Part shown: in pieces, positions 1 through 64,000 of the stretch
Layout of the letters: each line of letters starts with the position of its first letter
How positions within the stretch are numbered: position 1 is the first letter of the stretch
DNA from: Methylotuvimicrobium alcaliphilum 20Z
GTDB lineage: Bacteria; Pseudomonadota; Gammaproteobacteria; Methylococcales; Methylomonadaceae
Length of the DNA: 64,000 bases
Assembly (NCBI RefSeq): GCF_000968535.2
Contig: NC_016112.1
Span: 1,736,001-1,800,000, forward strand
Direction: 5' to 3'
Notes under the pieces: model-generated
What the model was told of the DNA's origin: nothing
The model's database searches: none
The model's input: only the letters and a program-made list of their open reading frames with translations
Position numbers and translations under genes: made by a program

Positions 1-3000
1 GACAGTCTGACGGGACGGATCCGAACCCAAATCAAGCGCTACGGCGTCAGCGCAGCGGTATTGTATCATTTGGCCTGGGCCAGAGTCTTGGCGCAATGTT
101 GCGGGCAAGACGACGTCGTATTCGGTACGGTCTTAACCGGCCGCATGTGGGGTGGTGAGGGGATCGAACGGACGGTGGGGATGTTTATCAATACTTTGCC
201 GCTTAGAATCCGGGTGGGCGAGGTTTCTGTCGCAAAGGCGTTGGCTGCTACCCAACAACAATTGACCGTGCTGATCGCGCATGAGCAAGCCTCGCTAGCG
301 TTGGCGCAGCGCTGTAGCGGCGTAGATTCGGGATTGCCGTTGTATACCGCGCTACTGAACTACCGGCACAGCCAACAGACCGATGAAGACAGCGCTAATC
401 CGTGGCCGGGAATGAGGGTTGTGGTGGGCGGCGAAGAGCGAACCAACTACCCGATTACGCTAACGGTAGACGATTTCGGCGACGGTTACGCGTTAACGAT
501 GCAATGCGTCCGGAGTTTGCAGCCTGACAAGCTCAACGAGTATATGTCGACGTCGTTGGAAGACATCGTAAGCGCGCTAGAAACGAATCCTCAGCTGCTA
601 ATGCGCACGATCTCGGTGGTTGGGGGCATCGAACGCCGGCAAATCCTAGTCGACTGGAACGTGTCCGAAGTTAACTACCCGCAAGACCGCTGCATTTACC
701 AATTGTTCGAAGCGCAAGCCGAGAAAACTCCGGATGCGATTGCGCTGAGCTTTGAAGATCAGCATCTCACCTACGCCGGACTGAATGCCCACGCCAACCA
801 ACTGGCGCACTACCTGATCGAGCGGGGTGTGGGCCCGGACGTGCTGGTCGGCATCTGCCTGGAACGCTCGCTGGACATGGTGATCGGCTTACTGGGCATC
901 TTGAAGGCTGGTGGGGCTTATGTGCCGCTCGATCCGGGGTATCCCGAGGAACGTTTGGCCTTCATGCTGACCGACATTGCGCCCAGCGTGGTCTTGACTC
1001 AAGACCGATTCGCCGGGCTGGACTTTGCCGGAGCTCAAGCGCTCATCTTGGATAGCGATTGGGCGAATGTAGCGGTTCACCCCGCCGAAAATCCACGCCC
1101 CAATCTAATGCGCGGCAATCTGGCTTATTGCATCTATACCTCCGGCTCCACCGGAAAACCCAAAGGCGCCGGCGTGCCGCATCAAGGTATTTTGAACCGT
1201 CTGCAATGGATGCAGGACGAATACGGCTTAGATGACACGGACGCTGTCCTGCAAAAAACCCCGTACAGCTTCGATGTGTCGGTCTGGGAATTCTTCTGGC
1301 CGTTGATGACCGGCGCCCGTTTGGTCGTAGCGGCACCGGATTTGCACAAAGACAGCCAAGGCTTGATCGAACTGATCCGGCGCACAGACATCACCACCAT
1401 CCACTTCGTCCCGTCCATGCTGCAAGCCTTCGTCGATACGCCGGGCGTCGAACGCTGCACAAACCTGAAACGGGTTATCTGTAGCGGTGAAGCGTTGCCG
1501 GCAGAACTGGTACGACGCTTCCAGCAAAAACTGCCGGCCGCGTTGCACAATCTGTACGGCCCAACCGAAGCTTCGATCGACGTCAGCTATTGGGCCTGTC
1601 CGCAAAATTGCCAAGAAACCGCGATTCCGATCGGCAAACCGATTGCCAATATCCGTCTGCACATTCTCGACAGTAGCCTGAACCCGGTGCCGATCGGTAC
1701 ACTCGGCGAACTGCACATCGGCGGCATCGGCTTGGGCCGCGGTTACCTAAACCGTCCCGATTTAACGGCGGAAAAATTCATTCCTGATCCGTTCGGCCCG
1801 GCAGGCAGCCGGCTGTACAAAACCGGCGACCTCACACGCTACCGGCCGGACGGCGATATCGAGTACCTGGATCGCATCGACCACCAAGTCAAAATTCGGG
1901 GTTTCCGCATCGAATTGGGCGAAATCGAAGCACAAATGCTGGCGTATCCAAGCATTAAGGAAGCCGTGGTGCTGGCACGGGAGGATCAACCTAATGACAA
2001 GCGCTTGGTGGCCTATCTGGTGGAAAGTGAAACCGGCACGACACAAATCGACAGTTTGAAGGCCCGGCTAAAAGACGTTCTGGCGGATTATATGGTGCCC
2101 AGCGCTTTCGTATTGCTTGATGAGATGCCGCTCAGCGCGAATGGCAAATTGGACAGGAAACGATTGATGCCTCCCGGTGTTAGCGAACAGCGTTGTAAAC
2201 AGTACATCGCCCCTGGCACCCAGACCGAAACAATCCTGTCCGAAATCTGGCAAGAAATCTTGGGCTTGGAACAAGTCGGCATCAAAGACAATTTTTTTGC
2301 GTTGGGCGGACATTCGTTGTTGGCGACGCAACTGTACTTTCTTGTACAAAAACGGTTAGCGGCTACGGTTGCATTCAACGTGTTTTTGACTGAACCGACG
2401 GTTGCCGCCCAAGCTCGTTTGATCGATGGGGAAGCCGGGCAAACAATAGAATTCGACGCCGAAGCCGTGCTGGATCCTGCTATCGTGCCGCTAGCGAAAA
2501 AAGGTATCGATGTCGCCGCCGCGCGAACGATATTTTTGACCGGTGCTACCGGTTTTCTGGGCGTATTTTTATTGGCCGATCTGCTGGAGCATAGCCAAGC
2601 GGGCATTTATTGTCTGGTCAGGGCCCGCGACGAACATCAGGCCTTGGTTCGCCTGCAACAGCAAGCCGGACTTTATGAATTGACCGAGCGCGTCGATTTT
2701 AGCCGGGTTATTGCCGTGTGCGGCGACTTGGCCGAGCCGAATTTTGGACTGTCCGAGAGCCGCTACCGGGAAATTGCCGAGCGTAGCGAGGTGATTTACC
2801 ACAACGGTGCGCTGGTGAATTTTGTTCAGCCTTACCAGACATTGAAAGCCGCTAATGTGACGGGAACCGAAGAAGTATTGCGTTTAGCTTGTCGCGGCAG
2901 ACCCAAGGCCATTCATTATGTGTCAACAGTCTCGGTGTTTAGCGAAGCTCCGCGCTACGTAACAGGTCATAAGGAAACTGACGAACCTGAGCAGCATGGG

Positions 3001-3708
3001 AATTTGCCGAACGGTTACGCAGAAAGCAAATGGGTCGCTGAAAAACTGGTGGTTGCGGCCAGGGAGCGAGGCTTTCAAGTCAGCATTTACAGGCCGGCAA
3101 TTGTCGCCGGCTACAGCCGTAGCGGGACGTGGAATACAGGTGATTTTTGGTGTCGCCTGATTAAAGGCTGCCTGCAAATGGGTTATGCGCCGCGTGAGCG
3201 TATTCGCATCGACATGGCGCCGGTCGATTATATGAGTCGGGCGATAGTTGCGTTATCCCAACAAACCGATGCCATAGGTTGTATTTTTCACTTGAATCAC
3301 CCCAAGCCACCTTATTCCGATGATTGGCTGGATTTTTATTCAAGCCTGGGTTACCGGTTGCAGCGTATTCCCTATCGCGATTGGTTGGAAAAAGTGTTGG
3401 AGTTTGGCCGTTCTAACCCTAACGGTTTTGCGTTAGCGTCGCTATTGCCGATGTTCGCCGAGCAACTCCATGATGGAGATGCGCAATTGCCAGTAGATGG
3501 GGCTCCTTTATATGACAGCCGAGTAACTCATAAGGCGTTGTCGGCATTAGGCGTGAAGTGTGAATTGTTGGATCGGAATATTATGGCTCGTTATCAAGAC
3601 TACTTTATCAGAAGTGGTTTTGTGGTTGAACCTGATGGTGTGGAGAATGACGGAGCAAATCGTCTTCCAATTGTAAACACTGGATTGTGTTCATTTTTAT
3701 ATCGATAA
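1..3708 (+). CDS. Nonribosomal peptide synthetase, last module C-A(Ser)-PCP-reductase (5' end outside window)
   Basis: The reading frame is open from base 1, so the gene begins upstream; 1235 residues are visible. Order of domains: C-terminal half of a condensation domain (about nt 1-620), adenylation domain (about nt 690-2160) with core motifs YTSGSTGKPKG and NLYGPTEAS, carrier domain with LGGHSLL (phosphopantetheine Ser at codon 2314), and a terminal thioester-reductase domain (about nt 2520-3650) with the NAD(P) motif GATGFLG and the SDR pair YAESK. By-eye alignment to GrsA gives specificity residues D-V-W-H-I-S-L-I-D-K, one change from serine codes such as DVWHLSLIDK, so serine is predicted. 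A reductase in place of a thioesterase releases the chain as an aldehyde or, after a second reduction, an alcohol. The ferrisiderophore receptor follows 13 bp later, so the product is probably a siderophore. Domain calls are firm; the product is inference. Confidence 0.95.
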   Translation, partial: DSLTGRIRTQIKRYGVSAAVLYHLAWARVLAQCCGQDDVVFGTVLTGRMWGGEGIERTVGMFINTLPLRIRVGEVSVAKALAATQQQLTVLIAHEQASLALAQRCSGVDSGLPLYTALLNYRHSQQTDEDSANPWPGMRVVVGGEERTNYPITLTVDDFGDGYALTMQCVRSLQPDKLNEYMSTSLEDIVSALETNPQLLMRTISVVGGIERRQILVDWNVSEVNYPQDRCIYQLFEAQAEKTPDAIALSFEDQHLTYAGLNAHANQLAHYLIERGVGPDVLVGICLERSLDMVIGLLGILKAGGAYVPLDPGYPEERLAFMLTDIAPSVVLTQDRFAGLDFAGAQALILDSDWANVAVHPAENPRPNLMRGNLAYCIYTSGSTGKPKGAGVPHQGILNRLQWMQDEYGLDDTDAVLQKTPYSFDVSVWEFFWPLMTGARLVVAAPDLHKDSQGLIELIRRTDITTIHFVPSMLQAFVDTPGVERCTNLKRVICSGEALPAELVRRFQQKLPAALHNLYGPTEASIDVSYWACPQNCQETAIPIGKPIANIRLHILDSSLNPVPIGTLGELHIGGIGLGRGYLNRPDLTAEKFIPDPFGPAGSRLYKTGDLTRYRPDGDIEYLDRIDHQVKIRGFRIELGEIEAQMLAYPSIKEAVVLAREDQPNDKRLVAYLVESETGTTQIDSLKARLKDVLADYMVPSAFVLLDEMPLSANGKLDRKRLMPPGVSEQRCKQYIAPGTQTETILSEIWQEILGLEQVGIKDNFFALGGHSLLATQLYFLVQKRLAATVAFNVFLTEPTVAAQARLIDGEAGQTIEFDAEAVLDPAIVPLAKKGIDVAAARTIFLTGATGFLGVFLLADLLEHSQAGIYCLVRARDEHQALVRLQQQAGLYELTERVDFSRVIAVCGDLAEPNFGLSESRYREIAERSEVIYHNGALVNFVQPYQTLKAANVTGTEEVLRLACRGRPKAIHYVSTVSVFSEAPRYVTGHKETDEPEQHGNLPNGYAESKWVAEKLVVAARERGFQVSIYRPAIVAGYSRSGTWNTGDFWCRLIKGCLQMGYAPRERIRIDMAPVDYMSRAIVALSQQTDAIGCIFHLNHPKPPYSDDWLDFYSSLGYRLQRIPYRDWLEKVLEFGRSNPNGFALASLLPMFAEQLHDGDAQLPVDGAPLYDSRVTHKALSALGVKCELLDRNIMARYQDYFIRSGFVVEPDGVENDGANRLPIVNTGLCSFLYR

Positions 3709-3721
3709 AACAGGTAGAGCC

Positions 3722-6133
3722 ATGAGAAAAAATACTGCAAGGGCTGTCATAAAAGACGGTTTTGCTTTGGACGGTGCAATCAAAAAATGTTTGTTAGGGT
3801 TTGTTTTTATGGGGACATTAGTTCAGGTTATACCTGCACAATCGGCCGATAAAGCCCGGAAAATACATTTTAATATTCAGGCAAACGATTTGGCCTCAGC
3901 ATTGTTTGCCTATTCCGAAGCGACAGGTATTCAAATGAGTTACCCTCAAAAGATGGTATCCGGCATTAAGTCGTCGCCGGTTTCAGGCGACTACACTCCG
4001 GATCAGGCATTACAGAAGCTATTGGCGGGCTCCAATTATACTTATCAATATATGAACGACGATACGATAAAGCTGGTTGAGGCACAGAAAGCGTTAAGTA
4101 CCAAAGAGACCACATTAACACCTATGACTGTCGTTGGCACTGCTTCTAGAGAGAGTCCCAGCCTGACATCGCCATCCATTACAGAATCTCAAACTAAACT
4201 TAATCGCGTTCCTGGTGGGACAACGGTAATTGATGGGGCGCGAATAAATGAGGGCGCGGTATTGTCGGTGAACGACGTATTTACCAATGCGCCGGGTGTC
4301 TATGTCGGCGATTCCAGCGTCGGATCGGCAGGTGGATCGCGCATCTCCATTCGCGGTTCCGACGCCAATTCGATTATTTCCCCTATTCGCGGACTGAAAA
4401 TACTCCGTAACGGCATGCCTTTTACCAGTGCAAATGGTACTTTCGATACTCAAACGTTCAACTTGTATGCCATTGACCACGTCGAGGTGTACCGGGGCGC
4501 CAATGCGCTTGAATATGGTGGCAGCAATCTCGGAGGAGCAATCAATCTGATAACCCCCACCGGCTACACAGCCGAAGGCATGCGAGTCGGTATGAAATGG
4601 GGTACTTATGATTACGTCAATCCAACGTTTAGCGTTGGCAAAGTGTTCGACAACGGTTTCGATGTTTACGGATCGTTCTCCTATCTAAGCACCGACACCA
4701 CCCGTGATAACAATAAACAGGAACAGTTCTATGGCCACGGTAATGTTGGTTACCGTTGGAACGAAAATCACGAAACTCGTTTGTATTTCGACATTCAAAA
4801 ACACAATTTCACTGGGTTGGATCCCTTAACAAAACAGCAAGTTAAGGACAATCCACAACAAAACACTCAGAGTTTGTTTGGACCTAACTGGGCATTTCCA
4901 AATGACTTTCCGTTGTATCGGGTGGATTTGAAGCATTCAATACAGATGGACAATGGAGACTCCTTCGAAGTGGGCGCTTATTACGGGTATAAAAAATTTA
5001 ACTTTCAATGGATTCGCGCCACCCCGGAAGATATTTGGCAAGACACAGGATTCAACTGGCGGCACGAAATCAATGGCGATCTATTAGGTCTGAAAAACCG
5101 GGTGGTATGGGGCGGTTTGATGCAGTGGATGTTCATCGATGATCTTGATTATGCGACCGTTAATAGGCGACGGGGACCGCTATTAGCGCAAGAGCGCGAC
5201 GAATGGAAGAATATCGAAGTCTATTTGGAAGACCAACTCAGCTTAACCGACACATTTACACTGGTAGCTGGTATTCAGATAAATTATCGCAGTGTCAAAT
5301 ATGAACGCACATTTGGTTTCTCTCCCAGTGTTGCAACACCTTACAACAAAGCGCATAAGGATTTCTTTGCCCCTAATCCTAAACTTGGTTTTACTTGGCA
5401 AGCGACCAAAGAAGCTCAGGTCTTTGGCAACTTAAGTCGCAGTTCGGAACCGCCGCCGCTAGCAAATTTAGCCCATGTTTTTTTGAAGCCACCCCGTGAT
5501 ATTCAAACTGCGAGCACAGTAGAAATTGGTACCCGTGGGCAAACAGATTTCTTTAATTGGGATTTAGCATTTTATCACTCTTGGGTTAATAACGAGTATT
5601 TGATCGTTAGCAGTCCAACTGATCGTAGCGCCTTTACCGCGACAAATGCGGATAGCACTACTTTACACACGGGTATTGAGCTCGGATTGGAGTCTAACTT
5701 ATCTTTAAACCTTGTTACAACCGGCGATGAACTGCGTCTTAGCGGCAACTATACCTGGAATAACTTTCGTTTTGATAACGATCAGAATCTAGGTGATAAC
5801 CGAATACCCGGAATACCTGAGCATAACGCCAGATTAGAAGCGCTTTATAAACACCCCGGCGGTTTTTATATCGGACCGAATGCACAAATTGTCAGCTCTA
5901 ATTGGGTGGATTTTTCCAACACCTTGTCTGCTAAGTCTTATGCATTACTTGGCGCTCGTGCCGGTTGGGATGACGGCAAACATTGGAATCTATTTATTGA
6001 TGCGCGTAATTTGACCAACGAACATTATGCTTCTTCGGTTTGGGTAAGAGGTAATGCCGGTGGTGTTGATGTACCCGCGTTCAACCCGGGTGGTACTCGC
6101 TCAGTGATTGGCGGAGTTGAATATCGTTTTTAG
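3722..6133 (+). CDS. TonB-dependent ferrisiderophore receptor with STN signalling domain (FecA/FpvA type)
   Basis: An 803-residue outer-membrane transporter. The signal peptide spans about residues 1-42 (ends PAQSA). An STN (secretin/TonB short N-terminal) domain covers about 46-120, with IHFNIQANDLASALF and SGDYTPDQALQKLLAG. A TonB-box-like stretch PMTVVGTA lies near 134-141. The plug follows (about 155-275, with EVYRGANALEYGGSNLGGAI), then a beta-barrel ending in the aromatic GGVEYRF. The STN domain marks it as a transducer that signals through a FecR-type anti-sigma factor to a FecI-type sigma factor; both occur at 19362-20315 and 13487-13993. It starts 13 bp after the NRPS stop, so the two are probably co-transcribed. 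Family and role are clear; the exact ligand is unknown but is presumably the product of the adjacent NRPS. Confidence 0.95.
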   Translation: MRKNTARAVIKDGFALDGAIKKCLLGFVFMGTLVQVIPAQSADKARKIHFNIQANDLASALFAYSEATGIQMSYPQKMVSGIKSSPVSGDYTPDQALQKLLAGSNYTYQYMNDDTIKLVEAQKALSTKETTLTPMTVVGTASRESPSLTSPSITESQTKLNRVPGGTTVIDGARINEGAVLSVNDVFTNAPGVYVGDSSVGSAGGSRISIRGSDANSIISPIRGLKILRNGMPFTSANGTFDTQTFNLYAIDHVEVYRGANALEYGGSNLGGAINLITPTGYTAEGMRVGMKWGTYDYVNPTFSVGKVFDNGFDVYGSFSYLSTDTTRDNNKQEQFYGHGNVGYRWNENHETRLYFDIQKHNFTGLDPLTKQQVKDNPQQNTQSLFGPNWAFPNDFPLYRVDLKHSIQMDNGDSFEVGAYYGYKKFNFQWIRATPEDIWQDTGFNWRHEINGDLLGLKNRVVWGGLMQWMFIDDLDYATVNRRRGPLLAQERDEWKNIEVYLEDQLSLTDTFTLVAGIQINYRSVKYERTFGFSPSVATPYNKAHKDFFAPNPKLGFTWQATKEAQVFGNLSRSSEPPPLANLAHVFLKPPRDIQTASTVEIGTRGQTDFFNWDLAFYHSWVNNEYLIVSSPTDRSAFTATNADSTTLHTGIELGLESNLSLNLVTTGDELRLSGNYTWNNFRFDNDQNLGDNRIPGIPEHNARLEALYKHPGGFYIGPNAQIVSSNWVDFSNTLSAKSYALLGARAGWDDGKHWNLFIDARNLTNEHYASSVWVRGNAGGVDVPAFNPGGTRSVIGGVEYRF

Positions 6134-6257
6134 CAGGAATTGCGGGTTAGGTAACAGCTACAGCTTAACCCAGCTTGCAGGGCTTTTAGACTGATTTGCA
6201 GAATCATTTTCAAAACTTATGGAGCTTGAGGGGAGAAGAAGCCCCTAAATTCTCACA

Positions 6258-7472
6258 ATGACTTCGACAAGAATACTTAGCGAAATCCGCTTGGCTCGGC
6301 TAAAGCGCCGTCGAAAACTCTGGTTAAGCATTCATCTTTGGCTCGGTTTGCTTTTCGGTACATTTATTGCCGTGATCGGCCTAACCGGCAGCATCCTGGC
6401 GTTTTATCCCGAAATTGACGAATGGCTGGCACCGGGATTATTGACGGTTAAACCACCGTTCGCGGATGCCACTTATAAACCATTGGTTGATATTATTGCC
6501 GCCAGTGTCCCTGAGATGCCTGGAGAAGCTAAACAAGCGCATATGCACTATCCGCAGAATGCCGAAGCCGCGTGCAGGATTCGTTATGCCGTTCCGATTG
6601 CCCATGGCGCCACCGAATTTTGGGAGGTATCGGTCGATCCGTACACTGCTGAGGTGATAGGTAAACGTTTACGTTGGTCTAGTCATCAACTCTTTCCAAC
6701 AACGTTTATCGATTTTATTTTTATCCTGCATTATTCGCTGCTTCTGGGTGAATACGGTGAGCTGGCAGTCAGCGTCATTAGCGTATTGACGATTATTTCG
6801 GTATTGACCGGACTGATCGTCTGGTGGCCTTTAACCGGTAAATGGCGTCAAGCTTTGACCATTAAGCGCAAGGCCAGCGCCGAACGTTTAATTTTCGATC
6901 TACACAAAACCAGTGGAATTTATTCGGCTGCTGTACTGTTACCGGTATTGTTTTCCGGCATCTACATTACCGTGCCGAAATATGTGGTGCCGGTCGTCGA
7001 GTTGTTTTCGTCAGCGACTTATCGCTATTGGTTTCATTCTAATCCAAACACCAACTTAGCATCTTTGGGAATGGCAGATGCTGTAAAAATTGCTGAGCGA
7101 GTGTATCCAAGCGGGCGTTTGCAAGTCATTTACGGTGCGATGAAACCTGATTCGACCTTTACCGTTTGTAAGGACGGTGTTAAACAAGCCGGTAGTCTCT
7201 TGCGTCGTCGTTGCATAGTCATAGACCGCTACAGCGGCGAAATTCTGGATATTGATGATCCGACTATTGGATCGGCTGGCGAGGTGCTAAGTCATTGGCA
7301 ATGGCCGTTGCACTCCGGTCAAGCATTCGGAATGACTGGACGCATATTGGTATGCCTGTCGGGGTTGCTTTGTCCATTGTTGTTTGTAACGGGAGTTGTG
7401 CGCTGGAGGCATAAGTGCAGAGCAAGTAATAAAAGCCATTCAAAAGCATTGAAAAACAAGATAGTTCAATAA
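6258..7472 (+). CDS. PepSY-associated transmembrane protein, possible ferrisiderophore reductase
   Basis: A 404-residue inner-membrane protein with the PepSY_TM layout. The first helix includes LWLGLLFGTFIAVIGLTGS (about residues 28-46). Further helices lie near 155-195, 222-245 and 365-390, with periplasmic PepSY-like segments between (for example SVDPYTAEVIG and IDRYSGEILDID). Histidines occur in or near helices (SIHLWLG, FILHYSLL, DLHKTSG, HWQWPLHSGQ), as in family members that carry haem or pass electrons. In Pseudomonas, FpvG of this family reduces ferripyoverdine in the periplasm. Its position right after the receptor supports the same job here, but this is inference. The ATG at 6258 lacks a strong ribosome-binding site; a purine-rich GGGGAGAAGAAG lies about 15 bp upstream. 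A truncated paralogue lies at 20597-20872. Confidence 0.85.
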   Translation: MTSTRILSEIRLARLKRRRKLWLSIHLWLGLLFGTFIAVIGLTGSILAFYPEIDEWLAPGLLTVKPPFADATYKPLVDIIAASVPEMPGEAKQAHMHYPQNAEAACRIRYAVPIAHGATEFWEVSVDPYTAEVIGKRLRWSSHQLFPTTFIDFIFILHYSLLLGEYGELAVSVISVLTIISVLTGLIVWWPLTGKWRQALTIKRKASAERLIFDLHKTSGIYSAAVLLPVLFSGIYITVPKYVVPVVELFSSATYRYWFHSNPNTNLASLGMADAVKIAERVYPSGRLQVIYGAMKPDSTFTVCKDGVKQAGSLLRRRCIVIDRYSGEILDIDDPTIGSAGEVLSHWQWPLHSGQAFGMTGRILVCLSGLLCPLLFVTGVVRWRHKCRASNKSHSKALKNKIVQ

Positions 7473-7481
7473 AATAATTGA

Positions 7482-7630
7482 GGCTTCCGTACTTTCCGTG
7501 GTAATAGCGGATCGACACCGAACAAGAAAAGAAGATTTTCTTTAAGCAACTGATGTTAAATGTAATTTATTCAGTAAGAATTTTCTTTATCGCTAATTTT
7601 TCAAATTACCACGGGAAATTCGGAAGAGCC
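7482..7630. mobile_element. MITE copy 1, ISL3-like ends, 8-bp target duplication
   Basis: A 149-bp element with imperfect terminal inverted repeats: the left end starts GGCTTCCGTACTTTCCGTGG and the right end finishes CCACGGGAAATTCGGAAGAGCC-like. A second copy, same orientation and about 90% identical by eye, lies at 7805-7955. It is flanked by a perfect 8-bp duplication ATAATTGA (7474-7481 and 7631-7638). It has no coding capacity. GGCTCTTCC-type ends with 8-bp duplications resemble ISL3-family insertion sequences, so it was probably mobilised in trans. Confidence 0.85.
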
Positions 7631-7641
7631 ATAATTGAATG

Positions 7642-7789
7642 GTAACTATTCAGTCCCCCGGCAATTATCGTTCCCATGCTCTGCATGGGAATGCCTGAGT
7701 ACCGCTCCAGCGGTACGAGACGCTAGAGCGTCTCGGGCGGCATTCCCACGCTGGAGCGTTGGGGAACGATAAGGGGTGTGAATAATTAC
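7642..7789. mobile_element. IS66-like MITE copy A with nested palindromes and 8-bp target duplication
   Basis: A 148-bp non-coding element with ends GTAACTATTCA / TGAATAATTAC and several internal hairpins (for example GAGACGCTAGAGCGTCTC and TACCGCTCCAGCGGTA). A perfect 8-bp duplication ATTGAATG flanks it (7634-7641 and 7790-7797). IS66-family elements characteristically start GTAA and make 8-bp duplications. Other copies: 9010-9157 and 19163-19308, both inverted relative to this one. Confidence 0.88.
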
Positions 7790-7804
7790 ATTGAATGTAT
7801 TGCT

Positions 7805-7955
7805 GGCTCTTCCGTACTTGCCGTGGTAATAGCGGATCGACACCGAATAAGAAAAGAAGATTTTCTTTAAGCAACTGATGTTAAATGTAATTTATTCATT
7901 AAGAATTTGCTTTGCAGCTAATTTTTCGAATTACCACGGGAAATCTGGAAGAGCC
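7805..7955. mobile_element. MITE copy 2, ISL3-like ends, 8-bp target duplication
   Basis: A 151-bp copy of the element at 7482-7630. The ends GGCTCTTCCGTACTTGCCGT and the complement of its right end form imperfect inverted repeats of about 26 bp. It is flanked by a perfect duplication GTATTGCT (7797-7804 and 7956-7963). An ATG at 7878 inside this element opens a frame that runs into the sulfotransferase gene, but that start belongs to the MITE. Confidence 0.88.
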
Positions 7956-8003
7956 GTATTGCTTTGGTTATTTTTATTAATACTTTATAGGTTACTTAAA
8001 TAC

Positions 8004-8981
8004 ATGGATGATAATTATTTTTACTATAAAAGAAAGATGTTGTCTCGAGCTTATTTTTTGTCGGCTGAATATACGAGCATACATAACGGATATATTTCTG
8101 ACGACGAAGAACCTTCTAAAATTGAATATTTATCAAAGTGGATTGAATATCAATTTCTTCCACATTATTTTGGCTATGTCCCTGCATGGCGAAAATTTGT
8201 ACGAAAATTCTCTGGCAAGCGAACTTTACCGGATTTCTGTGTCGTTGGTCCAATCAAAAGCGGTACCAGCGACTTAGCTATCAGTGTCATGTTGCATCCT
8301 AATGTCATGACTCCATTAGCTAAAGAGATATTATCTTCTGATATTGAAAAATGGCGAATAAATTACCCGACAGAAAAGGAGAAAAAGGTTTTTACTTCTC
8401 GAAATAAAGTGGCATTAACTCCGTTTTTGGCACCATATCTTCATTGGATGGAGTTAATCTATAATATTTCCAGAGAGCAGCCTGAAACTAAAATCGTTCT
8501 AACCTTAAGGGATCCAGTTAAAAGATTTTACTCACAGTGGAAGTGGGAAATATTTGTAGCTGGAAAAAAACGATCGAATAATTTGCCTTTTTTAAATTCG
8601 TTTCCGAATTATGTGAATAAGGCATTATCCATTTTTCCTGAATATCCTATGTTTACTGCCTGTGGTTTTGATCCATTGCAAACGAGTATATATTGGAAGG
8701 CTGTTGGTTATTGGGTTGAATGTTTTGGTCAAAATAATGTACTAGTACTGGATGTGCAAGACTATTTTTCAGATAGCAATAAGTTTTTAAATAATATATA
8801 TGATTTCGTTGGATTGCCGTCTTTTGAACAACCCAAGTTTATAGATAGAGTCAATGAAAATCCACTTATATTGCCTCCGCCTGATGAGGAAAGTATTGCC
8901 AAGTTACGTGCTTTTTTCGAACCGTATAATCAAAAGCTTTGGCATTTGTTGGGTAAGGAGTTTGATTGGGGAGCTAGTTAG
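8004..8981 (+). CDS. Sulfotransferase (PAPS-dependent family)
   Basis: 325 residues from the ATG at 8004. The 5'-phosphosulfate loop reads VVGPIKSGTSDL and the 3'-phosphate motif reads LRDPVKRFYSQW; both are hallmarks of PAPS-dependent sulfotransferases that sulfate sugars, peptides or small molecules. The frame is open back to an ATG at 7878, but bases 7805-7955 are a transposed MITE, so the 8004 start is preferred. The longer form would add a hydrophobic LLWLFLLILYRLL segment. The gene is markedly AT-rich compared with the NRPS, and inverted copies of an IS66-like MITE lie on both sides (7642-7789 and 9010-9157), which suggests acquisition or rearrangement. The substrate is unknown; a role in tailoring the siderophore is possible but unsupported beyond location. 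Confidence 0.82.
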   Translation: MDDNYFYYKRKMLSRAYFLSAEYTSIHNGYISDDEEPSKIEYLSKWIEYQFLPHYFGYVPAWRKFVRKFSGKRTLPDFCVVGPIKSGTSDLAISVMLHPNVMTPLAKEILSSDIEKWRINYPTEKEKKVFTSRNKVALTPFLAPYLHWMELIYNISREQPETKIVLTLRDPVKRFYSQWKWEIFVAGKKRSNNLPFLNSFPNYVNKALSIFPEYPMFTACGFDPLQTSIYWKAVGYWVECFGQNNVLVLDVQDYFSDSNKFLNNIYDFVGLPSFEQPKFIDRVNENPLILPPPDEESIAKLRAFFEPYNQKLWHLLGKEFDWGAS

Positions 8982-9009
8982 CTTTGTAAAATAGATAATT
9001 TGTTCTACT

Positions 9010-9157
9010 GTAATTGTTCACACCCCTTATCGTTCCCCAACGCTCCAGCGTGGGAATGCCGCCCGAGACGCTCTAGCGTCTCGTACCGCTGGAGCGGTAC
9101 TCAGGCATTCCCATGCAGAGCATGGGAACGATAATTGCCGGGGGACTGAATAGTTAC
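9010..9157. mobile_element. IS66-like MITE copy B (inverted relative to copy A)
   Basis: The near-exact reverse complement of the 7642-7789 element, 148 bp. It is flanked by a perfect 8-bp duplication GTTCTACT (9002-9009 and 9158-9165). With copy A it brackets the sulfotransferase gene. The remaining spacer up to the cupin gene (9166-9439) is AT-rich and shows no gene. Confidence 0.88.
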
Positions 9158-9439
9158 GTTCTACTTGTTGGGTTTTAATAGCTACATAATAATAGCTGAA
9201 TATTGCATTGAAGAAATTTAGGTTTTTTGAAATTTTGCCGCATTAGAGAGCCATTTATTGCACATTCGTTTCTTATCTTGGTATTTAAATAAATAAGTTT
9301 AAATATGCTATGATCGGTGTTTTAAGATATCGACCATAACTTATGGTTATGAGTGGCATATGTGTCGCCAGTTTTATGAGAAATTATAAAAAAGAAAGTT
9401 AGATATTGGTTCTGCGGTTGAACAATAGGAGATTACACA

Positions 9440-10276
9440 ATGTATTCGAGTGCAAAATTACCATTGCAAGTTCAAAGAATATATAACCCATCGATTGAAG
9501 AGTTTAATAAGTTATATGCGGTACCGGGTAAGCCAGTGTTGATAACAGGAGTTGTTTCCCAATGGAAAGCTTGCTCACTATGGAATCCACAATATTTCAA
9601 GTCGCTTGCTGGTGAGCGGGGAGTTCCTGTAAAGCGGATGAAAAACGGGAATTATCGTGAAGCATCTAGCGAACTGATGACGTTATCGGAATACTTGGCT
9701 CTGGTAAACAACAATCCAGTCGAAGAAGATCGCGTGTATCTTAGCGAGCAACCGGTTAAAAAAATTCTTCCGGAATTGGTTTCGGACTATTCTGTCCCTG
9801 CATACATCGATTCGAAAGAGCCATTGGCTGCTTGTTATATTGGGAGTCATGTATATTCCCAGATACATTTTCATCCTTATGGAAAAGCTTTGCTTTGTGT
9901 TGTTTCGGGTCGTAAAAAAGTTAAACTTTTCGCACCCGATCAAACTCAATTTTTATATCAGAAATATAATTTCAGCAAGATTACGGATGAGCCCGTTGAT
10001 TTAGAAAAGTATCCTTTGTATGCAAATGCAAACTACTATGAGTGTGAAGTCAACGCGGGAGAAATGCTCTTTTTTCCAATCTATTGGTGGCATGGCGTTG
10101 ACACGCGGGAATTCACATCGGCTGTTGTTTTTTTCTGGAACGATCCACGTCGTTTGAGATGGCTGCCCCCACCGGGCATACCTTGGCATACACCTTTACT
10201 ATTTGAAATTGCTTCTTGGTATTTTAAGGGGAAAGCAATTCTGCGGAAATTAGCGAGTTATCAAGATAGAAGTTGA
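9440..10276 (+). CDS. Cupin_8/JmjC-like protein, putative Fe(II)/2-oxoglutarate-type oxygenase
   Basis: 278 residues with a clear ribosome-binding site (AGGAG, 11 bp upstream). The core matches the cupin_8/JmjC family: YSQIHFHPYGKALLCVVSGR (residues 139-158), KVKLFAPDQ, then NAGEMLFFPIYWWHGV with the distal His218. Family members hydroxylate proteins or small molecules using iron and 2-oxoglutarate. The usual metal triad is H-x-D/E...H; here the first pair is His143-x-His145, so the acidic ligand is replaced by histidine. Activity may therefore be altered or lost. Its place among siderophore genes suggests amino-acid hydroxylation to make an iron ligand (inference). The gene is AT-rich like the sulfotransferase. 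Confidence 0.8.
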   Translation: MYSSAKLPLQVQRIYNPSIEEFNKLYAVPGKPVLITGVVSQWKACSLWNPQYFKSLAGERGVPVKRMKNGNYREASSELMTLSEYLALVNNNPVEEDRVYLSEQPVKKILPELVSDYSVPAYIDSKEPLAACYIGSHVYSQIHFHPYGKALLCVVSGRKKVKLFAPDQTQFLYQKYNFSKITDEPVDLEKYPLYANANYYECEVNAGEMLFFPIYWWHGVDTREFTSAVVFFWNDPRRLRWLPPPGIPWHTPLLFEIASWYFKGKAILRKLASYQDRS

Positions 10277-10398
10277 ACAGTCCTCGATTTAGGCTTTTAC
10301 TCTTTCCAATTTTGATGCTTGGTACTAAATGACTGTTGTGTATTGAATCCGCTGGCCGGTAAAAGTGTTGTATACATCCTTTTGTCCGATTTTTTCCA

Positions 10399-10590
10399 TT
10401 ATTCCAATCCCGCACCCCGCATATGCTGCCGTAAACTCAGCGGTCGCATATTGATTCAGACTTCCTTGATGTAGTCCGGGCATTCTTACTAGGGGCCGAC
10501 GGCGCGCCAGTCGTTGGGGATTTCCTTGTAATAAGGCCGGAACGAATATTGCTTTTCGTGATCGACGATTTGATCGATCGCAGGATGATT
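10399..10590 (-). pseudogene. Decayed second mbtH copy
   Basis: The reverse strand reads DQIVDHEKQYSFRPYYKEIP, then NDWRAVGP, followed at once by two in-frame stops, a deleted stretch, and the intact tail [16 protein letters not shown] before a stop at 10399-10401. It aligns through its length with the functional MbtH at 13171-13389, which ends [16 protein letters not shown]. The conserved LxxxxxxWTDxRP block has been eroded by stops and a roughly 10-base loss. The remnant abuts the phosphopantetheinyl transferase start. The rest of the 10277-10594 gap shows nothing recognisable. Confidence 0.88.
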
Positions 10591-10594
10591 ATGT

Positions 10595-11278
10595 ATGGAT
10601 ATCGATTTATGGTTTGAAACGTTAGTCATTACCGATGAAGAGTATCGGTATTATTGGTCTCTACTGGACAAAAATGAGCAAGATAAGGCCTTGCGTTTTG
10701 TGCAAACAAGGCATGGCCGGAGTTATGTGGCAAGCCACGGGAAGCTCAGGTTGATTTTGGCCGAGTATCTGGGCATGCCTCCTGAAACAATCACGTTTTC
10801 AACACAAGCGCACGGCAAACCTTTTGTTGCCTGCGGCAATTCCAATGGCATTAGATTCAATTTGGCTCATTCCGGCGATCATATGGCGGTTGGTGTCGGT
10901 TATGCTTATGATATCGGCGTCGATATCGAAGTATGGACGGATCGGGTCGATTATCATGGGATTGTGGCGTTATGTTTTTCTGAGGAAGAGACTCGGTTTT
11001 GGTCGGATTTGCCGAAGGAGCGGCTGCAAGAATTTTTTTACAGACTTTGGACAAGGAAAGAAAGCTTCATCAAAGTTGTCGGCCTAGGATTTTCGTTAGA
11101 TGTTTCTCAAGTGGAAACCGCAGTGCAAGGGCCGAGCCGATTCTTGTCGTTGCCGAGCGGATGCGGTTCGCCGAAAGGATGGTGTTTGATCGATTTGGAT
11201 TTAGCTAATGGCTTGAGTGGTGCAGTGACTATTTCGGGCCTGGATATGCCGAAGATTGTTTACAAGCATCTCGGGTAG
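10595..11278 (+). CDS. Sfp-type 4'-phosphopantetheinyl transferase
   Basis: 227 residues, the usual length of the Sfp/Gsp group. It transfers phosphopantetheine from CoA to the serine of carrier domains, activating the NRPS. Visible motifs: the substrate-side FNLAHSGDHMAVGVG, the Mg/CoA motif GVDIEV (second acidic residue present) and FYRLWTRKESFIKVVGLG, matching WxxKEAxxK. It sits in the siderophore region next to the decayed mbtH, so its natural partner is very likely the NRPS at 1-3708 and its upstream modules. The start chosen is ATG 10595; no strong ribosome-binding site is visible. Confidence 0.93.
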   Translation: MDIDLWFETLVITDEEYRYYWSLLDKNEQDKALRFVQTRHGRSYVASHGKLRLILAEYLGMPPETITFSTQAHGKPFVACGNSNGIRFNLAHSGDHMAVGVGYAYDIGVDIEVWTDRVDYHGIVALCFSEEETRFWSDLPKERLQEFFYRLWTRKESFIKVVGLGFSLDVSQVETAVQGPSRFLSLPSGCGSPKGWCLIDLDLANGLSGAVTISGLDMPKIVYKHLG

Positions 11279-11430
11279 GGGTCTGGTTGTAGGTTGCGGT
11301 AGTTCCTTGTGGGCTGGATCTCGGCAATCCCTAACGAGATGACGTTGTTAATAAATAGGGTCGGATCCTGAGATATCCCCAAAAAATAGCTATATAAAAT
11401 AATTTGCTATGGTTGAAAATTGAAAGATAA

Positions 11431-11868
11431 GTTGGTTTTTTCGTATACATTGGTAGAAAAAGGGGTTACATATTTGAGCAATTATTTCGGTTGTCGCGCG
11501 ATTACGCGCGGCAGGATATTATGGAGTTGTTACGGGTCATAGATTGGCTGATGCAGCTCCCGGATGAGTTAGAACGGCAATTAACCTATGAAATCAAACA
11601 ACTGGAGGCGGAAACGATGACTTATGTGATGTCGATAGAGCGTTTGGCTCTGGAGCAAGGTAAATTGGAAGGGAAGGCCGAAGGAAAAGTGGAAGGAAAA
11701 ATAGAGGGCGAGGCTGGACTGCTTCAGCGCCAGTTGATCAAACGCTTCGGCCCGTTGCCGGGCGCGATTCAACGACGTCTGGATCAAGCCACGTCGGAGC
11801 AACTCGAAATCTGGGCAGAGCGGATTTTGGATGCGCCGAACTTGCCGGCGGTGTTCGACGATCATTGA
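11431..11868 (+). pseudogene. C-terminal fragment of an Rpn-family (PD-(D/E)XK) nuclease/transposase-like gene
   Basis: The frame reads ...YIFEQLFRLSRDYARQD, then IMELLRVIDWLMQLPDELE, then a charged GKxEG repeat (KLEGKAEGKVEGKIEGEAG), then a helical tail LLQRQLIKRFGPLPGAIQRR. This matches the C-terminal half of recombination-promoting Rpn/YhgA-like proteins (DUF4351 type), which are normally about 250-320 residues and carry the nuclease core at the N-terminus. Here the frame is open back to a stop at 11428-11430 without a convincing start, so the catalytic half is missing. A TTG at 11491 could in principle start a 125-residue peptide. It is flanked by the inverted repeats described at 11358-12135. 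Probably a remnant. Confidence 0.7.
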
Positions 11869-11872
11869 ACAC

Positions 11873-11958
11873 CGTAGCCCGGATGGAGCGCAGTGCAATC
11901 CGGGACAGGCGAGGCTACGAATTCCCCGTATTCCGCTGGCGCTGCATACGGGCTACGC
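11873..11958. repeat. GTAGCCCGGATGGAGCG palindromic repeat (REP-like), copy 1
   Basis: An interspersed palindromic unit: GTAGCCCGGATGGAGCGCAG ... TGCATACGGGCTACG. The two arms can fold on each other. Further copies: 12920-13005, 14243-14312 (decayed), 14809-14890, 20396-20432 (half) and 29226-29310. The rest of 11869-12161 shows only a small hairpin (CCCAAGC...GCTTGGG near 12081-12100). Confidence 0.8.
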
Positions 11959-12161
11959 GCTACGAAAGTATTCGCGGATACATCATAAAAAATTCATTCG
12001 CCATGAAGATAAACGACTATAAAGTCAACAACATAATGTTTCATGTAATATGTAACTTATTGTTATTTATGCACTGCATTCCCAAGCAAAGAGCTTGGGA
12101 ACTAGCGATTTGTGGGGATACCTCAGGATCTGACCTTTTAAAACATTGCTTCTAAGCACTA

Positions 12162-12199
12162 TATTGCATTCTAAGCACTATATTGCTTAGAATGCAATA
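12162..12199. promoter_or_regulatory. Perfect palindrome (16-bp arms) just upstream of the TumE-like gene, probable operator
   Basis: Arms 12162-12177 and 12184-12199 are exact inverse complements (core GCATTCTAAGCA / TGCTTAGAATGC) separated by 6 bp. A further half-site, CTTCTAAGCACTATATTGC, precedes it from about 12148, giving a tandem 22-bp arrangement. The right arm ends one base before the ATG at 12201. Toxin-antitoxin operons are commonly autorepressed through such palindromes, so the HTH protein at 12491 is the likely binder (inference). Confidence 0.72.
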
Positions 12200-12200
12200 C

Positions 12201-12494
12201 ATGAAAACTAAAGCCGAACCGGTTTTAAATGAAAAAGTCGTCTTGGGAGAATGGACGGTGCAGATGGTCATTTGGCGGTTGGCCGCGCCGGTGGTGGGTA
12301 GCGACCATTTATATAAATACCGTCTATATTGCGGCCGTAATGGTCAATGCCGATTGCGTTATGATAATGAGCGCGGTAAGGGTGATCACATTCACGATGG
12401 CGAGAATGAAAGACCGTATTGGTTTACCGATTATGAAACCCTGATTAGTGATTTTCGCAGCGATGTGCGGCGCGTGATGGAGCGTGAACAATGA
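12201..12494 (+). CDS. TumE-family (DUF6516) toxin-like protein
   Basis: 97 residues from ATG 12201; in-frame starts at 12183 and 12192 would fall inside the palindrome. Typical family features are visible: LYKYRLYCG..., then RLRYDNERGKGDHIH, then WFTDYETLISDFRSDV. Proteins of this type are the toxin partners of small HTH antitoxins, and some act as ribonucleases; the catalytic chemistry here is not proven. The next gene overlaps by four bases (ATGA), as in tightly coupled toxin-antitoxin pairs. It lies in mobile debris between the PPTase and mbtH. Confidence 0.72.
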   Translation: MKTKAEPVLNEKVVLGEWTVQMVIWRLAAPVVGSDHLYKYRLYCGRNGQCRLRYDNERGKGDHIHDGENERPYWFTDYETLISDFRSDVRRVMEREQ

Positions 12495-12859
12495 GTAAAG
12501 CGATTATTGAATTGAGCACTCTGGATAATGTATTTACCCGGTCGCTGGCGTTGGTCAAGGCGATTGACGCCGGCGAGTCAGCCCCGGCCGATTATCATCT
12601 GGGGTTTACCGATGCCGGGCAATTGTTTGCCGAGTTTACCGGCGAACGCTGCCGGTTGCTGGATGTGTTGAAAGCTACGGGGGCGCAATCCATTTACGCA
12701 CTGGCCAAGCGACTCGGGCGCAATTACAGTAACGTGCACCGCGATATTCAAGCCATGATGGCGCACGGGTTGATTGAAAAAAGCGATGAGAATAAAGTGT
12801 ATGTACCGTGGGATAGCGTAGAAATCCGGGTTACTCTGGGGGGGAGGCGGGTGGCGTGA
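12491..12859 (+). CDS. HTH antitoxin/transcriptional regulator (TumA-like, HVO_A0114 type)
   Basis: 122 residues. The C-terminal half is a MarR-like winged helix: LLDVLKATGAQSIYALAKRL, GRNYSNVHRDIQAMMAHGLI and EKSDENKVYVPWD (recognition helix and wing). The N-terminal part probably holds the toxin-binding surface. It overlaps the preceding toxin-like gene by ATGA and is presumably co-translated. It is the natural candidate to bind the palindrome at 12162-12199. The assignment as antitoxin rests on gene order and domain type. Confidence 0.72.
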   Translation: MSKAIIELSTLDNVFTRSLALVKAIDAGESAPADYHLGFTDAGQLFAEFTGERCRLLDVLKATGAQSIYALAKRLGRNYSNVHRDIQAMMAHGLIEKSDENKVYVPWDSVEIRVTLGGRRVA

Positions 12860-12919
12860 TTCCGGGTTCCGTCAGCAATACTGGCAGAGTTAATCCCATA
12901 TTTGAATATAAAAAAGCAG

Positions 12920-13005
12920 CGTAGTCCGGATGGAGCGTAGCGGAATACGGGGCTGGCGTGGCGATGAATTCCCCGTATTCCGCTTGCGCTGCATACGGGC
13001 TACGT
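12920..13005. repeat. REP-like palindromic repeat, copy 2
   Basis: GTAGTCCGGATGGAGCGTAG ... GCATACGGGCTACG, the same family as 11873-11958. It occupies the first part of the 12860-13170 gene-free gap. Confidence 0.78.
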
Positions 13006-13010
13006 GTTTT

Positions 13011-13128
13011 TTGGCAGGACGGTATTGCGCCACGTCCTGAATGTTTCGGCCGTGGCTAAGGCAAGTCGAGATATTTGGGGCAAATTGAAACGTTAGGGAC
13101 GGGTTAAATAGCCCGTCCTGCAAAGTTG
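13011..13128. repeat. GCAGGACGG...CCCGTCCTGC dispersed repeat
   Basis: Outer arms GGCAGGACGG and CCCGTCCTGC enclose an AAACGTTAGGGACGGGTT segment. A related unit lies at 50357-50472, where the same GGGACGGGTT / AACCCGTCC and AAACGTTTAGGACGGG blocks recur. Confidence 0.6.
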
Positions 13129-13170
13129 CCGATGTTTTTTCAACCTCCAACGAGAACAGAGCCTAAAATT

Positions 13171-13389
13171 TTACTCCAATCCGGCTTGCTGCATATGCTG
13201 CCGTAAGCTTAATGGTCGCATATCCGTCCAGGCTTCGTTGATATAATCAAGGCATATCTGTTTTAGGCCTTTGGGGCCGACGGCTTTCCAGCCGTTTGGG
13301 ATGTCTTTGTATTCCGGCCAGATGGAGTATTGCTCTTCGTGATTGATTACGACCTGATAAATGGTTGTGTCTTCCTCGTCCCAATTCAT
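13171..13389 (-). CDS. mbtH: MbtH-like protein
   Basis: 72 residues carrying the full family signature: [20 protein letters not shown], then [15 protein letters not shown], then [16 protein letters not shown]. MbtH proteins bind NRPS adenylation domains and are often needed for their folding or activity, so this is the likely chaperone of the NRPS ending at 3708. A decayed duplicate lies at 10399-10590. It is followed upstream on the same strand by the FecI-type gene (97 bp spacing), so both may share a transcript. Confidence 0.95.
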
Positions 13390-13486
13390 GCCATTCTCCG
13401 TAGATTAGATTGTTAATATGTAAGGCTGTGCGCTTTGCCGGTCATAGCCCTTCCAATGAATAAGACGATTTACTTTCATTTTCACC

Positions 13487-13993
13487 TCAGTCGTTACTAA
13501 GATCGGACTGACGGATTTTGAATTGTTGACGGTAATGCAATAATGCTCTCGATATCAGCTTTTCCACAGCGCTTCCGGAAATATTGAGTTCTATGGCTAT
13601 TTCCGCGTAGGTCATGCCGTAAACGCGGTTTAAAATAAAGGCCTCTCTGACGCGCTCCGGCAATTCGTCAACAATAGCGGAAAAGATTGATAGTTTTTCT
13701 TCGACCAAGGCCTGATGTTCGGCTGAAGGCGCTTCTTCGCTAGGTAGCAGCGAGGTGTTGTTGATATGTTTTTCGGTTACTTTTCGGTGCTTGATGTGGT
13801 CGTAGGCAAGGTTTTTGGCGGTACGAAATAGAAATCCCCTTGGATGATCTATCTTTTGCCTCCGGATTTCTTTGGAAAAAATGATAAAGACTTCCTGTAC
13901 CAATTCGGCAGCGATCTCCGGACAATCGACGATGCGAGCCAAGTGCAGTTGTAATTCTGATTGATGTTGAATGTAAACGGATTCAAGATTCAT
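13487..13993 (-). CDS. ECF sigma factor, FecI type
   Basis: 168 residues. Region 2 includes AAELVQEVFIIFSKE and HPRGFLFRTAKNLAYDHIKH; region 4 includes LPERVREAFILNRVYGMTYA and EIAIELNISGSAVEKLISRA. These are the hallmarks of iron-starvation ECF factors that transcribe siderophore receptor genes when released by FecR. The matching FecR lies 5.4 kb away (19362-20315, opposite strand), with the exporter and acylase genes between, instead of the usual adjacent arrangement. The STN-bearing receptor at 3722 would supply the signal. The start is ATG 13993. Confidence 0.94.
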   Translation of the reverse strand: MNLESVYIQHQSELQLHLARIVDCPEIAAELVQEVFIIFSKEIRRQKIDHPRGFLFRTAKNLAYDHIKHRKVTEKHINNTSLLPSEEAPSAEHQALVEEKLSIFSAIVDELPERVREAFILNRVYGMTYAEIAIELNISGSAVEKLISRALLHYRQQFKIRQSDLSND

Positions 13994-14116
13994 GTTCTAT
14001 TTCCGGTTTTTGACGGCGGGACTATTTTGCGGCGGTTAAAATTGTGTGCACTTGGATAGCGGTAACTGCCAAGCTATTCGTTGCAACAGTTAACTTAACT
14101 AAATTTAAAGCATTTT

Positions 14117-14450
14117 TCGAGCCATGGCTTATATAGCTTAATAATCAAATACATAATTGCACAAAGTAAGTCCATTTGAGCATGAATTATGTGATATGCC
14201 GCAATTTACTATTCCTACTGTAAGCACGTAGTCTGTTATACAAGGTAGCGGAATACGGGGGGGCGTGGCTTCGAACTTCCCGGATTGGGCTGTGCTTCAT
14301 CCGGGCTTCGCTGCTATAAAGACTCATTTGCGAAGTTATATAAGCAATTATCGAGCCATATATTGTTAGTCTTAAACATCAACAGCTTAGATGCATACAG
14401 TAAGTCCATATGAGCATGAGGTGTGTGATATGCCTTAATTTAGCTATGGC
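14117..14450. repeat. Imperfect direct repeat pair (about 95 bp each)
   Basis: Both units start TCGAGCCAT, carry AGTAAGTCCAT(T/A)TGAGCATGA and end TGTGATATGCC..AATTTA (units about 14117-14213 and 14350-14450). They are separated by a decayed REP-like palindrome. Function unknown; they could be duplicated control sequence or remnants of one mobile family. Confidence 0.6.
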
Positions 14451-14808
14451 AAATAACACAGTTTAATATTTCTTCGTCCCTTAGCTGTTTACAGACAATG
14501 TGCGTTGTTTTGCATCGCAACGACTGTCTGTCAATTTTAGCTAACTTTTCCTTTTATACCTGCTTTACAACTGTGGTTATTTCACCTTCAAAGCGTCTTC
14601 CTATATAAGAGGGGTAGACAGTTCTTATTTCTATGATTTATCCGAGATGATGAATTCATAATTCGGCACGGAATCGACATGCCGACCACCCTTTTTACGG
14701 GTTCATTATTTCGTGTCGATAGGCATGAAATCGGCTAACTTCCCGATTGTACTGTAGGCGACATTTCAATTTAACGTTGCAAGTCTTATTCACGTTTTTT
14801 CTAGCCAT

Positions 14809-14890
14809 GTAGCCCGTATGCAGCGTAGCTGAATACGAGCTACATGGCTTCGAACTTCCCGGATTGCGCTGCGCTCCATCCGGGCTACGC
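14809..14890. repeat. REP-like palindromic repeat, copy 4
   Basis: TGTAGCCCGTATGCAGCGTAGC ... shortened here; the right arm ends CCATCCGGGCTACGC. It belongs to the family listed at 11873-11958 and lies 50 bp upstream of the exporter gene. Confidence 0.78.
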
Positions 14891-14939
14891 GAAATAGATA
14901 ATCGGGCGATACTGTGAATTCATAACCTATGGAGTCGAT

Positions 14940-16622
14940 ATGTTGTTCTTTTTATGGCGATCATCGTGGATCATCATTACCGGAGTATTTCTATCGGGCG
15001 CTGTAAGCGGCCTAAGTAATGCTGCGTTGATTGCCTACATCAATACCAGTTTGGCCGGTAAGCTTGATATGGTTGCCGCCCCTTGGTGGTTTGCAGGACT
15101 TGCGGTTATCGTATTAGTCAGCCGATTTATCTCGCACTATTTGTTGAATCGATTCAGTACCAAAATGGTTCGGGATCTGCGGTTGCACATTAGTCGGTTG
15201 ATCTTGAACGCGCCTTACCCTAATTTACAGAAAATCGGGAAACCGGTATTGCTGAGCCATTTGACCGAGGATGTCGCCGCGATTGCTAATGCAAGCGAAC
15301 TTTTTCCGTTGCTGTGTATAAATTTTGCCATCGTAATCGGGTGCATGACCTATTTGAGCTGGCTGTCCTGGCAATTGGCGTCCGTATTGGCCGGCGTGAT
15401 CCTGTTCGGCATAACAACGTTTAATCTGTGCAAAGACATACCGATGCGATCCGTGCGCAACGCGCGGGACGAATACGATGTGCTCAGCAGAGGATTTGCC
15501 GCATTGACCGAAGGTGTGCGGGAGCTGAAGCTGCATCGCCGGCGAAGCGATCAGTTTATTTCCGAATCTCTTGCCGGCAGCGCGGATGCCTATCGCGGCC
15601 ATTCTTTCCGCGCTACTGTGGCTTATTTATGGGTAAATCAGTGGATACAATTTCTTTATTATCTAACCATCGGCTTGATTTTGTATGTATTCCCTGTATG
15701 GCAAACCCTTAATCAAGAAATTGTGAGCGGTTATGTCATCGTGTTTTTATTCATGATGTCGCCGCTCACTATCTTAACCAACAGCCTACCGGCATTCAGC
15801 AAGGCTAAAGTATCGTTGAATAGGATTCTTCAATTAGACGATAGACTGGCTGAATGCCATTCGGCTGATCGATTGGCCGAATTGACCATGCCGGAAAAGT
15901 TTAACGCATTAACTTTGTCGGGTCTGACCCATAATTTTCATCGGGAAAAGGAAAACCGCAATTTCATTCTCGGCCCCATCGATTTGGAATTCCGGCCGGG
16001 CGAGTTAGTGTTCCTGATCGGCGGCAACGGCAGCGGCAAGACGACTTTGGCAATGCTGTTGCTAGGTCTTTATCATCCCGAACAAGGCGTTATCCGCTGG
16101 AATGGCCGCGCTATCGAGGCCGGTAACCGCGACGCCTATATGCAGAACTTTTCGGCGATTTTTTCCGACTTTTATTTATTCGATCAATTGTACGGTGTGG
16201 ATATCGAGCGGAATCGATCGTTGATGGACGATTATTTGCAACGCCTTCATCTCAATCATAAAGTGGAAATCGTAAACAACCGGTTTTCTTCGCTGAATTT
16301 GTCTCAAGGTCAACGCAAACGCTTGGCGCTACTGGTGGCTTATTTAGAGGACAGGCCGTTTTATGTATTCGACGAATGGGCGGCCGATCAAGATCCGGAA
16401 TTCAAACATTTGTTTTATACCGACTTGTTGCCGGCATTGAAAGCGCAAGGAAAAACGGTGCTAGCCATCACGCATGACGACAAATATTTTAATCTGGCCG
16501 ACCGTTGCATCAAGCTCGATGAAGGCCGTATTACAGCCGTTGAGTATCCTCAGGCCCATAGACAGCGATCGCCCGATCAAGACGGTTTGCAGTCTGCCGA
16601 TGCGGAAACGATGCCTTTTTGA
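14940..16622 (+). CDS. Cyclic-peptide/siderophore-type ABC exporter (PvdE/SyrD-like)
   Basis: 560 residues: an N-terminal six-helix membrane domain (about 1-300) fused to an ATP-binding domain. Walker A is GGNGSGKTT (about residue 361), the signature is LNLSQGQRKRLALL, Walker B is FYVFDEWAADQDP, and the switch His occurs in LAITHDDKYF. This half-transporter architecture and the SQGQ form of the signature match PvdE, which moves the acylated pyoverdine precursor into the periplasm. The acylase gene starts 12 bp after its stop, strengthening the PvdE/PvdQ parallel. It probably exports the NRPS product from the cytoplasm. The start is ATG 14940; a TGGAG box lies about 6 bp before it. Confidence 0.93.
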   Translation: MLFFLWRSSWIIITGVFLSGAVSGLSNAALIAYINTSLAGKLDMVAAPWWFAGLAVIVLVSRFISHYLLNRFSTKMVRDLRLHISRLILNAPYPNLQKIGKPVLLSHLTEDVAAIANASELFPLLCINFAIVIGCMTYLSWLSWQLASVLAGVILFGITTFNLCKDIPMRSVRNARDEYDVLSRGFAALTEGVRELKLHRRRSDQFISESLAGSADAYRGHSFRATVAYLWVNQWIQFLYYLTIGLILYVFPVWQTLNQEIVSGYVIVFLFMMSPLTILTNSLPAFSKAKVSLNRILQLDDRLAECHSADRLAELTMPEKFNALTLSGLTHNFHREKENRNFILGPIDLEFRPGELVFLIGGNGSGKTTLAMLLLGLYHPEQGVIRWNGRAIEAGNRDAYMQNFSAIFSDFYLFDQLYGVDIERNRSLMDDYLQRLHLNHKVEIVNNRFSSLNLSQGQRKRLALLVAYLEDRPFYVFDEWAADQDPEFKHLFYTDLLPALKAQGKTVLAITHDDKYFNLADRCIKLDEGRITAVEYPQAHRQRSPDQDGLQSADAETMPF

Positions 16623-16634
16623 CAACCGTTTTCG

Positions 16635-19025
16635 ATGATGACTAATAAGACTAAAAAAATTGGGTTAACGATTGGTTTGGGAGCTGTTGGTTTGTTAGCT
16701 GCGACAGCAGGCCTCGGCTATTGGTGGTTGTTCCAACCGCTGCCTGTTTTGGATGGCGAGTTTCAGTTGGCCCGATTGTCCGCTCCGGCCGGCATTGACA
16801 CGGACAGCCACGGTATTCCGCTGATTCGCGCCGATAACCGGATCGATGCCGCACGGGTATTGGGTTACGTTACTGCCCGCGACCGCTTGTTTCAAATGGA
16901 TTTGATGCGTCGTAAAACCGCCGGTCGTTTATCGGAGGTTTTCGGAGCAATGGCCGTCAATAGCGACACGCAAGCGCGAATCTATGGTTTCAACGTCAAA
17001 GCTAAGCAACTATTGCCAAAGTTGCCCGTGCACCACCGTCAATATTTGCAGGCCTATGCCGAGGGAGTAAACAGCTATCTTCAGCAAAATACTGCATTAC
17101 CGTTCGAGTTTAAAGTGCTCGGTTATCGCCCTGGGCCTTGGCAAGCCGCAGACAGTTTGCTGATTGTGTTTGGTATGTTCGACAATCTGACCGCTTGGGC
17201 CGAACGCGGCGAGCGAATGCTTAGCGTTATGGAGCGCACCTTGCCCGCCGATGTCGTGGCGTTTTTTACTCCGGATAGCGACCGCTTTACCGATGCATTG
17301 ATGCAACATGCCGCGTCGTTAAGGCCGCCGCAACCAATCCCTGTTCAATCCATGCAGACCTTGTTGGCCAACCGCTCTACCAGCTTCGGAACATTAGCCA
17401 CCGCTTCGCCCGGCGAAGAGCTGGCCGGTTCGAATGCCTGGGCGGTAAGCGGCAGCAAAACGGGCGATGGCCGAGCGATATTGGCTAACGACATGCATCT
17501 AGGCATTAGTGTGCCTAACATTTGGTACCGGGTCGAACTTCACTATCCCAAAGTTAAAGCGGCTGGTCTCAATTTACCGGGTACGCCTTTTCTAATTGCC
17601 GGCAGTAACCAACATGTTGCATGGGGTATGACGAATTTAGCCGGCGACTTTCTGGATTTGGTCAAGCTGGAAATCAATCCGGATAACTCCGGGCAATATC
17701 GGCATGGCGATGCTTGGTGCGATTTCGGCGAACGCCGGGAAGTGATTGAGATTAAGGGCGAAGAGTCCAAGTTATTAACGGTTAGAGAAACGCTTTGGGG
17801 GCCGGTTGCTCAACAACCTATACTGGACGAGCCGGTCGCGATTCATTGGGTTGCCTTGGATGTCGATGCGGTTAATATCGATATTTTGGAACTGGAACAG
17901 AGTGAATCGTTGGAGCAGTCGTTGGCGGTTGCCAATCGGGCCGGCGGACCGCAATTGAATGTCGTGCTCGCCGATGAACACGGGCATATCGCCTGGACTC
18001 TGACCGGTAAAATTCCTCGCCGGTTTGGCGGAGACGGCTTGATTAGCCGTTCTTGGGCGGACGGGAAAACCGGCTGGAATCACTATGTTCAGCCCAGCGA
18101 CATGCCTCGGATTGTCGATCCGCCGGCAGGCATTATAGTTTCGGCCAACGAGCGGCGTTTTGCCGCCGATTTCCCTTACACGATCGGTCATCAGTTTGCC
18201 AACGGCTATCGTGCCTATCGGATCGATCAGCGCCTCAAGCAAACGAAACAGCATAGCGAATGGTCCCTGTTTAACCTGCAACAAGATACCGAAACCGAAT
18301 TCTACAGCTATTATCAGCAACTGGCTTTACAAGTGCTGACGCCGGAAGTGGTCAACCAGCAGCCGGCATTGGCGGAATTGCGCGGCTATTTGATGCGTTG
18401 GAACGGCCGCGCCGATATCGAAAGCTTGGGGCTGCCGGTCTTGATCGAATTTCGCAAACAATTGATCGATGCGGTGCTCTCGCCGTTTTTGAGCGCATGC
18501 AAACAAGCCGACAAGGACTTTGTTTATGCCTGGAATTACGTCGATACTCCCTTGCAGACTTTGTTGAATGAAAAACCCGCGCCATTATTGCCGGACCCAA
18601 GGTATAACAACTGGGATCGGTTTATCCTGGCGCAATTGGTCGTCAGTACCGAAAAAGCCATGTCCCGCCATTCGGGCATTACCTTGGCCGACCTAAATTG
18701 GGGTAAACAAAATGTCGTCGGTCACGCCCATCCTTTCTCCAAGGCCTTTTCGCTGCTGTCGCCGGTGCTGGATATGCCGCGTCGGCCGGTGGCCGGTTGC
18801 GGCGGTTATTGCGTGCGGGTGACAGGTCCCGACTATGGTGCCAGCGAGCGCTTGGTGGTGTCGCCGAATCATCTGCAAGACGGCATTTTGCATATGCCGG
18901 GCGGGCAATCCGGCCATCCGCTGTCTGCATTTTACCGGGACCAGCAACCATTTTGGCTGGACGGTTTACCTCTCTCTCTGATCGCGGACCATCCGGAGCA
19001 CACGCTTCGTTTGATTCCTGAATAA
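16635..19025 (+). CDS. Penicillin-acylase-family Ntn hydrolase (PvdQ-like role)
   Basis: 796 residues. An N-terminal membrane anchor or signal (GLTIGLGAVGLLAATAGLGY) sends the protein to the periplasm. The conserved alpha-chain segment VTARDRLFQMDLMRRKTAGR precedes the autocleavage site GSNAWAVSGSKTGDG, where Ser266 (codon 17430-17432) would be the new N-terminal nucleophile of the beta chain. ANDMHLGISVPNIWYRVEL follows. The family hydrolyses amides such as penicillin, acyl-homoserine lactones and, in PvdQ, the fatty acyl group of the pyoverdine precursor. The tight coupling to the PvdE-like exporter suggests deacylation of an acyl-peptide siderophore precursor. Family firm, substrate inferred. 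Confidence 0.92.
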   Translation: MMTNKTKKIGLTIGLGAVGLLAATAGLGYWWLFQPLPVLDGEFQLARLSAPAGIDTDSHGIPLIRADNRIDAARVLGYVTARDRLFQMDLMRRKTAGRLSEVFGAMAVNSDTQARIYGFNVKAKQLLPKLPVHHRQYLQAYAEGVNSYLQQNTALPFEFKVLGYRPGPWQAADSLLIVFGMFDNLTAWAERGERMLSVMERTLPADVVAFFTPDSDRFTDALMQHAASLRPPQPIPVQSMQTLLANRSTSFGTLATASPGEELAGSNAWAVSGSKTGDGRAILANDMHLGISVPNIWYRVELHYPKVKAAGLNLPGTPFLIAGSNQHVAWGMTNLAGDFLDLVKLEINPDNSGQYRHGDAWCDFGERREVIEIKGEESKLLTVRETLWGPVAQQPILDEPVAIHWVALDVDAVNIDILELEQSESLEQSLAVANRAGGPQLNVVLADEHGHIAWTLTGKIPRRFGGDGLISRSWADGKTGWNHYVQPSDMPRIVDPPAGIIVSANERRFAADFPYTIGHQFANGYRAYRIDQRLKQTKQHSEWSLFNLQQDTETEFYSYYQQLALQVLTPEVVNQQPALAELRGYLMRWNGRADIESLGLPVLIEFRKQLIDAVLSPFLSACKQADKDFVYAWNYVDTPLQTLLNEKPAPLLPDPRYNNWDRFILAQLVVSTEKAMSRHSGITLADLNWGKQNVVGHAHPFSKAFSLLSPVLDMPRRPVAGCGGYCVRVTGPDYGASERLVVSPNHLQDGILHMPGGQSGHPLSAFYRDQQPFWLDGLPLSLIADHPEHTLRLIPE

Positions 19026-19162
19026 ATAATTAAATGCTGACGGCGCTTTTCGATAAAATACACAAATATTGTGGCTATTCAAGGAAGGTTGAAAATGCCT
19101 CGGATTGTTACGGTTTATGCTCCCTTGAATAACGATAATTCGGTCGGCGGCATTCGCTGAGT

Positions 19163-19308
19163 GTAATTATTCACATCCCCTATCGTTCCCACGTTCCAGC
19201 GTGGGAATGAAGACCGAGACGCTCTAACGTTTCGTACCGCTGGAGCGGTACTCAGGCGTTCCCACGCGGAGCGTGGGAACGATAATTGTTGGGGGACTGA
19301 TTAGTTAC
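19163..19308. mobile_element. IS66-like MITE copy C
   Basis: 146 bp, about 88% identical by eye to copies A and B. Ends GTAATTATTCA / GATTAGTTAC. A perfect 8-bp duplication CGCTGAGT flanks it (19155-19162 and 19309-19316). It fills most of the 19026-19361 gap between the acylase and fecR-type genes; nothing else was seen there. Confidence 0.87.
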
Positions 19309-19361
19309 CGCTGAGTAGTTATTAAAATATCAATACTATATTAAAGATCGGGTGAACTATT

Positions 19362-20315
19362 GTGGGACCCAATAATAACGACAGCATAGATGAACAAGCC
19401 GTAACATGGTTTGTTCGATTGCGTGCCGATAATGTCAGCCGGCAAGAAAGAGCGTCATTTATTCAGTGGTTGGAGCAAGCCGCCGAACACCGCACAGCGT
19501 TCTATGAAATCTGCGTCATGTGGGGCGATGAAGCCTTTTTACAAAGCCTTACCGACAGCGCGAACAAACACGGTATTGTTCCGAAGCCCAAAAAAAAACG
19601 CCGCATTAAAACCGCAATCCCTTTGGCTTTAGCCGCCTGTTTCGTCCTTGCCGTTTCGCTTTCGGGGCAGCTTCATGTCCTGTTGAATGCGGATTACTCG
19701 GCAAGGCAGGGCGAGCTTAAAACAGTTCAACTGGAAGACGGTACGACCGTGATGCTCAACACTGACAGTGCGGTGGCAGTAAAAATGGAAGCCGGGCAAC
19801 GCTTGGTAGAATTGCTGAAAGGCGAAGTCTATTTCGATGTAAAACCCGACCGCAGCCGCCCCTTTCTTGTAAAAGCGGACCGCTCGACGACTCGTGTGTT
19901 GGGCACGCGTTTCTTCGTCCATCGTAAAAGCGATAGCGATGAAATCAAGGTGCTTTCCGGGCGAGTTGAAGTTTCTGAAAGCAGGTATGGGAAAAAACCA
20001 CTGATACTAAGCAATCAGGAGTCCGTGACCGTTTACGAGACAACCATGGGCCAATTGAAAAAACTGGATTCCAAGTTGACTACGTCTTGGATTAACGGCG
20101 TCTTGGTATATGAAAATGAGACGTTGGAAACCGTTATCGATCAGATCAATCGATACCGGTTCGGAGTGGTCTATTTCAGAGACGAAAGGTTACGCAATTT
20201 AAGAATCAATGGCCGCCTTAGAATCAAGGATTCCCGCGATATGTTAGATGTTTTGCAAAAAACGATGGATATTAAGATAACTTATCTGACCGATTGGGTG
20301 GTTATAGTCGGCTAG
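19362..20315 (+). CDS. FecR-type anti-sigma factor/signal transducer
   Basis: 317 residues starting with GTG at 19362. The N-terminal cytoplasmic DUF4880 part reads VTWFVRLRADNVSRQERASF and IQWLEQAAEHRTAFYEIC (sigma binding). One membrane helix lies near 88-106 (IPLALAACFVLAVSLSG). The periplasmic FecR domain follows: GELKTVQLEDGTTVMLNTDS, LLKGEVYFDVKPDRSRPFLV and TRVLGTRFFVH. A C-terminal STN-like tail (TLETVIDQINRY...) closes the protein. It should hold the FecI-type sigma factor (13487-13993) and receive the signal from the receptor STN domain (3722-6133). It is unlinked from its sigma gene, which is unusual. Confidence 0.94.
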   Translation: MGPNNNDSIDEQAVTWFVRLRADNVSRQERASFIQWLEQAAEHRTAFYEICVMWGDEAFLQSLTDSANKHGIVPKPKKKRRIKTAIPLALAACFVLAVSLSGQLHVLLNADYSARQGELKTVQLEDGTTVMLNTDSAVAVKMEAGQRLVELLKGEVYFDVKPDRSRPFLVKADRSTTRVLGTRFFVHRKSDSDEIKVLSGRVEVSESRYGKKPLILSNQESVTVYETTMGQLKKLDSKLTTSWINGVLVYENETLETVIDQINRYRFGVVYFRDERLRNLRINGRLRIKDSRDMLDVLQKTMDIKITYLTDWVVIVG

Positions 20316-20395
20316 TTTGCATGCAAGTTTAATCGTCGCATGCGCCGCCGCCAGTGGGAGCGACGCCTTCGTCGCGAAAAATAAAGTCGCGCCGT

Positions 20396-20432
20396 TCCCG
20401 TATTCCGCTGCGCTGCATACGGGCTACGTGTG
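20396..20432. repeat. Half copy of the REP-like palindrome
   Basis: TTCCCGTATTCCGCTGCGCT and TGCATACGGGCTACG match only the right half of the unit at 11873-11958. It lies in the spacer 20316-20596, which otherwise shows no gene. Confidence 0.7.
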
Positions 20433-20596
20433 CAGCGTGTTACGTCAATTAACGGTATGTTTTGGCGACTGCCAATTGCTTAGCCAATTGTCGGCAGTTT
20501 TTCAAATTCTTCGCGGTAGTCGGGTATTTTTAAGACTTAATCGTCTTCTTATAAATATGTCTAAACCTTATTGACTGAGAAGACTTTGGAGTTCTT

Positions 20597-20872
20597 ATGA
20601 AAATCCGCCCGTTTGGGGTGCTCGTCCATCGATATTCAGGTTTGGCGATGACCGTTTTTTTGGTTATTGTCGGTTTAACCGGGAGTTTTTTGGCTTTTTA
20701 CAAGGAGCTAGATAGCACTATCAATCCGCAATTGTATGTTAAGGCCGATGTGCAATTATTGTGGATGAGTTCTGAAGCCGCACAAATCGGAAAATTGTTC
20801 GATTTGGATACGAATATATTATCGATACCATCGGTTACCTGTGTCTTGATTTGGTTGAAGAAGCGCCGTTAA
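20597..20872 (+). pseudogene. N-terminal fragment of a PepSY membrane protein
   Basis: 91 residues. The first 55 match the start of the PepSY_TM family: FGVLVHRYSGLAMTVFLVIV and GLTGSFLAFYKELDSTINPQ, close to the first helix of the 404-residue protein at 6258-7472. The family is normally 370-520 residues, so about three quarters is missing, including all later helices. The remaining tail matches nothing recognised. A RBS-like GGAG precedes it. Probably a remnant of a second reductase gene cut during assembly of the adjacent efflux operon. Confidence 0.78.
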
Positions 20873-20943
20873 TGTCGGTGCCATATTTATCCATGAATTC
20901 GCCGAGAATAGCCAACCTTAGCTGTTCCGCAAGGTCCTGCCAA

Positions 20944-22320
20944 ATGTCTTCGCGGCTGCTTGCCCAGTTATCGCTAACCATCTGTGTAGCGTTGGCGGGT
21001 TGCACTACAGCTCAAGAACGCGATGCTCAGGCATTGGATTTTCCGGTTGCCGAACAATGGCGTGAAGCCGATGCCATCGTCGAGCCGTTAGCCGCTTCCT
21101 GGGTGGAGACGTTTAACGACCCGCTATTGACTGCCATGGTACACGAAGGCCTAGTTAACAACTTTGATCTGAAAGCGGCCGTAGCTCGTATCGATGCGGC
21201 TCGAGAACAAGCCGTCATTGCCGGCTCGGAGCGTTTGCCTGAATTATTTTTTTCGCCCGGTTACCAAAGAAGCAAGAACGATAGCAACATCGGCGCTTCG
21301 GTATTCGGAGCGTTTAGCGCTCTATTCAATTTCAACTGGGAATTGGACGTTTGGGGCCGAATCAAAGCAGGGCAACAGGCGGCCGAGGAAGAGGCCTTGG
21401 CCGCCGCCGACGATTTTCGGGCGGCACAGTTATCGTTAGCGGCACGAATCGCTCAGGTTTATTTCGAATGGCTCGAAGCGCAATTACAAACGCAGGTTGC
21501 GGAACAGTCTGTCAAGGATAGAAGCATCATCGCCGGCCTGATACGCGGCCGCTTCAATAAAGGCTTAAGCCGCGGCCTCGATCTCAGGCTGGTATTGACC
21601 GATGTAGCCAATGCCGAAGCGCAACTGGCGCAAGCCCGTAACGATGTGCAGCGTCTTGGGCGCCAGTTGCAAGCGCTGCTGGCCCGCTATCCGGATGACA
21701 GTATACTCATGCGGCATCGAGCCTTGCCGCAACCGCCGATGGCTTTAACGGCGGGCCTTCCCTCCGAACTGTTGGCGCGCCGCCCCGATGTGATGGCGGC
21801 TTTCAAACGTTTACGCGCTGCCGACTCCCGACTGGAAAGCGCCGAGAAAGCGCTGCTGCCGCGAATTACGTTAACCGCTGCCGGCGGCACCGGCAGTCCG
21901 GCGCTAACCGAATTGGTCGACCCGCGTGCGGTGGCTTGGAACGTGGCGATCGGACTGGTTCAACCGTTGTTCACCGGCGGTCGCCTACAAGGCGAGATTC
22001 GGCTGAATGAAGCCCGGGTCAGCGATGTTTTCAATCAATACCAAAGCGTGGCACTCAATGCCTTTCGCGAGGTAGAGCAAGCGCTGGCTGCCGAATCCCG
22101 GCTGCGTGCGCAAGAAAAGGCCTTACGGGAAGCGGTCGACCAAACCGAAGCCAGCCGGAAACTGGCCGTGTATTCCTATCAGCAGGGGCTGATTGAAATT
22201 CTGACCTTGCTCGATAGCTATCGTAGTACGCTCAATGCGCAAAGCGCGCATCTACAAGTGCAAAGACAATTGCTAAACAACCGAATCACTCTGTACTTGG
22301 CATTAGGCGGTGCCGTTTGA
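20944..22320 (+). CDS. Outer-membrane efflux lipoprotein, NodT/OprM family
   Basis: 458 residues from ATG 20944. This start gives a proper lipoprotein signal (LSLTICVALAGC, lipidated Cys); the longer open frame from 20851 does not. The mature protein shows the duplicated OEP repeat: PLLTAMVHEGLVNNFDLKAA, NFNWELDVWGRIKAGQQAAE and, in the second half, RRPDVMAAFKRLRAADSRLE and LVQPLFTGGRLQGEIRLNEA. It forms the trimeric outer-membrane channel of a tripartite pump. The adaptor gene overlaps its stop, and the RND pump follows. Near tonB it may serve siderophore secretion or recycling (inference). Confidence 0.93.
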   Translation: MSSRLLAQLSLTICVALAGCTTAQERDAQALDFPVAEQWREADAIVEPLAASWVETFNDPLLTAMVHEGLVNNFDLKAAVARIDAAREQAVIAGSERLPELFFSPGYQRSKNDSNIGASVFGAFSALFNFNWELDVWGRIKAGQQAAEEEALAAADDFRAAQLSLAARIAQVYFEWLEAQLQTQVAEQSVKDRSIIAGLIRGRFNKGLSRGLDLRLVLTDVANAEAQLAQARNDVQRLGRQLQALLARYPDDSILMRHRALPQPPMALTAGLPSELLARRPDVMAAFKRLRAADSRLESAEKALLPRITLTAAGGTGSPALTELVDPRAVAWNVAIGLVQPLFTGGRLQGEIRLNEARVSDVFNQYQSVALNAFREVEQALAAESRLRAQEKALREAVDQTEASRKLAVYSYQQGLIEILTLLDSYRSTLNAQSAHLQVQRQLLNNRITLYLALGGAV

Positions 22321-23492
22321 ACGAACAAAAATACTTGATGAAAGCACTATTACCGATAGTTGTGTTACTAGGTGCCGTGGGTGCGGCCTGGGCAATGATC
22401 GAATTACGTCCCGGCATGTTGCCGCAGGCCGATAAATCCACGCGGCCCATGGTGGAAATCGTCCGGGTTAAACCGCAAACCGTTAGGCTCAATGTGATGT
22501 CGCAAGGCGTTGTAACGCCGCGCGAGGAAATCGATTTAATCGCCGAAGTGAGCGGTAAAATAGTAGAGTTGCATCCTGCGTTGGTATCCGGCGGTTATTT
22601 CGAAGCGGGCGATTTATTAGTGATGATCGATCCGCGCGATTACGATTTCGCCATCGTGGCCGCCCAAGCTAACATCGCCGAGGCGAAACGGGTACTGATC
22701 AACGAAAAGGCATTAGCCGAGCAGGCCCAAAGCGAATGGCTGGCACTCGGGCAAGGCGAGGCGAGCGATCTTGCGTTGCGCAAACCTCAATTGGCCGAAG
22801 CCGAAGCAAAATTATCGGCTGCCGAAGCCGATTTGGCCAAGGCCAAGCTGAATCGGGGGCGCTGTGAACTCAGGGCGCCTTTTTCCGGACGCGTGTTGAG
22901 CAAACAAGCCGGCCGCGGACAGTACCTGTCGGCCGGTAGTGCGGTTGCCCGTATTTATGCCAATGATGTTGCCGAAATTCGCTTGCCTATCGGGATCGAT
23001 CAACTGGCGCTTTTGGATTTGCCGCGGAATAATCGCAGCAAGCACCGTTGGCCTAACGTGACGCTACGCGCCGAAGTGGGCGGTCGACTGCAGCACTGGC
23101 AAGGCCGCATTGTTCGAAGCGAAGCGGCACTGGACGGCAGCAGCGGTCAATTGTTTTTGGTGGCGCAAGTCGACCGGCCGGAATGGGAGGGTCCGGGGCG
23201 TGCGCCTTTGTTGAGCGGCTTGTTCGTACAGGCCGAAATCGAAGGCGTCACACGGGAAAAAGTGTTTACGCTGCCGCCTGCGGCACTCAATTCTTTGCAG
23301 CAGGTGAAAGTGGTCAATGGAGAACGGCGCCTGGAATTTCGCAAGATTGAAGTATTGCGTCATGAAACCGATAGGGTGATCGTCAGGGCCGGTCTCCACG
23401 CGGGCGAAAGTGTGGTGATTTCCGAAATGCCGATGCCGGTCGCGGGGATGCAAGTTGTGATTACGAATACGCAAGCGGTTGAAAATCCATGA
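22317..23492 (+). CDS. RND efflux periplasmic adaptor (HlyD/MFP family)
   Basis: 391 residues if translation begins at TTG 22317, which overlaps the preceding stop; ATG 22338 is an alternative seven residues later. An N-terminal anchor (LLPIVVLLGAVGAAWAMIEL) is followed by the barrel-sandwich halves (EIDLIAEVSGKIVELHPALV and LRAPFSGRVLSKQAGRGQYL) around an alanine-rich helical hairpin (about 125-180) that would dock to the outer-membrane channel. The next gene starts inside its stop (ATGA). It links the RND pump to the NodT-type channel. Confidence 0.93.
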   Translation: MNEQKYLMKALLPIVVLLGAVGAAWAMIELRPGMLPQADKSTRPMVEIVRVKPQTVRLNVMSQGVVTPREEIDLIAEVSGKIVELHPALVSGGYFEAGDLLVMIDPRDYDFAIVAAQANIAEAKRVLINEKALAEQAQSEWLALGQGEASDLALRKPQLAEAEAKLSAAEADLAKAKLNRGRCELRAPFSGRVLSKQAGRGQYLSAGSAVARIYANDVAEIRLPIGIDQLALLDLPRNNRSKHRWPNVTLRAEVGGRLQHWQGRIVRSEAALDGSSGQLFLVAQVDRPEWEGPGRAPLLSGLFVQAEIEGVTREKVFTLPPAALNSLQQVKVVNGERRLEFRKIEVLRHETDRVIVRAGLHAGESVVISEMPMPVAGMQVVITNTQAVENP

Positions 23493-26400
23493 GTCGGCCG
23501 ATGGATCAAGTAAAACTTGACGGTTTATTCGCCTGGTTTGCCGATAACCCGGTCGCCGCCAATCTGTTGATGCTGGTGATTCTCGCCGGAGGCGCATTCG
23601 GCATGATCGATGTCGACAAAGAGGTGTTTCCTCGCTTCAGTCCGCATCAGATCGAGGTGACGGCTATTTTTCCCGGCGCGGGTCCGGCGGAAGTCGAACA
23701 GTCCGTCTGTATCCCGATTGAAGAGGCGGTGCACGATTTATCGGGCATCAAACATCTGCACGGCGAAATCCGCGGCGATACTTGTACCATAGGGGTTGAG
23801 ATACTGCCGAACCGCGACCGTGAACAAATGATGGCGCTGTTGCGTAGCCGAATTCAGTCGATTCGGCGACTGCCGAAGCAACTGGAGAACATCGACGTCT
23901 TGCCGTCCGACCGCAAAGACGATGACGGCGTGATTTGGGTGGCCCTGCATGGCGAAACCGATGCGTTCAGCCTGCAACGATTCGGCGACCGGATTCAACA
24001 GCAACTGGCTACCATTCCCGGCGTCAGCCGCGTGCGCAATTACGGCGAAATCGGCTACGAAATCAGCGTTGAGGTCGCGCCGGAGCAACTGCGCAAATAT
24101 CGGCTGACTTTGGATGACGTTGCCGGGGCCATTCGTCAAGCATCGGTCGAACTGCCGGGCGGCTTGGTCAAAAACCCGGACGGCGAATTGTTGTTACGCG
24201 TTGACAGTCGCGCAAAAGATGCCGACGCGGTCGGCAGTTTGATCATTAAAACTTTACCCGACGGCAACCGTTTGCGGTTGGATCAAATCGCTACGATCAA
24301 GGACGGTTTGGAAGAGCGCTTATACACTTGGCGGCATAACGGTCAAACGGCTCAAGGCTGGGAAATCCACACCGAACAGGATAGCGTCGCGGTGGCGCGG
24401 CAGGTGAAATCGACGATTGAAGCCATGCGCGCTAATTTACCGGAAGGCTTGCGTTTGATTACTTGGTGGGACGATTCGCAAGCCTATGACGAGCGGATTG
24501 GAGCGTTGTTGGAAAACGGCCTAATCGGATTTTTATTGGTTTGTTCGGTATTGACGCTGTTCTTACGATTGCGCGTAGCCTTATGGGCAGGTGCGGGTAT
24601 TTTTACTTCGATACTCGGCGCCTTTTGGCTGATGCCGATGCTGGATATTTCCTTGAATATGCTATCTCTGTTCGGTTTTTTGCTGGCAATGGGCGTCCTG
24701 GTGGACGACGCCATTATCATCGGTGAAAGCGTTCATAGCCGGCAAATGGAGGGGCGTGAGACGCCCCTACAAGCTGCGGTCAATGGCGTAAAGGCCGTTG
24801 CTTTGCCCGTCACGTTATCGGTCTTGATTGTGCTGGCGGCTTTTCTGCCCGGCTTATATCTTCCGGGCTGGGCCGGACAGATGATGCGGCCTATTTGCCT
24901 GATCATGATTTTGACCTTGGTCTTTTCCCTGATCGAGGCATTATTGATATTACCCTCGCATTTGGTTGCCGCTGTCGAATCGAACGCCAATCCGACCCGT
25001 TTGCAGAAGTTACGTACCAAGCTTAATCAAGGCATGGACCGTTTCGTCGACCGGGTTTACCGGCCGTTATTGAAAATTGCCTTGAGTTGGCGCTATTTGA
25101 CGGTAGCCTTATTCGCAGCCTTGTTGATCTTATGTTCCGGCCTGGTCGCAAGCGATCGCGTCCGGCAATCGATCAATCCCGATGTGACCAAGGACAGTTT
25201 CTGGGTATCGATACAATTACCGCAAAGCGCGCCCTACAGCGAAGCCCAAGCGCTGGCTACCCGCGTTGAAAATGCTTTGTTTGCATTGCGCGATGAACTG
25301 GATGGCGTTGCTGAGGCCGGCCGGGATGCAAACAACAGGGATAACGTAACGCAGATGTATGAACGGAGCGTTATCGTCGGCATTGAAACGATTATTTGGG
25401 AGCATGGCGCCGGTATCTGGCTGGAGCTCTCTTCGGAAGGCCGGCAACGAATCAAGGTTGAAAACTTTATCCGGGATTGGCGGCAACGGATCGGCGACAT
25501 CGGCCGAGGTAAAGTGGACTTTATTTTTAAGGAAGGTGACGAGCCTTATGACATCGAGTTGATGCTCGGTTCCGATCAGCCGAATATTTTGGCTCCGGCT
25601 GTCGAACAACTCAAGCAGCAAATCAAGGCTTTTCCGGGCGTATACGATGTCATCGACTCGGCCGAACCCGGCAAACCGGAAATTCATTTGACGCTGAAAC
25701 CGGATGCGGAACGGCTGGGATTGAGTTTGGAGCAATTGGCCGAACAAGTCCGTCAAGGCTATTACGGCGCAGAGGTATATCGATTTATGCGCGGTCGTAA
25801 GGAAGTCAAGGTGATGGTGCGTTATCCGTTGCATGAACGGCGATCGTTGGATCAATTGAAAGCCCAGCCGATCCGCTTGCCGAACGAAACGAGTGCACCG
25901 TTGACCAATTTAGCAGAAGTCGATTTGATTCAAGGTTACTCTCGTATCCACCGGGAAGACCGGCAGCGCGTATTGAAGGTACAAGCACGCGTCGATCCGA
26001 CGCTGACCGATGCCAATGAACTCTATGTCCTGCTCGAAAAGGATGTCTTTCAAACCTTGGAAAATCAATTTCCCGGATTGAATATCCAAACCGGTCAACA
26101 GCGTCAGGAACAAAAAGCGTTGCTGGCTGCTTTTAGCAAAAACACACTGATTGCGCTGTTGGTGATTTATGCGCTGATCGCAGTGCCGTTTCGTTCCTAT
26201 AGCAAACCTATCATTTTTTTGTTGGCCGCCCCTGTGGCTTGGTGCGGTGCGGTGCTGGCGCATTGGGCCGTCGGTTTGCCGTTATCGATGGAATCCTTGG
26301 TCGGCATGATCGCCGCCAGCGGGATCGTGATTAATGACAGCTTGGTATTGCTGTATTGCATACGCCAATCCGGCGACGACCGAGACCCGCCTGTGGAAGC

Positions 26401-26659
26401 GCTAATCATTGAAGCGTGCGCCTCACGCTTTCGCCCTATTTTATTGGCATTTTTGACCACTTTTGCCGGCTTTTTACCGACGCTGCTGGAAACCAGTGCG
26501 CAGGCGCAATTTCTGATTCCGATGACCTTGTCGCTGTCCGCGGGCTTACTGGTCGGTATGTTGGCCAGCCTGATTCTGACGCCGGTCTGTTATACCATTT
26601 TGGATCGTCGCAGATCGCCGGTCGTCCCCGATGCTCATGCCACTCTGTCGTTTGACTGA
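23489..26659 (+). CDS. RND-family efflux pump (AcrB/HAE1 superfamily)
   Basis: 1056 residues, full family length. Twelve membrane helices in two sets: TM1 about 20-40, TM2-6 about 345-500, TM7 near 535-555 and TM8-12 about 885-1040. The TM4 proton-relay Asp pair is present in FLLAMGVLVDDAIIIGESVH, and the porter-domain start reads EVFPRFSPHQIEVTAIFPGA. It lies in a translationally coupled operon (channel, adaptor, pump). The pump is driven by proton influx. The substrate is not readable; the location between fecR and tonB favours siderophore export or recycling, but general detoxification is equally possible. Confidence 0.95.
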   Translation: MSRPMDQVKLDGLFAWFADNPVAANLLMLVILAGGAFGMIDVDKEVFPRFSPHQIEVTAIFPGAGPAEVEQSVCIPIEEAVHDLSGIKHLHGEIRGDTCTIGVEILPNRDREQMMALLRSRIQSIRRLPKQLENIDVLPSDRKDDDGVIWVALHGETDAFSLQRFGDRIQQQLATIPGVSRVRNYGEIGYEISVEVAPEQLRKYRLTLDDVAGAIRQASVELPGGLVKNPDGELLLRVDSRAKDADAVGSLIIKTLPDGNRLRLDQIATIKDGLEERLYTWRHNGQTAQGWEIHTEQDSVAVARQVKSTIEAMRANLPEGLRLITWWDDSQAYDERIGALLENGLIGFLLVCSVLTLFLRLRVALWAGAGIFTSILGAFWLMPMLDISLNMLSLFGFLLAMGVLVDDAIIIGESVHSRQMEGRETPLQAAVNGVKAVALPVTLSVLIVLAAFLPGLYLPGWAGQMMRPICLIMILTLVFSLIEALLILPSHLVAAVESNANPTRLQKLRTKLNQGMDRFVDRVYRPLLKIALSWRYLTVALFAALLILCSGLVASDRVRQSINPDVTKDSFWVSIQLPQSAPYSEAQALATRVENALFALRDELDGVAEAGRDANNRDNVTQMYERSVIVGIETIIWEHGAGIWLELSSEGRQRIKVENFIRDWRQRIGDIGRGKVDFIFKEGDEPYDIELMLGSDQPNILAPAVEQLKQQIKAFPGVYDVIDSAEPGKPEIHLTLKPDAERLGLSLEQLAEQVRQGYYGAEVYRFMRGRKEVKVMVRYPLHERRSLDQLKAQPIRLPNETSAPLTNLAEVDLIQGYSRIHREDRQRVLKVQARVDPTLTDANELYVLLEKDVFQTLENQFPGLNIQTGQQRQEQKALLAAFSKNTLIALLVIYALIAVPFRSYSKPIIFLLAAPVAWCGAVLAHWAVGLPLSMESLVGMIAASGIVINDSLVLLYCIRQSGDDRDPPVEALIIEACASRFRPILLAFLTTFAGFLPTLLETSAQAQFLIPMTLSLSAGLLVGMLASLILTPVCYTILDRRRSPVVPDAHATLSFD

Positions 26660-26691
26660 ATTGATAAACACAAATATGAGGAGCCAGTTTC

Positions 26692-26988
26692 ATGCATAGC
26701 CAATCCGATACAGAACAATCCAAAACCGAACCTGTTCAATACACGGGCACTTCTTTACCGTCGGTGCGCTATTTTCAAGTTCATTTTGAGTTTCTGCATG
26801 AGCAGTTTCAGCAGACTTTGGAAATGCTGGAATCTTTGCAAACGCGAATGCAGCAGCTTGAGCAGCAAATGGCGAAAGATAAAGCAAAGCAGGAGAGCTT
26901 TGCAATCTCATTGCAAAGCCTGGCCGGTCATCAGGATTCGTTATCGCGAGCGCCACGGATATCGGAAAAAAGGGTTGGACGGCGATGA
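26692..26988 (+). CDS. Small coiled-coil protein of unknown function
   Basis: 98 residues, preceded by GAGGAG with good spacing (8 bp), and overlapping the tonB start by four bases. The middle (about 32-68) is a predicted amphipathic coiled coil: HFEFLHEQFQQTLEMLESLQ and TRMQQLEQQMAKDKAKQ. There is no signal peptide or membrane segment. It is not recognised as a member of a known family. Its coupling to tonB and position directly after the pump suggest a role with the transport apparatus (inference). Confidence 0.7.
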   Translation: MHSQSDTEQSKTEPVQYTGTSLPSVRYFQVHFEFLHEQFQQTLEMLESLQTRMQQLEQQMAKDKAKQESFAISLQSLAGHQDSLSRAPRISEKRVGRR

Positions 26989-27776
26989 GCGGAAAACTAT
27001 TCAATTGGTATAGGTTAGAGCGAGGAAGCCGGCATAGCTTTTTGGCGGATTCCGCAATGAATGGCCGGGACGATTTTTCACCCAAGCTCATACAAATCCC
27101 GGCAACCTCCCGCTGCCGGCCTATCTCTGTGGCGCTGGCTACGCTAGTCGTAACGCTGCTGCACGGATTCCTGTTGTTTTGGTATGTCACTAAACCCGCG
27201 CCTGTGCCGTTTTCCGCGGCAGCGCCGTTGCCGATGATCTCGATGGAATTATCGGCGCCGCCGGCACCTGTTGCGAATCAAGCATTGACGCCACCTAAAC
27301 CGGAAATCCCGAAGAAAGTTGCCAAACCCAAACCTGACAAACCGAAGGTAAAACCTAAACCCAAGTTACGTCCCGCTGAAACGGCGGTGAAACAAGTTGA
27401 GGTCCAAAAAGAAGAACAGGAAAGTGCGCCGTCCGCCGCCGCGGCACTTCAAAGCCAACAACACGACGCCATGGCCGCGCCAAGGAATGACATCTTTGTC
27501 CCTGCCGACAGTAATGCCGCTTATCTGAATAACCCCAAACCGGTTTATCCCATGTATGCCCGGCGCCGGGGTTGGGAAGGCACCGTCGTGCTGCGCGTTC
27601 ATGTCGGTGCCGATGGCCATACGCAACGGGTGACTATTCAACGTTCCAGCGGCCATGACGTACTCGACGAATCGGCGATGGATGCCGTCAAGGAATGGCG
27701 GTTTGTACCGGCTAAACGCGGAGAAATAGCCGAGGCCAGTTGGGTCAAAATACCTATCGTATTTCATTTGAAATAG
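26985..27776 (+). CDS. tonB: TonB energy-transducing protein
   Basis: 263 residues. A short cytoplasmic N-terminus leads into one membrane helix (VALATLVVTLLHGFLLFWYV, with the conserved His). A Pro/Lys-rich periplasm-spanning stretch follows (PKPEIPKKVAKPKPDKPKVK), then the C-terminal TonB fold: PVYPMYARRRGWEGTVVLRV, VTIQRSSGHDVLDESAMDAV and KEWRFVPAKRG. It transmits the proton-motive force from ExbB-ExbD (genes just downstream) to TonB-dependent receptors, here most likely the one at 3722-6133. The start is ATG 26985, within the preceding gene's stop; the first 45 residues before the helix are longer than usual, and an ATG at 27057 (residue 25) is an alternative. Confidence 0.95.
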   Translation: MSGKLFNWYRLERGSRHSFLADSAMNGRDDFSPKLIQIPATSRCRPISVALATLVVTLLHGFLLFWYVTKPAPVPFSAAAPLPMISMELSAPPAPVANQALTPPKPEIPKKVAKPKPDKPKVKPKPKLRPAETAVKQVEVQKEEQESAPSAAAALQSQQHDAMAAPRNDIFVPADSNAAYLNNPKPVYPMYARRRGWEGTVVLRVHVGADGHTQRVTIQRSSGHDVLDESAMDAVKEWRFVPAKRGEIAEASWVKIPIVFHLK

Positions 27777-27872
27777 CCTCCCTGTAATGACGGGTGGCCT
27801 ACCTTGCCCGGATTACACGGATGTCGGCATGACCGGATCATGATGATTCGGCAGGATTACAAGGAGCTGCAA

Positions 27873-27890
27873 GAAATAATTATGATTGTC
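27873..27890. promoter_or_regulatory. Possible Fur box upstream of exbB
   Basis: The complement reads GACAATCATAATTATTTC, which resembles successive GATAAT-type hexamers with several mismatches. It sits 30 bp before the exbB start. It is the only such candidate noticed near the iron genes; weak. Confidence 0.3.
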
Positions 27891-27919
27891 AAAAACTAAA
27901 AACTATTCAGGAGAAAATT

Positions 27920-28612
27920 ATGAACTTTTCCGAAACTGCCATCGTTGACGGCACGCTATACACGCTGGGCTTTTTTTCATTGCTGACTTGGAGCGTGATC
28001 TTGCTGAAAGCCGGAGAAATCGCCTGGCATCGCTACCGCAATCGACAATTGATTAAAAGCCTGACAGGCGATGTGTCGCTGAAATCGGTTTCTTCCCTGG
28101 CGAAGCAACAGCGCAAGCCGTTGGCTATTCAAGCCGGGAGGGTATTGACGGTCGGCCATCAAACCTACGTACGGGCTCAGAGCCAACCCAGCTATCAGAA
28201 AACCGACCATGCCGCCTGGCATGAGCTAATCGAACGTACTTTGAGACAACAGTTGCAAAAGGAAAAGGCCTTGCTGGACTCAGGACTGGGCTGGCTGGCC
28301 AGTATCGGAAGTACTTCGCCGTTTATCGGTCTGTTCGGTACGGTATGGGGCATCATGCACGCTTTAAAAGACATCGGAACTCAAGGTTCGGCCAGTCTTG
28401 AGGTCGTCGCAGGGCCGATCGGCGAAGCCTTGATCGCTACTGCCTTGGGAATAGCCGTGGCCATTCCGGCAGTGATTGGCTACAACTTTTTTCTGCGCCG
28501 GAACCGCCAACTGCTGGCCGGTTTGGAACATATCGCCACCGACTTCATGCGCAGTTGTATCGAAACCGATTTAGTTGCCACCCAATCCCAACGCCAAACT
28601 CAGGAGATCTAA
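27920..28612 (+). CDS. exbB: ExbB, proton channel subunit of the TonB system (MotA/TolQ/ExbB family)
   Basis: 230 residues with a strong ribosome-binding site (CAGGAG, 8 bp before ATG). TM1 is LYTLGFFSLLTWSVILLKAG; TM2 and TM3 lie in LASIGSTSPFIGLFGTVWGI and AGPIGEALIATALGIAVAIP, which carry the conserved family motifs. It forms the pentameric inner-membrane channel that powers TonB. It lies between tonB (143 bp upstream) and exbD (3 bp downstream). A second, tonB-less exbB/exbD pair lies at 35052-36100. Confidence 0.95.
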   Translation: MNFSETAIVDGTLYTLGFFSLLTWSVILLKAGEIAWHRYRNRQLIKSLTGDVSLKSVSSLAKQQRKPLAIQAGRVLTVGHQTYVRAQSQPSYQKTDHAAWHELIERTLRQQLQKEKALLDSGLGWLASIGSTSPFIGLFGTVWGIMHALKDIGTQGSASLEVVAGPIGEALIATALGIAVAIPAVIGYNFFLRRNRQLLAGLEHIATDFMRSCIETDLVATQSQRQTQEI

Positions 28613-28615
28613 GCC

Positions 28616-29026
28616 ATGGCTATGCAATTTCCCAGAGAAGAAGATGGCGGAGAAATGAGTGATATCAATGTCACGCCATTGGTGGATGTGATGCTGGTGC
28701 TGCTGGTGGTGTTCATCGTCACCGCGCCGTTATTAACCCAAGTCGTCAAAGTCAAACTACCCAAAACCGAACAGACCGAACCAACGCCTGATAAACATGT
28801 CGCCATATTGGCAGTCACCGCCGGCGGCGAAGCGCAACTGGACGACAAAACCATCCCGCTACCGAATTTGGAAGGCGAACTGAAAGCCTTGCAAGAACGT
28901 GATCCGGAAATCAGCATTCAGCTGCAAGCCGATCGGGCCGCGTTGTTCGAGTCGGTTGCCAAGGTGATGGCCAGCGCGCAACGCTCCGGTATCGATAAGT
29001 TGTCGTTTGTTACGGTAGCGCAATAG
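28616..29026 (+). CDS. exbD: ExbD, TonB-system accessory subunit
   Basis: 136 residues. The single membrane helix with its proton-carrying Asp is in INVTPLVDVMLVLLVVFIVT. The periplasmic domain ends ASAQRSGIDKLSFVTVA, the typical ExbD/TolR tail. It starts three bases after the exbB stop and is surely co-translated with it. It completes the tonB-exbB-exbD set that closes the iron region. Confidence 0.95.
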   Translation: MAMQFPREEDGGEMSDINVTPLVDVMLVLLVVFIVTAPLLTQVVKVKLPKTEQTEPTPDKHVAILAVTAGGEAQLDDKTIPLPNLEGELKALQERDPEISIQLQADRAALFESVAKVMASAQRSGIDKLSFVTVAQ

Positions 29027-29096
29027 ATCAGGCACTATACCCTTCTTATTGAGATAATCGTTCAACCTAATAAGAGCAATTGGCATATGTTGGAGT

Positions 29097-29152
29097 CCGT
29101 TCGTGCTGAGCCCTTCGGCTGCGCTCAGGAGAGCCCTGTCGAAGCATAAAGG
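29097..29152. repeat. Partial copy of the CCTGTCGAA dispersed repeat
   Basis: GTTCGTGCTGAGCCCTTCGG ... AGCCCTGTCGAAGC, the same sequence family as the larger units at 34824-34970, 50151-50297 and 50530-50699. Confidence 0.6.
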
Positions 29153-29225
29153 GGCTACAACACATACTCATTAAGCTAAAAACGGTCAACCCACATCCGC
29201 TTTTCCCCAAGTTGCTATTAAAACA

Positions 29226-29310
29226 TGTAGCCCGTATGCAGCGTAGCGGAATACGGGATTGGCGTGACTCCGAACTTCCCGGATTACGCTACGCTCCATT
29301 CGGGCTACGC
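29226..29310. repeat. REP-like palindromic repeat, copy 6
   Basis: TGTAGCCCGTATGCAGCGTA ... CCATTCGGGCTACGC. It lies in the gene-free gap 29027-29485 between exbD and the MFS gene, with no other feature seen there. Confidence 0.78.
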
Positions 29311-29485
29311 TGTTTAGGGCCGCCGTGAACCCGTTCATGGGGTCTTGACGGACGATCGAACGCGGAGCATCCTGGGAACCGCTTGGATTTGGAATACTTT
29401 CGCGGCCTCAGGATCGTGGGAACCCGAAATAGTCTTCAATCCGCATAACGAGAAAATGAGCCATGCGTTCTACGGGAGGGGCGTG

Positions 29486-30655
29486 ATGAAGGTCGATAGA
29501 ATACCCATACCCAAAACAATCTGGACGCTTGGATTCGTCAGCTTGTTTATGGATTTATCGTCGGAATTGATACATAGTCTGTTACCGATTTTTTTAGTCA
29601 CGACGCTCGGCGCCTCGGCATTGACGGTCGGTTTGATCGAAGGCGTGGCCGAGGCGGCGGCCTTGATGGTCAGAGTATTTTCCGGAACGATCAGCGATTT
29701 TTTCGGCAAGCGTAAATTCCTCATTTTTATCGGCTACGGCATGGCTGCCTTGTCGAAGCCTTTGTTTCCGATGGCCGGTAACGTCGAAACGGTGTTTACC
29801 GCGCGTTTTCTCGATAGGATAGGCAAGGGCATACGCGGCGCGCCGCGTGATGCCTTGATCGCCGATGTGTCTCCGCCGGAAATTCGCGGCGCGTGCTTCG
29901 GCTTGAGACAATCGATGGATACGGTCGGCGCTTTTTTAGGGCCGTTGCTGGCGGTGTTGTTATTGTTTCTTTATCAGGGCGATATCGAGCTGGTGTTGTG
30001 GGTTGCGGTCGTTCCGGCTTTGTTCGCCGTGCTGTTGATTGTTGCCGGAATCGAAGAGCCGAAGGCACGGTCAAGTCACAAACCGGCGCGCTCGCCGTTG
30101 AGTTTCACGATATTGAAGGAATTTTCCGGGCGCTATCGCTGGGTTGTCGCATTGGGGGCCTTGTTTACGATGGCTCGGTTCAGCGAGGCTTTTTTGGTGC
30201 TGCGCGCCGCGCAAATCGGCTTGGCGGTGACCTGGATACCGTTGGCGATGGTGTTGATGAGTTTGGCTTATGCCTTGTCGGCTTATCCTGCAGGGCTTTG
30301 GTCCGACCGGGTCGAGAAAAGAGGCTTGCTGGCCTTGGGGATGGCGTTTCTGGTTCTGGCCGATTTGATTCTGGCAACAGCCGAGACCTTGCCGATGTTG
30401 TTTGCGGGTTTGGCCTTGTGGGGGTTGCACATGGGTTTCAGTCAAGGCATTTTGGCCGCGATGGTCGCCGACACCACACCGACTCACTGGAAAGGCACGG
30501 CCTACGGTTTTTTTAATTTTGTCAGCGGTGTCTTCATGCTGTTGGCCAGCGTGTTAGCCGGTTGGTTGTGGGACCGTTACGGCGCCGAATTTACCTTCTA
30601 TTGCGGAGCGCTGTTTGCTTCGTTAACGTTGTTGATGTTGATGAAGCGCTATTAA
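29486..30655 (+). CDS. MFS transporter of unknown substrate
   Basis: 389 residues from ATG 29486, chosen because a strong GGGAGGGG box lies 5-12 bp before it and the first helix then starts near residue 12; the open frame upstream to 29345 has no membrane character. Twelve helices are visible. The loop 2-3 motif reads GTISDFFGKRKFLI (DRxGRR-like) and RFLDRIGKGIRGAPRDALIA is characteristic of a bacterial MFS subgroup. It stands alone between exbD and an opposing HDOD gene. An efflux role is likely for this group, but the substrate cannot be read. Confidence 0.88.
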   Translation: MKVDRIPIPKTIWTLGFVSLFMDLSSELIHSLLPIFLVTTLGASALTVGLIEGVAEAAALMVRVFSGTISDFFGKRKFLIFIGYGMAALSKPLFPMAGNVETVFTARFLDRIGKGIRGAPRDALIADVSPPEIRGACFGLRQSMDTVGAFLGPLLAVLLLFLYQGDIELVLWVAVVPALFAVLLIVAGIEEPKARSSHKPARSPLSFTILKEFSGRYRWVVALGALFTMARFSEAFLVLRAAQIGLAVTWIPLAMVLMSLAYALSAYPAGLWSDRVEKRGLLALGMAFLVLADLILATAETLPMLFAGLALWGLHMGFSQGILAAMVADTTPTHWKGTAYGFFNFVSGVFMLLASVLAGWLWDRYGAEFTFYCGALFASLTLLMLMKRY

Positions 30656-30664
30656 TTCGGAGCA

Positions 30665-31546
30665 TCAATGCAGCATCAGCCGGATTTGTTCGATTTCTTC
30701 CTTGGCCATGTCCAAGATTCCGATGCTGGCATCGATCGTTAGTCCTCCCGAAGCCAGTTTTCTAAAAGCGGGTAGTTGATCTATTTTGGGCATTTTTTTG
30801 ATGTCGATCTTGCCGATGAAACTATGAAGTTGCGAGATCATCACGATATCGGCGTAATCCGGTGGTCCGTCATTGTCGCGATACCAGTTCTCGGCGTTGA
30901 TAATGACATCTTCGAAGTCTTGCGGAAAATCCCATTTACGCAGAATTTGCAGGCCGATATCGACACGCAGTTTTCGTACCGTTTCGACCAGGTCTTTCGG
31001 ATTGTCGATAATTTCCGGGCGTTTGTCGGCATGGGTCAATATCGGGACGACGCCGATGTCGTGAATGAGGCCGGCCAGCATCGCCTTGTCCGGGTCGAAG
31101 CCGGGGATTTTGTGGGCCAATACCGCGCTGATAGCGGCAACATAGCTGCTGTGCGCCCAGAGATCGGTCATTTTTTTTCGAATCGCCGGCGTTTTGGCTT
31201 GAAAGACCGCTTTCATCGCGAATGAGGTGATAATGTCCTGAGCCGCTTTTAATCCGATGCGGGTCAGAGCTTCCGGGCAGCTTTCAATTTTTCTTCTGCC
31301 TCGATAAAGCGGGCTGTTCGCAATTCTGATCAAACGGGCGGTAATCGCCGGGTCGATCTGAACGACTCTAGCGATTTTGGCATTGTTAGCCGTCTGGTCG
31401 TTGATCGCTCGTCGAATTTTGAAGGCGACATCGGGTATCGTCGGTAGTTGCAGTTTATCCTTCTGCATCGACTTATAACAATCGAGGTACAGTTGATTTT
31501 TGGCAAGGCTCGAAGCAATGGCGGTAGTATCCGGTGATGTGCTCAT
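30665..31546 (-). CDS. HDOD-domain signalling protein
   Basis: 293 residues from ATG at 31546 (an in-frame start nine codons upstream is possible). The HDOD domain spans most of the protein: LQLPTIPDVAFKIRRAINDQ, QIDPAITARLIRIANSPLYR, IGLKAAQDIITSFAMKAVF and LAGLIHDIGVVPILTHADKR, the last retaining an HD pair. HDOD proteins are output or adaptor modules in regulation of motility, development and stress; no enzymatic activity is generally shown. It runs tail to tail with the MFS gene (9 bp apart) and diverges from prmB (77 bp). Confidence 0.9.
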   Translation of the reverse strand: MSTSPDTTAIASSLAKNQLYLDCYKSMQKDKLQLPTIPDVAFKIRRAINDQTANNAKIARVVQIDPAITARLIRIANSPLYRGRRKIESCPEALTRIGLKAAQDIITSFAMKAVFQAKTPAIRKKMTDLWAHSSYVAAISAVLAHKIPGFDPDKAMLAGLIHDIGVVPILTHADKRPEIIDNPKDLVETVRKLRVDIGLQILRKWDFPQDFEDVIINAENWYRDNDGPPDYADIVMISQLHSFIGKIDIKKMPKIDQLPAFRKLASGGLTIDASIGILDMAKEEIEQIRLMLH

Positions 31547-31623
31547 GTTCTGTTTAATATTCGGGCAAGCCAAAAGAGTTTAGTTTAAAATTACCCGTTG
31601 AGTCGAGATTTCCGTTATTAACC

Positions 31624-32556
31624 ATGTCAGACAATTTTTCCGATATATCCGCCACATTAACGACCATTCGCGATTATATTCGTTACGGCGCCAGTCGGTT
31701 TCGTGATGCCGGCGTGTTTTTCGGGCACGGCACCGTGTCGGCGATCGATGAAGCCGCGGCTATCGTTTTGCATACCTTGCATCAGCCCTACGATCTATCG
31801 CCTGTTTATTTAGACAGTACCTTGACGATGTCGGAGCGCGAGTCGATTCTTGCGATGTTCGAGAGGCGGATCAATGAACGTAAGCCATCGGCCTATTTGA
31901 CCCATGAAGCGATTTTTGCCGGTTTATCGTTTTTTGTCGATGAGCGCGTATTGATACCGCGCTCGCCGATCGCCGAGCTGATCGAGGATCAATTCAACCC
32001 TTGGGTCGATCCCGATTCGGTTAACCGAATTCTGGATTTGTGTACCGGCAGCGGCTGCATCGCGATCGCCTGCGCCTATGCTTTTCCTGACGTTCCAGTC
32101 GATGCGGTCGACTTGTCCGAAGATGCGTTGGCCGTGGCCGCGATCAATGTCGAAAAACATGACAGGGTCGAGCAAGTCACGCTGTTTCAATCCGATTTGT
32201 TTTCGCAATTGCCTCACGAACGTTACGACATCATTGTCAGTAACCCTCCCTACGTGGCCGTCGAAGAATGGCAAAATCTGCCTCCCGAATATCATGCCGA
32301 ACCGGCGATGGGCTTCAAGGGCGGCGAGTCGGGTCTCGATATCGTGCTGCAAATTTTGGCGAACGCCAAAGATTATTTGTCGAAACACGGCGTTTTGATC
32401 GTCGAAGTCGGCAGCAGCGCCGAAACGCTGCAAAACCGGTTTCCCGAAATCCCTTTTTATTGGTTGGACTTTCAGCGAGGAGGCGACGGCGTATTTTTGT
32501 TGACCGCCGAACAAGTCGATCAATTTCATTCTTTATTCATAGACGCATTAAATTAA
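31624..32556 (+). CDS. prmB: Ribosomal protein uL3 (L3) glutamine N5-methyltransferase PrmB
   Basis: 310 residues. An S-adenosylmethionine fold with [20 protein letters not shown] and the N6/N5 methyltransferase motif [20 protein letters not shown]; the [19 protein letters not shown] stretch is typical of PrmB rather than PrmC. It methylates a Gln of ribosomal protein L3. prmB-aroC linkage is common in gammaproteobacteria and here aroC starts one base after the prmB stop codon. Confidence 0.94.
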
Positions 32557-32557
32557 T

Positions 32558-33646
32558 ATGTCCGGAAATACGATAGGTAAGTTGTTCACCGTGACTTCGT
32601 TCGGCGAAAGTCACGGACCCGCATTAGGTTGTATCGTCGATGGTTGCCCTCCCGGCATGGCGTTGTCGGAAGACGATATTCAAATCGACCTCGACCGACG
32701 CAAGCCGGGTACCTCGAGACACACCACCCAGCGCCGCGAAGCCGATCAGGTCAGGATTCTATCCGGGGTTTTCGAAGGCAAGACCACCGGTACGCCGATC
32801 GGTTTGCTGATCGAAAATACCGATCAGCGCTCGAAAGATTATTCGAAAATCGCCGAAAGCTTCAGGCCCGGCCATGCCGATTACAGCTATCAGCATAAAT
32901 ACGGTTTTCGCGATTATCGCGGCGGCGGGCGTTCATCGGCCCGCGAGACGGCGATGCGCGTGGCTGCCGGGGCAATCGCGAAAAAGTATTTAAAGGCATC
33001 GGCCGGTATTGAAATTCGCGGGTTTCTGTCGCAATTAGGCCCGATTAAGATCGAAAAATTCGAATGGTCCGTCGTCGAAACGAATCCTTTTTTCTGTCCC
33101 GATGTCGATAAAGTCGCGGAGATGGAGCAATACATGGATGCTTTGCGTAAGGAAGGCGAATCGATCGGCGCCAGAATCGAAGTGATCGCGTCGAATGTGC
33201 CGCCCGGTTTAGGCGAGCCGATTTTCGACCGGCTCGATGCCGAGCTGGCTTATGCCTTGATGAGCATCAACGCGGTTAAGGGTGTCGAAATCGGTGACGG
33301 TTTCGCCTGTATCGATACTAAGGGTACCGCCTTTCGCGATGAAATCACGCCGGAAGGTTTCTTGAGCAATCATGCCGGAGGGGTTCTAGGCGGCATCAGC
33401 ACCGGGCAAAACATTCGGGCCAGCATCGCGCTTAAGCCGACGTCGAGCTTGAGATTGTCCGGCAGAAGCATCAATGTCAGGGGCGAGCCGATTGATGTAG
33501 TCACACAAGGCCGTCACGACCCCTGCGTCGGCATCCGCGCGACGCCGATCGCCGAAGCGATGACCGCACTCGTGCTAATGGACCATCTCTTACGGCACCG
33601 TGCCCAAAATTTCGAGGTCGATTCCGGCTTGCCGACTCTGAGATAA
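32558..33646 (+). CDS. aroC: Chorismate synthase
   Basis: 362 residues, normal family length. It converts 5-enolpyruvylshikimate-3-phosphate to chorismate using reduced FMN, the last step of the shikimate pathway. Visible signatures: [18 protein letters not shown] near the N-terminus, [20 protein letters not shown] and [20 protein letters not shown]. It is tightly linked to prmB upstream and an MFS gene 8 bp downstream. Chorismate would also feed catecholate siderophores, but no such gene is in the window. Confidence 0.97.
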
Positions 33647-33654
33647 GCCGCGGT

Positions 33655-34815
33655 ATGTCCGTACCTTATTGGCGACTGTCGGGATTCTACTTTTGTTATT
33701 TTGCTACGCTAGGAGGTTTTTTACCCTACTGGAGCCTATATTTGGAAAGCGTCGATTTCAATGCGATTGAAATCGGCGAGCTTTCGGCATTATTGGTCGG
33801 TACGAAAATCATAGCGCCGAATATTTGGGGCTGGATTGCCGATCGAAGCGGGCGAAGTTTACGGATTATCCGCATAGCATGTTTTTTTGCGGTTATTTTA
33901 TTCAGCGGTTTTTTGTTCGTTGAAGGTTATTTCGCATTTGCCTTATTGACGGTGGCGTTTAGTTTTTTCTGGAATGCCGCGCTGCCGCAATTCGAAGCGG
34001 CAACTTTGTTTCATTTAAAGCAAGAACCGCAGCGCTACAGCCAAATTCGGCTATGGGGGTCGATCGGTTTTATCGTTACCGTTACCGGTATCGGCGGCTT
34101 GCTCGACTGGCAAGGTTTGGCCTTCATGCCGGAAATTATTACCGGGCTTTTGGGATCGATTTGGCTTATGGCGTTATTGACGCCCGAAGCTTATGCATCC
34201 CAGCAAGGCATTGACGGTATCGCCATCGGCGGAATTTTAAAAAAGCCTGAAGTCTGGGCGTTTTTTTTCGTTTATATGCTTTTGCAAGTCGCGCATGGCC
34301 CCTATTATGTGTTTTATTCGATTTTTTTGAATCAGCACGATTATTCGGGAACAACGACCGGTATGTTGTGGTCGTTGGGAGTTTTTGCCGAAATCGTGTT
34401 GTTTGTATTGATGCGTAGGGTATTGGTAAAGTACTCGCTAAGACATATTTTATTGGTCAGTATCTTATTGAGTATCGTTCGTTGGCTGTTAATTGGTTGG
34501 TGTGCGGATAATCTTGCTTTACTGGTATTCGCGCAAGTGCTTCATGCCGCGACTTTCGGAGCAACGCATGTGACGGCGATTCATCTGGTCGATTATTATT
34601 TCGGCCATCGACACCAAGGCAAGGGGCAGGCGCTTTATAGCAGCGTCAGTTTCGGCCTAGGCGGAGTGCTTGGTAGCCTGTACAGCGGTTATTTTTGGGA
34701 TTCGCAAGGCGCCCGGTTCGTGTATAGCATTGCAGCGGTTTGTTGCTGTTTGGCGTTATTGATTGCCTATGTTTGGGTGGGCCGTGATAACGCCAAGCAA
34801 GCGGGATTCGTTTAA
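33655..34815 (+). CDS. MFS_1-like transporter (HcaT/LacY-like group)
   Basis: 386 residues, about 12 helices. The start MSVPYWRLSGFYFCYFATLG and FLPYWSLYLESVDFNAIEIG, with KIIAPNIWGWIADRSGR in the first loop, are typical of the phenylpropionate-permease-like branch of MFS. The family name does not fix the substrate. It is 8 bp after aroC and may be part of the prmB-aroC transcript. Confidence 0.9.
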   Translation: MSVPYWRLSGFYFCYFATLGGFLPYWSLYLESVDFNAIEIGELSALLVGTKIIAPNIWGWIADRSGRSLRIIRIACFFAVILFSGFLFVEGYFAFALLTVAFSFFWNAALPQFEAATLFHLKQEPQRYSQIRLWGSIGFIVTVTGIGGLLDWQGLAFMPEIITGLLGSIWLMALLTPEAYASQQGIDGIAIGGILKKPEVWAFFFVYMLLQVAHGPYYVFYSIFLNQHDYSGTTTGMLWSLGVFAEIVLFVLMRRVLVKYSLRHILLVSILLSIVRWLLIGWCADNLALLVFAQVLHAATFGATHVTAIHLVDYYFGHRHQGKGQALYSSVSFGLGGVLGSLYSGYFWDSQGARFVYSIAAVCCCLALLIAYVWVGRDNAKQAGFV

Positions 34816-34823
34816 ATTAGTTA

Positions 34824-34970
34824 GGCTACTCACTTAACGCGGGACAGTTTAAGGTTAATCCGTTCGTGGTGAGCCTGTCGAACCATGGGCGGATTAACCA
34901 TCCACCCTTCGACAGGCTCAGGGCGAACGGTTAATCCTTAGTGCTTTTGTCCCGCTTTAAGTGGGAAGCC
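34824..34970. repeat. 147-bp dispersed element with 23-bp imperfect terminal inverted repeats
   Basis: Ends GGCTACTCACTTAACGCGGG and the complement of GTCCCGCTTTAAGTGGGAAG pair imperfectly. The interior holds two opposed CCTGTCGAA blocks (GTGGTGAGCCTGTCGAACCA and CCCTTCGACAGGCTCAGGGC). Inverted copies: 50151-50297 (one end missing) and 50530-50699 (complete). No target duplication was recognised. Confidence 0.7.
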
Positions 34971-35051
34971 GGGTTATCGAAAGCGTCATTCCGGCTGATT
35001 TGGCTGAAACGGTATATTTTGTCTTAAGTTTTATAAACATAGGTAAAAATA

Positions 35052-35666
35052 GTGTTCGATTTGATTAAAAGCGGCGGCTGGTTAATGCTGCCGATTATTT
35101 TATGCTCCATCGGTGCGATGGCGATCATTGGCGAGCGTTTTTGGACGCTACGCAAAAGTAAAATTTTGCCGCCCGATCTCGTTCCTCAGATCTGGAAATT
35201 GTCCCGCGAGGGCAAGCTCGATGCTTCGGCGTTGCGCAGCCTTAAAATGAGTTCGCCGTTGGGCGCGGTTTTAGCCGCAGGGCTTGCCAATAGCCGCCAC
35301 GGCCGGGACATCATGCGCACTAGCATCGAAGAGGTGGGACGTCAAATCGTTCATGAATTGGAAAAATTTCTGAATACTTTGGGTACGATTGCCTCGATCA
35401 CGCCATTGTTGGGTCTTTTGGGAACCGTGGTCGGGATGATCAAGGTATTTACGGCTATCATGATGCATGGCGTCGGCGATCCTACGATATTGGCCGGAGG
35501 TATTTCCGAGGCATTGATTACGACCGCTGCCGGCTTGAGCGTTGCGATTCCGAGCCTGATTTTTCACCGCTATTTCGAGCGCTTGGTCGATGAATATGTT
35601 TTGAATATGGAAGAGGAAGCGTTACGCTTGATCGATGTGTTGCACGGAGAGCGTGAGGAAGCCTGA
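35052..35666 (+). CDS. Second ExbB/TolQ-family proton channel subunit
   Basis: 204 residues starting at GTG 35052. The first helix is GGWLMLPIILCSIGAMAIIG; the conserved core is LNTLGTIASITPLLGLLGTV and GISEALITTAAGLSVAIPSL. It overlaps the next gene by one base. There is no tonB beside it. Such pairs upstream of lpxK are common in gammaproteobacteria (often annotated exbB2/exbD2) and may serve envelope transport rather than the siderophore receptor. Confidence 0.92.
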   Translation: MFDLIKSGGWLMLPIILCSIGAMAIIGERFWTLRKSKILPPDLVPQIWKLSREGKLDASALRSLKMSSPLGAVLAAGLANSRHGRDIMRTSIEEVGRQIVHELEKFLNTLGTIASITPLLGLLGTVVGMIKVFTAIMMHGVGDPTILAGGISEALITTAAGLSVAIPSLIFHRYFERLVDEYVLNMEEEALRLIDVLHGEREEA

Positions 35667-36100
35667 TGGATTTTCATCGTAAAAAAAGAGAAAAGCTCGA
35701 AATCAGCATTACGCCGATGATCGACGTGGTCTTTTTATTGTTGATTTTCTTCATGGTAACGACAACCTTCAATCGGGAAACCGTATTAAACATAGATTTA
35801 CCTGAAGCCGAAGGCAGCGAACCCGAAAGAAAACTGAGGCAGATCGAGTTGAGCATCGATTCGGACGGCGTCTATTATTTGACCGGCGAAGACGGTTTGC
35901 CTCGTCAATTGGTTAATCAAGAAAAAGAAACGCTCAAACAAGAGCTGCTCAAATTGGCCGGTTCGTCGCGATCGATCCCTTTCGTCATCAATGCGGACGG
36001 TAAAACGCCGCATAAATCGGTCGTAATGGCTTTGGATATTGCCGGGCAAATCGGTTTTAAACATATTACCTTTGCGGCAATAAAACCCAATGGCGGATAA
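35666..36100 (+). CDS. Second ExbD/TolR-family protein
   Basis: 144 residues. One membrane helix with the proton-binding Asp: ISITPMIDVVFLLLIFFMVT. The periplasmic tail has SIPFVINADGKTPHKSVVMA and IGFKHITFAAIK. It is translationally coupled to the preceding exbB-like gene (shared base). In related genomes msbA often follows before lpxK; here a 340-bp repeat-bearing spacer follows instead. Confidence 0.92.
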   Translation: MDFHRKKREKLEISITPMIDVVFLLLIFFMVTTTFNRETVLNIDLPEAEGSEPERKLRQIELSIDSDGVYYLTGEDGLPRQLVNQEKETLKQELLKLAGSSRSIPFVINADGKTPHKSVVMALDIAGQIGFKHITFAAIKPNGG

Positions 36101-36159
36101 ATGAACGACTTACACTTAGGAATATGCACAAAATAACTTCTACAAGTAGTAGGCTTTGC

Positions 36160-36270
36160 GGCGGTTCGGTAACTCGCTTGACAGGACGCCGTGAATACGT
36201 CCATGTAGGCTTGACGGCAGCTATCCCTGCCGCCGACACCTGTCAATCGAGCCACCGAACCCCCTTCCAA
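36160..36270. repeat. GACGCCGTGAATACGTCCATG dispersed repeat, copy 1
   Basis: The core AGGACGCCGTGAATACGTCC is enclosed by GTTCGGTAACTCGCTTGACAG and its imperfect inverse CTGTCAATCGAGCCACCGAAC-like (arms at about 36163-36183 and 36237-36258). Related units: 49823-49970, 56796-56953, 57730-57890, 57920-58130 and 61640-61760. Confidence 0.7.
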
Positions 36271-36340
36271 CAGTTGTCTAAGTTATTTCATGCTCGTTCC
36301 TTAGAGCGGCCACATTTTCGGTTTTCTAACGCGCTCTTTT

Positions 36341-36411
36341 GTCCGGTAGCTACGTTGCGAAAACAGTTACATAGCTTGCTATGCGGCTGTTTTCGCGCCT
36401 TGCTACCGAAC
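36341..36411. repeat. Large interrupted hairpin upstream of lpxK
   Basis: Nested arms CGGTAGC...GCTACCG (36344-36350 / 36402-36408) and GCGAAAACAG...CTGTTTTCGC (36357-36366 / 36387-36396) around CATAGC/GCTATG. It lies 30 bp before the lpxK start and could be a regulatory structure or a short mobile repeat. Confidence 0.6.
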
Positions 36412-36440
36412 AAAATAGCATTGCCATAAAAGCCGAAAAC

Positions 36441-37445
36441 ATGACCGCACGAAGTATATCGCTCGATACCGTTTGGTATCAAGGCCGATTTCCCGCTAAG
36501 GTTTTATTACCGCTTAGTTGGGTTTTTAGAGGAGTCGTCGAGCTCAGGCGTTTTTTTTATCGCGCAGGTTGGGTCAAAAATCGGCGTCTGCCGGTTCCGG
36601 TCATCATCGTCGGAAATATCAGCGTCGGCGGTACTGGGAAAACGCCGTTAATTATCGCGTTAGCTAGGCTTTTGAAGCGGAACGGTTATAAACCTGGCGT
36701 CATTAGCCGCGGATATGGGGGTGAGGTCCGTGACGCTCCGGTTAAAGTCGATCCTTCGGGCAATGCCGCAGTAGTGGGCGATGAGTCTTTGTTATTGTCC
36801 AAGCACTCCGATTGCCCTGTCGCGGTCGGCGCAAATCGTTTTGAAGCAGGACATTTATTGTTGGAGCAAGACGGCTGCGATGTCATTTTATCGGACGACG
36901 GTTTGCAGCATTACAAATTGGCGCGCGATATCGAAATTGCTGTCGTCGACGGCGAAAGACAGTTCGGTAATGGTTATTGTCTACCGGCCGGGCCTTTGAG
37001 AGAACCGGTCGAACGACTGTTTGAAGTCGACTTTATCATCGAGAATGGAACAAAAACCGAAGACGAACGTTTTTCGATGACACTCAACGGCGATATGGCT
37101 GTCAATCTGACGACCGGTTCGGCCAAGCCATTGCAAGACTTTATCGGTTTGAGTTGTCATGCGGTGGCCGGAATCGGCAATCCCGACCGATTTTTCAACA
37201 AGTTGACCGCCGCCGGCCTGCATTGCATCAATCATAAATTCCCGGATCATTATTCGTATCGCGCCGACGATATTGAATTCGGGGAGTGTCCGGTATTGAT
37301 GACCGAAAAAGACGCGGTCAAATGCTTCGGTTTCGCGCGCGATACGCATTGGTATGTACCGGTGACGGCCCACCTGGAGCCGGCCTTTACGAATCGATTT
37401 TTAACCTTATTGAGAGAAAAATATGATGGATACAAAATTACTTGA
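36441..37445 (+). CDS. lpxK: Tetraacyldisaccharide 4'-kinase LpxK
   Basis: 334 residues from ATG 36441, the start that matches the usual N-terminus ([20 protein letters not shown]); the frame upstream runs through the hairpin. It phosphorylates the lipid A disaccharide at the inner membrane. The Walker A is [20 protein letters not shown], followed by GVISRGYGG and [20 protein letters not shown]. It overlaps the next gene by 23 bases. Gene order lpxK, Trm112-like, kdsB is standard in gammaproteobacteria. Confidence 0.95.
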
Positions 37446-37617
37446 AATTCTGGTCAGTCCGGTCAGTAAGGGGCCGCTGATTTACGACAAAGAAAAACAG
37501 GAATTGATTTCTATTGCCGATCGCTTGGCGTTCCCGATACGCGACGGCATACCGGTCATGCTTGAAGACGAAGCCCGCGAATTGAGTCAAGAAGAAGCCG
37601 AAGCCCTGCGTAAATGA
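37423..37617 (+). CDS. Trm112-family small protein (YcaR-like) lacking the zinc cysteines
   Basis: 64 residues, overlapping lpxK (23 bp) and kdsB (4 bp, ATGA). The pattern [20 protein letters not shown], then [20 protein letters not shown] identifies the UPF0434/Trm112 family. The usual CPxC pair is replaced by SPVS and no cysteine remains, so zinc binding is not expected. The family activates methyltransferases in eukaryotes and has an unclear role in bacteria. Conserved position between lpxK and kdsB. Confidence 0.93.
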
Positions 37618-38381
37618 GTATTCCGTTCAAAGTCGTGATTCCGGCCCGCTACGGATCGACTCGGCTGCCGGGCAAGCCGTTGCTGACTATCGCCGGAAAA
37701 CCGATGATCGCGCATGTCTGCGAACGGGCAAGAGAAGCCGATGCCGAAGAAATCGTCGTGGCAACCGACGATGCGAGGATTTTCGATAAAGTGTTGGAAC
37801 TCGGTATTCAAGCCGTGATGACTCGCGGAGATCATCAAAGCGGGACCGAACGTATCGCGGAAGTCGCCGAGTTATGCGGATGGAGCGATGATACGATTAT
37901 CGTCAATCTGCAAGGCGACGAACCGTTGATTCCGCCGGATTATATCCGGGATGCTGCGGAAGCATTGGCGGGTCAGCATCGTGCAGGTATTGCAACGCTT
38001 GCGGCACGCATTACCGATCCGGAAGAAATCTTCAATCCCAACTCCGTCAAAACGGTGCTGAATAAGAACGGTTATGCGCTTTATTTCAGTCGTGCGCCGA
38101 TTCCGTGGGACCGCGATCATTTCAGTCGGCAGGGCAGGGACTTTTCCGGAAAAATCGATTATTTGCGCCATATCGGCATGTATGCGTACCGCGTCGATTT
38201 CTTGCGGCGTTATTGCGGTTGGGAAGCTTCACCGCTTGAGGCGGTCGAGTCATTGGAGCAGCTTCGAATACTCTGGCACGGCGAGTCGATTCTCGTTAAC
38301 ACCGTCGCCAAAACTCCGGAAGCCGGTGTCGATACCGAGGACGATTTAAAACGCGTGGAAAGGGTTTTAGGTGAAAGGTGA
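37614..38381 (+). CDS. kdsB: 3-deoxy-manno-octulosonate cytidylyltransferase KdsB
   Basis: 255 residues. It activates Kdo as CMP-Kdo for lipopolysaccharide synthesis. The nucleotide-binding start [20 protein letters not shown], then [24 protein letters not shown] and [18 protein letters not shown] are all family motifs. It is coupled to the preceding gene by ATGA. The last codons (GGT GAA AGG TGA) are themselves the first units of a heptanucleotide tandem repeat. Confidence 0.97.
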
Positions 38382-38430
38382 AAGATGAAAGATGAAAGAT
38401 GAAAGATGAAAGATGAAAGATGAAAGAGGA
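38370..38430. repeat. Heptanucleotide tandem repeat (GGTGAAA/GATGAAA)n, locus 1
   Basis: Eight 7-bp units: two GGTGAAA then six GATGAAA, starting inside the kdsB 3' end. Similar arrays: 49729-49783 and 54369-54496, both at 3' ends of genes. A reverse-oriented short version lies at about 38803-38836. Confidence 0.85.
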
Positions 38431-38923
38431 TTGGGTACGCTGCGCGGTTAAACGTTCATTTGCCGAGGCGATGGCCGGACCTTCATAAACGTTAATGGAA
38501 AACAGGCTTGACGGGCGCAAGGCGTAACCGTGGGACTTTTGAGACACGCACTAAGGGCTTTGGCTAATATTGGCGGGTACGGCTTTGGTACGCGCAACAT
38601 ACCCTTTAATTCCGGCGATAACCCGGTAAAAAAGTATTGATAAATTCTTTAATAAGTTCAATTTTCATTTTGATGCCTCCTGCTAAGTCGTTGATTTTTG
38701 GCTCTAGGAAGCAAGTAAAAGTAGGTTGACTGTCTGTTTTTCACCTCAAAAAAATAATAAACAATTGAATTATAATGATTAATATTTTATTTCGACAGCC
38801 TGCATCTTTCCTCTTTCTTCTTTCATCTTTCCTCTGATGTATAATTGACAGAGCCTTTGATTAACAGTAATTTAGACGGTTTTTTAAACTTACCGACTAA
38901 CAAATCTTTCTTCAGAGCCGCAA
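38431..38923. other. Gene-free spacer between kdsB and alaC
   Basis: It contains a dispersed unit at 38450-38495 (AACGTTCATTTGCCGAGGCG ... CTTCATAAACGTTA) that recurs at 61763-61808, and a polypyrimidine CATCTTTCCTCTTTCTTCTT stretch near 38803. No coding signal. The promoter of alaC presumably lies in the AT-rich part after 38690. Confidence 0.6.
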
Positions 38924-40108
38924 ATGGAACAATTTCATCGAATCAGTCGCTTGCCTCCCTATGTTTTCAATATTGTCAACGAGCTAAAAGCGAAAGCACG
39001 AGCGGCCGGGGAAGATATTATCGACTTCGGGATGGGTAATCCCGATCAGCCGACACCCGACCATATCGTCAATAAGCTAGTCGAGGCGGCTCAGCGAGAG
39101 GATACTCACCGTTATTCCGTTTCCAAGGGTATCCCTCGTTTACGAAGAGCGATATGTAATTGGTATAAGCATCGCTTTGACGTGGATTTGGATCCGGATA
39201 CCGAGGCGATCGTTACAATCGGTTCCAAGGAGGGGCTAGCGCATTTGGCTTTGGCGACGCTGGGTCCCGGCGACGTCGTTCTCGTTCCGAATCCAGCCTA
39301 TCCCATCCATCCGTACGGCGTCGTGATCGCCGGTGCCGATATTCGTCATGTGGCGTTGGTTGCCGGTGTGGATTTTTTCGAAGAACTGCATAAAGCCATC
39401 GTCGATTCATGGCCGAAGCCGAAAATGTTGATACTCAATTTCCCGGGTAACCCGACCACACAATGCGTCGATCTGGAATTTTTCGAAAAAATCGTTGAAG
39501 TGGCCAAAGAGCATAACATTTGGGTTGTTCAGGATGTCGCTTACGCAGATATCGTATTCGACGGTTACAAAGCACCGTCGATTCTTCAGGTTAAGGGCGC
39601 GACCGATATCGCGGTTGAATTTTTTTCGTTATCCAAAAGTTACAACATGCCCGGTTGGCGGGTCGGTTTCATGTGCGGCAACAAAGACTTGGTTGCGGCG
39701 TTGGCGCGTATTAAATCTTATCTTGACTACGGTACGTTTACACCGATTCAGATTGCGGCGATTACCGCGTTGGAGGGTCCGCAGGATTGTGTGGCCGAAA
39801 TTGCCGAGATGTACCGGAAAAGGCGCGATGTCTTATGCGAAGGTTTGACGGCTGCAGGTTGGCCGGTGCCGAAGCCGAAAGCGACAATGTTCGTTTGGGC
39901 GCCGATTCCCGAACCGTATAAAGAAATGGGCTCGCTCGAGTTTTCGAAAAAATTGCTCGCCGATGCGAAAGTAGCCGTGTCGCCGGGGATCGGTTTCGGA
40001 CAGTACGGAGACGATCACGTTCGTTTCGGTTTGATCGAAAACGAACACAGAACCCGACAAGCGATTCGCGGCATTCGACATATGCTCAAGAAAGACAAAG
40101 TTGTATAA
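38924..40108 (+). CDS. alaC: Alanine-synthesising aminotransferase AlaC
   Basis: 394 residues, fold type I PLP aminotransferase. The start [20 protein letters not shown] and the PLP lysine in [15 protein letters not shown] match AlaC (YfdZ) transaminases that make alanine from pyruvate and glutamate; [15 protein letters not shown] and [13 protein letters not shown] are further family marks. It is followed 43 bp later by hom and thrC, an arrangement frequent in proteobacteria. Confidence 0.94.
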
Positions 40109-40151
40109 TGACCGATTTGTTCGGGTTATGGGAAATTAGTAGGAGTCGAAT

Positions 40152-41462
40152 TTGAAGCCGGTCAAAGTAGGGGTCTTAGGTCTAGGTACCGTCGGCGGTG
40201 GCACCGTCAATGTCTTGAAACGCAACGCCGCCGAAATTGCGCGCCGGGCAGGGCGTGAAATTGTCGTAACGCGCGCCAGTACTCGCGATCTTGAGCGAAG
40301 CCGTATTTGCGATACGCAAGGCATCGCGTTGACGGCCGATCCTTATGAGATCGTCAACGATCCCGAGATTGAAATCGTTGTGGAGTTGATCGGCGGTGAA
40401 ACGATTGCGAAAGACTTAGTGCTCAAAGCGATTGAAAACGGTAAGCATGTTGTAACCGCGAATAAAGCCTTGATTGCGCTGCATGGGAATGAAATTTTTG
40501 CGAAAGCCAGCGGCAAAGGTGTCATGGTTGCGTTCGAAGCCGCCGTTGCCGGCGGAATTCCTATTATCAAGGCGATTCGTGAAGGCTTGAGCGGCAATCA
40601 AATCGAGTGGGTGGCGGGCATTATTAACGGTACCGGCAATTTCATTTTGACCGAAATGCGAGACAAAGGCCGCGATTTCGCCGATGTCTTGGCTGAGGCT
40701 CAGGCTTTAGGTTATGCCGAGGCCGATCCGACTTTCGACGTCGAAGGAATCGATGCGGCGCATAAATTGACGATTTTGGCTTCAATCGCATTCGGTATCC
40801 CTTTGCAATTCGATAAGGTTTATACCGAGGGCATTACGCAAATCACGCGCGACGATGTCGATTATGCCGATACCTTGGGTTATCGCATCAAGCATCTGGG
40901 CATCGCGCGAAAAACCTCCGAAGGCATTGAGCTGCGCGTGCATCCGACCTTGATTCCCGCACGCCGATTGATAGCCAACGTCGATGGTGTGATGAATGCG
41001 GTATTGGTTAAAGGCGATGCGGTCGGGCCGACGCTGTATTATGGCGCAGGCGCAGGCGCCGAGCCGACGGCTTCATCAGTCGTTGCCGATGTGATCGATG
41101 TCGTTCGCGCATTAACGAGCGACCCCGAAAACCGCGTGCCGCACTTGGCCTTTCAACCGAACGCGCTGGCCGATATTCCGATGCTTTCGGCGGAGCAAAT
41201 TCATACGGCTTATTATTTACGGCTGAATGCCGAAGATAGGCCGGGTGTATTGGCCGATATTACCCGTATTTTGGCTTTGCACGACATTAGTATCGAGGCG
41301 ATTATTCAAAAAGAACCGCATGAAAACGAAAAATCGGTGCCGATTATCATGCTGACTCAAAATACACTGGAATCGGAAATGAATGCAGCGATTACCGTGA
41401 TAGAACAATTGACGACCGTAACCGGCAAAGTGTGTCGCATTCGTCTGGAAACTCTGGGATAA
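40152..41462 (+). CDS. hom: Homoserine dehydrogenase
   Basis: 436 residues from TTG 40152, chosen for the TAGGAG box 7-12 bp upstream and because the Rossmann start VKVGVLGLGTVGGGTVNVL then begins near residue 4. It reduces aspartate semialdehyde to homoserine. Catalytic-domain motifs AGIINGTGNFILTEM and EADPTFDVEGIDAAHKLTIL are present, and a C-terminal ACT domain (YLRLNAEDRPGVLADITRIL) should give threonine feedback control. thrC starts 6 bp later. Confidence 0.96.
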   Translation: MKPVKVGVLGLGTVGGGTVNVLKRNAAEIARRAGREIVVTRASTRDLERSRICDTQGIALTADPYEIVNDPEIEIVVELIGGETIAKDLVLKAIENGKHVVTANKALIALHGNEIFAKASGKGVMVAFEAAVAGGIPIIKAIREGLSGNQIEWVAGIINGTGNFILTEMRDKGRDFADVLAEAQALGYAEADPTFDVEGIDAAHKLTILASIAFGIPLQFDKVYTEGITQITRDDVDYADTLGYRIKHLGIARKTSEGIELRVHPTLIPARRLIANVDGVMNAVLVKGDAVGPTLYYGAGAGAEPTASSVVADVIDVVRALTSDPENRVPHLAFQPNALADIPMLSAEQIHTAYYLRLNAEDRPGVLADITRILALHDISIEAIIQKEPHENEKSVPIIMLTQNTLESEMNAAITVIEQLTTVTGKVCRIRLETLG

Positions 41463-41468
41463 AACATA

Positions 41469-42563
41469 ATGACAATTCGTAAACGCTATACAGGTTTAAT
41501 CGAAACTTATAGAGATCGACTGCCGGTCGCTGATGATACTCGCTTGATCAGTCTGGGCGAAGGTAATACACCTTTGATACAGCTGCAAAACATTCCAAGA
41601 TTGATCGGTAAGGATGTCGACATCTACGTCAAATTCGAAGGCTTGAATCCGACCGGTTCGTTCAAGGACCGCGGCATGACGATGGCAGTCACGAAAGCGG
41701 TCGAAGAGGGCAGTCAGGCGATCATTTGCGCATCGACCGGCAACACTTCGGCTTCCGCGGCGGCCTATGCGGTACGTGCAGGCATCAAAGCGTTCGTGTT
41801 GATTCCGGAAGGCAAAATCGCGTTGGGTAAATTAGCGCAAACTTTGATGTACGGAGCCAAGATCATTCAGATCAACGGCAATTTCGATCAGGGCATGGCT
41901 TTAGTTAAGGAAATCGTCGATCATGCGCCGGTTTCAATCGTCAATTCGATCAATCCGTTCCGTCTCGAAGGACAGAAAACCGCAGCATTCGAAATCATCG
42001 ACGAACTGGGTACCGCGCCCGATTATCACTGTCTGCCGGTCGGCAATGCCGGCAATATTTCGGCCTATTGGAAAGGCTATAAGGAATATTCGACCGATAT
42101 CGGTTCGCTGAAAGCCGTGACGAATAAGCGTCCCGTGATGTGCGGTTATCAAGCGGCCGGCGCCGCGCCTTTCATCGCCAGGGAAATGATCGATCATCCC
42201 GAAACGGTCGCGACCGCGATACGCATCGGACGCCCGCAATCCTGGGATTTGGCTTGGACCGCGCAACGCGAATCGGAAGGTTGGTTTGCCGCGATGACCG
42301 ACGAGCAAATTTTGGCAGCGCAAAAATTGTTGAGTTCGAACGAAGGTGTATTTTGCGAGCCTGCCTCGGCGGCATCGCTGGCCGGCGCGTTGCACGATAT
42401 CGAATTGGGGAATATTCCCGAAGGCAGCACGATCGTTTGCACATTGACCGGCAACGGCATCAAAGACCCCGATATCGCGATCAAGCAATGTAAAGACGCG
42501 CACCCGGTTACGATCGAAGCCGATTTAGACGCAGTCAAGAAAGCGATACTCGATAGTCTATAA
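41469..42563 (+). CDS. thrC: Threonine synthase
   Basis: 364 residues, the shorter class of threonine synthase. It converts O-phosphohomoserine to threonine with PLP. The PLP lysine is in FEGLNPTGSFKDRGMTMAV, the Ser/Thr loop reads ICASTGNTSASAAAYAVRAG, and the phosphate cup reads LPVGNAGNISAYWKGYKEY. It forms the end of an alaC-hom-thrC set. Confidence 0.96.
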   Translation: MTIRKRYTGLIETYRDRLPVADDTRLISLGEGNTPLIQLQNIPRLIGKDVDIYVKFEGLNPTGSFKDRGMTMAVTKAVEEGSQAIICASTGNTSASAAAYAVRAGIKAFVLIPEGKIALGKLAQTLMYGAKIIQINGNFDQGMALVKEIVDHAPVSIVNSINPFRLEGQKTAAFEIIDELGTAPDYHCLPVGNAGNISAYWKGYKEYSTDIGSLKAVTNKRPVMCGYQAAGAAPFIAREMIDHPETVATAIRIGRPQSWDLAWTAQRESEGWFAAMTDEQILAAQKLLSSNEGVFCEPASAASLAGALHDIELGNIPEGSTIVCTLTGNGIKDPDIAIKQCKDAHPVTIEADLDAVKKAILDSL

Positions 42564-42565
42564 AC

Positions 42566-42608
42566 GTAATTATCCAAATCCTCCTTATCGTTCCTACGCT
42601 GGAGCGCT
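42566..42608. mobile_element. Decayed end of the IS66-like MITE
   Basis: GTAATTATCCAAATCCTCCT then TATCGTTCCTACGCTGGAGCG matches the left 42 bp of copies B and C (9010, 19163) with several differences; the rest is missing. Confidence 0.55.
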
Positions 42609-42627
42609 CATCGTTATACATAAATTG

Positions 42628-42722
42628 TAGGGTACGCTGCGCGTACCAAAGCCGTGCCCTGGCGGTTCGGTTGGCACATGAACATCGCGGGGTTACCATG
42701 GTACGCACAGCGTACCCTACGC
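42628..42722. repeat. Inverted repeat GTAGGGTACGCTGCGCGTACC
   Basis: Arms GTAGGGTACGCTGCGCGTAC and its imperfect inverse GTACGCACAGCGTACCCTAC lie about 50 bp apart. The remaining spacer to recJ (42723-42946) shows no gene; its last 45 bases are a pyrimidine-rich run of CCTTG-like words. Confidence 0.65.
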
Positions 42723-42946
42723 GGATCATCTGGTGTTAGGTGAGGGAGACTCGAGGGTATTAAGTGACGATAATTTGCTGGGTGTTGCATTTATGGGTTG
42801 AATTCGCCAGGGTTTGAGAGCAGTGATGGCGTGCCATCTGGAAAGACAGTCATGTAGTTGACGGTTATACTAACGAAACTGGGTTGGGTAATTTCCACTC
42901 GACCCTTGTCCCTTGAACCTTGCCCCTTTCTCCTTGCACCTTACCC

Positions 42947-44692
42947 ATGTACTCCCAAGGCGTTAAAAAAACAATTATTCCCCGTCCTCCGGGTAAGAAA
43001 AAGCTGGATTTGGGTGATATGCACCCGGTTTTGCAGCGCATATTTCTAAGCCGGGGTATTAAATCCGCGGATGAATTAGACCGTTCGTTGGCTGGATTGC
43101 CTTCGCCGTGGCTTTTGTCCGGGATGAAGGACATGGTTGCTCATTTGATTGAAGCGCTAAGTCAGCAGCAGCGAATCACTATTGTGGCCGATTTCGATGC
43201 CGACGGGGCGACTAGTTGCGCTCTTGCTATCAGAGGCTTGCGCATGCTCGGAGCGGTCAATGTCGACTTCATCGTGCCGAATCGTTTCGAATACGGATAC
43301 GGGTTGACGCCGGAGATTGTAGAGTTGGTCAAACGCCAAGAGCCCGAAATGATTATCACCGTCGATAATGGCATATCGAGCATAGCCGGCGTTGACGCGG
43401 CTAAGGCGCTGGGTATCAAAGTTTTGGTCACCGATCATCATTTACCCGGAGAATCACTTCCTGAGGCCGATGCAATCGTCAATCCTAATTTACCCGACGA
43501 ACCTTTTCCTAGCCAAGCATTGGCTGGTGTCGGTGTGATGTTTTATGTCCTGACTGCATTAAGAAGTCGTCTTCGGGAAATCGATTGGTTTCAACAACAA
43601 GCCATCCCCGAACCGAATCTAGCGCAATTACTGGATTTGGTTGCCTTGGGCACGGTCGCAGATGTCGTGCCGCTCGATCAGACCAATCGAATCTTGATTC
43701 ATCAAGGCTTGCAGCGAATTCGTTCGGGCCGTTGCCATCCGGGAATATTGGCCTTGATCGAAGTATCGGGGCGTAATTATCGGTATCTATCTTCATCCGA
43801 CCTGGGCTTTGCAGTGGGACCAAGGCTCAACGCTGCCGGGCGCATGGACGATATGGCGCTGGGTATTCAGTGTTTGCTGACTGATGATGTTTCTTTGGCC
43901 AAGGATATCGCACAGCAGCTTGACGAGATGAACAGGGATCGCCGGGACATCGAAGGTCAGATGAAGATCGAAGCGATGAGTCTGTTGAACGAAATGAAAG
44001 CCTTAGATGAAAAACATCTACCGGCCGGCGTTTGCTTGTTCGATGAAAATTGGCATCAAGGTGTGATCGGTATTCTCGCATCGAGAATCAAGGATAGACT
44101 TCATCGGCCGGTCATAGCTTTCGCACCGGCCGGTAACGGCGAAATCAAAGGTTCGGCGCGATCGATTCCCGGTGTGCATATCCGCGACGTTCTGAGCGAC
44201 ATGGCCTCGGCTCATCCCAATATTCTTAATAAGTTCGGCGGTCATGCGATGGCGGCCGGAATGAGCATACAAATGCATGATTATCCGCCTTTTGCGTTAG
44301 CCTTCGATGAGATGGTCGGTCGGCGTATAGCGAATATGGACCTGGAACAGAAGGTGTATTCCGACGGGGAATTGTCGGAAAACGAGTTGACATTGGAATT
44401 CGCTGAGTTGTTGCAACGTTCAGGCACTTGGGGACAGGAGTTTCCGGAGCCGGTTTTCGATGGTGTGTTCGAAGTCATTCAGGCCCGTATCGTCGGGCAG
44501 CATCATTTAAAATTGGTGCTACGCCAGGCCGAAAACAAGCAGTTGATCGACGCGATTGCTTTCTTTATCGAAAAGCCCGAACAATGGCTGGGAATTCGAA
44601 CGATTCATGCTGCTTACAAGTTGGATATCAATGAATACCGAGGCAATCGAGCCCTACAATTTGTGATTCAGTATCTGGAAAAACTCAATTAA
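42947..44692 (+). CDS. recJ: Single-stranded-DNA-specific exonuclease RecJ
   Basis: 581 residues from ATG 42947, close to the family norm of about 570-580. It degrades ssDNA 5' to 3' in recombination and mismatch repair. The DHH phosphoesterase motifs are present: VADFDADGATSCALAIRGLR, ITVDNGISS and VTDHHLPGE; the DHHA1 motif is KFGGHAMAAGMSI. There is no good ribosome-binding site before 42947; the upstream pyrimidine-rich repeat may have altered the leader. Starts at 42920 or at an internal ATG (43019) are possible. Confidence 0.95.
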   Translation: MYSQGVKKTIIPRPPGKKKLDLGDMHPVLQRIFLSRGIKSADELDRSLAGLPSPWLLSGMKDMVAHLIEALSQQQRITIVADFDADGATSCALAIRGLRMLGAVNVDFIVPNRFEYGYGLTPEIVELVKRQEPEMIITVDNGISSIAGVDAAKALGIKVLVTDHHLPGESLPEADAIVNPNLPDEPFPSQALAGVGVMFYVLTALRSRLREIDWFQQQAIPEPNLAQLLDLVALGTVADVVPLDQTNRILIHQGLQRIRSGRCHPGILALIEVSGRNYRYLSSSDLGFAVGPRLNAAGRMDDMALGIQCLLTDDVSLAKDIAQQLDEMNRDRRDIEGQMKIEAMSLLNEMKALDEKHLPAGVCLFDENWHQGVIGILASRIKDRLHRPVIAFAPAGNGEIKGSARSIPGVHIRDVLSDMASAHPNILNKFGGHAMAAGMSIQMHDYPPFALAFDEMVGRRIANMDLEQKVYSDGELSENELTLEFAELLQRSGTWGQEFPEPVFDGVFEVIQARIVGQHHLKLVLRQAENKQLIDAIAFFIEKPEQWLGIRTIHAAYKLDINEYRGNRALQFVIQYLEKLN

Positions 44693-44862
44693 ATAATGGA
44701 ATACGAACGAGGCTGATCTTACCGACCACTACTGAACTATCTAAAGTATTGCTACGAAGTGTGAAAGATATACTGAGACGTTAGAGTTCAGCTTTTCGTA
44801 AAATTTGTAGTCTTCAGGCTATACTGAATGGTACGAAAAGATTCCGAAGCTTTAGGTGCGCT

Positions 44863-46023
44863 ATGGAAATAGAATTAGTCAAAGTCCAGTCCAGCGATAT
44901 CGAATTAAATACGCCGCTGCCTTTTTCCATTTTTACCTTTGAACAATCGTTGTTGTTGAAGAAAAATACGATTGTTAGCACTGAAAAGCAACTTAACGTG
45001 TTGCTTGAAAAGGGTGTTTATAGGAATCTTACCGAACAAGAGATCGAGCTACGAGAGGCTTTAAAGCAAGAGCCGGATCAAAAAAAACTACAAACCAATC
45101 CGTTTACCGCTATCGCTTATTGCAACCAAAAACTGTATCCACTGCTGCAAGATATAGCAGCTCAAGAAGCCGAGGGTGCACAACCGCGAATAACGAAAAT
45201 TGCCGAGCTTTTACGGATTATTACGGTATTCGATCCTAATGCCGCATTAGGCGCGATTCATTTACTAGGCTGCGCTAATAATTACGCCGTCATTCATTCG
45301 ATTTATACGGCTGTATTGTCCGGCTTACTTGGTCGACGCAGGCAGTTATCCGATAAAGATAACGAATTGATCATTAGCGCGGCGCTGACGATGAATTTAG
45401 GCATGCTGAAATTACAGGATCAGCTTTATCGACAAGATTCTCCGTTGACAAGTGAGCAGCGTCAGCAAATCATAGAACACCCTAAACAAAGCGTCATGTT
45501 ATTAAAAAAAGCCGGTATAGAATCAAGAGATTGGCTGGCGATGGTTTTACAGCATCATGAAAAAAACGACGGTAGCGGTTATCCCAATAAGCTCAGTGGA
45601 GGTGCTATTAGCGAAGGGGCTAAAGTCATCTCTTTGGTTGATATTTATACATCGTTGATCACCGGCCGCAAATATCGAGCTCCGGTTTTGGCGCATGATG
45701 CGATCAAATCGCTGTTTGCGAAACGCGGCAATGAAATCGATGAGCAATTGGCCAATCAATTCATTCGCGAAACCGGTATCTATCCCCCCGGTACATTCGT
45801 CGATTTGCAAAACGGCGAAATTGCATTGATTACTAAACGAGGCACAGTTAAGAACAGTAAAACATCGGGGCCTTACGCGCTCGCTCTTATAAGCCCTCGT
45901 GGTGCCTTTTATCGGGAGCCTCAAAAACGCGATTGCGGCATTGCGCTGTATAAGATTAGCAAGGCTTGCCCGGCGCCAAAGGTATTTAACGTTGATCAAG
46001 CCAATAAGTTTTGGGGCTATTAA
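44863..46023 (+). CDS. HD-GYP-like protein with degenerate HD motif
   Basis: 386 residues. The second half resembles HD-GYP cyclic-di-GMP phosphodiesterases: QHHEKNDGSGYPNKLSGG (residues 230-247) retains HHExxDGxGYP, and IISLVDIYTSL-like DxYxSL follows. However, the metal-binding HD of the HDxGK motif is replaced: the segment reads AALTMNLGMLKLQ with Met177-Asn178. An N-terminal domain (about 1-100) is a DUF3391-like leader. Catalysis is therefore doubtful, and it may act as a c-di-GMP sensor or adaptor. It is monocistronic before nnr. Confidence 0.85.
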   Translation: MEIELVKVQSSDIELNTPLPFSIFTFEQSLLLKKNTIVSTEKQLNVLLEKGVYRNLTEQEIELREALKQEPDQKKLQTNPFTAIAYCNQKLYPLLQDIAAQEAEGAQPRITKIAELLRIITVFDPNAALGAIHLLGCANNYAVIHSIYTAVLSGLLGRRRQLSDKDNELIISAALTMNLGMLKLQDQLYRQDSPLTSEQRQQIIEHPKQSVMLLKKAGIESRDWLAMVLQHHEKNDGSGYPNKLSGGAISEGAKVISLVDIYTSLITGRKYRAPVLAHDAIKSLFAKRGNEIDEQLANQFIRETGIYPPGTFVDLQNGEIALITKRGTVKNSKTSGPYALALISPRGAFYREPQKRDCGIALYKISKACPAPKVFNVDQANKFWGY

Positions 46024-46057
46024 GCCGAACTTAAAAACAATTATCTTCGATGAAGCA

Positions 46058-47527
46058 ATGAATAGGCAAGACCTTCCAAACGAATTATATTCCGCCGATC
46101 AAGTAAGAGAACTGGACCGAACGGCAATCGATGACTTTTGCATTCCCGGTTATGAATTAATGTGCAGGGCAGGTCAATCGGTATTTGAGCGGGTCAAGGC
46201 GTTCTGTCCGGAGGCGACAAGTTGCTCGATTTTTTGCGGCGGCGGTAACAATGCCGGAGATGGCTATGTGATCGCGCGTTTAGCGATCGCTGCCGGAATG
46301 GAGGTAACGGTTTATTCTGTTGTCGAGGCTTCTAGGCTTAAGGGCGATGCGCTCAAGGCATATCGAGATTGTATCGATAGCGGCTGTAAAGTTGCGGCCT
46401 ATGATACGAAAGCTTTACTTGGCGAAGAAGTGATCATCGATGCACTACTAGGTACCGGCTTGGATCGTGAAGTCGAAGGTTTGTATGCCGATGCGATAGC
46501 GGCCATCAATGCCAGTCGGGCTTTCGTCATTGCAGTCGATATTCCAAGCGGATTGAATGCCGATACCGGAAAAATCATGGGCTGTGCAGTCAAAGCGGAT
46601 TTGACCGTGTCTTTTATCGGGTTGAAAAAAGGCTTGTTTACCGGAGATGCGCCTGATTATTGCGGAAAAATTTATTATGCATCGCTCGATATTCCTAACG
46701 CGGTTTTTGACAAGGTCGATTGTGCGGCGCAACGCATTCGTTTTCTGCAACCACCGCGAAGAAGTCGCTGTGCGCACAAAGGTCATAATGGGCATGTCTT
46801 AGTTATCGGCGGTGATCTCGGTTATTCGGGAGCGATTCGTATGGCAGGCGAAGCCGCGTTACGGGTTGGAGCAGGGCTCGTTACTGTGTTGACCCGGCCT
46901 GAGCATGCCATATTGATTAATAGCTCGCGGCCGGAATTGATGTGTCGAGGGGTAGTCGAGTCGGAGTGCATAGACACGATCATCGATAGTGCAGATGTTC
47001 TTGTATTAGGACCCGGGTTGGGACGAAGCGATTGGTCGAAAGGTTTATTCGATGCCGCGACCCGAGTCGCTAAGCCGATGGTGATCGATGCTGACGGCTT
47101 GAACTGGCTGGCGGATTCGGGGCAATACGGTGACCATTTCATATTGACGCCGCATCCGGGCGAGGCTTCGCGTTTGTTGAAATGCTCAGTATCCGAAGTC
47201 GAACATGATCGCTTCGCGGCAGTAAATTCGATCAGGCGGCAATATGGCGGTGTTTGTGTACTGAAAGGGGCGGGTACATTGATTGCTAATCACCATCATA
47301 TCGCAGTTGCCGATGTCGGTAATCCGGGCATGGCAACCGGAGGCATGGGGGATGTTCTGACCGGGGTGATTGCCGGGCTGTTGGCTCAAGGGTTCAGCAA
47401 TTGGGAAAGCGCCGAACAAGGTGTTTATATTCATGGTTCGGCTGCCGATGCGGCTGCTGTCGATGGCGGTGAGCGGGGCCTTTTGGCGACCGATTTGATG
47501 CCTTATTTGAGGCGCTTGGTAAACTAA
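46058..47527 (+). CDS. nnr: Bifunctional NAD(P)H-hydrate epimerase/dehydratase (Nnr)
   Basis: 489 residues from ATG 46058, the start fitting the usual epimerase N-terminus (LPNELYSADQVRELDRTAID). The N-terminal half (YjeF_N) has FCGGGNNAGDGYVIARLA; the C-terminal half (ribokinase-like, YjeF_C) has GHNGHVLVIGGDLGYSGAIR, VLGPGLGRSDW and NPGMATGGMGDVLTGVIAGL. Together they repair hydrated NADH and NADPH. It shares its stop region with tsaE (TAATG), in the conserved order nnr-tsaE-amidase-mutL-miaA. Confidence 0.96.
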   Translation: MNRQDLPNELYSADQVRELDRTAIDDFCIPGYELMCRAGQSVFERVKAFCPEATSCSIFCGGGNNAGDGYVIARLAIAAGMEVTVYSVVEASRLKGDALKAYRDCIDSGCKVAAYDTKALLGEEVIIDALLGTGLDREVEGLYADAIAAINASRAFVIAVDIPSGLNADTGKIMGCAVKADLTVSFIGLKKGLFTGDAPDYCGKIYYASLDIPNAVFDKVDCAAQRIRFLQPPRRSRCAHKGHNGHVLVIGGDLGYSGAIRMAGEAALRVGAGLVTVLTRPEHAILINSSRPELMCRGVVESECIDTIIDSADVLVLGPGLGRSDWSKGLFDAATRVAKPMVIDADGLNWLADSGQYGDHFILTPHPGEASRLLKCSVSEVEHDRFAAVNSIRRQYGGVCVLKGAGTLIANHHHIAVADVGNPGMATGGMGDVLTGVIAGLLAQGFSNWESAEQGVYIHGSAADAAAVDGGERGLLATDLMPYLRRLVN

Positions 47528-48000
47528 TGCAAATAAAACTGAGAAATACAGAGGCAACCGAAGCCTTCGGCGCCGAGTTGTCTAGGCTGTTGCCGCATAA
47601 GTGTCTGATCTTTTTAAAAGGCCAATTAGGCGCCGGAAAGACTACGTTGGTCCGGGGCTTGTTGAGAGCGTTTGGACATCAGGGAGCGGTTAAAAGTCCG
47701 ACTTATACGCTCGTTGAGGAGTATATGTCGAATGGTCGGGCCGTTATTCATTTTGATTTGTATCGTTTATCTGACCCGGAAGAGCTGGAGTGGATCGGGA
47801 TTAATGATTATTTGGATCAAGATGCGGTTTGTTTAATCGAGTGGCCGGAAATGGGCGAAGGTTTTCTGCCGGAGCCTGATTTAGTCTTGACCTTGAGCGT
47901 TGTCGGGCAAGAGCGAAACCTAAAAGTGGAAGCTAGCAATTTAAGCTTAAAAAATTTTTTATCTAACGTGATAAAACAAAGACATACTGCTATACTTTAA
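47527..48000 (+). CDS. tsaE: tRNA threonylcarbamoyladenosine biosynthesis ATPase TsaE
   Basis: 157 residues. The Walker A FLKGQLGAGKTTLVRGLLRA and the switch KSPTYTLVEEY, with HFDLYRLSDPEELEWIGIND downstream, are diagnostic of TsaE (YjeE). It works with TsaB and TsaD to install t6A37 on ANN-decoding tRNAs. The start codon overlaps the nnr stop. Confidence 0.96.
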   Translation: MQIKLRNTEATEAFGAELSRLLPHKCLIFLKGQLGAGKTTLVRGLLRAFGHQGAVKSPTYTLVEEYMSNGRAVIHFDLYRLSDPEELEWIGINDYLDQDAVCLIEWPEMGEGFLPEPDLVLTLSVVGQERNLKVEASNLSLKNFLSNVIKQRHTAIL

Positions 48001-48301
48001 ACGAATTTATAACTTGAATACTTTTAAAATTGAGAAATAACTAAGCGATTCATTGAAGTTCTTGTATTTTCAATTGCTTAGGGAAGGACAAAAAAACTGT
48101 CGGTTGCGAAAGATATAAAATGCCCGTTCCTTAACGTCTAATTTCGGTGCTCAAGTCTTAAAGTTATAGAAAAGTTAAAAAGATAATGTCTGCTAATTTT
48201 AATTGAACTGGATACTTATTAAAATTAAGTCCGGAAATTTAGCGTCAAACATTCAATGACGGGGATTTACCGTCGGTAAAATAGCAAGCTTAGGTTAGGT
48301 C
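48001..48301. other. AT-rich spacer before the amidase gene
   Basis: 301 bp, no gene and no recognised repeat. The AT-rich run, with AAAGATATAAAATGCCCG near 48108-48126, could hold the amidase promoter; no element can be assigned firmly. Confidence 0.5.
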
Positions 48302-49720
48302 ATGCGTAGTTTTATCAATATCTTATTCATTGCGGTGTTGCATTTCTGGGCAGGGTCGGCGTTTGCGCAACAAACGGCGGTTAATTCCTTGAAGCATCAA
48401 GTGTCTTCCGATCACTCTAGTTTGATTTTCGATCTATCGGCAAAATTTTCACATAAAGTATTCCAACTAGATAATCCTCCGCGTTTAGTTATCGACATCC
48501 GTGATGCTCGCTTAAACGGAAAACTTGACCAGCCGTCTGCGAATCATCCGTTGTTTAAAAAAATTCGAAGCGCGGTTCGTAACGACAAAGATTTGCGAGT
48601 TGTCGTCGATTTGAAAAAGAACGGAATAGCTAAGAATTTGACGATTCCTGCTAATCAATCCGGTGGCTATCAATTGATGATTGATTTTTTTGCCAAACAG
48701 GACGGTCTTGCTGCCAAGCCTCCCGTTACACTGTCGGTTGCATCGCATCCATTGGTTTCAAAGCGAAACGCTTCGCTTAATCCCGTTAAAAGGCCTTCCG
48801 CGAGGTCCGAAGCGTTAGCTGTAGCACATAATAAACCGGTGAAAAAAGCGCCGCAACGAAGCAAAGACGTTGTAATAGCGATCGATGCCGGACATGGCGG
48901 TCAAGACCCTGGGGCAAAAGGTCCGCACGGCACTCATGAAAAAGATGTGACTTTTGCGATCGCAAAAAAATTGGCGGCATTGATCGATAGGAAGCAGGGA
49001 ATGAGAGCCGTGATGGTGCGTCAGGGCGACTATTATATCGATCTGAAAAAACGCATGAAAATCGCTCGAGAATCAAAGGCCGATTTATTTGTATCGATCC
49101 ATGCCGATGCCTACGATAATCCAAGCGTTAAAGGTGCGTCGGTATTTACCTTATCTAACAAAGGTGCGACGACCGAAATGGCGCGATGGTTGGCTAATCA
49201 TGAAAATTCCGCCGATCTGGTTGGAGGCGTCAGCTTAGTCGATAAAGACGACGTATTGGCGTCCGTGCTACTCGATCTATCGATGACCGCCACTCAAGAA
49301 GCCAGTCAAAATGCAGCGACAAAGGTGCTCGGAAGTCTGAAGCAAGTTGGTCATTTACACTCTAGATCGGTGCAAAAAGCAGGTTTTTTGGTGCTTAAAT
49401 CGCCCGATGTACCGGCAATATTGGTCGAAACTGCCTTTATTTCGAACCCGGACGAAGAAAGTAAATTGCGTAGTGTTGCCCATCAGAACAAAATGGCCAG
49501 AGCTATTTTCAATGGTATCGACAGTTACTTTCAGCAAGCGGCGCCGGCCGGAACATATATTGCCGAACAAGGTCGGCAACACGTCATCAGCCGAGGCGAA
49601 ACTCTGTCAGGTATAGCGCAGCAATACGGAATCAGCATGCAGAAAATTAAAACGACTAATGCAATGAATGGTAATCAGGTTAGGATCGGCCAAGTTTTAA
49701 GTATTCCTGTTGATGGGTGA
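48302..49720 (+). CDS. N-acetylmuramoyl-L-alanine amidase with AMIN and LysM domains (AmiB/AmiC type)
   Basis: 472 residues. A signal peptide ending GSAFA (about residue 22) is followed by an AMIN domain (about 30-125, LIFDLSAKFSHKVFQLDNPP), a linker, and the amidase_3 catalytic domain. Its zinc ligands are visible in IAIDAGHGGQDPGAKGPHGT, the Glu in HEKDVTFAIAKKL, and SIHADA; the C-terminal catalytic Glu is in ILVETAFISNPDEE. A LysM repeat closes the protein (HVISRGETLSGIAQQYGISM). It splits septal peptidoglycan during division. Position between tsaE and mutL is conserved. Confidence 0.95.
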   Translation: MRSFINILFIAVLHFWAGSAFAQQTAVNSLKHQVSSDHSSLIFDLSAKFSHKVFQLDNPPRLVIDIRDARLNGKLDQPSANHPLFKKIRSAVRNDKDLRVVVDLKKNGIAKNLTIPANQSGGYQLMIDFFAKQDGLAAKPPVTLSVASHPLVSKRNASLNPVKRPSARSEALAVAHNKPVKKAPQRSKDVVIAIDAGHGGQDPGAKGPHGTHEKDVTFAIAKKLAALIDRKQGMRAVMVRQGDYYIDLKKRMKIARESKADLFVSIHADAYDNPSVKGASVFTLSNKGATTEMARWLANHENSADLVGGVSLVDKDDVLASVLLDLSMTATQEASQNAATKVLGSLKQVGHLHSRSVQKAGFLVLKSPDVPAILVETAFISNPDEESKLRSVAHQNKMARAIFNGIDSYFQQAAPAGTYIAEQGRQHVISRGETLSGIAQQYGISMQKIKTTNAMNGNQVRIGQVLSIPVDG

Positions 49721-49728
49721 TTTTTAAA

Positions 49729-49783
49729 GGTGAAAGACGAAAGGTGAAAGGTGAAAGGTGAAAGGTGAAAGGTGAAAGGTGAA
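49729..49783. repeat. Heptanucleotide tandem repeat (GGTGAAA)n, locus 2
   Basis: About eight units of GGTGAAA with one GACGAAA variant, starting 8 bp after the amidase stop codon. Same family as 38370-38430 and 54369-54496. Confidence 0.85.
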
Positions 49784-49822
49784 TCGGGGTTTGGTTTACC
49801 AATCCTGTTATCTATACCTTTC

Positions 49823-49970
49823 GCACTTCAAATTTCGGGAATGCCAGAGGAGGCGCCGGGGTGTTCGACAAAGGCTTTGTCAGCATGGTGCTGGCATAGA
49901 GCCTACAGGGACGTATTCACGGCGTCCTTTGACGGCCACCCCTGCGCCGAATTTTGATATACGATGAGTA
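49823..49970. repeat. GACGCCGTGAATACGTCC dispersed repeat (inverted), copy 2
   Basis: TTTCGCACTTCAAATTTCGG ... GGGACGTATTCACGGCGTCC ... GCGCCGAATTTTGATATACG; it reads as the reverse of the unit at 56796-56953. Confidence 0.7.
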
Positions 49971-50150
49971 TATAAACATAAATGAGCAGTTGAGGCTTCA
50001 CCAGGCCGGTGAAAGTGTTGTAGACCCTTCATGCTTTGACTTGGCTCAGTACGAACGGTCTACAACACATGCCAACTGCTTTTTTCAGGATAAAAAGCAC
50101 TTTATCTACGAAACACGCGAAAATCACGCAGATTTTTGCTTGTTTTAATT

Positions 50151-50297
50151 GGCTTCCCACCTGAGGCGGGACAAAAGCACTAAGGATTAACCGTTCGCCC
50201 TGAGCCTGTCGAAGGGTGAATGGAAAAATCCTGGGTCGATAAGTTAAGCCGTCCATGGTTCGACAGGCTCACCACGAACGGCTTAACTTAACCTGAT
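50151..50297. repeat. Dispersed CCTGTCGAA element, inverted partial copy
   Basis: It starts GGCTTCCCACCTGAGGCGGG, carries both CCTGTCGAA blocks, and ends without the second terminal repeat found at 34824 and 50699. Confidence 0.7.
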
Positions 50298-50356
50298 TAG
50301 CAAGATGCTTCAGCTTGCTGAAGCCAACTGTCCGAGCAGCGGCCAGTCGTAGCCAC

Positions 50357-50472
50357 TTCTGCGGGACGGGTTATTTAACCCGTCCCCAACGTTTCGGTTT
50401 GCCCTAAACATTTCGGCTGACTTCGGCCAAAGTCAAAACGTTTAGGACGGGGTTGCAAACCCCGTCCTGCTA
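50357..50472. repeat. GGGACGGGTTATTTAACCCGTCCC repeat region
   Basis: A short perfect hairpin GGGACGGGTTA/TAACCCGTCCC is followed by ...AAACGTTTAGGACGGGGT and GCAAACCCCGTCCTGC. It is related to 13011-13128. With the flanking elements it fills the 49721-50766 gap; no gene is seen in that stretch. Confidence 0.65.
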
Positions 50473-50529
50473 GGAATATGCTGGTTTTTGGGCTTTAGCT
50501 GAAGAAACTTGCTAATCAGGTAACTTAAT

Positions 50530-50699
50530 GGCAGTGACCTAAGGCGGGACAAAAGCACTAAGGATTAACCATTCGCCCTGAGCCCTTCGGCTGCGCTCAG
50601 GAGAGCCCTGTCGAAGGGTGGACGGTTAATCCGCCCATGGTTCGACAGGCTCACCACGAACGGATTAACCTTAAACTGTTCCGCATTAAGTGAGTAGCC
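50530..50699. repeat. Dispersed CCTGTCGAA element, complete inverted copy
   Basis: 170 bp, ends GGCAGTGACCTAAGGCGGGA and ...GCATTAAGTGAGTAGCC, inverse of 34824-34970 with a 20-bp internal insertion (CTTCGGCTGCGCTCAGGAG). Confidence 0.7.
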
Positions 50700-50766
50700 T
50701 TGTAATTCAAACTGACACGGCTTTGACCGATCGGCTAAAATAGCCGATTTGGTTTCAGACTGTTCA

Positions 50767-52584
50767 ATGCGTATTCATTCTCTTCCGACTCAACTCGTCA
50801 ATCAGATCGCCGCAGGCGAGGTCGTCGAAAGGCCTTCTTCGGTCGTTAAGGAGTTGGTCGAAAATTGCTTCGATGCCGGGGCTACGTCTGTTGCCATCGA
50901 AATCGAGCAGGGAGGCATGCGCCGGATCAAAATTCGAGACGACGGCTGCGGTATCGACAAGGATGACCTGCCGCTGGCCTTGTCTCGCCATGCCACCAGC
51001 AAAATCGCGACACTCGACGATTTGGAGCATGTTTCGACAATGGGTTTTCGCGGCGAAGCCTTGCCCAGCATTAGCTCGGTCGCCCGGCTGACGTTGATTT
51101 CCAGAACCGAGGCTGCCGATTGCGCGTGGCGAGTCGATGCGGACGGTTCCGAGCAAAATTTCGATCCGAAGCCTGACCCGCATCCTCAAGGCACGACCGT
51201 CGATGTGCGCGATTTGTTTTACAACACCCCGGCTCGCCGAAAATTTCTCAAAACCGAAAAAACCGAATTCGGTCATATCGAAACGTTGATTAAACGCATG
51301 GCGTTGAGCCGTTTCGATATCGGATTTGCCTTGACGCATAATCAACGCGAAGTGTTGAATCTAAAACCGGTCACGACCGAGGTGCAGCGCGAACAGCGTA
51401 TCGCCGGTATTTGCGGTTCGGAGTTCATCGACAATTCGGTCAAAATCGATTTCGAGGCTTCGGGTTTGCAATTGACCGGATGGGTCGGTTTGCCGACTTT
51501 TTCGCGAAGCCAGCAGGACATGCAGTTTTTTTATGTCAACGGCCGTTTGATCAAGGACAAGTTGGTCTCGCATGCGGTGAAACAGGCTTATCAGGATGTG
51601 CTTTATCACGGCCGCCATCCGGTATTCGTGCTGTATTTGAATCTCGATCCGGCCTTGGTCGATGTCAACGCGCATCCTGCTAAACTCGAGGTCCGTTTCA
51701 GGGAAGGCCGTCTGGTCCATGATTTTCTGTATCGGGCGCTGCATCGGTCTTTGGCCGATTTACGGCCGGGGAGTCAAGAACAACGGTCCGTTCCGATTGA
51801 AGAATTTGTTCCGATGCCGCCGCAAACTTCGGAGCAGCCGCCCGTCAATCCGCAAGTCCAATTTCAAGCCAAGCCGAAGCAAAATACGCTGCCGCTGCAT
51901 GTCGAGGAGGATATTCGCGCTTACGCATCACTGTATCCGGCGGCCGAGCCGGAACCTGAAAGCAAAAGCCCCAAGCCCGCACCACCCGGCGAAGAGTCGT
52001 ATCATCCTTTGGGGTATGCCGTCGCGCATCTGCATAATATCTATATTCTTGCCGAAACGCCGAAAGGCATCATTCTGGTCGATACGCACGCAGCGCATGA
52101 GCGCGTCACCTATGAACGCTTGAAGCAACAATTCAATAACGGTAGCGTGCCGAGTCAGCCATTGTTGTTGCCGATCAAGATCGCGGTCAGCGCTGGTGAA
52201 GCCGATTTGGCCGAACAGCACCAGGATTTTTTCAATGCGCTCGGGTTCGAATTGAACCGCTCGGGTCCTGAAACGATCGTGTTGCGTTCGGTGCCGGTAT
52301 TGTTGGCCGGCGGCGATAGCGAGGCACTGATTCGGGACGTGTTGGCCGATATCATCGAGCACGGCTTGAGCACGCGGATTCAGGAAAAAGCCAATGAAGT
52401 TCTCGCGACGGTCGCTTGTCACGGCTCGGTCCGAGCGCGCCGCCGTTTGTCGATCGACGAAATGAATGCCTTGTTGCGAGACATGGAACGGACCGAACGC
52501 ATCGGGCAATGTAATCATGGACGCCCGACTTGGGTCGAACTATCGACTCAGGAACTGGATAAATTTTTCCTGCGCGGACGGTAA
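50767..52584 (+). CDS. mutL: DNA mismatch repair protein MutL
   Basis: 605 residues from ATG 50767 (first family residues MRIHSLPTQLVNQIAAGEVV). The GHKL ATPase motifs are VKELVENCFDAGATSV, IKIRDDGCGID and MGFRGEALPSISSV. A proline-rich linker (about 345-420) leads to the dimerisation domain with LVDTHAAHERVTYERL, which keeps the DxHAxxExxxxE metal-binding pattern of endonuclease-type MutL. This suggests a MutH-independent nicking system (inference). miaA follows 7 bp later. Confidence 0.96.
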   Translation: MRIHSLPTQLVNQIAAGEVVERPSSVVKELVENCFDAGATSVAIEIEQGGMRRIKIRDDGCGIDKDDLPLALSRHATSKIATLDDLEHVSTMGFRGEALPSISSVARLTLISRTEAADCAWRVDADGSEQNFDPKPDPHPQGTTVDVRDLFYNTPARRKFLKTEKTEFGHIETLIKRMALSRFDIGFALTHNQREVLNLKPVTTEVQREQRIAGICGSEFIDNSVKIDFEASGLQLTGWVGLPTFSRSQQDMQFFYVNGRLIKDKLVSHAVKQAYQDVLYHGRHPVFVLYLNLDPALVDVNAHPAKLEVRFREGRLVHDFLYRALHRSLADLRPGSQEQRSVPIEEFVPMPPQTSEQPPVNPQVQFQAKPKQNTLPLHVEEDIRAYASLYPAAEPEPESKSPKPAPPGEESYHPLGYAVAHLHNIYILAETPKGIILVDTHAAHERVTYERLKQQFNNGSVPSQPLLLPIKIAVSAGEADLAEQHQDFFNALGFELNRSGPETIVLRSVPVLLAGGDSEALIRDVLADIIEHGLSTRIQEKANEVLATVACHGSVRARRRLSIDEMNALLRDMERTERIGQCNHGRPTWVELSTQELDKFFLRGR

Positions 52585-52591
52585 GCGTATC

Positions 52592-53530
52592 GTGAACGAA
52601 AAAGCCAAACCCACGGCGGTTTTTTTGATGGGGCCGACAGCTTCCGGCAAGACCTCTTTATCGGTGCGACTGGCCGAAGCGCTCGATGCCGAGATTATCA
52701 GTGTCGATTCGGCGCTCGTCTATCGCGGCATGGATATCGGTACCGCGAAACCCACGCCGGCTGAAAGAGGCGGCATTGCGCATCATTTGATCGATATTCT
52801 CGATCCGAGCGAGACATTTTCGACCGGACAATTTCGATCCCGAACGCTGGAATTGATCGCGGATATCAGCGCGCGCGGCAAATTGCCCTTGTTGACCGGC
52901 GGCACGATGCTGTATTTCAATGCGCTCAATCACGGATTGGCGCAACTGCCGACCGCCGACGCTGCGGTCAGGGCTGAACTGGATAAAGAGCTCGAACACA
53001 TCGGCAAGGAAGCGATGCATCGGCGACTGGCGCAAGTCGATCCAGACTCCGCCGCGCGTATTCATCCGAACGATCCGCAGCGGGTGCAACGGGCGCTCGA
53101 GGTGTATCGATTGACCGGCAGAACCTTGACCGAATTGTTCAGCGAAGCAGAGACCCAGCCGCTTCCTTTTCGCGCGGTCAAATTGATCATCGCGCCGCAG
53201 GACCGAAAACTACTACACGAAATCATCGCAAAACGGTTTCATCAAATGTTGGAACAAGGCTTGGTCGAAGAGGTGGAAAAACTTTATCGGCGCGGCGATT
53301 TATCGGAAAAAATGCCGTCGATACGTGCGGTCGGTTACCGACAAGTGTGGTCGTATTTACAAGGCGAATACGAGCATGCCGAGATGACCGAGAAAGCCAT
53401 CGCCGCGACCCGGCAATTGGCGAAGCGGCAGTTCACCTGGTTGCGTCGTGAAAGCGATGCTCACGCACTAATCAGCGGCGATCCGAAAGCATTGGACCTC
53501 GCTTTGCGGTATATTGTCGAGTCGGGTTGA
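52592..53530 (+). CDS. miaA: tRNA dimethylallyltransferase MiaA
   Basis: 312 residues from GTG 52592, the start consistent with the N-terminal P-loop (VFLMGPTASGKTSLSVRLAE) near residue 10; the longer open frame overlaps mutL. It adds the dimethylallyl group to A37 of tRNAs reading UNN codons. IISVDSALVYRGMDIGTAKP and SIRAVGYRQVWSYL are signature motifs. In related genomes hfq follows; here a lipoprotein gene follows instead. Confidence 0.96.
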   Translation: MNEKAKPTAVFLMGPTASGKTSLSVRLAEALDAEIISVDSALVYRGMDIGTAKPTPAERGGIAHHLIDILDPSETFSTGQFRSRTLELIADISARGKLPLLTGGTMLYFNALNHGLAQLPTADAAVRAELDKELEHIGKEAMHRRLAQVDPDSAARIHPNDPQRVQRALEVYRLTGRTLTELFSEAETQPLPFRAVKLIIAPQDRKLLHEIIAKRFHQMLEQGLVEEVEKLYRRGDLSEKMPSIRAVGYRQVWSYLQGEYEHAEMTEKAIAATRQLAKRQFTWLRRESDAHALISGDPKALDLALRYIVESG

Positions 53531-53549
53531 GCCGTATTCTGGAGGAGCC

Positions 53550-54380
53550 GTGTCTAGACTTTCGATAGCTTGTAGGATGTGCACCGCGTACCTGTTGCAA
53601 TGGATAAGACGCCCCGAATCTTTTCTACGATCGCTATTTTGGCTGCCGATACTGTTGATGTCCGCTTGCACGACACCGGTCAAGGACGGGACGTTCCGGA
53701 TCATGTATCAAAGCGGTATGGATCCGGTTTTCGCGATTCCTTCGGTTCGGGAACGCATGATCTATTTGGCGCAACAGGAATGGTCTCTATTCGGACGTCC
53801 CATAGCCGACTATAACGGCGGCGAACCCGAATTGATCTTTCCAGAAGACAAGGAGGCGACGCACGAAACCCAAGCACCTTATTTCTCCCGAGTCATTCTT
53901 TATTGGTACAACGCGACGCATTTGCCTTTATTAAATCACGAAGGTGAAGTTCGGCCCTGGTCGGCTGCCTTTATTGTTTGGTTGGCGCGTAGCGCCGGTG
54001 TGTCGGAACAGGATTTGCCTTCGACCGTGTTGCATTGGGACTATATCCAACATTCTCTGTCGGCCGGAAAAAATGCCCGCTTTATCGCCCGCGACGCGCA
54101 TTTTTTCAGTCCTAAACCCGGCGATTTGTTATGCGCGCCGCGCAGCGAAGTTTTTACGCAACAAGTCCAGTCATTCAAACAATTACGCAGAGGGCCTTAT
54201 CATTGCGATTTGGTCGTGGCCAAAAACCACGATGCGCTCGAAGTGATCGGCGGCAATGTGCTCGATGCGGTGTCGATGACGCGCGTGGAATTGGATGGCA
54301 AAGGCATTGTAAAGCCGACCCAAGAGCGCCCTTGGTTGATTGTTTTGGAGCAGAGGGAAGGTAATAAAGAGGAAAGGTGA
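53550..54380 (+). CDS. DUF2272 lipoprotein
   Basis: 276 residues from GTG 53550, chosen for the GGAGGA box about 6 bp upstream. An N-terminal export signal ends in a lipobox (LLMSAC). The body matches DUF2272, a NlpC/P60-like fold: [20 protein letters not shown] and [11 protein letters not shown], with the distal His in YHCDLVVAK. The NlpC/P60 catalytic Cys position appears to be Ser in PWSAAF. Cell-wall-related function is plausible. The 3' end (GAG GAA AGG TGA) merges into a heptanucleotide repeat. Confidence 0.8.
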
Positions 54381-54496
54381 AAGGTGAAAGGTGAAAGGGG
54401 AAAGATGAAAGGGGAAAGATGAAAGGTGAAAGATGAAAGATGAAAGATGAAAGATGAAAGGTGAAAGGTGAAAGGTGAAAGGGGAAAGGGGAAAGA
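54369..54496. repeat. Heptanucleotide tandem repeat (GGTGAAA/GATGAAA/GGGGAAA)n, locus 3
   Basis: About 17-18 units in mixed order, beginning inside the last codons of the DUF2272 gene. An additional unit lies at 54783-54797. The rest of the 54381-54838 gap shows no gene. Confidence 0.85.
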
Positions 54497-54838
54497 TACC
54501 GCTGTTCCTGCTTGGGAAAGCTATACTCGAAGCTCAAGCTTCGCGATATAGAGCATGGGTGGGGGCTGTGTGCGTGTATCATCACATGAACTGCGACAGT
54601 TCTTGTTGCCACGCTCCAGCGTCTAGTAACGACAATAAGATAGGCAGAAGAGAAGCCCGCGATACGAATGAACGGATCATTACGTGATGAAGCGGAGGTC
54701 TTGTCATCGATAAGCTTCAGATGCATTTGTGACAAAGAGGATGGAAACGCTGCGAGCGGTTTTATAACACCCGTTCGACGCTGGAAAGGGGAAAGATGGA
54801 CTTGGTTTATGATTTTTATTGGAATTTGACGATTTATT

Positions 54839-55759
54839 ATGCATATACAATGGTATCCGGGGCACATGCACAAGGCGGGGAAGGAAATCAGGGAGATTGC
54901 GCCTCAGGTCGATTTGTTCATTGAAATTCTCGACGCGCGTATTCCGTTCAGCAGTGAAAATCCGCTATTAGCGCAACTTCGTGGTTCTAAGCCTTGCATC
55001 AAGGTATTGAATAAATGCGACTTGGCCGACTTTGATGCAACGCGGCAATGGCAAGGTTATTTGGAGCGCGAACAAGGCGTGAAGACGCTAGCGCTCAGTA
55101 TCGAACAACCGGAAAAAATCAAGCAGTTGCCGGAATTATGCCGCAAATTGCTGGCTTTTGAAGAGTCGGATAATCGATTGATTCATGCGTTGATCATGGG
55201 CATACCGAATGTCGGAAAATCCACATTGATCAATGCCTTGGCCGGACGAGTCATCGCTAAGACTGGCAATGAGCCGGCTGTCACTAAATCTCAGCAGCGC
55301 ATCGCAATCGGAAACAATATCGTTTTGCTCGATACGCCAGGTATGCTCTGGCCGAATTTGGAAAATAAAAATACCGGCTACCGGCTCGCGGTGACCGGCG
55401 CGATCAAGGATACCGCGATCAAGCATGACGATATTGCGTATTTTGCCGCCGAATTTTTGCTTAAACTTTATCCGAATTATCTAGTTGATCGATTCAAGCT
55501 CGATCCTCTTCCTAACAACGAGCACGACTTGATGCTTGCTATTGGGAAAAGCCGAGGTTGTTTGCGCTCCGGCGGCCGAGTCGATCTCGACAAGACCGCT
55601 AAGATATTGTTGTCCGAACTTCGTTCGGGGATGTTGGGCAGACTCACGCTGGAAACGCCGGCGATGATGGAGCAAGAGTTGGCCGAGCTGGCCGTGATCA
55701 GGGAGCAGAAGGCTGCGAAAAAGTTGGTACGAAAGCAAAAACGCAAAGGTGCTCTTTAA
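54839..55759 (+). CDS. Ribosome-biogenesis GTPase YlqF/RbgA family
   Basis: 306 residues with circularly permuted GTPase motifs: G4 LNKCDLAD comes before G1 [17 protein letters not shown], and G3 is LDTPGML. The start [18 protein letters not shown] is typical of YlqF. In Bacillus, RbgA matures the large ribosomal subunit. It is monocistronic, starting 43 bp after a stray heptamer unit. Confidence 0.94.
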
Positions 55760-56000
55760 ACTAGAAAAGCATTTCACCATGAAGATAATGAAGGAGAGAG
55801 AATTGAGTGCTTTATAAACTGTATCAATACCATAAATGAACTCAATGGATAAACTCAATGCAGTAATACAGCATTTTCAGATCCAGTTAATGACTAAAAA
55901 ATATTAAAACAATGGCGGTACTGGAGCGCATGCTTCGCCTGCATCTCAGCGGTAATAATGATGACATAGGCTCTTCATGGTTAAATTTCCGGATTCTGGT

Positions 56001-56672
56001 TTAAAATCCGCCATTGATCAACAAACGTTCATGAAGCCTGAGACTTTCATGTTCGTCGCGGGCATTTTCCGGTACCAAATCGGAATCGGTCCAGCTGATT
56101 AATAACACTGTCCACTCAACGAATCGAGAAAAACCATAGCTTGGCTCAATAACACTTTCCAGCGTGCCTTCCTTGGCGTCATACACAGACAAGCCAATCT
56201 TGGCGATGCCTTCCAGTTTATTGTTGCCCAGCAAAATGATTTCCGGTATCGGAATGGTTCCCGTCAGCGGAATGGGGACGTTCAGGTCCGGTAGTCCCAG
56301 CCAACGGCTTTTGTGTTGATTGATCGACAAGGCGCCCAAACGGATTTCGATAATGGAATCGGCCTCCTTTCTATCCCTGACAACGGGGTATCCAAGAGTC
56401 AATAACTGGTTTTTGATCGCGCCTATGGCATATTTAGCATCGGTGCTGACGGTATCGAAATATTGAGTGTCCAGGAAAATTTTATGGTGTTTCGGTAAAT
56501 TAATCGCCAATTTTTGTGCGGCGTGATCGGCTGCAGTGGAGAGTAAGAGTTGTTCGGTTGCGGTCCGCGCCGGCAGCGATTCCCTTACCGTTGAACAGCC
56601 TGTTAACGTTAGGGCGAAAATGCCGATGATGGAGCAATAATAGCGTAGGCAATAATTAAAAGGGGTAGTCAT
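56001..56672 (-). CDS. Conserved-looking lipoprotein of unknown function
   Basis: 223 residues. The signal ends with the lipobox LTLTGC (Cys26), so it is probably anchored in a membrane facing the periplasm. The mature part shows ATEQLLLSTAADHAAQKLAI and ADSIIEIRLGALSINQHKSR, a mixed alpha/beta domain reminiscent of DUF6655-type lipoproteins, which I cannot confirm. No enzymatic motif is visible. It is not linked to same-strand neighbours. Confidence 0.8.
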   Translation of the reverse strand: MTTPFNYCLRYYCSIIGIFALTLTGCSTVRESLPARTATEQLLLSTAADHAAQKLAINLPKHHKIFLDTQYFDTVSTDAKYAIGAIKNQLLTLGYPVVRDRKEADSIIEIRLGALSINQHKSRWLGLPDLNVPIPLTGTIPIPEIILLGNNKLEGIAKIGLSVYDAKEGTLESVIEPSYGFSRFVEWTVLLISWTDSDLVPENARDEHESLRLHERLLINGGF

Positions 56673-56691
56673 AATTGAACAAAGGTTGATC

Positions 56692-57005
56692 CTAAATTTG
56701 GCAGTCAGTCCACGAAAATAACGAAATACACGAACGTAATCATCCGGTTACATAAATCTCTTGAGTCACCCATTGGGTAAGCAACTTGAATAGTATACCC
56801 GTCGTAGCTCAAAATTCGGCGCCTGGGTGTCCGCTAAAGGACGCCGTGAATACGTCCATGTAGGCTCTATGCCAGCTCCATGCTGGCAAAGCCTTTATCG
56901 GACACTCAGGCGCCTCCTCTGGCACTGCCGAAACTTGAAGTGCGAAAGGTATATAACTAATTGAATATTTTCGTGATTTTCGTGTGTTTCGTGGACAAAA
57001 ATGCT
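56692..57005. repeat. Dispersed element interrupted by another repeat
   Basis: Its two outer parts (56692-56795 and 56954-57005) are the reverse complement of a continuous unit at 61412-61577 (shared blocks TCACCCATTGGGT and GATTTTCGTGTGTTTCGTGG). The middle (56796-56953) is a GACGCCGTGAATACGTCC repeat. So one repeat inserted into another. It fills the 56673-57066 gap. Confidence 0.7.
56796..56953. repeat. GACGCCGTGAATACGTCC dispersed repeat, copy 3 (nested)
   Basis: Outer arms CTCAAAATTCGGCGCCTGGG and the inverse (CAGGCGCC...GCCGAAACTTGAAG) enclose AGGACGCCGTGAATACGTCC. It is flanked by GTATAC / GTATAT-like sequence. Confidence 0.7.
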
Positions 57006-57066
57006 TTTTCTAGGTTGATCGCAGGTGACGATTCGTTATTGAATCCTAAAGAAATCGAAAATAAAA

Positions 57067-57627
57067 ATGCAGTACATCAAATCACGTCATACGATTGAAG
57101 ACATCATCAAAAAATCGCGTTTTATCGGAGTCATTATACCTGTTGCCGATGAGCAGGAGGCTTTGCAATGTCTCAGGCAGTTGGCGGCCGACTATCCGGA
57201 TGCCAGTCATATCGCTTTCGCTTATCGAATTCGGACGGAGCAAGTATTCATTTGTCGTTTTCATGATGCCGGCGAGCCGTCCGGCACGGCCGGCAAACCG
57301 ATTTTTCAGCATTTGGAGGGTAAGGATCTCATCAACGTGTTAGTCGCGGTGATTCGTTATTTCGGTGGCGTGAAACTCGGTGCTGGTGGGTTGACGCGGG
57401 CTTACGGCAACGCTGCGAAGCATGTCATCGAATCGGCGGAAATCATAGATTATGTGGAACTGACAAGAGTCAGATTAACGCTCGCCTATCCTCAAATGCA
57501 GCAGTTCGAGTATCAACTCAAAAAATTGGACGGGCGAATTTTACAGCAGGATTTTTCCGAGCAGATCGATTTTTTGGTTGAATTACCCGCCGCTAATCAA
57601 GAGGCTTTGTTCAAGTTTTTAGCTTGA
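57067..57627 (+). CDS. yigZ: YigZ/IMPACT family protein
   Basis: 186 residues. The N-terminal UPF0029 domain shows KKSRFIGVIIPVADEQEAL, DASHIAFAYRI, DAGEPSGTAGKPIF and RYFGGVKLGAGGLTRAYGNA, all signature blocks. A DUF1949 C-terminal domain follows. The biochemical role in bacteria is not settled. The start is ATG 57067. Confidence 0.94.
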   Translation: MQYIKSRHTIEDIIKKSRFIGVIIPVADEQEALQCLRQLAADYPDASHIAFAYRIRTEQVFICRFHDAGEPSGTAGKPIFQHLEGKDLINVLVAVIRYFGGVKLGAGGLTRAYGNAAKHVIESAEIIDYVELTRVRLTLAYPQMQQFEYQLKKLDGRILQQDFSEQIDFLVELPAANQEALFKFLA

Positions 57628-57729
57628 CTAGGTTTGCTTCTTTTCACAGTTCCCGATTTTTGCGTGGCATAGGTTGACCTTAAGGATTCGCGCGAGAATG
57701 GGCAATAGTAACTATGGATTCGGTCATAT

Positions 57730-57890
57730 ACCCTTTGCTGGTCAAAATTCGGTGTCGGGGTGCCCGTCAAAGGACGCCGTGAATACGTCCGTGTAGGCTC
57801 TATGATAGCATCCATGCTATCAAAGCCTTTGCCGGACACCCCGGCACCTCCATAGGCAAATGCCGAAATTTGAAGTGCGATAGGTATAAA
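57730..57890. repeat. GACGCCGTGAATACGTCC dispersed repeat, copy 4
   Basis: GGTCAAAATTCGGTGTCGGG ... AAAGGACGCCGTGAATACGT ... CCGAAATTTGAAGTGCGATA, with a central CTATGATAGCATCCATGCTA hairpin. Confidence 0.72.
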
Positions 57891-57917
57891 TAACTTCCCT
57901 ATTTTTAATGCACGGTA

Positions 57918-58135
57918 AGCAGGTTCGGTAACTCGATTGACAGGTTGTCGGCGGCAGGGCGGATTTTTTGCTCCTGCATTGCCTTAATACACGCCATCCA
58001 TGGCAATTAGTCGCTGTCGTCAAGCCTGCACGGACGTATTCACCCAGTACCTAAATTCCATAGCCCATTGGTCATGGTTAACTATCTTGGGTAATTTAGG
58101 TGCTGGGTCTGTCAAGCGAGTCACCGAACCCGCTA
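57918..58135. repeat. Long palindromic relative of the GTGAATACGTCC repeat
   Basis: Arms AGGTTCGGTAACTCGATTGA and its imperfect inverse (CAAGCGAGTCACCGAACCC) lie about 180 bp apart, with an internal pair AGTACCTAAATTCC / GGTAATTTAGGTGCTG. The rest of 57628-58343 shows no gene. Confidence 0.65.
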
Positions 58136-58343
58136 CAAAACTCATAGCTCCAGGAAGTTATTTTTCACGAAATCTTAAGATAATGTGTCTATCATGCGTA
58201 TTCCGATCAAAACCGCTAGGCATTCCGATCGCTAACCGTCACCGATTCCTCTAAAACCCAGCCAGGTTTTGAATGCCTTGGATCGGCCATTTTGCGATAT
58301 TCAAAGATTTTAGCGTGTGATGGCAGTAAGTACGAAAGCAATC

Positions 58344-58406
58344 GCTTAGCGCCCCGGTTAACCGGCGCGGGCTTTGCCCGCGTCCGAGTTGAACCGGTTG
58401 TTAGGC
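58344..58406. other. attC-like integron recombination site
   Basis: 63 bp bounded by GCTTAGC (one mismatch to RYYYAAC) and GTTAGGC (exact GTTRRRY). Inner arms CCGGTTAAC and GTTGAACCGG pair with one extrahelical base, and a GCGCGGGC/GCCCGCG hairpin is central, the classical attC layout. The hicB stop codon (58401-58403) lies inside the GTTAGGC box, as in cassette genes. Confidence 0.72.
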
Positions 58407-58610
58407 GACATCAACGTATTCGACGTGGCTGCTTGGGGGAGGAATGGGCTCGCCGTCTTCTCGCATTCCATCAAGATGGAACTCGATAGCCTCGCGAATT
58501 TCGGCCTCTACCTCGTCGATCGTGGCTCCAGTCGCGATGCAACCCGGCAAGTCGGGAACATATGCTGAGTAATTGTTTTCTGCCTTTTCAATGACAATTG
58601 CGTACTTCAT
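58401..58610 (-). CDS. hicB: HicB antitoxin
   Basis: 69 residues with the partly degraded RNase H-like HicB fold: MKYAIVIEKAENNYSAYVPD, LPGCIATGATIDEVEAEIRE and AIEFHLDGMREDGEPIPPPS. HicB neutralises the mRNA-interferase HicA, whose gene lies directly upstream on the same strand but is broken (58619-58799). The C-terminal DNA-binding domain found in longer HicB proteins is absent. The stop codon is embedded in the attC-like site at 58344-58406, which marks it as an integron-type cassette gene. Confidence 0.92.
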   Translation of the reverse strand: MKYAIVIEKAENNYSAYVPDLPGCIATGATIDEVEAEIREAIEFHLDGMREDGEPIPPPSSHVEYVDVA

Positions 58611-58618
58611 AGCTGCAC

Positions 58619-58799
58619 CTATTTCCAGCCTGCCTGTGCCTGTTTGTAAATGCTGTCCACCGTTCCGACAGCTAAATCATCCCCGGGTTTTCCCGGCACC
58701 GTCACCCTACCGGGTTTCGAAGGGTGCTTGAATACCGCGCGTGCTGTGGTGATACCACCCGTCGTCCTTTAGTTTCCGAAGAATATCATGTACTTTCAT
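58619..58799 (-). pseudogene. hicA: Frameshifted hicA toxin gene
   Basis: From ATG 58799 the reverse strand reads MKVHDILRKLKDDGWYHHST, then RG, then shifts frame; the other frame continues FKHPSKPGRVTVPGKPGDDL and AVGTVDSIYKQAQAGWK to a stop at 58619. Compared with the family (TRGSHRQFKHP), about 11 nucleotides encoding S-H-R-Q have been lost, including the catalytic His. The toxin is therefore inactive while hicB, starting 8 bp later, is intact. Confidence 0.9.
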
Positions 58800-58836
58800 T
58801 AGCTTCGATGACCCCACCCTCCGAGCTTACTTGCTC

Positions 58837-58897
58837 GCCTAACGGGTCAGATAAGGAGCGCCTAAGCGCCTGCTTGATCTAATTGATGGCGTTATGT
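58837..58897. other. Second attC-like site (weaker) bounding the hicAB cassette
   Basis: GCCTAAC (58837-58843, exact RYYYAAC) and GTTATGT (58891-58897, one mismatch to GTTRRRY) bound 61 bp with a short GCGC/GCGC hairpin. With the site at 58344-58406 it would delimit a 440-bp cassette. The inner arms pair poorly, so this is tentative. Confidence 0.4.
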
Positions 58898-58969
58898 TTG
58901 ATACGGTATGACGTTTTGACATGTTCAAGCTCCTTATCTGACCCGATGGCTCCGCGAAGCGGAGCCATC
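58844..58969. repeat. Inverted repeat GGGTCAGATAAGGAGC plus hairpin
   Basis: GGGTCAGATAAGGAGC (58844-58859) recurs exactly inverted as GCTCCTTATCTGACCC (58929-58944). Directly after it GATGGCTCCGC/GCGGAGCCATC (58945-58969) forms an 11-bp-stem hairpin with a 3-base loop, terminator-like but without a T run. Confidence 0.65.
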
Positions 58970-59362
58970 AAGTTATTGTCCCGACCGGGCTAACATACGG
59001 CTTTTCCTGCTTTATTGTCAAGAATGCTGCTTCAACGCTAGATGTTCTAAACGGTATAACCTACATTTCATTCATGATAAATCGATCGGGATAATTCCAA
59101 ATCCACGTTTTGAATGACCGCAATTACCAACTCAAGCGACAGTCAAACATCTAAATTAAGAGACCGGTTTGGGTCGTATGCGAACCCTCGACCCATAAAG
59201 CAAGTAACCATCCACATAGGAGTTGCTGTAAGATTTAGCAAAGCGCCGACCGGCTTAAGGTTTGGGGGTAACTGCCTGTTAGTTTGAGTATAGATGCTTG
59301 ATTGCAAGTCCTGGTACCGTTTTGCGTCGCCTTTCCAAGGCCCCTCGCAATGACAGTAGTAA
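58970..59362. other. Gene-free spacer before the aldehyde dehydrogenase
   Basis: No coding signal or clear repeat beyond CCCCTCGCAATGACAG near 59340, a common intergenic word. It lies downstream of the dehydrogenase gene, so it should contain its terminator; none is obvious. Confidence 0.4.
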
Positions 59363-60727
59363 TCATTTAATCCAGATCGTCTTGGCATTCACAAACTCGC
59401 GAATACCATGATGCGATAACTCACGCCCATAACCGGAACGTTTGATACCACCAAACGGCATCCGCGGATCGCTTTTTACTAAGCCGTTCACAAACGCCGC
59501 ACCGCATTGCAGCTGTCGCGCCACGCGTTCACCGCGCGCGTTGCTTTGCGTCCAGACACTGCCGCCAAGGCCGAAGTCGCTGCTGTTGGCAATAGACACT
59601 GCATCATCTTCATTCTTGGCGCGAATCACGATTGCGACCGGGCCGAACAGTTCTTCGTGCCAGGCACGCATACCGGGTTTAACATGATCAATAATGGAGG
59701 CTTGGTAATAAGCACCACTGCCGGCTTCTGGCGCGCAACCGGTAACAATCTTCGCGCCCGCCTCGATACTTTCAATCACCTGCTTATGTAATTCATCGCG
59801 CAGGTCATGGCGCGCCATCGGTGCCAGGGTGGTATCTACACTCATTGGGTCACCAGTACGCAGATCTTCCACAGCGGCTTTGAATTTTTCCAGAAATGCA
59901 TCGGCAATCGCATCCACCACGATAAACCGCTTGGCCGCGATACAGCTCTGGCCACCATTCATATAACGCGAAGTCACACCCTGCTTTACCGCCAGTTCCA
60001 GATCGGCGTCGTCCAGCACGATAAAGGCATCCGACCCGCCCAGTTCCAGAACGGATTTTTTAATATTCGCGCCGGCTGCCTCCGCCACCGATTTTCCGGC
60101 CGGCTCACTGCCGGTCAAGGTCACAGCCTTGACTCGTGGATCATCGATCACACCACGTACCTGAACTGATCCGATCATCAGTGTCGTGAAGACCCCTACG
60201 GGAAAGCCGGCCTCCTTAAACACAGATTCAATTGCCTGCGCACACTGCGGCACATTCGAGGCGTGTTTCAATAATCCGGTATTACCCGCCACCAGTGCCG
60301 GAGCCGCAAAGCGAAAGACCTGCCAGAATGGGAAGTTCCATGGCATCACCGCTAGGATGATCCCCAACGGCTGATAAGCGACCAGACTCTTGGCGGCGTC
60401 GGTTTCGATATATTCATCTTCGAGGAACCCCGGCCCGTGTTCGGCATAGTACTCACATACCCAGGCACACTTCTCGATCTCGCCGCGCGATTCTTTGATC
60501 AGCTTACCCATTTCCTGGGTGATGATCGTGGCCAACTCTTCCTGACGTGTCCGCAAGACCTCCGCTGCTTTATACATCAGCTCACAACGTTTTTTGATCG
60601 GCGTGTCGGCCCACGGCCCGGCTGCCAGTTCGGCAACATCCATTGCCTTGGACAACCGGGACGCTTCCCAGTTGTCCAAGGTTAGTATAGTGCTACCGTC
60701 AACGGGGTTGATTGCATGAAAGGCCAT
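59363..60727 (-). CDS. NAD(P)-dependent succinate-semialdehyde dehydrogenase-like aldehyde dehydrogenase
   Basis: 454 residues. ALDH motifs: [38 protein letters not shown], the catalytic Glu in [19 protein letters not shown], and the catalytic Cys in [16 protein letters not shown]. The overall length and [10 protein letters not shown]-like segment match the short succinate-semialdehyde dehydrogenase group (Sad/GabD1 type). It would oxidise succinate semialdehyde to succinate, a route around a weak 2-oxoglutarate dehydrogenase. A GGGAGC box lies 8 bp before the ATG. The preference for succinate semialdehyde is inferred from similarity only. Confidence 0.9.
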
Positions 60728-60921
60728 TGGCTGCTCCCTGAGTCAATAAAAGCTTGCTATGCTGCATTATTAAATGGACTTGGATTCAATATTACGAAAT
60801 AACCATGAGGAGTAACGTGACACGAAGAATTAGATCGTCGATTTTATAGCCTTTTCTTCATTGTCTTCATGATGTATTCGCCAATACTTTCAAAGTCTAA
60901 GAGTCGTGGGAAACCGAAACA

Positions 60922-61311
60922 TTACAAGGCGAAATTCAAAAGAGTCAGTCCGACCCATACGAAACCGATCGTTGTTATCGCAAAACTGACAATCGTGTAG
61001 GCTTTCCAAATGGTTTTATCCCAAAAATTGGGGTCGAAAGCCGCGATAACGAAAACGCCGGGATTGGTCATGCCGCCGATGACGACAAGCCAGCAGGCCA
61101 AAACTGGCAGCGGAATTTTTACCGCATAAAAAGCCAAACAAAACAATGCCATTAGTACAAAATCGACATGGGCCCTGATCATTGTTTTATAGTCTTTTAG
61201 AAAGCCGCCGTCTATGCCTTCGATAGGAAACCATTTGGCAAAGGTCATGAGCCATGCCGAGGCCAATACCGCGAAAATCATCAACACGGCTCCGATTAAT
61301 AATATTTCCAT
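60922..61311 (-). CDS. Small four-helix membrane protein, unknown function
   Basis: 129 residues with four predicted helices: LLIGAVLMIFAVLASAWLMT, FVLMALFCLAFYAVKIPLPV, VLACWLVVIGGMTNPGVFVI and YTIVSFAITTIGFVWVGLTL. No signature motif is recognised; the size and helix count recall MAPEG-like or DUF4149-like proteins but I cannot assign it. It lies between lpd and the aldehyde dehydrogenase genes on the same strand. Confidence 0.75.
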   Translation of the reverse strand: MEILLIGAVLMIFAVLASAWLMTFAKWFPIEGIDGGFLKDYKTMIRAHVDFVLMALFCLAFYAVKIPLPVLACWLVVIGGMTNPGVFVIAAFDPNFWDKTIWKAYTIVSFAITTIGFVWVGLTLLNFAL

Positions 61312-61411
61312 GTTATTGCTCTTTAGTTTTAAGTTAAGTTACATATAATTTTGTAGCCGAAACTATTCGGTCCGCTTCTGTTTTGCGGGTAGGGGTTGTT
61401 AAATCTATAAA

Positions 61412-61577
61412 TGCATTTTTTCCACGAAACACACGAAAATCACAAAAATATTCAATTAGTTATACTTTCCAAGTTACTCACCCAATGGGTGATTCAAGAA
61501 ACTTATGTAACCGTATGATTATTTTTTGTGTATCTCCTGATTTTCGTGGATTGACTGCCAAATTTACTGTGAAAGAT
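61412..61577. repeat. Dispersed element, uninterrupted copy
   Basis: GCATTTTTTCCACGAAACAC ... TCACCCAATGGGTGATTCAA ... TTTTCGTGGATTGACTGCC. It is the intact version of the split element at 56692-57005. Confidence 0.7.
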
Positions 61578-61639
61578 CGTAAATTTTGATTCATTATCTA
61601 ATTTTTCGATATGCAAAACTCCGTTCTGGTAATGCCGGT

Positions 61640-61808
61640 TCCGGAGAGGGTGCGGTTGCTCGATCGACAGGCGTCGGCGGCAGGGACAGCCGCCGTCGAG
61701 CCTACATGGACGTATTCACGGCGTCCTGTCGGGCGAGTGACCGCACCCTCCCCACCAGAGAACTTTCATTTGCCGGGGCGATGGCCAGGCCTTCATGAAC
61801 GTTAGGTT
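61640..61808. repeat. GTGAATACGTCC-type repeat followed by AACGTT-type unit
   Basis: GTTGCTCGATCGACAGGCGT ... ACATGGACGTATTCACGGCG ... CGAGTGACCGCACC is a divergent copy of the 36160 family; 61763-61808 (TTTCATTTGCCGGGGCGATG ... TTCATGAACGTTA) repeats 38450-38495. With the previous element it occupies most of the 61312-61889 gap. Confidence 0.65.
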
Positions 61809-61889
61809 AAAGGTTCGAATACATAGCCTAAGAAAGGGCGACCTGCCTATTTGCTATTGGCTTTTAGATTATTTTGCTAAAAATCCATA

Positions 61890-63326
61890 TCAAGGAAGAT
61901 GCAAGGACCGGTTTTCTATTGCTAGTGCCGCCTCATGCAAGACTTCCGAAATGGTGGGGTGGGCATGTATGGTTCTGGCTAAATCTTCGCCGCTCGCGGA
62001 GAATTCCATCGCTAGTACCGCTTCGGCAATTAATTCGGAAGCATTGGCTCCGATGATATGGATGCCTAAAATTAAATCGGTTTCCGCATGCGTGATTATT
62101 TTGACCAAACCTTCGGTTTTGTCGATCGACTCGGCACGGCCATTCGATTTCAATGTAAATGTACCGGTCCGATATTTTTGTCCAATGGCTTGTAGGGCTT
62201 GTTCGGTTTGTCCGACCCAGGCGATTTCAGGGTCTGTATAGATGACGCTCGGCATGATGTTATAGTTGATCGGATTGTGCCGGTTGGCGATGTGTTCGGC
62301 GACGAATACGCCTTCTTCTAAGCCTTTATGCGCCAGCATCGGCCCGAGTAAGGTTAAATCGCCGATCGCATAAACGCCGGGAACCGTCGTGCAGCAGTTT
62401 TCGTCGACATGGATATATCCGTTTTCATCCAAAAGCAGTTCGGCTTCGGGGGCTGCAATATTTTCCGAATTAGGCTTTCTACCCGTGGCCACGATCAGTT
62501 TGTCGAGTCGTAGCGTATGGCTGCCTTCCGGATTTTGATAGTCGACGACGACCTTGTTATTAGTTTTTTTAGCCGAGGTGACGCGAGCTCCCAAACGTAA
62601 ATCCAAGCCTTGTTCGGAATAGATTTTATAGGCTTCCGCAGCAATTTGGTGATCGACGATTGGTAAAAAAGATTCTTGCGCTTCTAACAAAATTACTTCG
62701 GAACCCAAGCGATTCCATATTCCAGCAAGCTCTAGGCCGATGACGCCCGACCCGATGATTCCGAGTCTTTTGGGGATGCTGGTCATATTCAGTGCATAAG
62801 TCGTATCGACGATAAACTCGTTGTCGATCGGCGCGCACGGTAAATCGATGGAGGTGGAGCCGGTCGCTAGTATTATATTGGGGGCATTGAGTTTGATTGG
62901 TTTGGCACCGTCGGCGGGTGTCACGCTGACTTGGTCGGCGTTGAGCAGCTTTCCTTGCCCATGATAATAGTTGATTTTTTTTTCGGCGAAAACATTAAGG
63001 ATCTGCCGGCTTAATCGCGCTATCTTTTCATTTTTGCGATCTATCATCTTCGGCAAATCCAGTTTTATGTTCTCGACCGATATGCCATGATCGGCAAGCC
63101 CATGCCGCATTAAGTCGTAGATCTTGGCCGACTCGAGCAGCGCCATCGAGGAAACGCAACCGGCGTTGATATAAGTCCCGCCCAGACTTGGATCGCCATT
63201 AATATTGGTCCAATGATCAACACAGGCTGTTTTCAATCCTAATTGGGCGGCGCGGATCGCGGCGACATAGCCGGCAGGGCCGGCACCGACGACAATAACA
63301 TCATAAGTTGATTCGGGTTTTGACAT
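61890..63326 (-). CDS. lpd: Dihydrolipoamide dehydrogenase homologue lacking one redox cysteine
   Basis: 478 residues, normal length for the E3 component. FAD site: DVIVVGAGPAGYVAAIRAAQ; NAD site: RLGIIGSGVIGLELAGIWNR; second FAD motif GVYAIGDLTLLGPMLAHKGL; the dimer-interface His-Glu is in HAHPTISEVLHEAALA. The redox-active motif, normally GGTCLNVGCIPSK, reads GGTYINAGCVSSM: Tyr52 replaces the first Cys (codon at 63171-63173), Cys57 remains, and Pro-Ser-Lys becomes Ser-Ser-Met. A disulfide cannot form, so classical lipoamide oxidation is unlikely. It lies 13 bp after odhB on the same strand, as in an odhAB-lpd operon. Confidence 0.92.
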   Translation of the reverse strand: MSKPESTYDVIVVGAGPAGYVAAIRAAQLGLKTACVDHWTNINGDPSLGGTYINAGCVSSMALLESAKIYDLMRHGLADHGISVENIKLDLPKMIDRKNEKIARLSRQILNVFAEKKINYYHGQGKLLNADQVSVTPADGAKPIKLNAPNIILATGSTSIDLPCAPIDNEFIVDTTYALNMTSIPKRLGIIGSGVIGLELAGIWNRLGSEVILLEAQESFLPIVDHQIAAEAYKIYSEQGLDLRLGARVTSAKKTNNKVVVDYQNPEGSHTLRLDKLIVATGRKPNSENIAAPEAELLLDENGYIHVDENCCTTVPGVYAIGDLTLLGPMLAHKGLEEGVFVAEHIANRHNPINYNIMPSVIYTDPEIAWVGQTEQALQAIGQKYRTGTFTLKSNGRAESIDKTEGLVKIITHAETDLILGIHIIGANASELIAEAVLAMEFSASGEDLARTIHAHPTISEVLHEAALAIENRSLHLP

Positions 63327-63339
63327 GACAGTGAACCGT

Positions 63340-64000
63340 TTATATGTTTAGCAATAAGTGCGCTGGAGATTCCAGGCACTCTTTGATGGTGACCAAAAAT
63401 TGCACCGCTTCGCGGCCGTCGACCAAGCGATGATCGTAAGATAAAGCAAGATACATGATTGGTCTAACGACTATTTGTCCATTTTCAACCACGGGCCGCT
63501 CCTTGATTGCATGCATGCCTAAGATCGCGCATTGCGGCGGATTTAATATCGGAGTCGATAGCATCGAGCCGAAAATGCCGCCATTGGTTATTGTAAACGT
63601 ACCGCCGGTCAGGTCTTCAAAACTAATGTTGCCTTCTTTGGCTTTTTTGCCGAAATTGGCGATATTTTTTTCGATGCCGGCAAAGTCTAATTGATCGGCA
63701 TCGCGAAGAACCGGCACAATCAATCCGCGCGGTGTACTGACCGCAATGCCGATATCGTAGTAGCCGTGATAGATAATGTCGTTACCGTCAATTGAGGCAT
63801 TAATAGTCGGGAATTTTTTCAAGGCCTCGATCGATGCTTTGACGAAAAAAGACATGAAGCCCAATTTGATATTGTGCGTTTGCTCGAAGCGGTTTTTATA
63901 TTGGTTTCGTAAATCCATCACATGATGCATGTCGACTTCGTTGAAAGTCGTTAGCATCGCGGCGTTTTGTTGCGCTTGCAGCAAGCGTTCGGCAATCTTG
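63340..64000 (-). CDS. odhB: 2-oxoglutarate dehydrogenase E2 (dihydrolipoyl succinyltransferase), 5' part outside window
   Basis: The frame runs off the window end at 64000; the visible 220 residues are the C-terminal catalytic domain ([20 protein letters not shown] onward). The catalytic HxxxD motif is present in [18 protein letters not shown], and [20 protein letters not shown] and [20 protein letters not shown] are signatures of succinyltransferases. It transfers succinyl groups to CoA in the 2-oxoglutarate dehydrogenase complex. The companion E3-like gene downstream is degenerate in its disulfide. Confidence 0.94.

Follow-up and report, generated by a model that had tools for sequence, protein, structure and literature searches.

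The missing 2-oxoglutarate dehydrogenase (ODH) activity of gammaproteobacterial methanotrophs is a long-standing question. Two reports state that the activity has never been demonstrated in these bacteria despite the presence of the genes (PMC5023229) and that it was absent in vitro in M. capsulatus, again despite the genes (PMC8527097). We analysed a window of 64,000 nucleotides from Methylotuvimicrobium alcaliphilum 20Z, in which the gene after odhB would count as an 'lpd' for a working E3 (dihydrolipoyl dehydrogenase), yet its redox centre is gone and the gene is under selection. This also matters for the metabolic modelling of methanotrophs that serve as production strains.

An E3 homologue encoded directly after odhB

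The gene at 61890..63326 on the minus strand encodes a disulfide-less odh-type E3 homologue of 478 amino acids, a pseudo-E3 candidate identified by its open reading frame, family match and fold. The frame starts 13 nt past odhB (63340..64000, minus strand), which encodes E2, is cut by the window end and itself follows odhA; the full odhB gene encodes lipoyl, E3-binding and catalytic domains. With this gap and a score of 474 bits against the TIGR01350 dihydrolipoyl dehydrogenase model, above the curated HMM cut-off of 408.8, the claim of an earlier note on this DNA that an E3 homologue lies directly after odhB was borne out, and the protein is full-length. An AlphaFold2 model (37 sequences, mean pLDDT 85.6) had the fold of the Pseudomonas LpdG proteins, the nearest solved relatives (48-49% identity, TM-score 0.95), and its low-confidence stretches at residues 53-56 and 451-459 were within the former active site. 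Near-identical proteins (97-98% identity) were present in the records of M. buryatense 5G and Methylomicrobium sp. wino1.

The FAD dinucleotide-binding motif GAGPAG (residues 14-19; 63270..63287, minus strand) was intact at G14xG16xxG19, as was G322D323, and the NAD-binding motif GSGVIG (residues 192-197; 62736..62753, minus strand) was intact at G192xG194xxG197. The motif glycines were kept in 107-108 of 108 clade sequences, and Gly 192, 194 and 197 in all 108; the earlier note had read both motifs as kept. A promoter and terminator scan was uninformative. Elsewhere in the window, positions 54372-54495 hold 17.7 tandem copies of the heptamer GAAAGGT.

Loss of the redox residues

Residues 49-61 of the 20Z protein read GGTYINAGCVSSM, in which CxxxxC has become YxxxxC and the active-site Lys has become Met. 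The codon for Tyr52, TAT at 63171..63173 (minus strand), replaces that of the first redox Cys, and the codon for Met61 (63144..63146, minus strand) replaces that of the invariant Lys of CxPSK; both substitutions were as the earlier note had described them. Its statement that the redox disulfide is missing stands for the first Cys, while Cys57, the second Cys of the former disulfide (63156..63158, minus strand), is retained in 20Z.

The clade counts were made on 108 sequences, which are distinct but not independent lineages, and leave out two divergent members of family f6 (L199 and L200) with Ser at position 52 and the Lys kept. Position 52 was Y in 59, H in 32 and F in 17 of the 108, and position 61 was M in 45, I in 37, L in 17 and V in 9, against C and K at these positions in 128 of 128 canonical E3s. 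The first Cys was therefore absent from all 108 and also from L199 and L200. The second Cys position was more variable, with C in 84, S in 12, G in 11 and D in 1. The former catalytic dyad of His456 and Glu461 (61944..61961, minus strand) is present in 20Z, as had been noted, but the His base was kept in only 86 and the Glu in 82 of the 108 clade sequences, the His being lost in 22 and the Glu replaced by another residue in 25. Arg took the place of His456 in 17 sequences, all with His at 52, and the 14 other His52 sequences retained His456; this pairing may have been inherited from a single shared ancestor.

The residues make a loss of dithiol chemistry close to certain, and we did not class the protein as a dihydrolipoyl dehydrogenase because two residues that define the enzyme, the Cys and the Lys, are absent. 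Since TIGR01350 was matched by 37 of 37 members scanned, annotation is likely to call pseudo-E3 a working E3. That it is one, using Cys57 alone or a different pair of thiols, would agree with these family matches, the 20Z score above cut-off and Cys57 in 84 of 108 sequences, and yet we consider it very improbable. The 24 sequences without Cys57 have no cysteine common to all of them, the Lys is replaced throughout the 108, and the His and Glu losses come on top of this. Single-Cys mutants of E. coli Lpd are reported to be inactive with lipoamide. Nor was a substitute disulfide found, in that no clade-wide cysteine pair exists in the 108 sequences beyond those of canonical E3s; Cys164 was enriched (75 of 108, compared with 6 of 128 canonical) without a constant partner.

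Distribution across Methylococcales

An orthologue was found in 81 of 151 Methylococcales genomes by a hand count of matches at E of 1e-120 or better, with the motif read in all 81. Sixty-one lacked the first Cys and 20 were canonical, the latter with the motif GGTCLNVGCIPSK and belonging to the sister families f7 (18 genomes), which is presumably Cycloclasticus, and f8 (2 genomes). In the best 80 of 411 candidates among named relatives the first Cys was absent from 80 of 80, and their titles were those of Methylococcales, methanotrophs or unclassified gammaproteobacterial MAGs. Outside the order both cysteines were present in 108 of 108 class sequences read (28 best and 80 others). The class sample comprised 274 genomes, 143 of them with a match at E <= 1e-98, and 35 of these matches were left out of the motif count as 32 ranked between the two sets and 3 did not cover the motif. 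Orthologues that all carry the disulfide would have pointed to a sequencing error; with only 20 of 81 canonical, such an error is ruled out by the lineage-wide loss.

The RuMP gene hps had no match in the 20 canonical genomes and was present in 59 of the 61 disulfide-less genomes, the exceptions being G118 and G001. The pmoA family PF02461 failed to separate the two sets because many of the canonical-family genomes also match, more weakly.

The orthologue was absent in 70 of the 151 genomes, some of them incomplete assemblies. These were genus g4, every f3 and f4 member sampled, the majority of f6 and a small number from other groups. Genus g4 may be Methylomonas, which is only a guess because two MAGs of that name (L029 and L072) carry the disulfide-less gene. 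The ODH genes themselves were widespread, with odhA in 148 and odhB in 144 of the 151 genomes, and were kept in 67 and 64, respectively, of the 70 genomes without the orthologue. Exactly one other match at E <= 1e-60 was present in 64 of these 70, and the only motif read among these, GGVCLNVGCIPSK in G060, is that of a canonical Lpd. A search of 19 odhA/odhB stretches without an adjoining gene, two of which (L218 and L219) are from genomes carrying the gene elsewhere, found no E3 remnant at E <= 0.01.

Single origin and purifying selection

The disulfide-less sequences formed one clade adjoining the canonical E3s of f7 and f8, with an SH-aLRT of 88, below 95, on the joining branch. Clade support was 100% bootstrap and 97% SH-aLRT with the motif and His/Glu columns removed. 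The second tree contained 90 rows, 41 from the clade, after removal of a duplicate and of three long-branch rows that had been in the first tree. Loss of the first Cys is best read from these trees as a single event, and the association with hps would therefore reflect one lineage split rather than repeated changes.

The ratio dN/dS was 0.033-0.115 in 14 of 16 within-clade pairs with finite dS, several of which had dS above 1. These values were similar to those of odhB, mostly higher than those of odhA, and compare with 0.026-0.043 for four canonical pairs. The pseudo-E3 gene is under purifying selection, if somewhat less constrained than the canonical E3 genes. One clade, many genera and purifying selection together give firm support to the earlier view of a long-standing divergence.

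Conservation shift to the dimer and docking block

When 25-residue windows were ordered by column entropy, the most conserved one in the clade (rank 1 of 454, 0.27 bits) was that of residues 431-455 (61962..62036, minus strand), the dimer and E2-docking block. The rank of this block was 118 of 453 among 34 canonical sequences matched for divergence (0.63 mean pairwise identity, 0.65 in the clade), 159 of 452 among the 80 far class sequences and 66 of 454 among the 20 sister-family sequences. The redox-motif window moved in the opposite direction, to rank 319 of 454 in the clade versus 49, 47 and 28 in the matched, far class and sister-family sets. Among seven hand-chosen diverged members the block ranked first in six and third in one, with 84-92% identity in the block versus 44-57% overall. 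The members L198 (G100), L199 (G034) and L200 (G018) were only 44-45% identical to the 20Z protein overall and 84-88% within the block, which ranked first, and their redox motif was altered.

A motif window that falls so far in rank, like the absence of the gene from 70 genomes, could be what a decaying relic of no use to the cell leaves behind. This reading is barely credible, being contradicted by the measured purifying selection (dN/dS 0.03-0.12), by long open frames in 61 genomes and by the existence of one long-lived clade.

The human mutations D444, I445, R447 and P453, named in PDB titles, map into the 431-455 block. We take this numbering to correspond, and the block to be where the E2/E3BP binding domain contacts the dimer face, as presumably seen in 1zy8 and 2f5z. 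The place where selection now acts suggests that pseudo-E3 likely docks on OdhB. As the block doubles as the dimer interface, dimerisation by itself could account for its conservation.

OdhA, OdhB and the gene neighbourhood

OdhA had the expected domains and the motifs of its catalytic region. Lipoyl, E3-binding and catalytic domains were found by Pfam in all three OdhB proteins examined, from 20Z, a genome without the gene and a canonical genome. A pattern for the E3-binding domain was matched by OdhB in 99 of 103 clade loci, in 18 of 18 stretches without the gene beside odhB and in 39 of 46 canonical loci. The four clade misses were two frames cut by contig ends and two with a KKRRLTK variant, and the seven canonical misses were one cut frame and six variant spellings. 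A lost E3-binding domain in OdhB, considered as an alternative lesion, was ruled out because a reading of the sequences, the pattern and Pfam on the three proteins all show the domain to be kept.

With the docking domain kept in OdhB and the docking/dimer block the top conserved window of pseudo-E3, this protein could have a structural role only, filling the docking site on OdhB and stabilising the E2 core, with no part in sensing or regulation. We regard this as unlikely since the NAD motif, with its three glycines invariant in 108 of 108 sequences, would be needless for a filler.

Of the 103 clade loci with odhB in the stretch, 96 have the pseudo-E3 match within 100 nt after odhB on the same strand and 7 have it at 188-405 nt by match ends; 5 of 108 stretches were without odhB. 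The gene was far from odhAB in at least one genome, G142, and on a different contig in the f6 genomes G018 and G034. In the f4 genome G011, odhA and odhB (L209, L210) were themselves approximately 1.4 Mb apart on the chromosome.

Two further genes were located 0.6-1.2 kb downstream of pseudo-E3 on the same strand. One, at 59363-60727 (minus strand), resembles succinate-semialdehyde dehydrogenase (SSADH), with a best family match of 562 bits, below the cut-off of 730, and the other, at 60922-61311 (minus strand), encodes a 129-amino-acid protein with no Pfam match. The SSADH-like neighbour may link ODH to a semialdehyde route. As a general functional link it was rejected, since close matches beside the gene were confined to Methylotuvimicrobium and its near relatives in a search where 75 of 108 clade loci span the 3 kb downstream.

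Other E3-type proteins in 20Z

The earlier note had proposed a search for another lpd, and one was found in the form of a canonical Lpd (L002) in an aceE-aceF-lpd run, the pyruvate dehydrogenase (PDH) operon, with gene names taken from a look at the sequence. The next three relatives of pseudo-E3 in the genome (L002, L003 and L004) all have both Cys. L003, a MerA-like domain in a 716-amino-acid protein, and L004, which is glutathione-reductase-like, were both named by motif. No second odh-type E3 was present among the matches listed for this genome, and with these other relatives surveyed the PDH Lpd is likely the only working E3. A CRISPR-like array was observed beside the PDH operon (L147:821-2154). 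Its repeats are 37 bases long, or 36 in four of the copies, and lie at a spacing of 69-73 bases; a single block, made up of two repeat-spacer units, is duplicated.

A proposed role in ODH

The clade-wide loss of redox residues with its apparent single origin, the purifying selection, the kept nucleotide motifs, the shift of conservation to the docking/dimer block, the intact E1 and E2 genes and the canonical PDH Lpd are all read from sequence. They lead us to an explanation that we give an even chance of being correct, in which an E2-docked pseudo-E3 that does not oxidise dihydrolipoamide competes with the PDH Lpd and so limits or switches ODH. The protein would descend from an E3 encoded with odhAB, would retain the fold, FAD/NAD(H) binding and the E3 dimer, and would most likely still be docked on the E3-binding domain of OdhB. 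Electron transfer from dihydrolipoamide to FAD would be lost because the interchange cysteine is now aromatic and the active-site lysine aliphatic. Lipoyl-E2 would then be turned over in the cell only by the canonical Lpd of the PDH operon, and rivalry between this Lpd and pseudo-E3 for the OdhB docking site would limit or switch ODH. We infer cofactor binding, the lack of lipoamide activity, OdhB docking and competition; regulation is put forward as a proposal. Among the roles suggested in the earlier note, a structural or regulatory E3 fits best, since conservation is seen in the nucleotide motifs and in the E2/dimer block and is missing from the active site; the docking and regulatory parts of that role remain predicted.

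The invariant NAD motif argues for an NAD(H)-responsive protein, which could be a sensor or a flavin oxidoreductase with another acceptor. For the sensor we tentatively suggest, while thinking it on balance unlikely, that an NADH-sensing pseudo-E3 at the E3 place of ODH switches the TCA cycle of gammaproteobacterial methanotrophs post-transcriptionally between a complete form on methane and an open form on methanol. If this were true, an E1-E2 complex with E3 excluded may leak 2-oxoglutarate into the succinic-semialdehyde route, and the disarmed E3 would help to account, at the molecular level, for the 'missing' ODH activity that is linked with obligate methanotrophy.

ODH physiology in methanotrophs

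Pseudo-E3 may help to explain why ODH is hard to detect in methanotrophs. In extracts of strain 20ZR (PMC5802761), the pyruvate dehydrogenase activity was 120 nmol/min/mg on methane and 290 on methanol, and succinate-semialdehyde dehydrogenase is listed at 80; 2-oxoglutarate dehydrogenase is given as N.D., which we take as not detected because the assay is described. M. buryatense, which carries the pseudo-E3 gene (L011), is reported from 13C work to have a complete oxidative TCA cycle on methane (Fu 2017, cited in PMC6456754 and PMC10602362) and an incomplete cycle on methanol with modest transcript changes (PMC6456754). A complete cycle with only ODH at the 2-oxoglutarate node has been argued for Methylomonas sp. 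DH-1 (PMC6373157), and this strain, if g4-like and without pseudo-E3, would fit an ODH that uses the PDH Lpd without a competitor.

The suggestion that the altered E3 may cause a weak ODH agrees with the 20ZR result, and the M. buryatense and M. capsulatus reports weigh against it. M. capsulatus seems to be the kind of methanotroph without the pseudo-E3 gene. Since odhAB is retained where the gene is missing, and since M. capsulatus is reported to show no ODH activity in vitro, pseudo-E3 is not needed for the phenotype.

Comparison with known systems

A search of titles and opening abstracts in the open full-text literature, with subscription journals largely outside it, found no description of a disulfide-less odh E3 in methanotrophs, and an open literature search by 20Z locus tags for the gene found nothing. 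The closest known system is LpdG of the ODH complex (Pseudomonas 5u8v and 5tr3, Azotobacter 3lad), at 47-49% identity and a Foldseek TM-score of 0.94-0.95. The LpdG gene is located after sucB/odhB, as is that of pseudo-E3, and the two proteins are alike in their FAD, NAD and dimer regions; unlike LpdG, pseudo-E3 has lost the redox disulfide, through a change of Cys to Tyr, as well as the Lys of the active site.

Three other families were compared by their models, and pseudo-E3 scored below the cut-off of each. M. tuberculosis LpdA (Rv3303c, 1xdi; NF005883, quinone dehydrogenase) is an E3-fold flavoprotein without the CxxxxC pair and is not known to be linked to an ODH operon; pseudo-E3 reached 258.2 bits against its cut-off of 479. 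The soluble transhydrogenase SthA/UdhA (Si-specific NAD(P)+ transhydrogenase, NF003585), likewise an E3-fold flavoprotein, also lacks one redox Cys, the other one compared with pseudo-E3, and keeps the Lys; the score was 291.6 bits against 465. For mercury(II) reductase (TIGR02053) it was 301.8 bits against 454.45, with YxxxxC in place of CxxxxC.

Such relatives raise the prospect of a redox flavoprotein with a new function, passing electrons from NADH through FAD to a quinone, O2 or another acceptor. It would act as a diaphorase or as a quinone reductase and may do so in an ODH-docked state. LpdA offers a disulfide-less precedent with NAD(P)H chemistry, and Cys mutants of E. coli Lpd are reported to have enhanced diaphorase-type activity. 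The strictly retained FAD and NAD(H) motifs agree with such a function, and the newly fixed aromatic residue at 52 and aliphatic residue at 61 suggest a remodelled flavin pocket. We nevertheless hold it to be somewhat doubtful, as scores for the quinone dehydrogenase and transhydrogenase families fall far below their cut-offs, the old active-site residues Cys57, His456 and Glu461 vary in a manner unlike a new catalytic centre, and the strongest conservation is in the docking/dimer block.

An E2-docked, competing pseudo-E3 has its nearest functional parallels in E3-binding protein (E3BP) and other inert 2-oxoacid dehydrogenase subunits, which are non-catalytic and act through docking. E3BP is an E2 homologue, whereas pseudo-E3 is an E3 homologue and would fill the E3 place itself; control of this enzyme family by a conserved pseudo-E3, encoded within the operon of a 2-oxoacid dehydrogenase, would be of a new kind.
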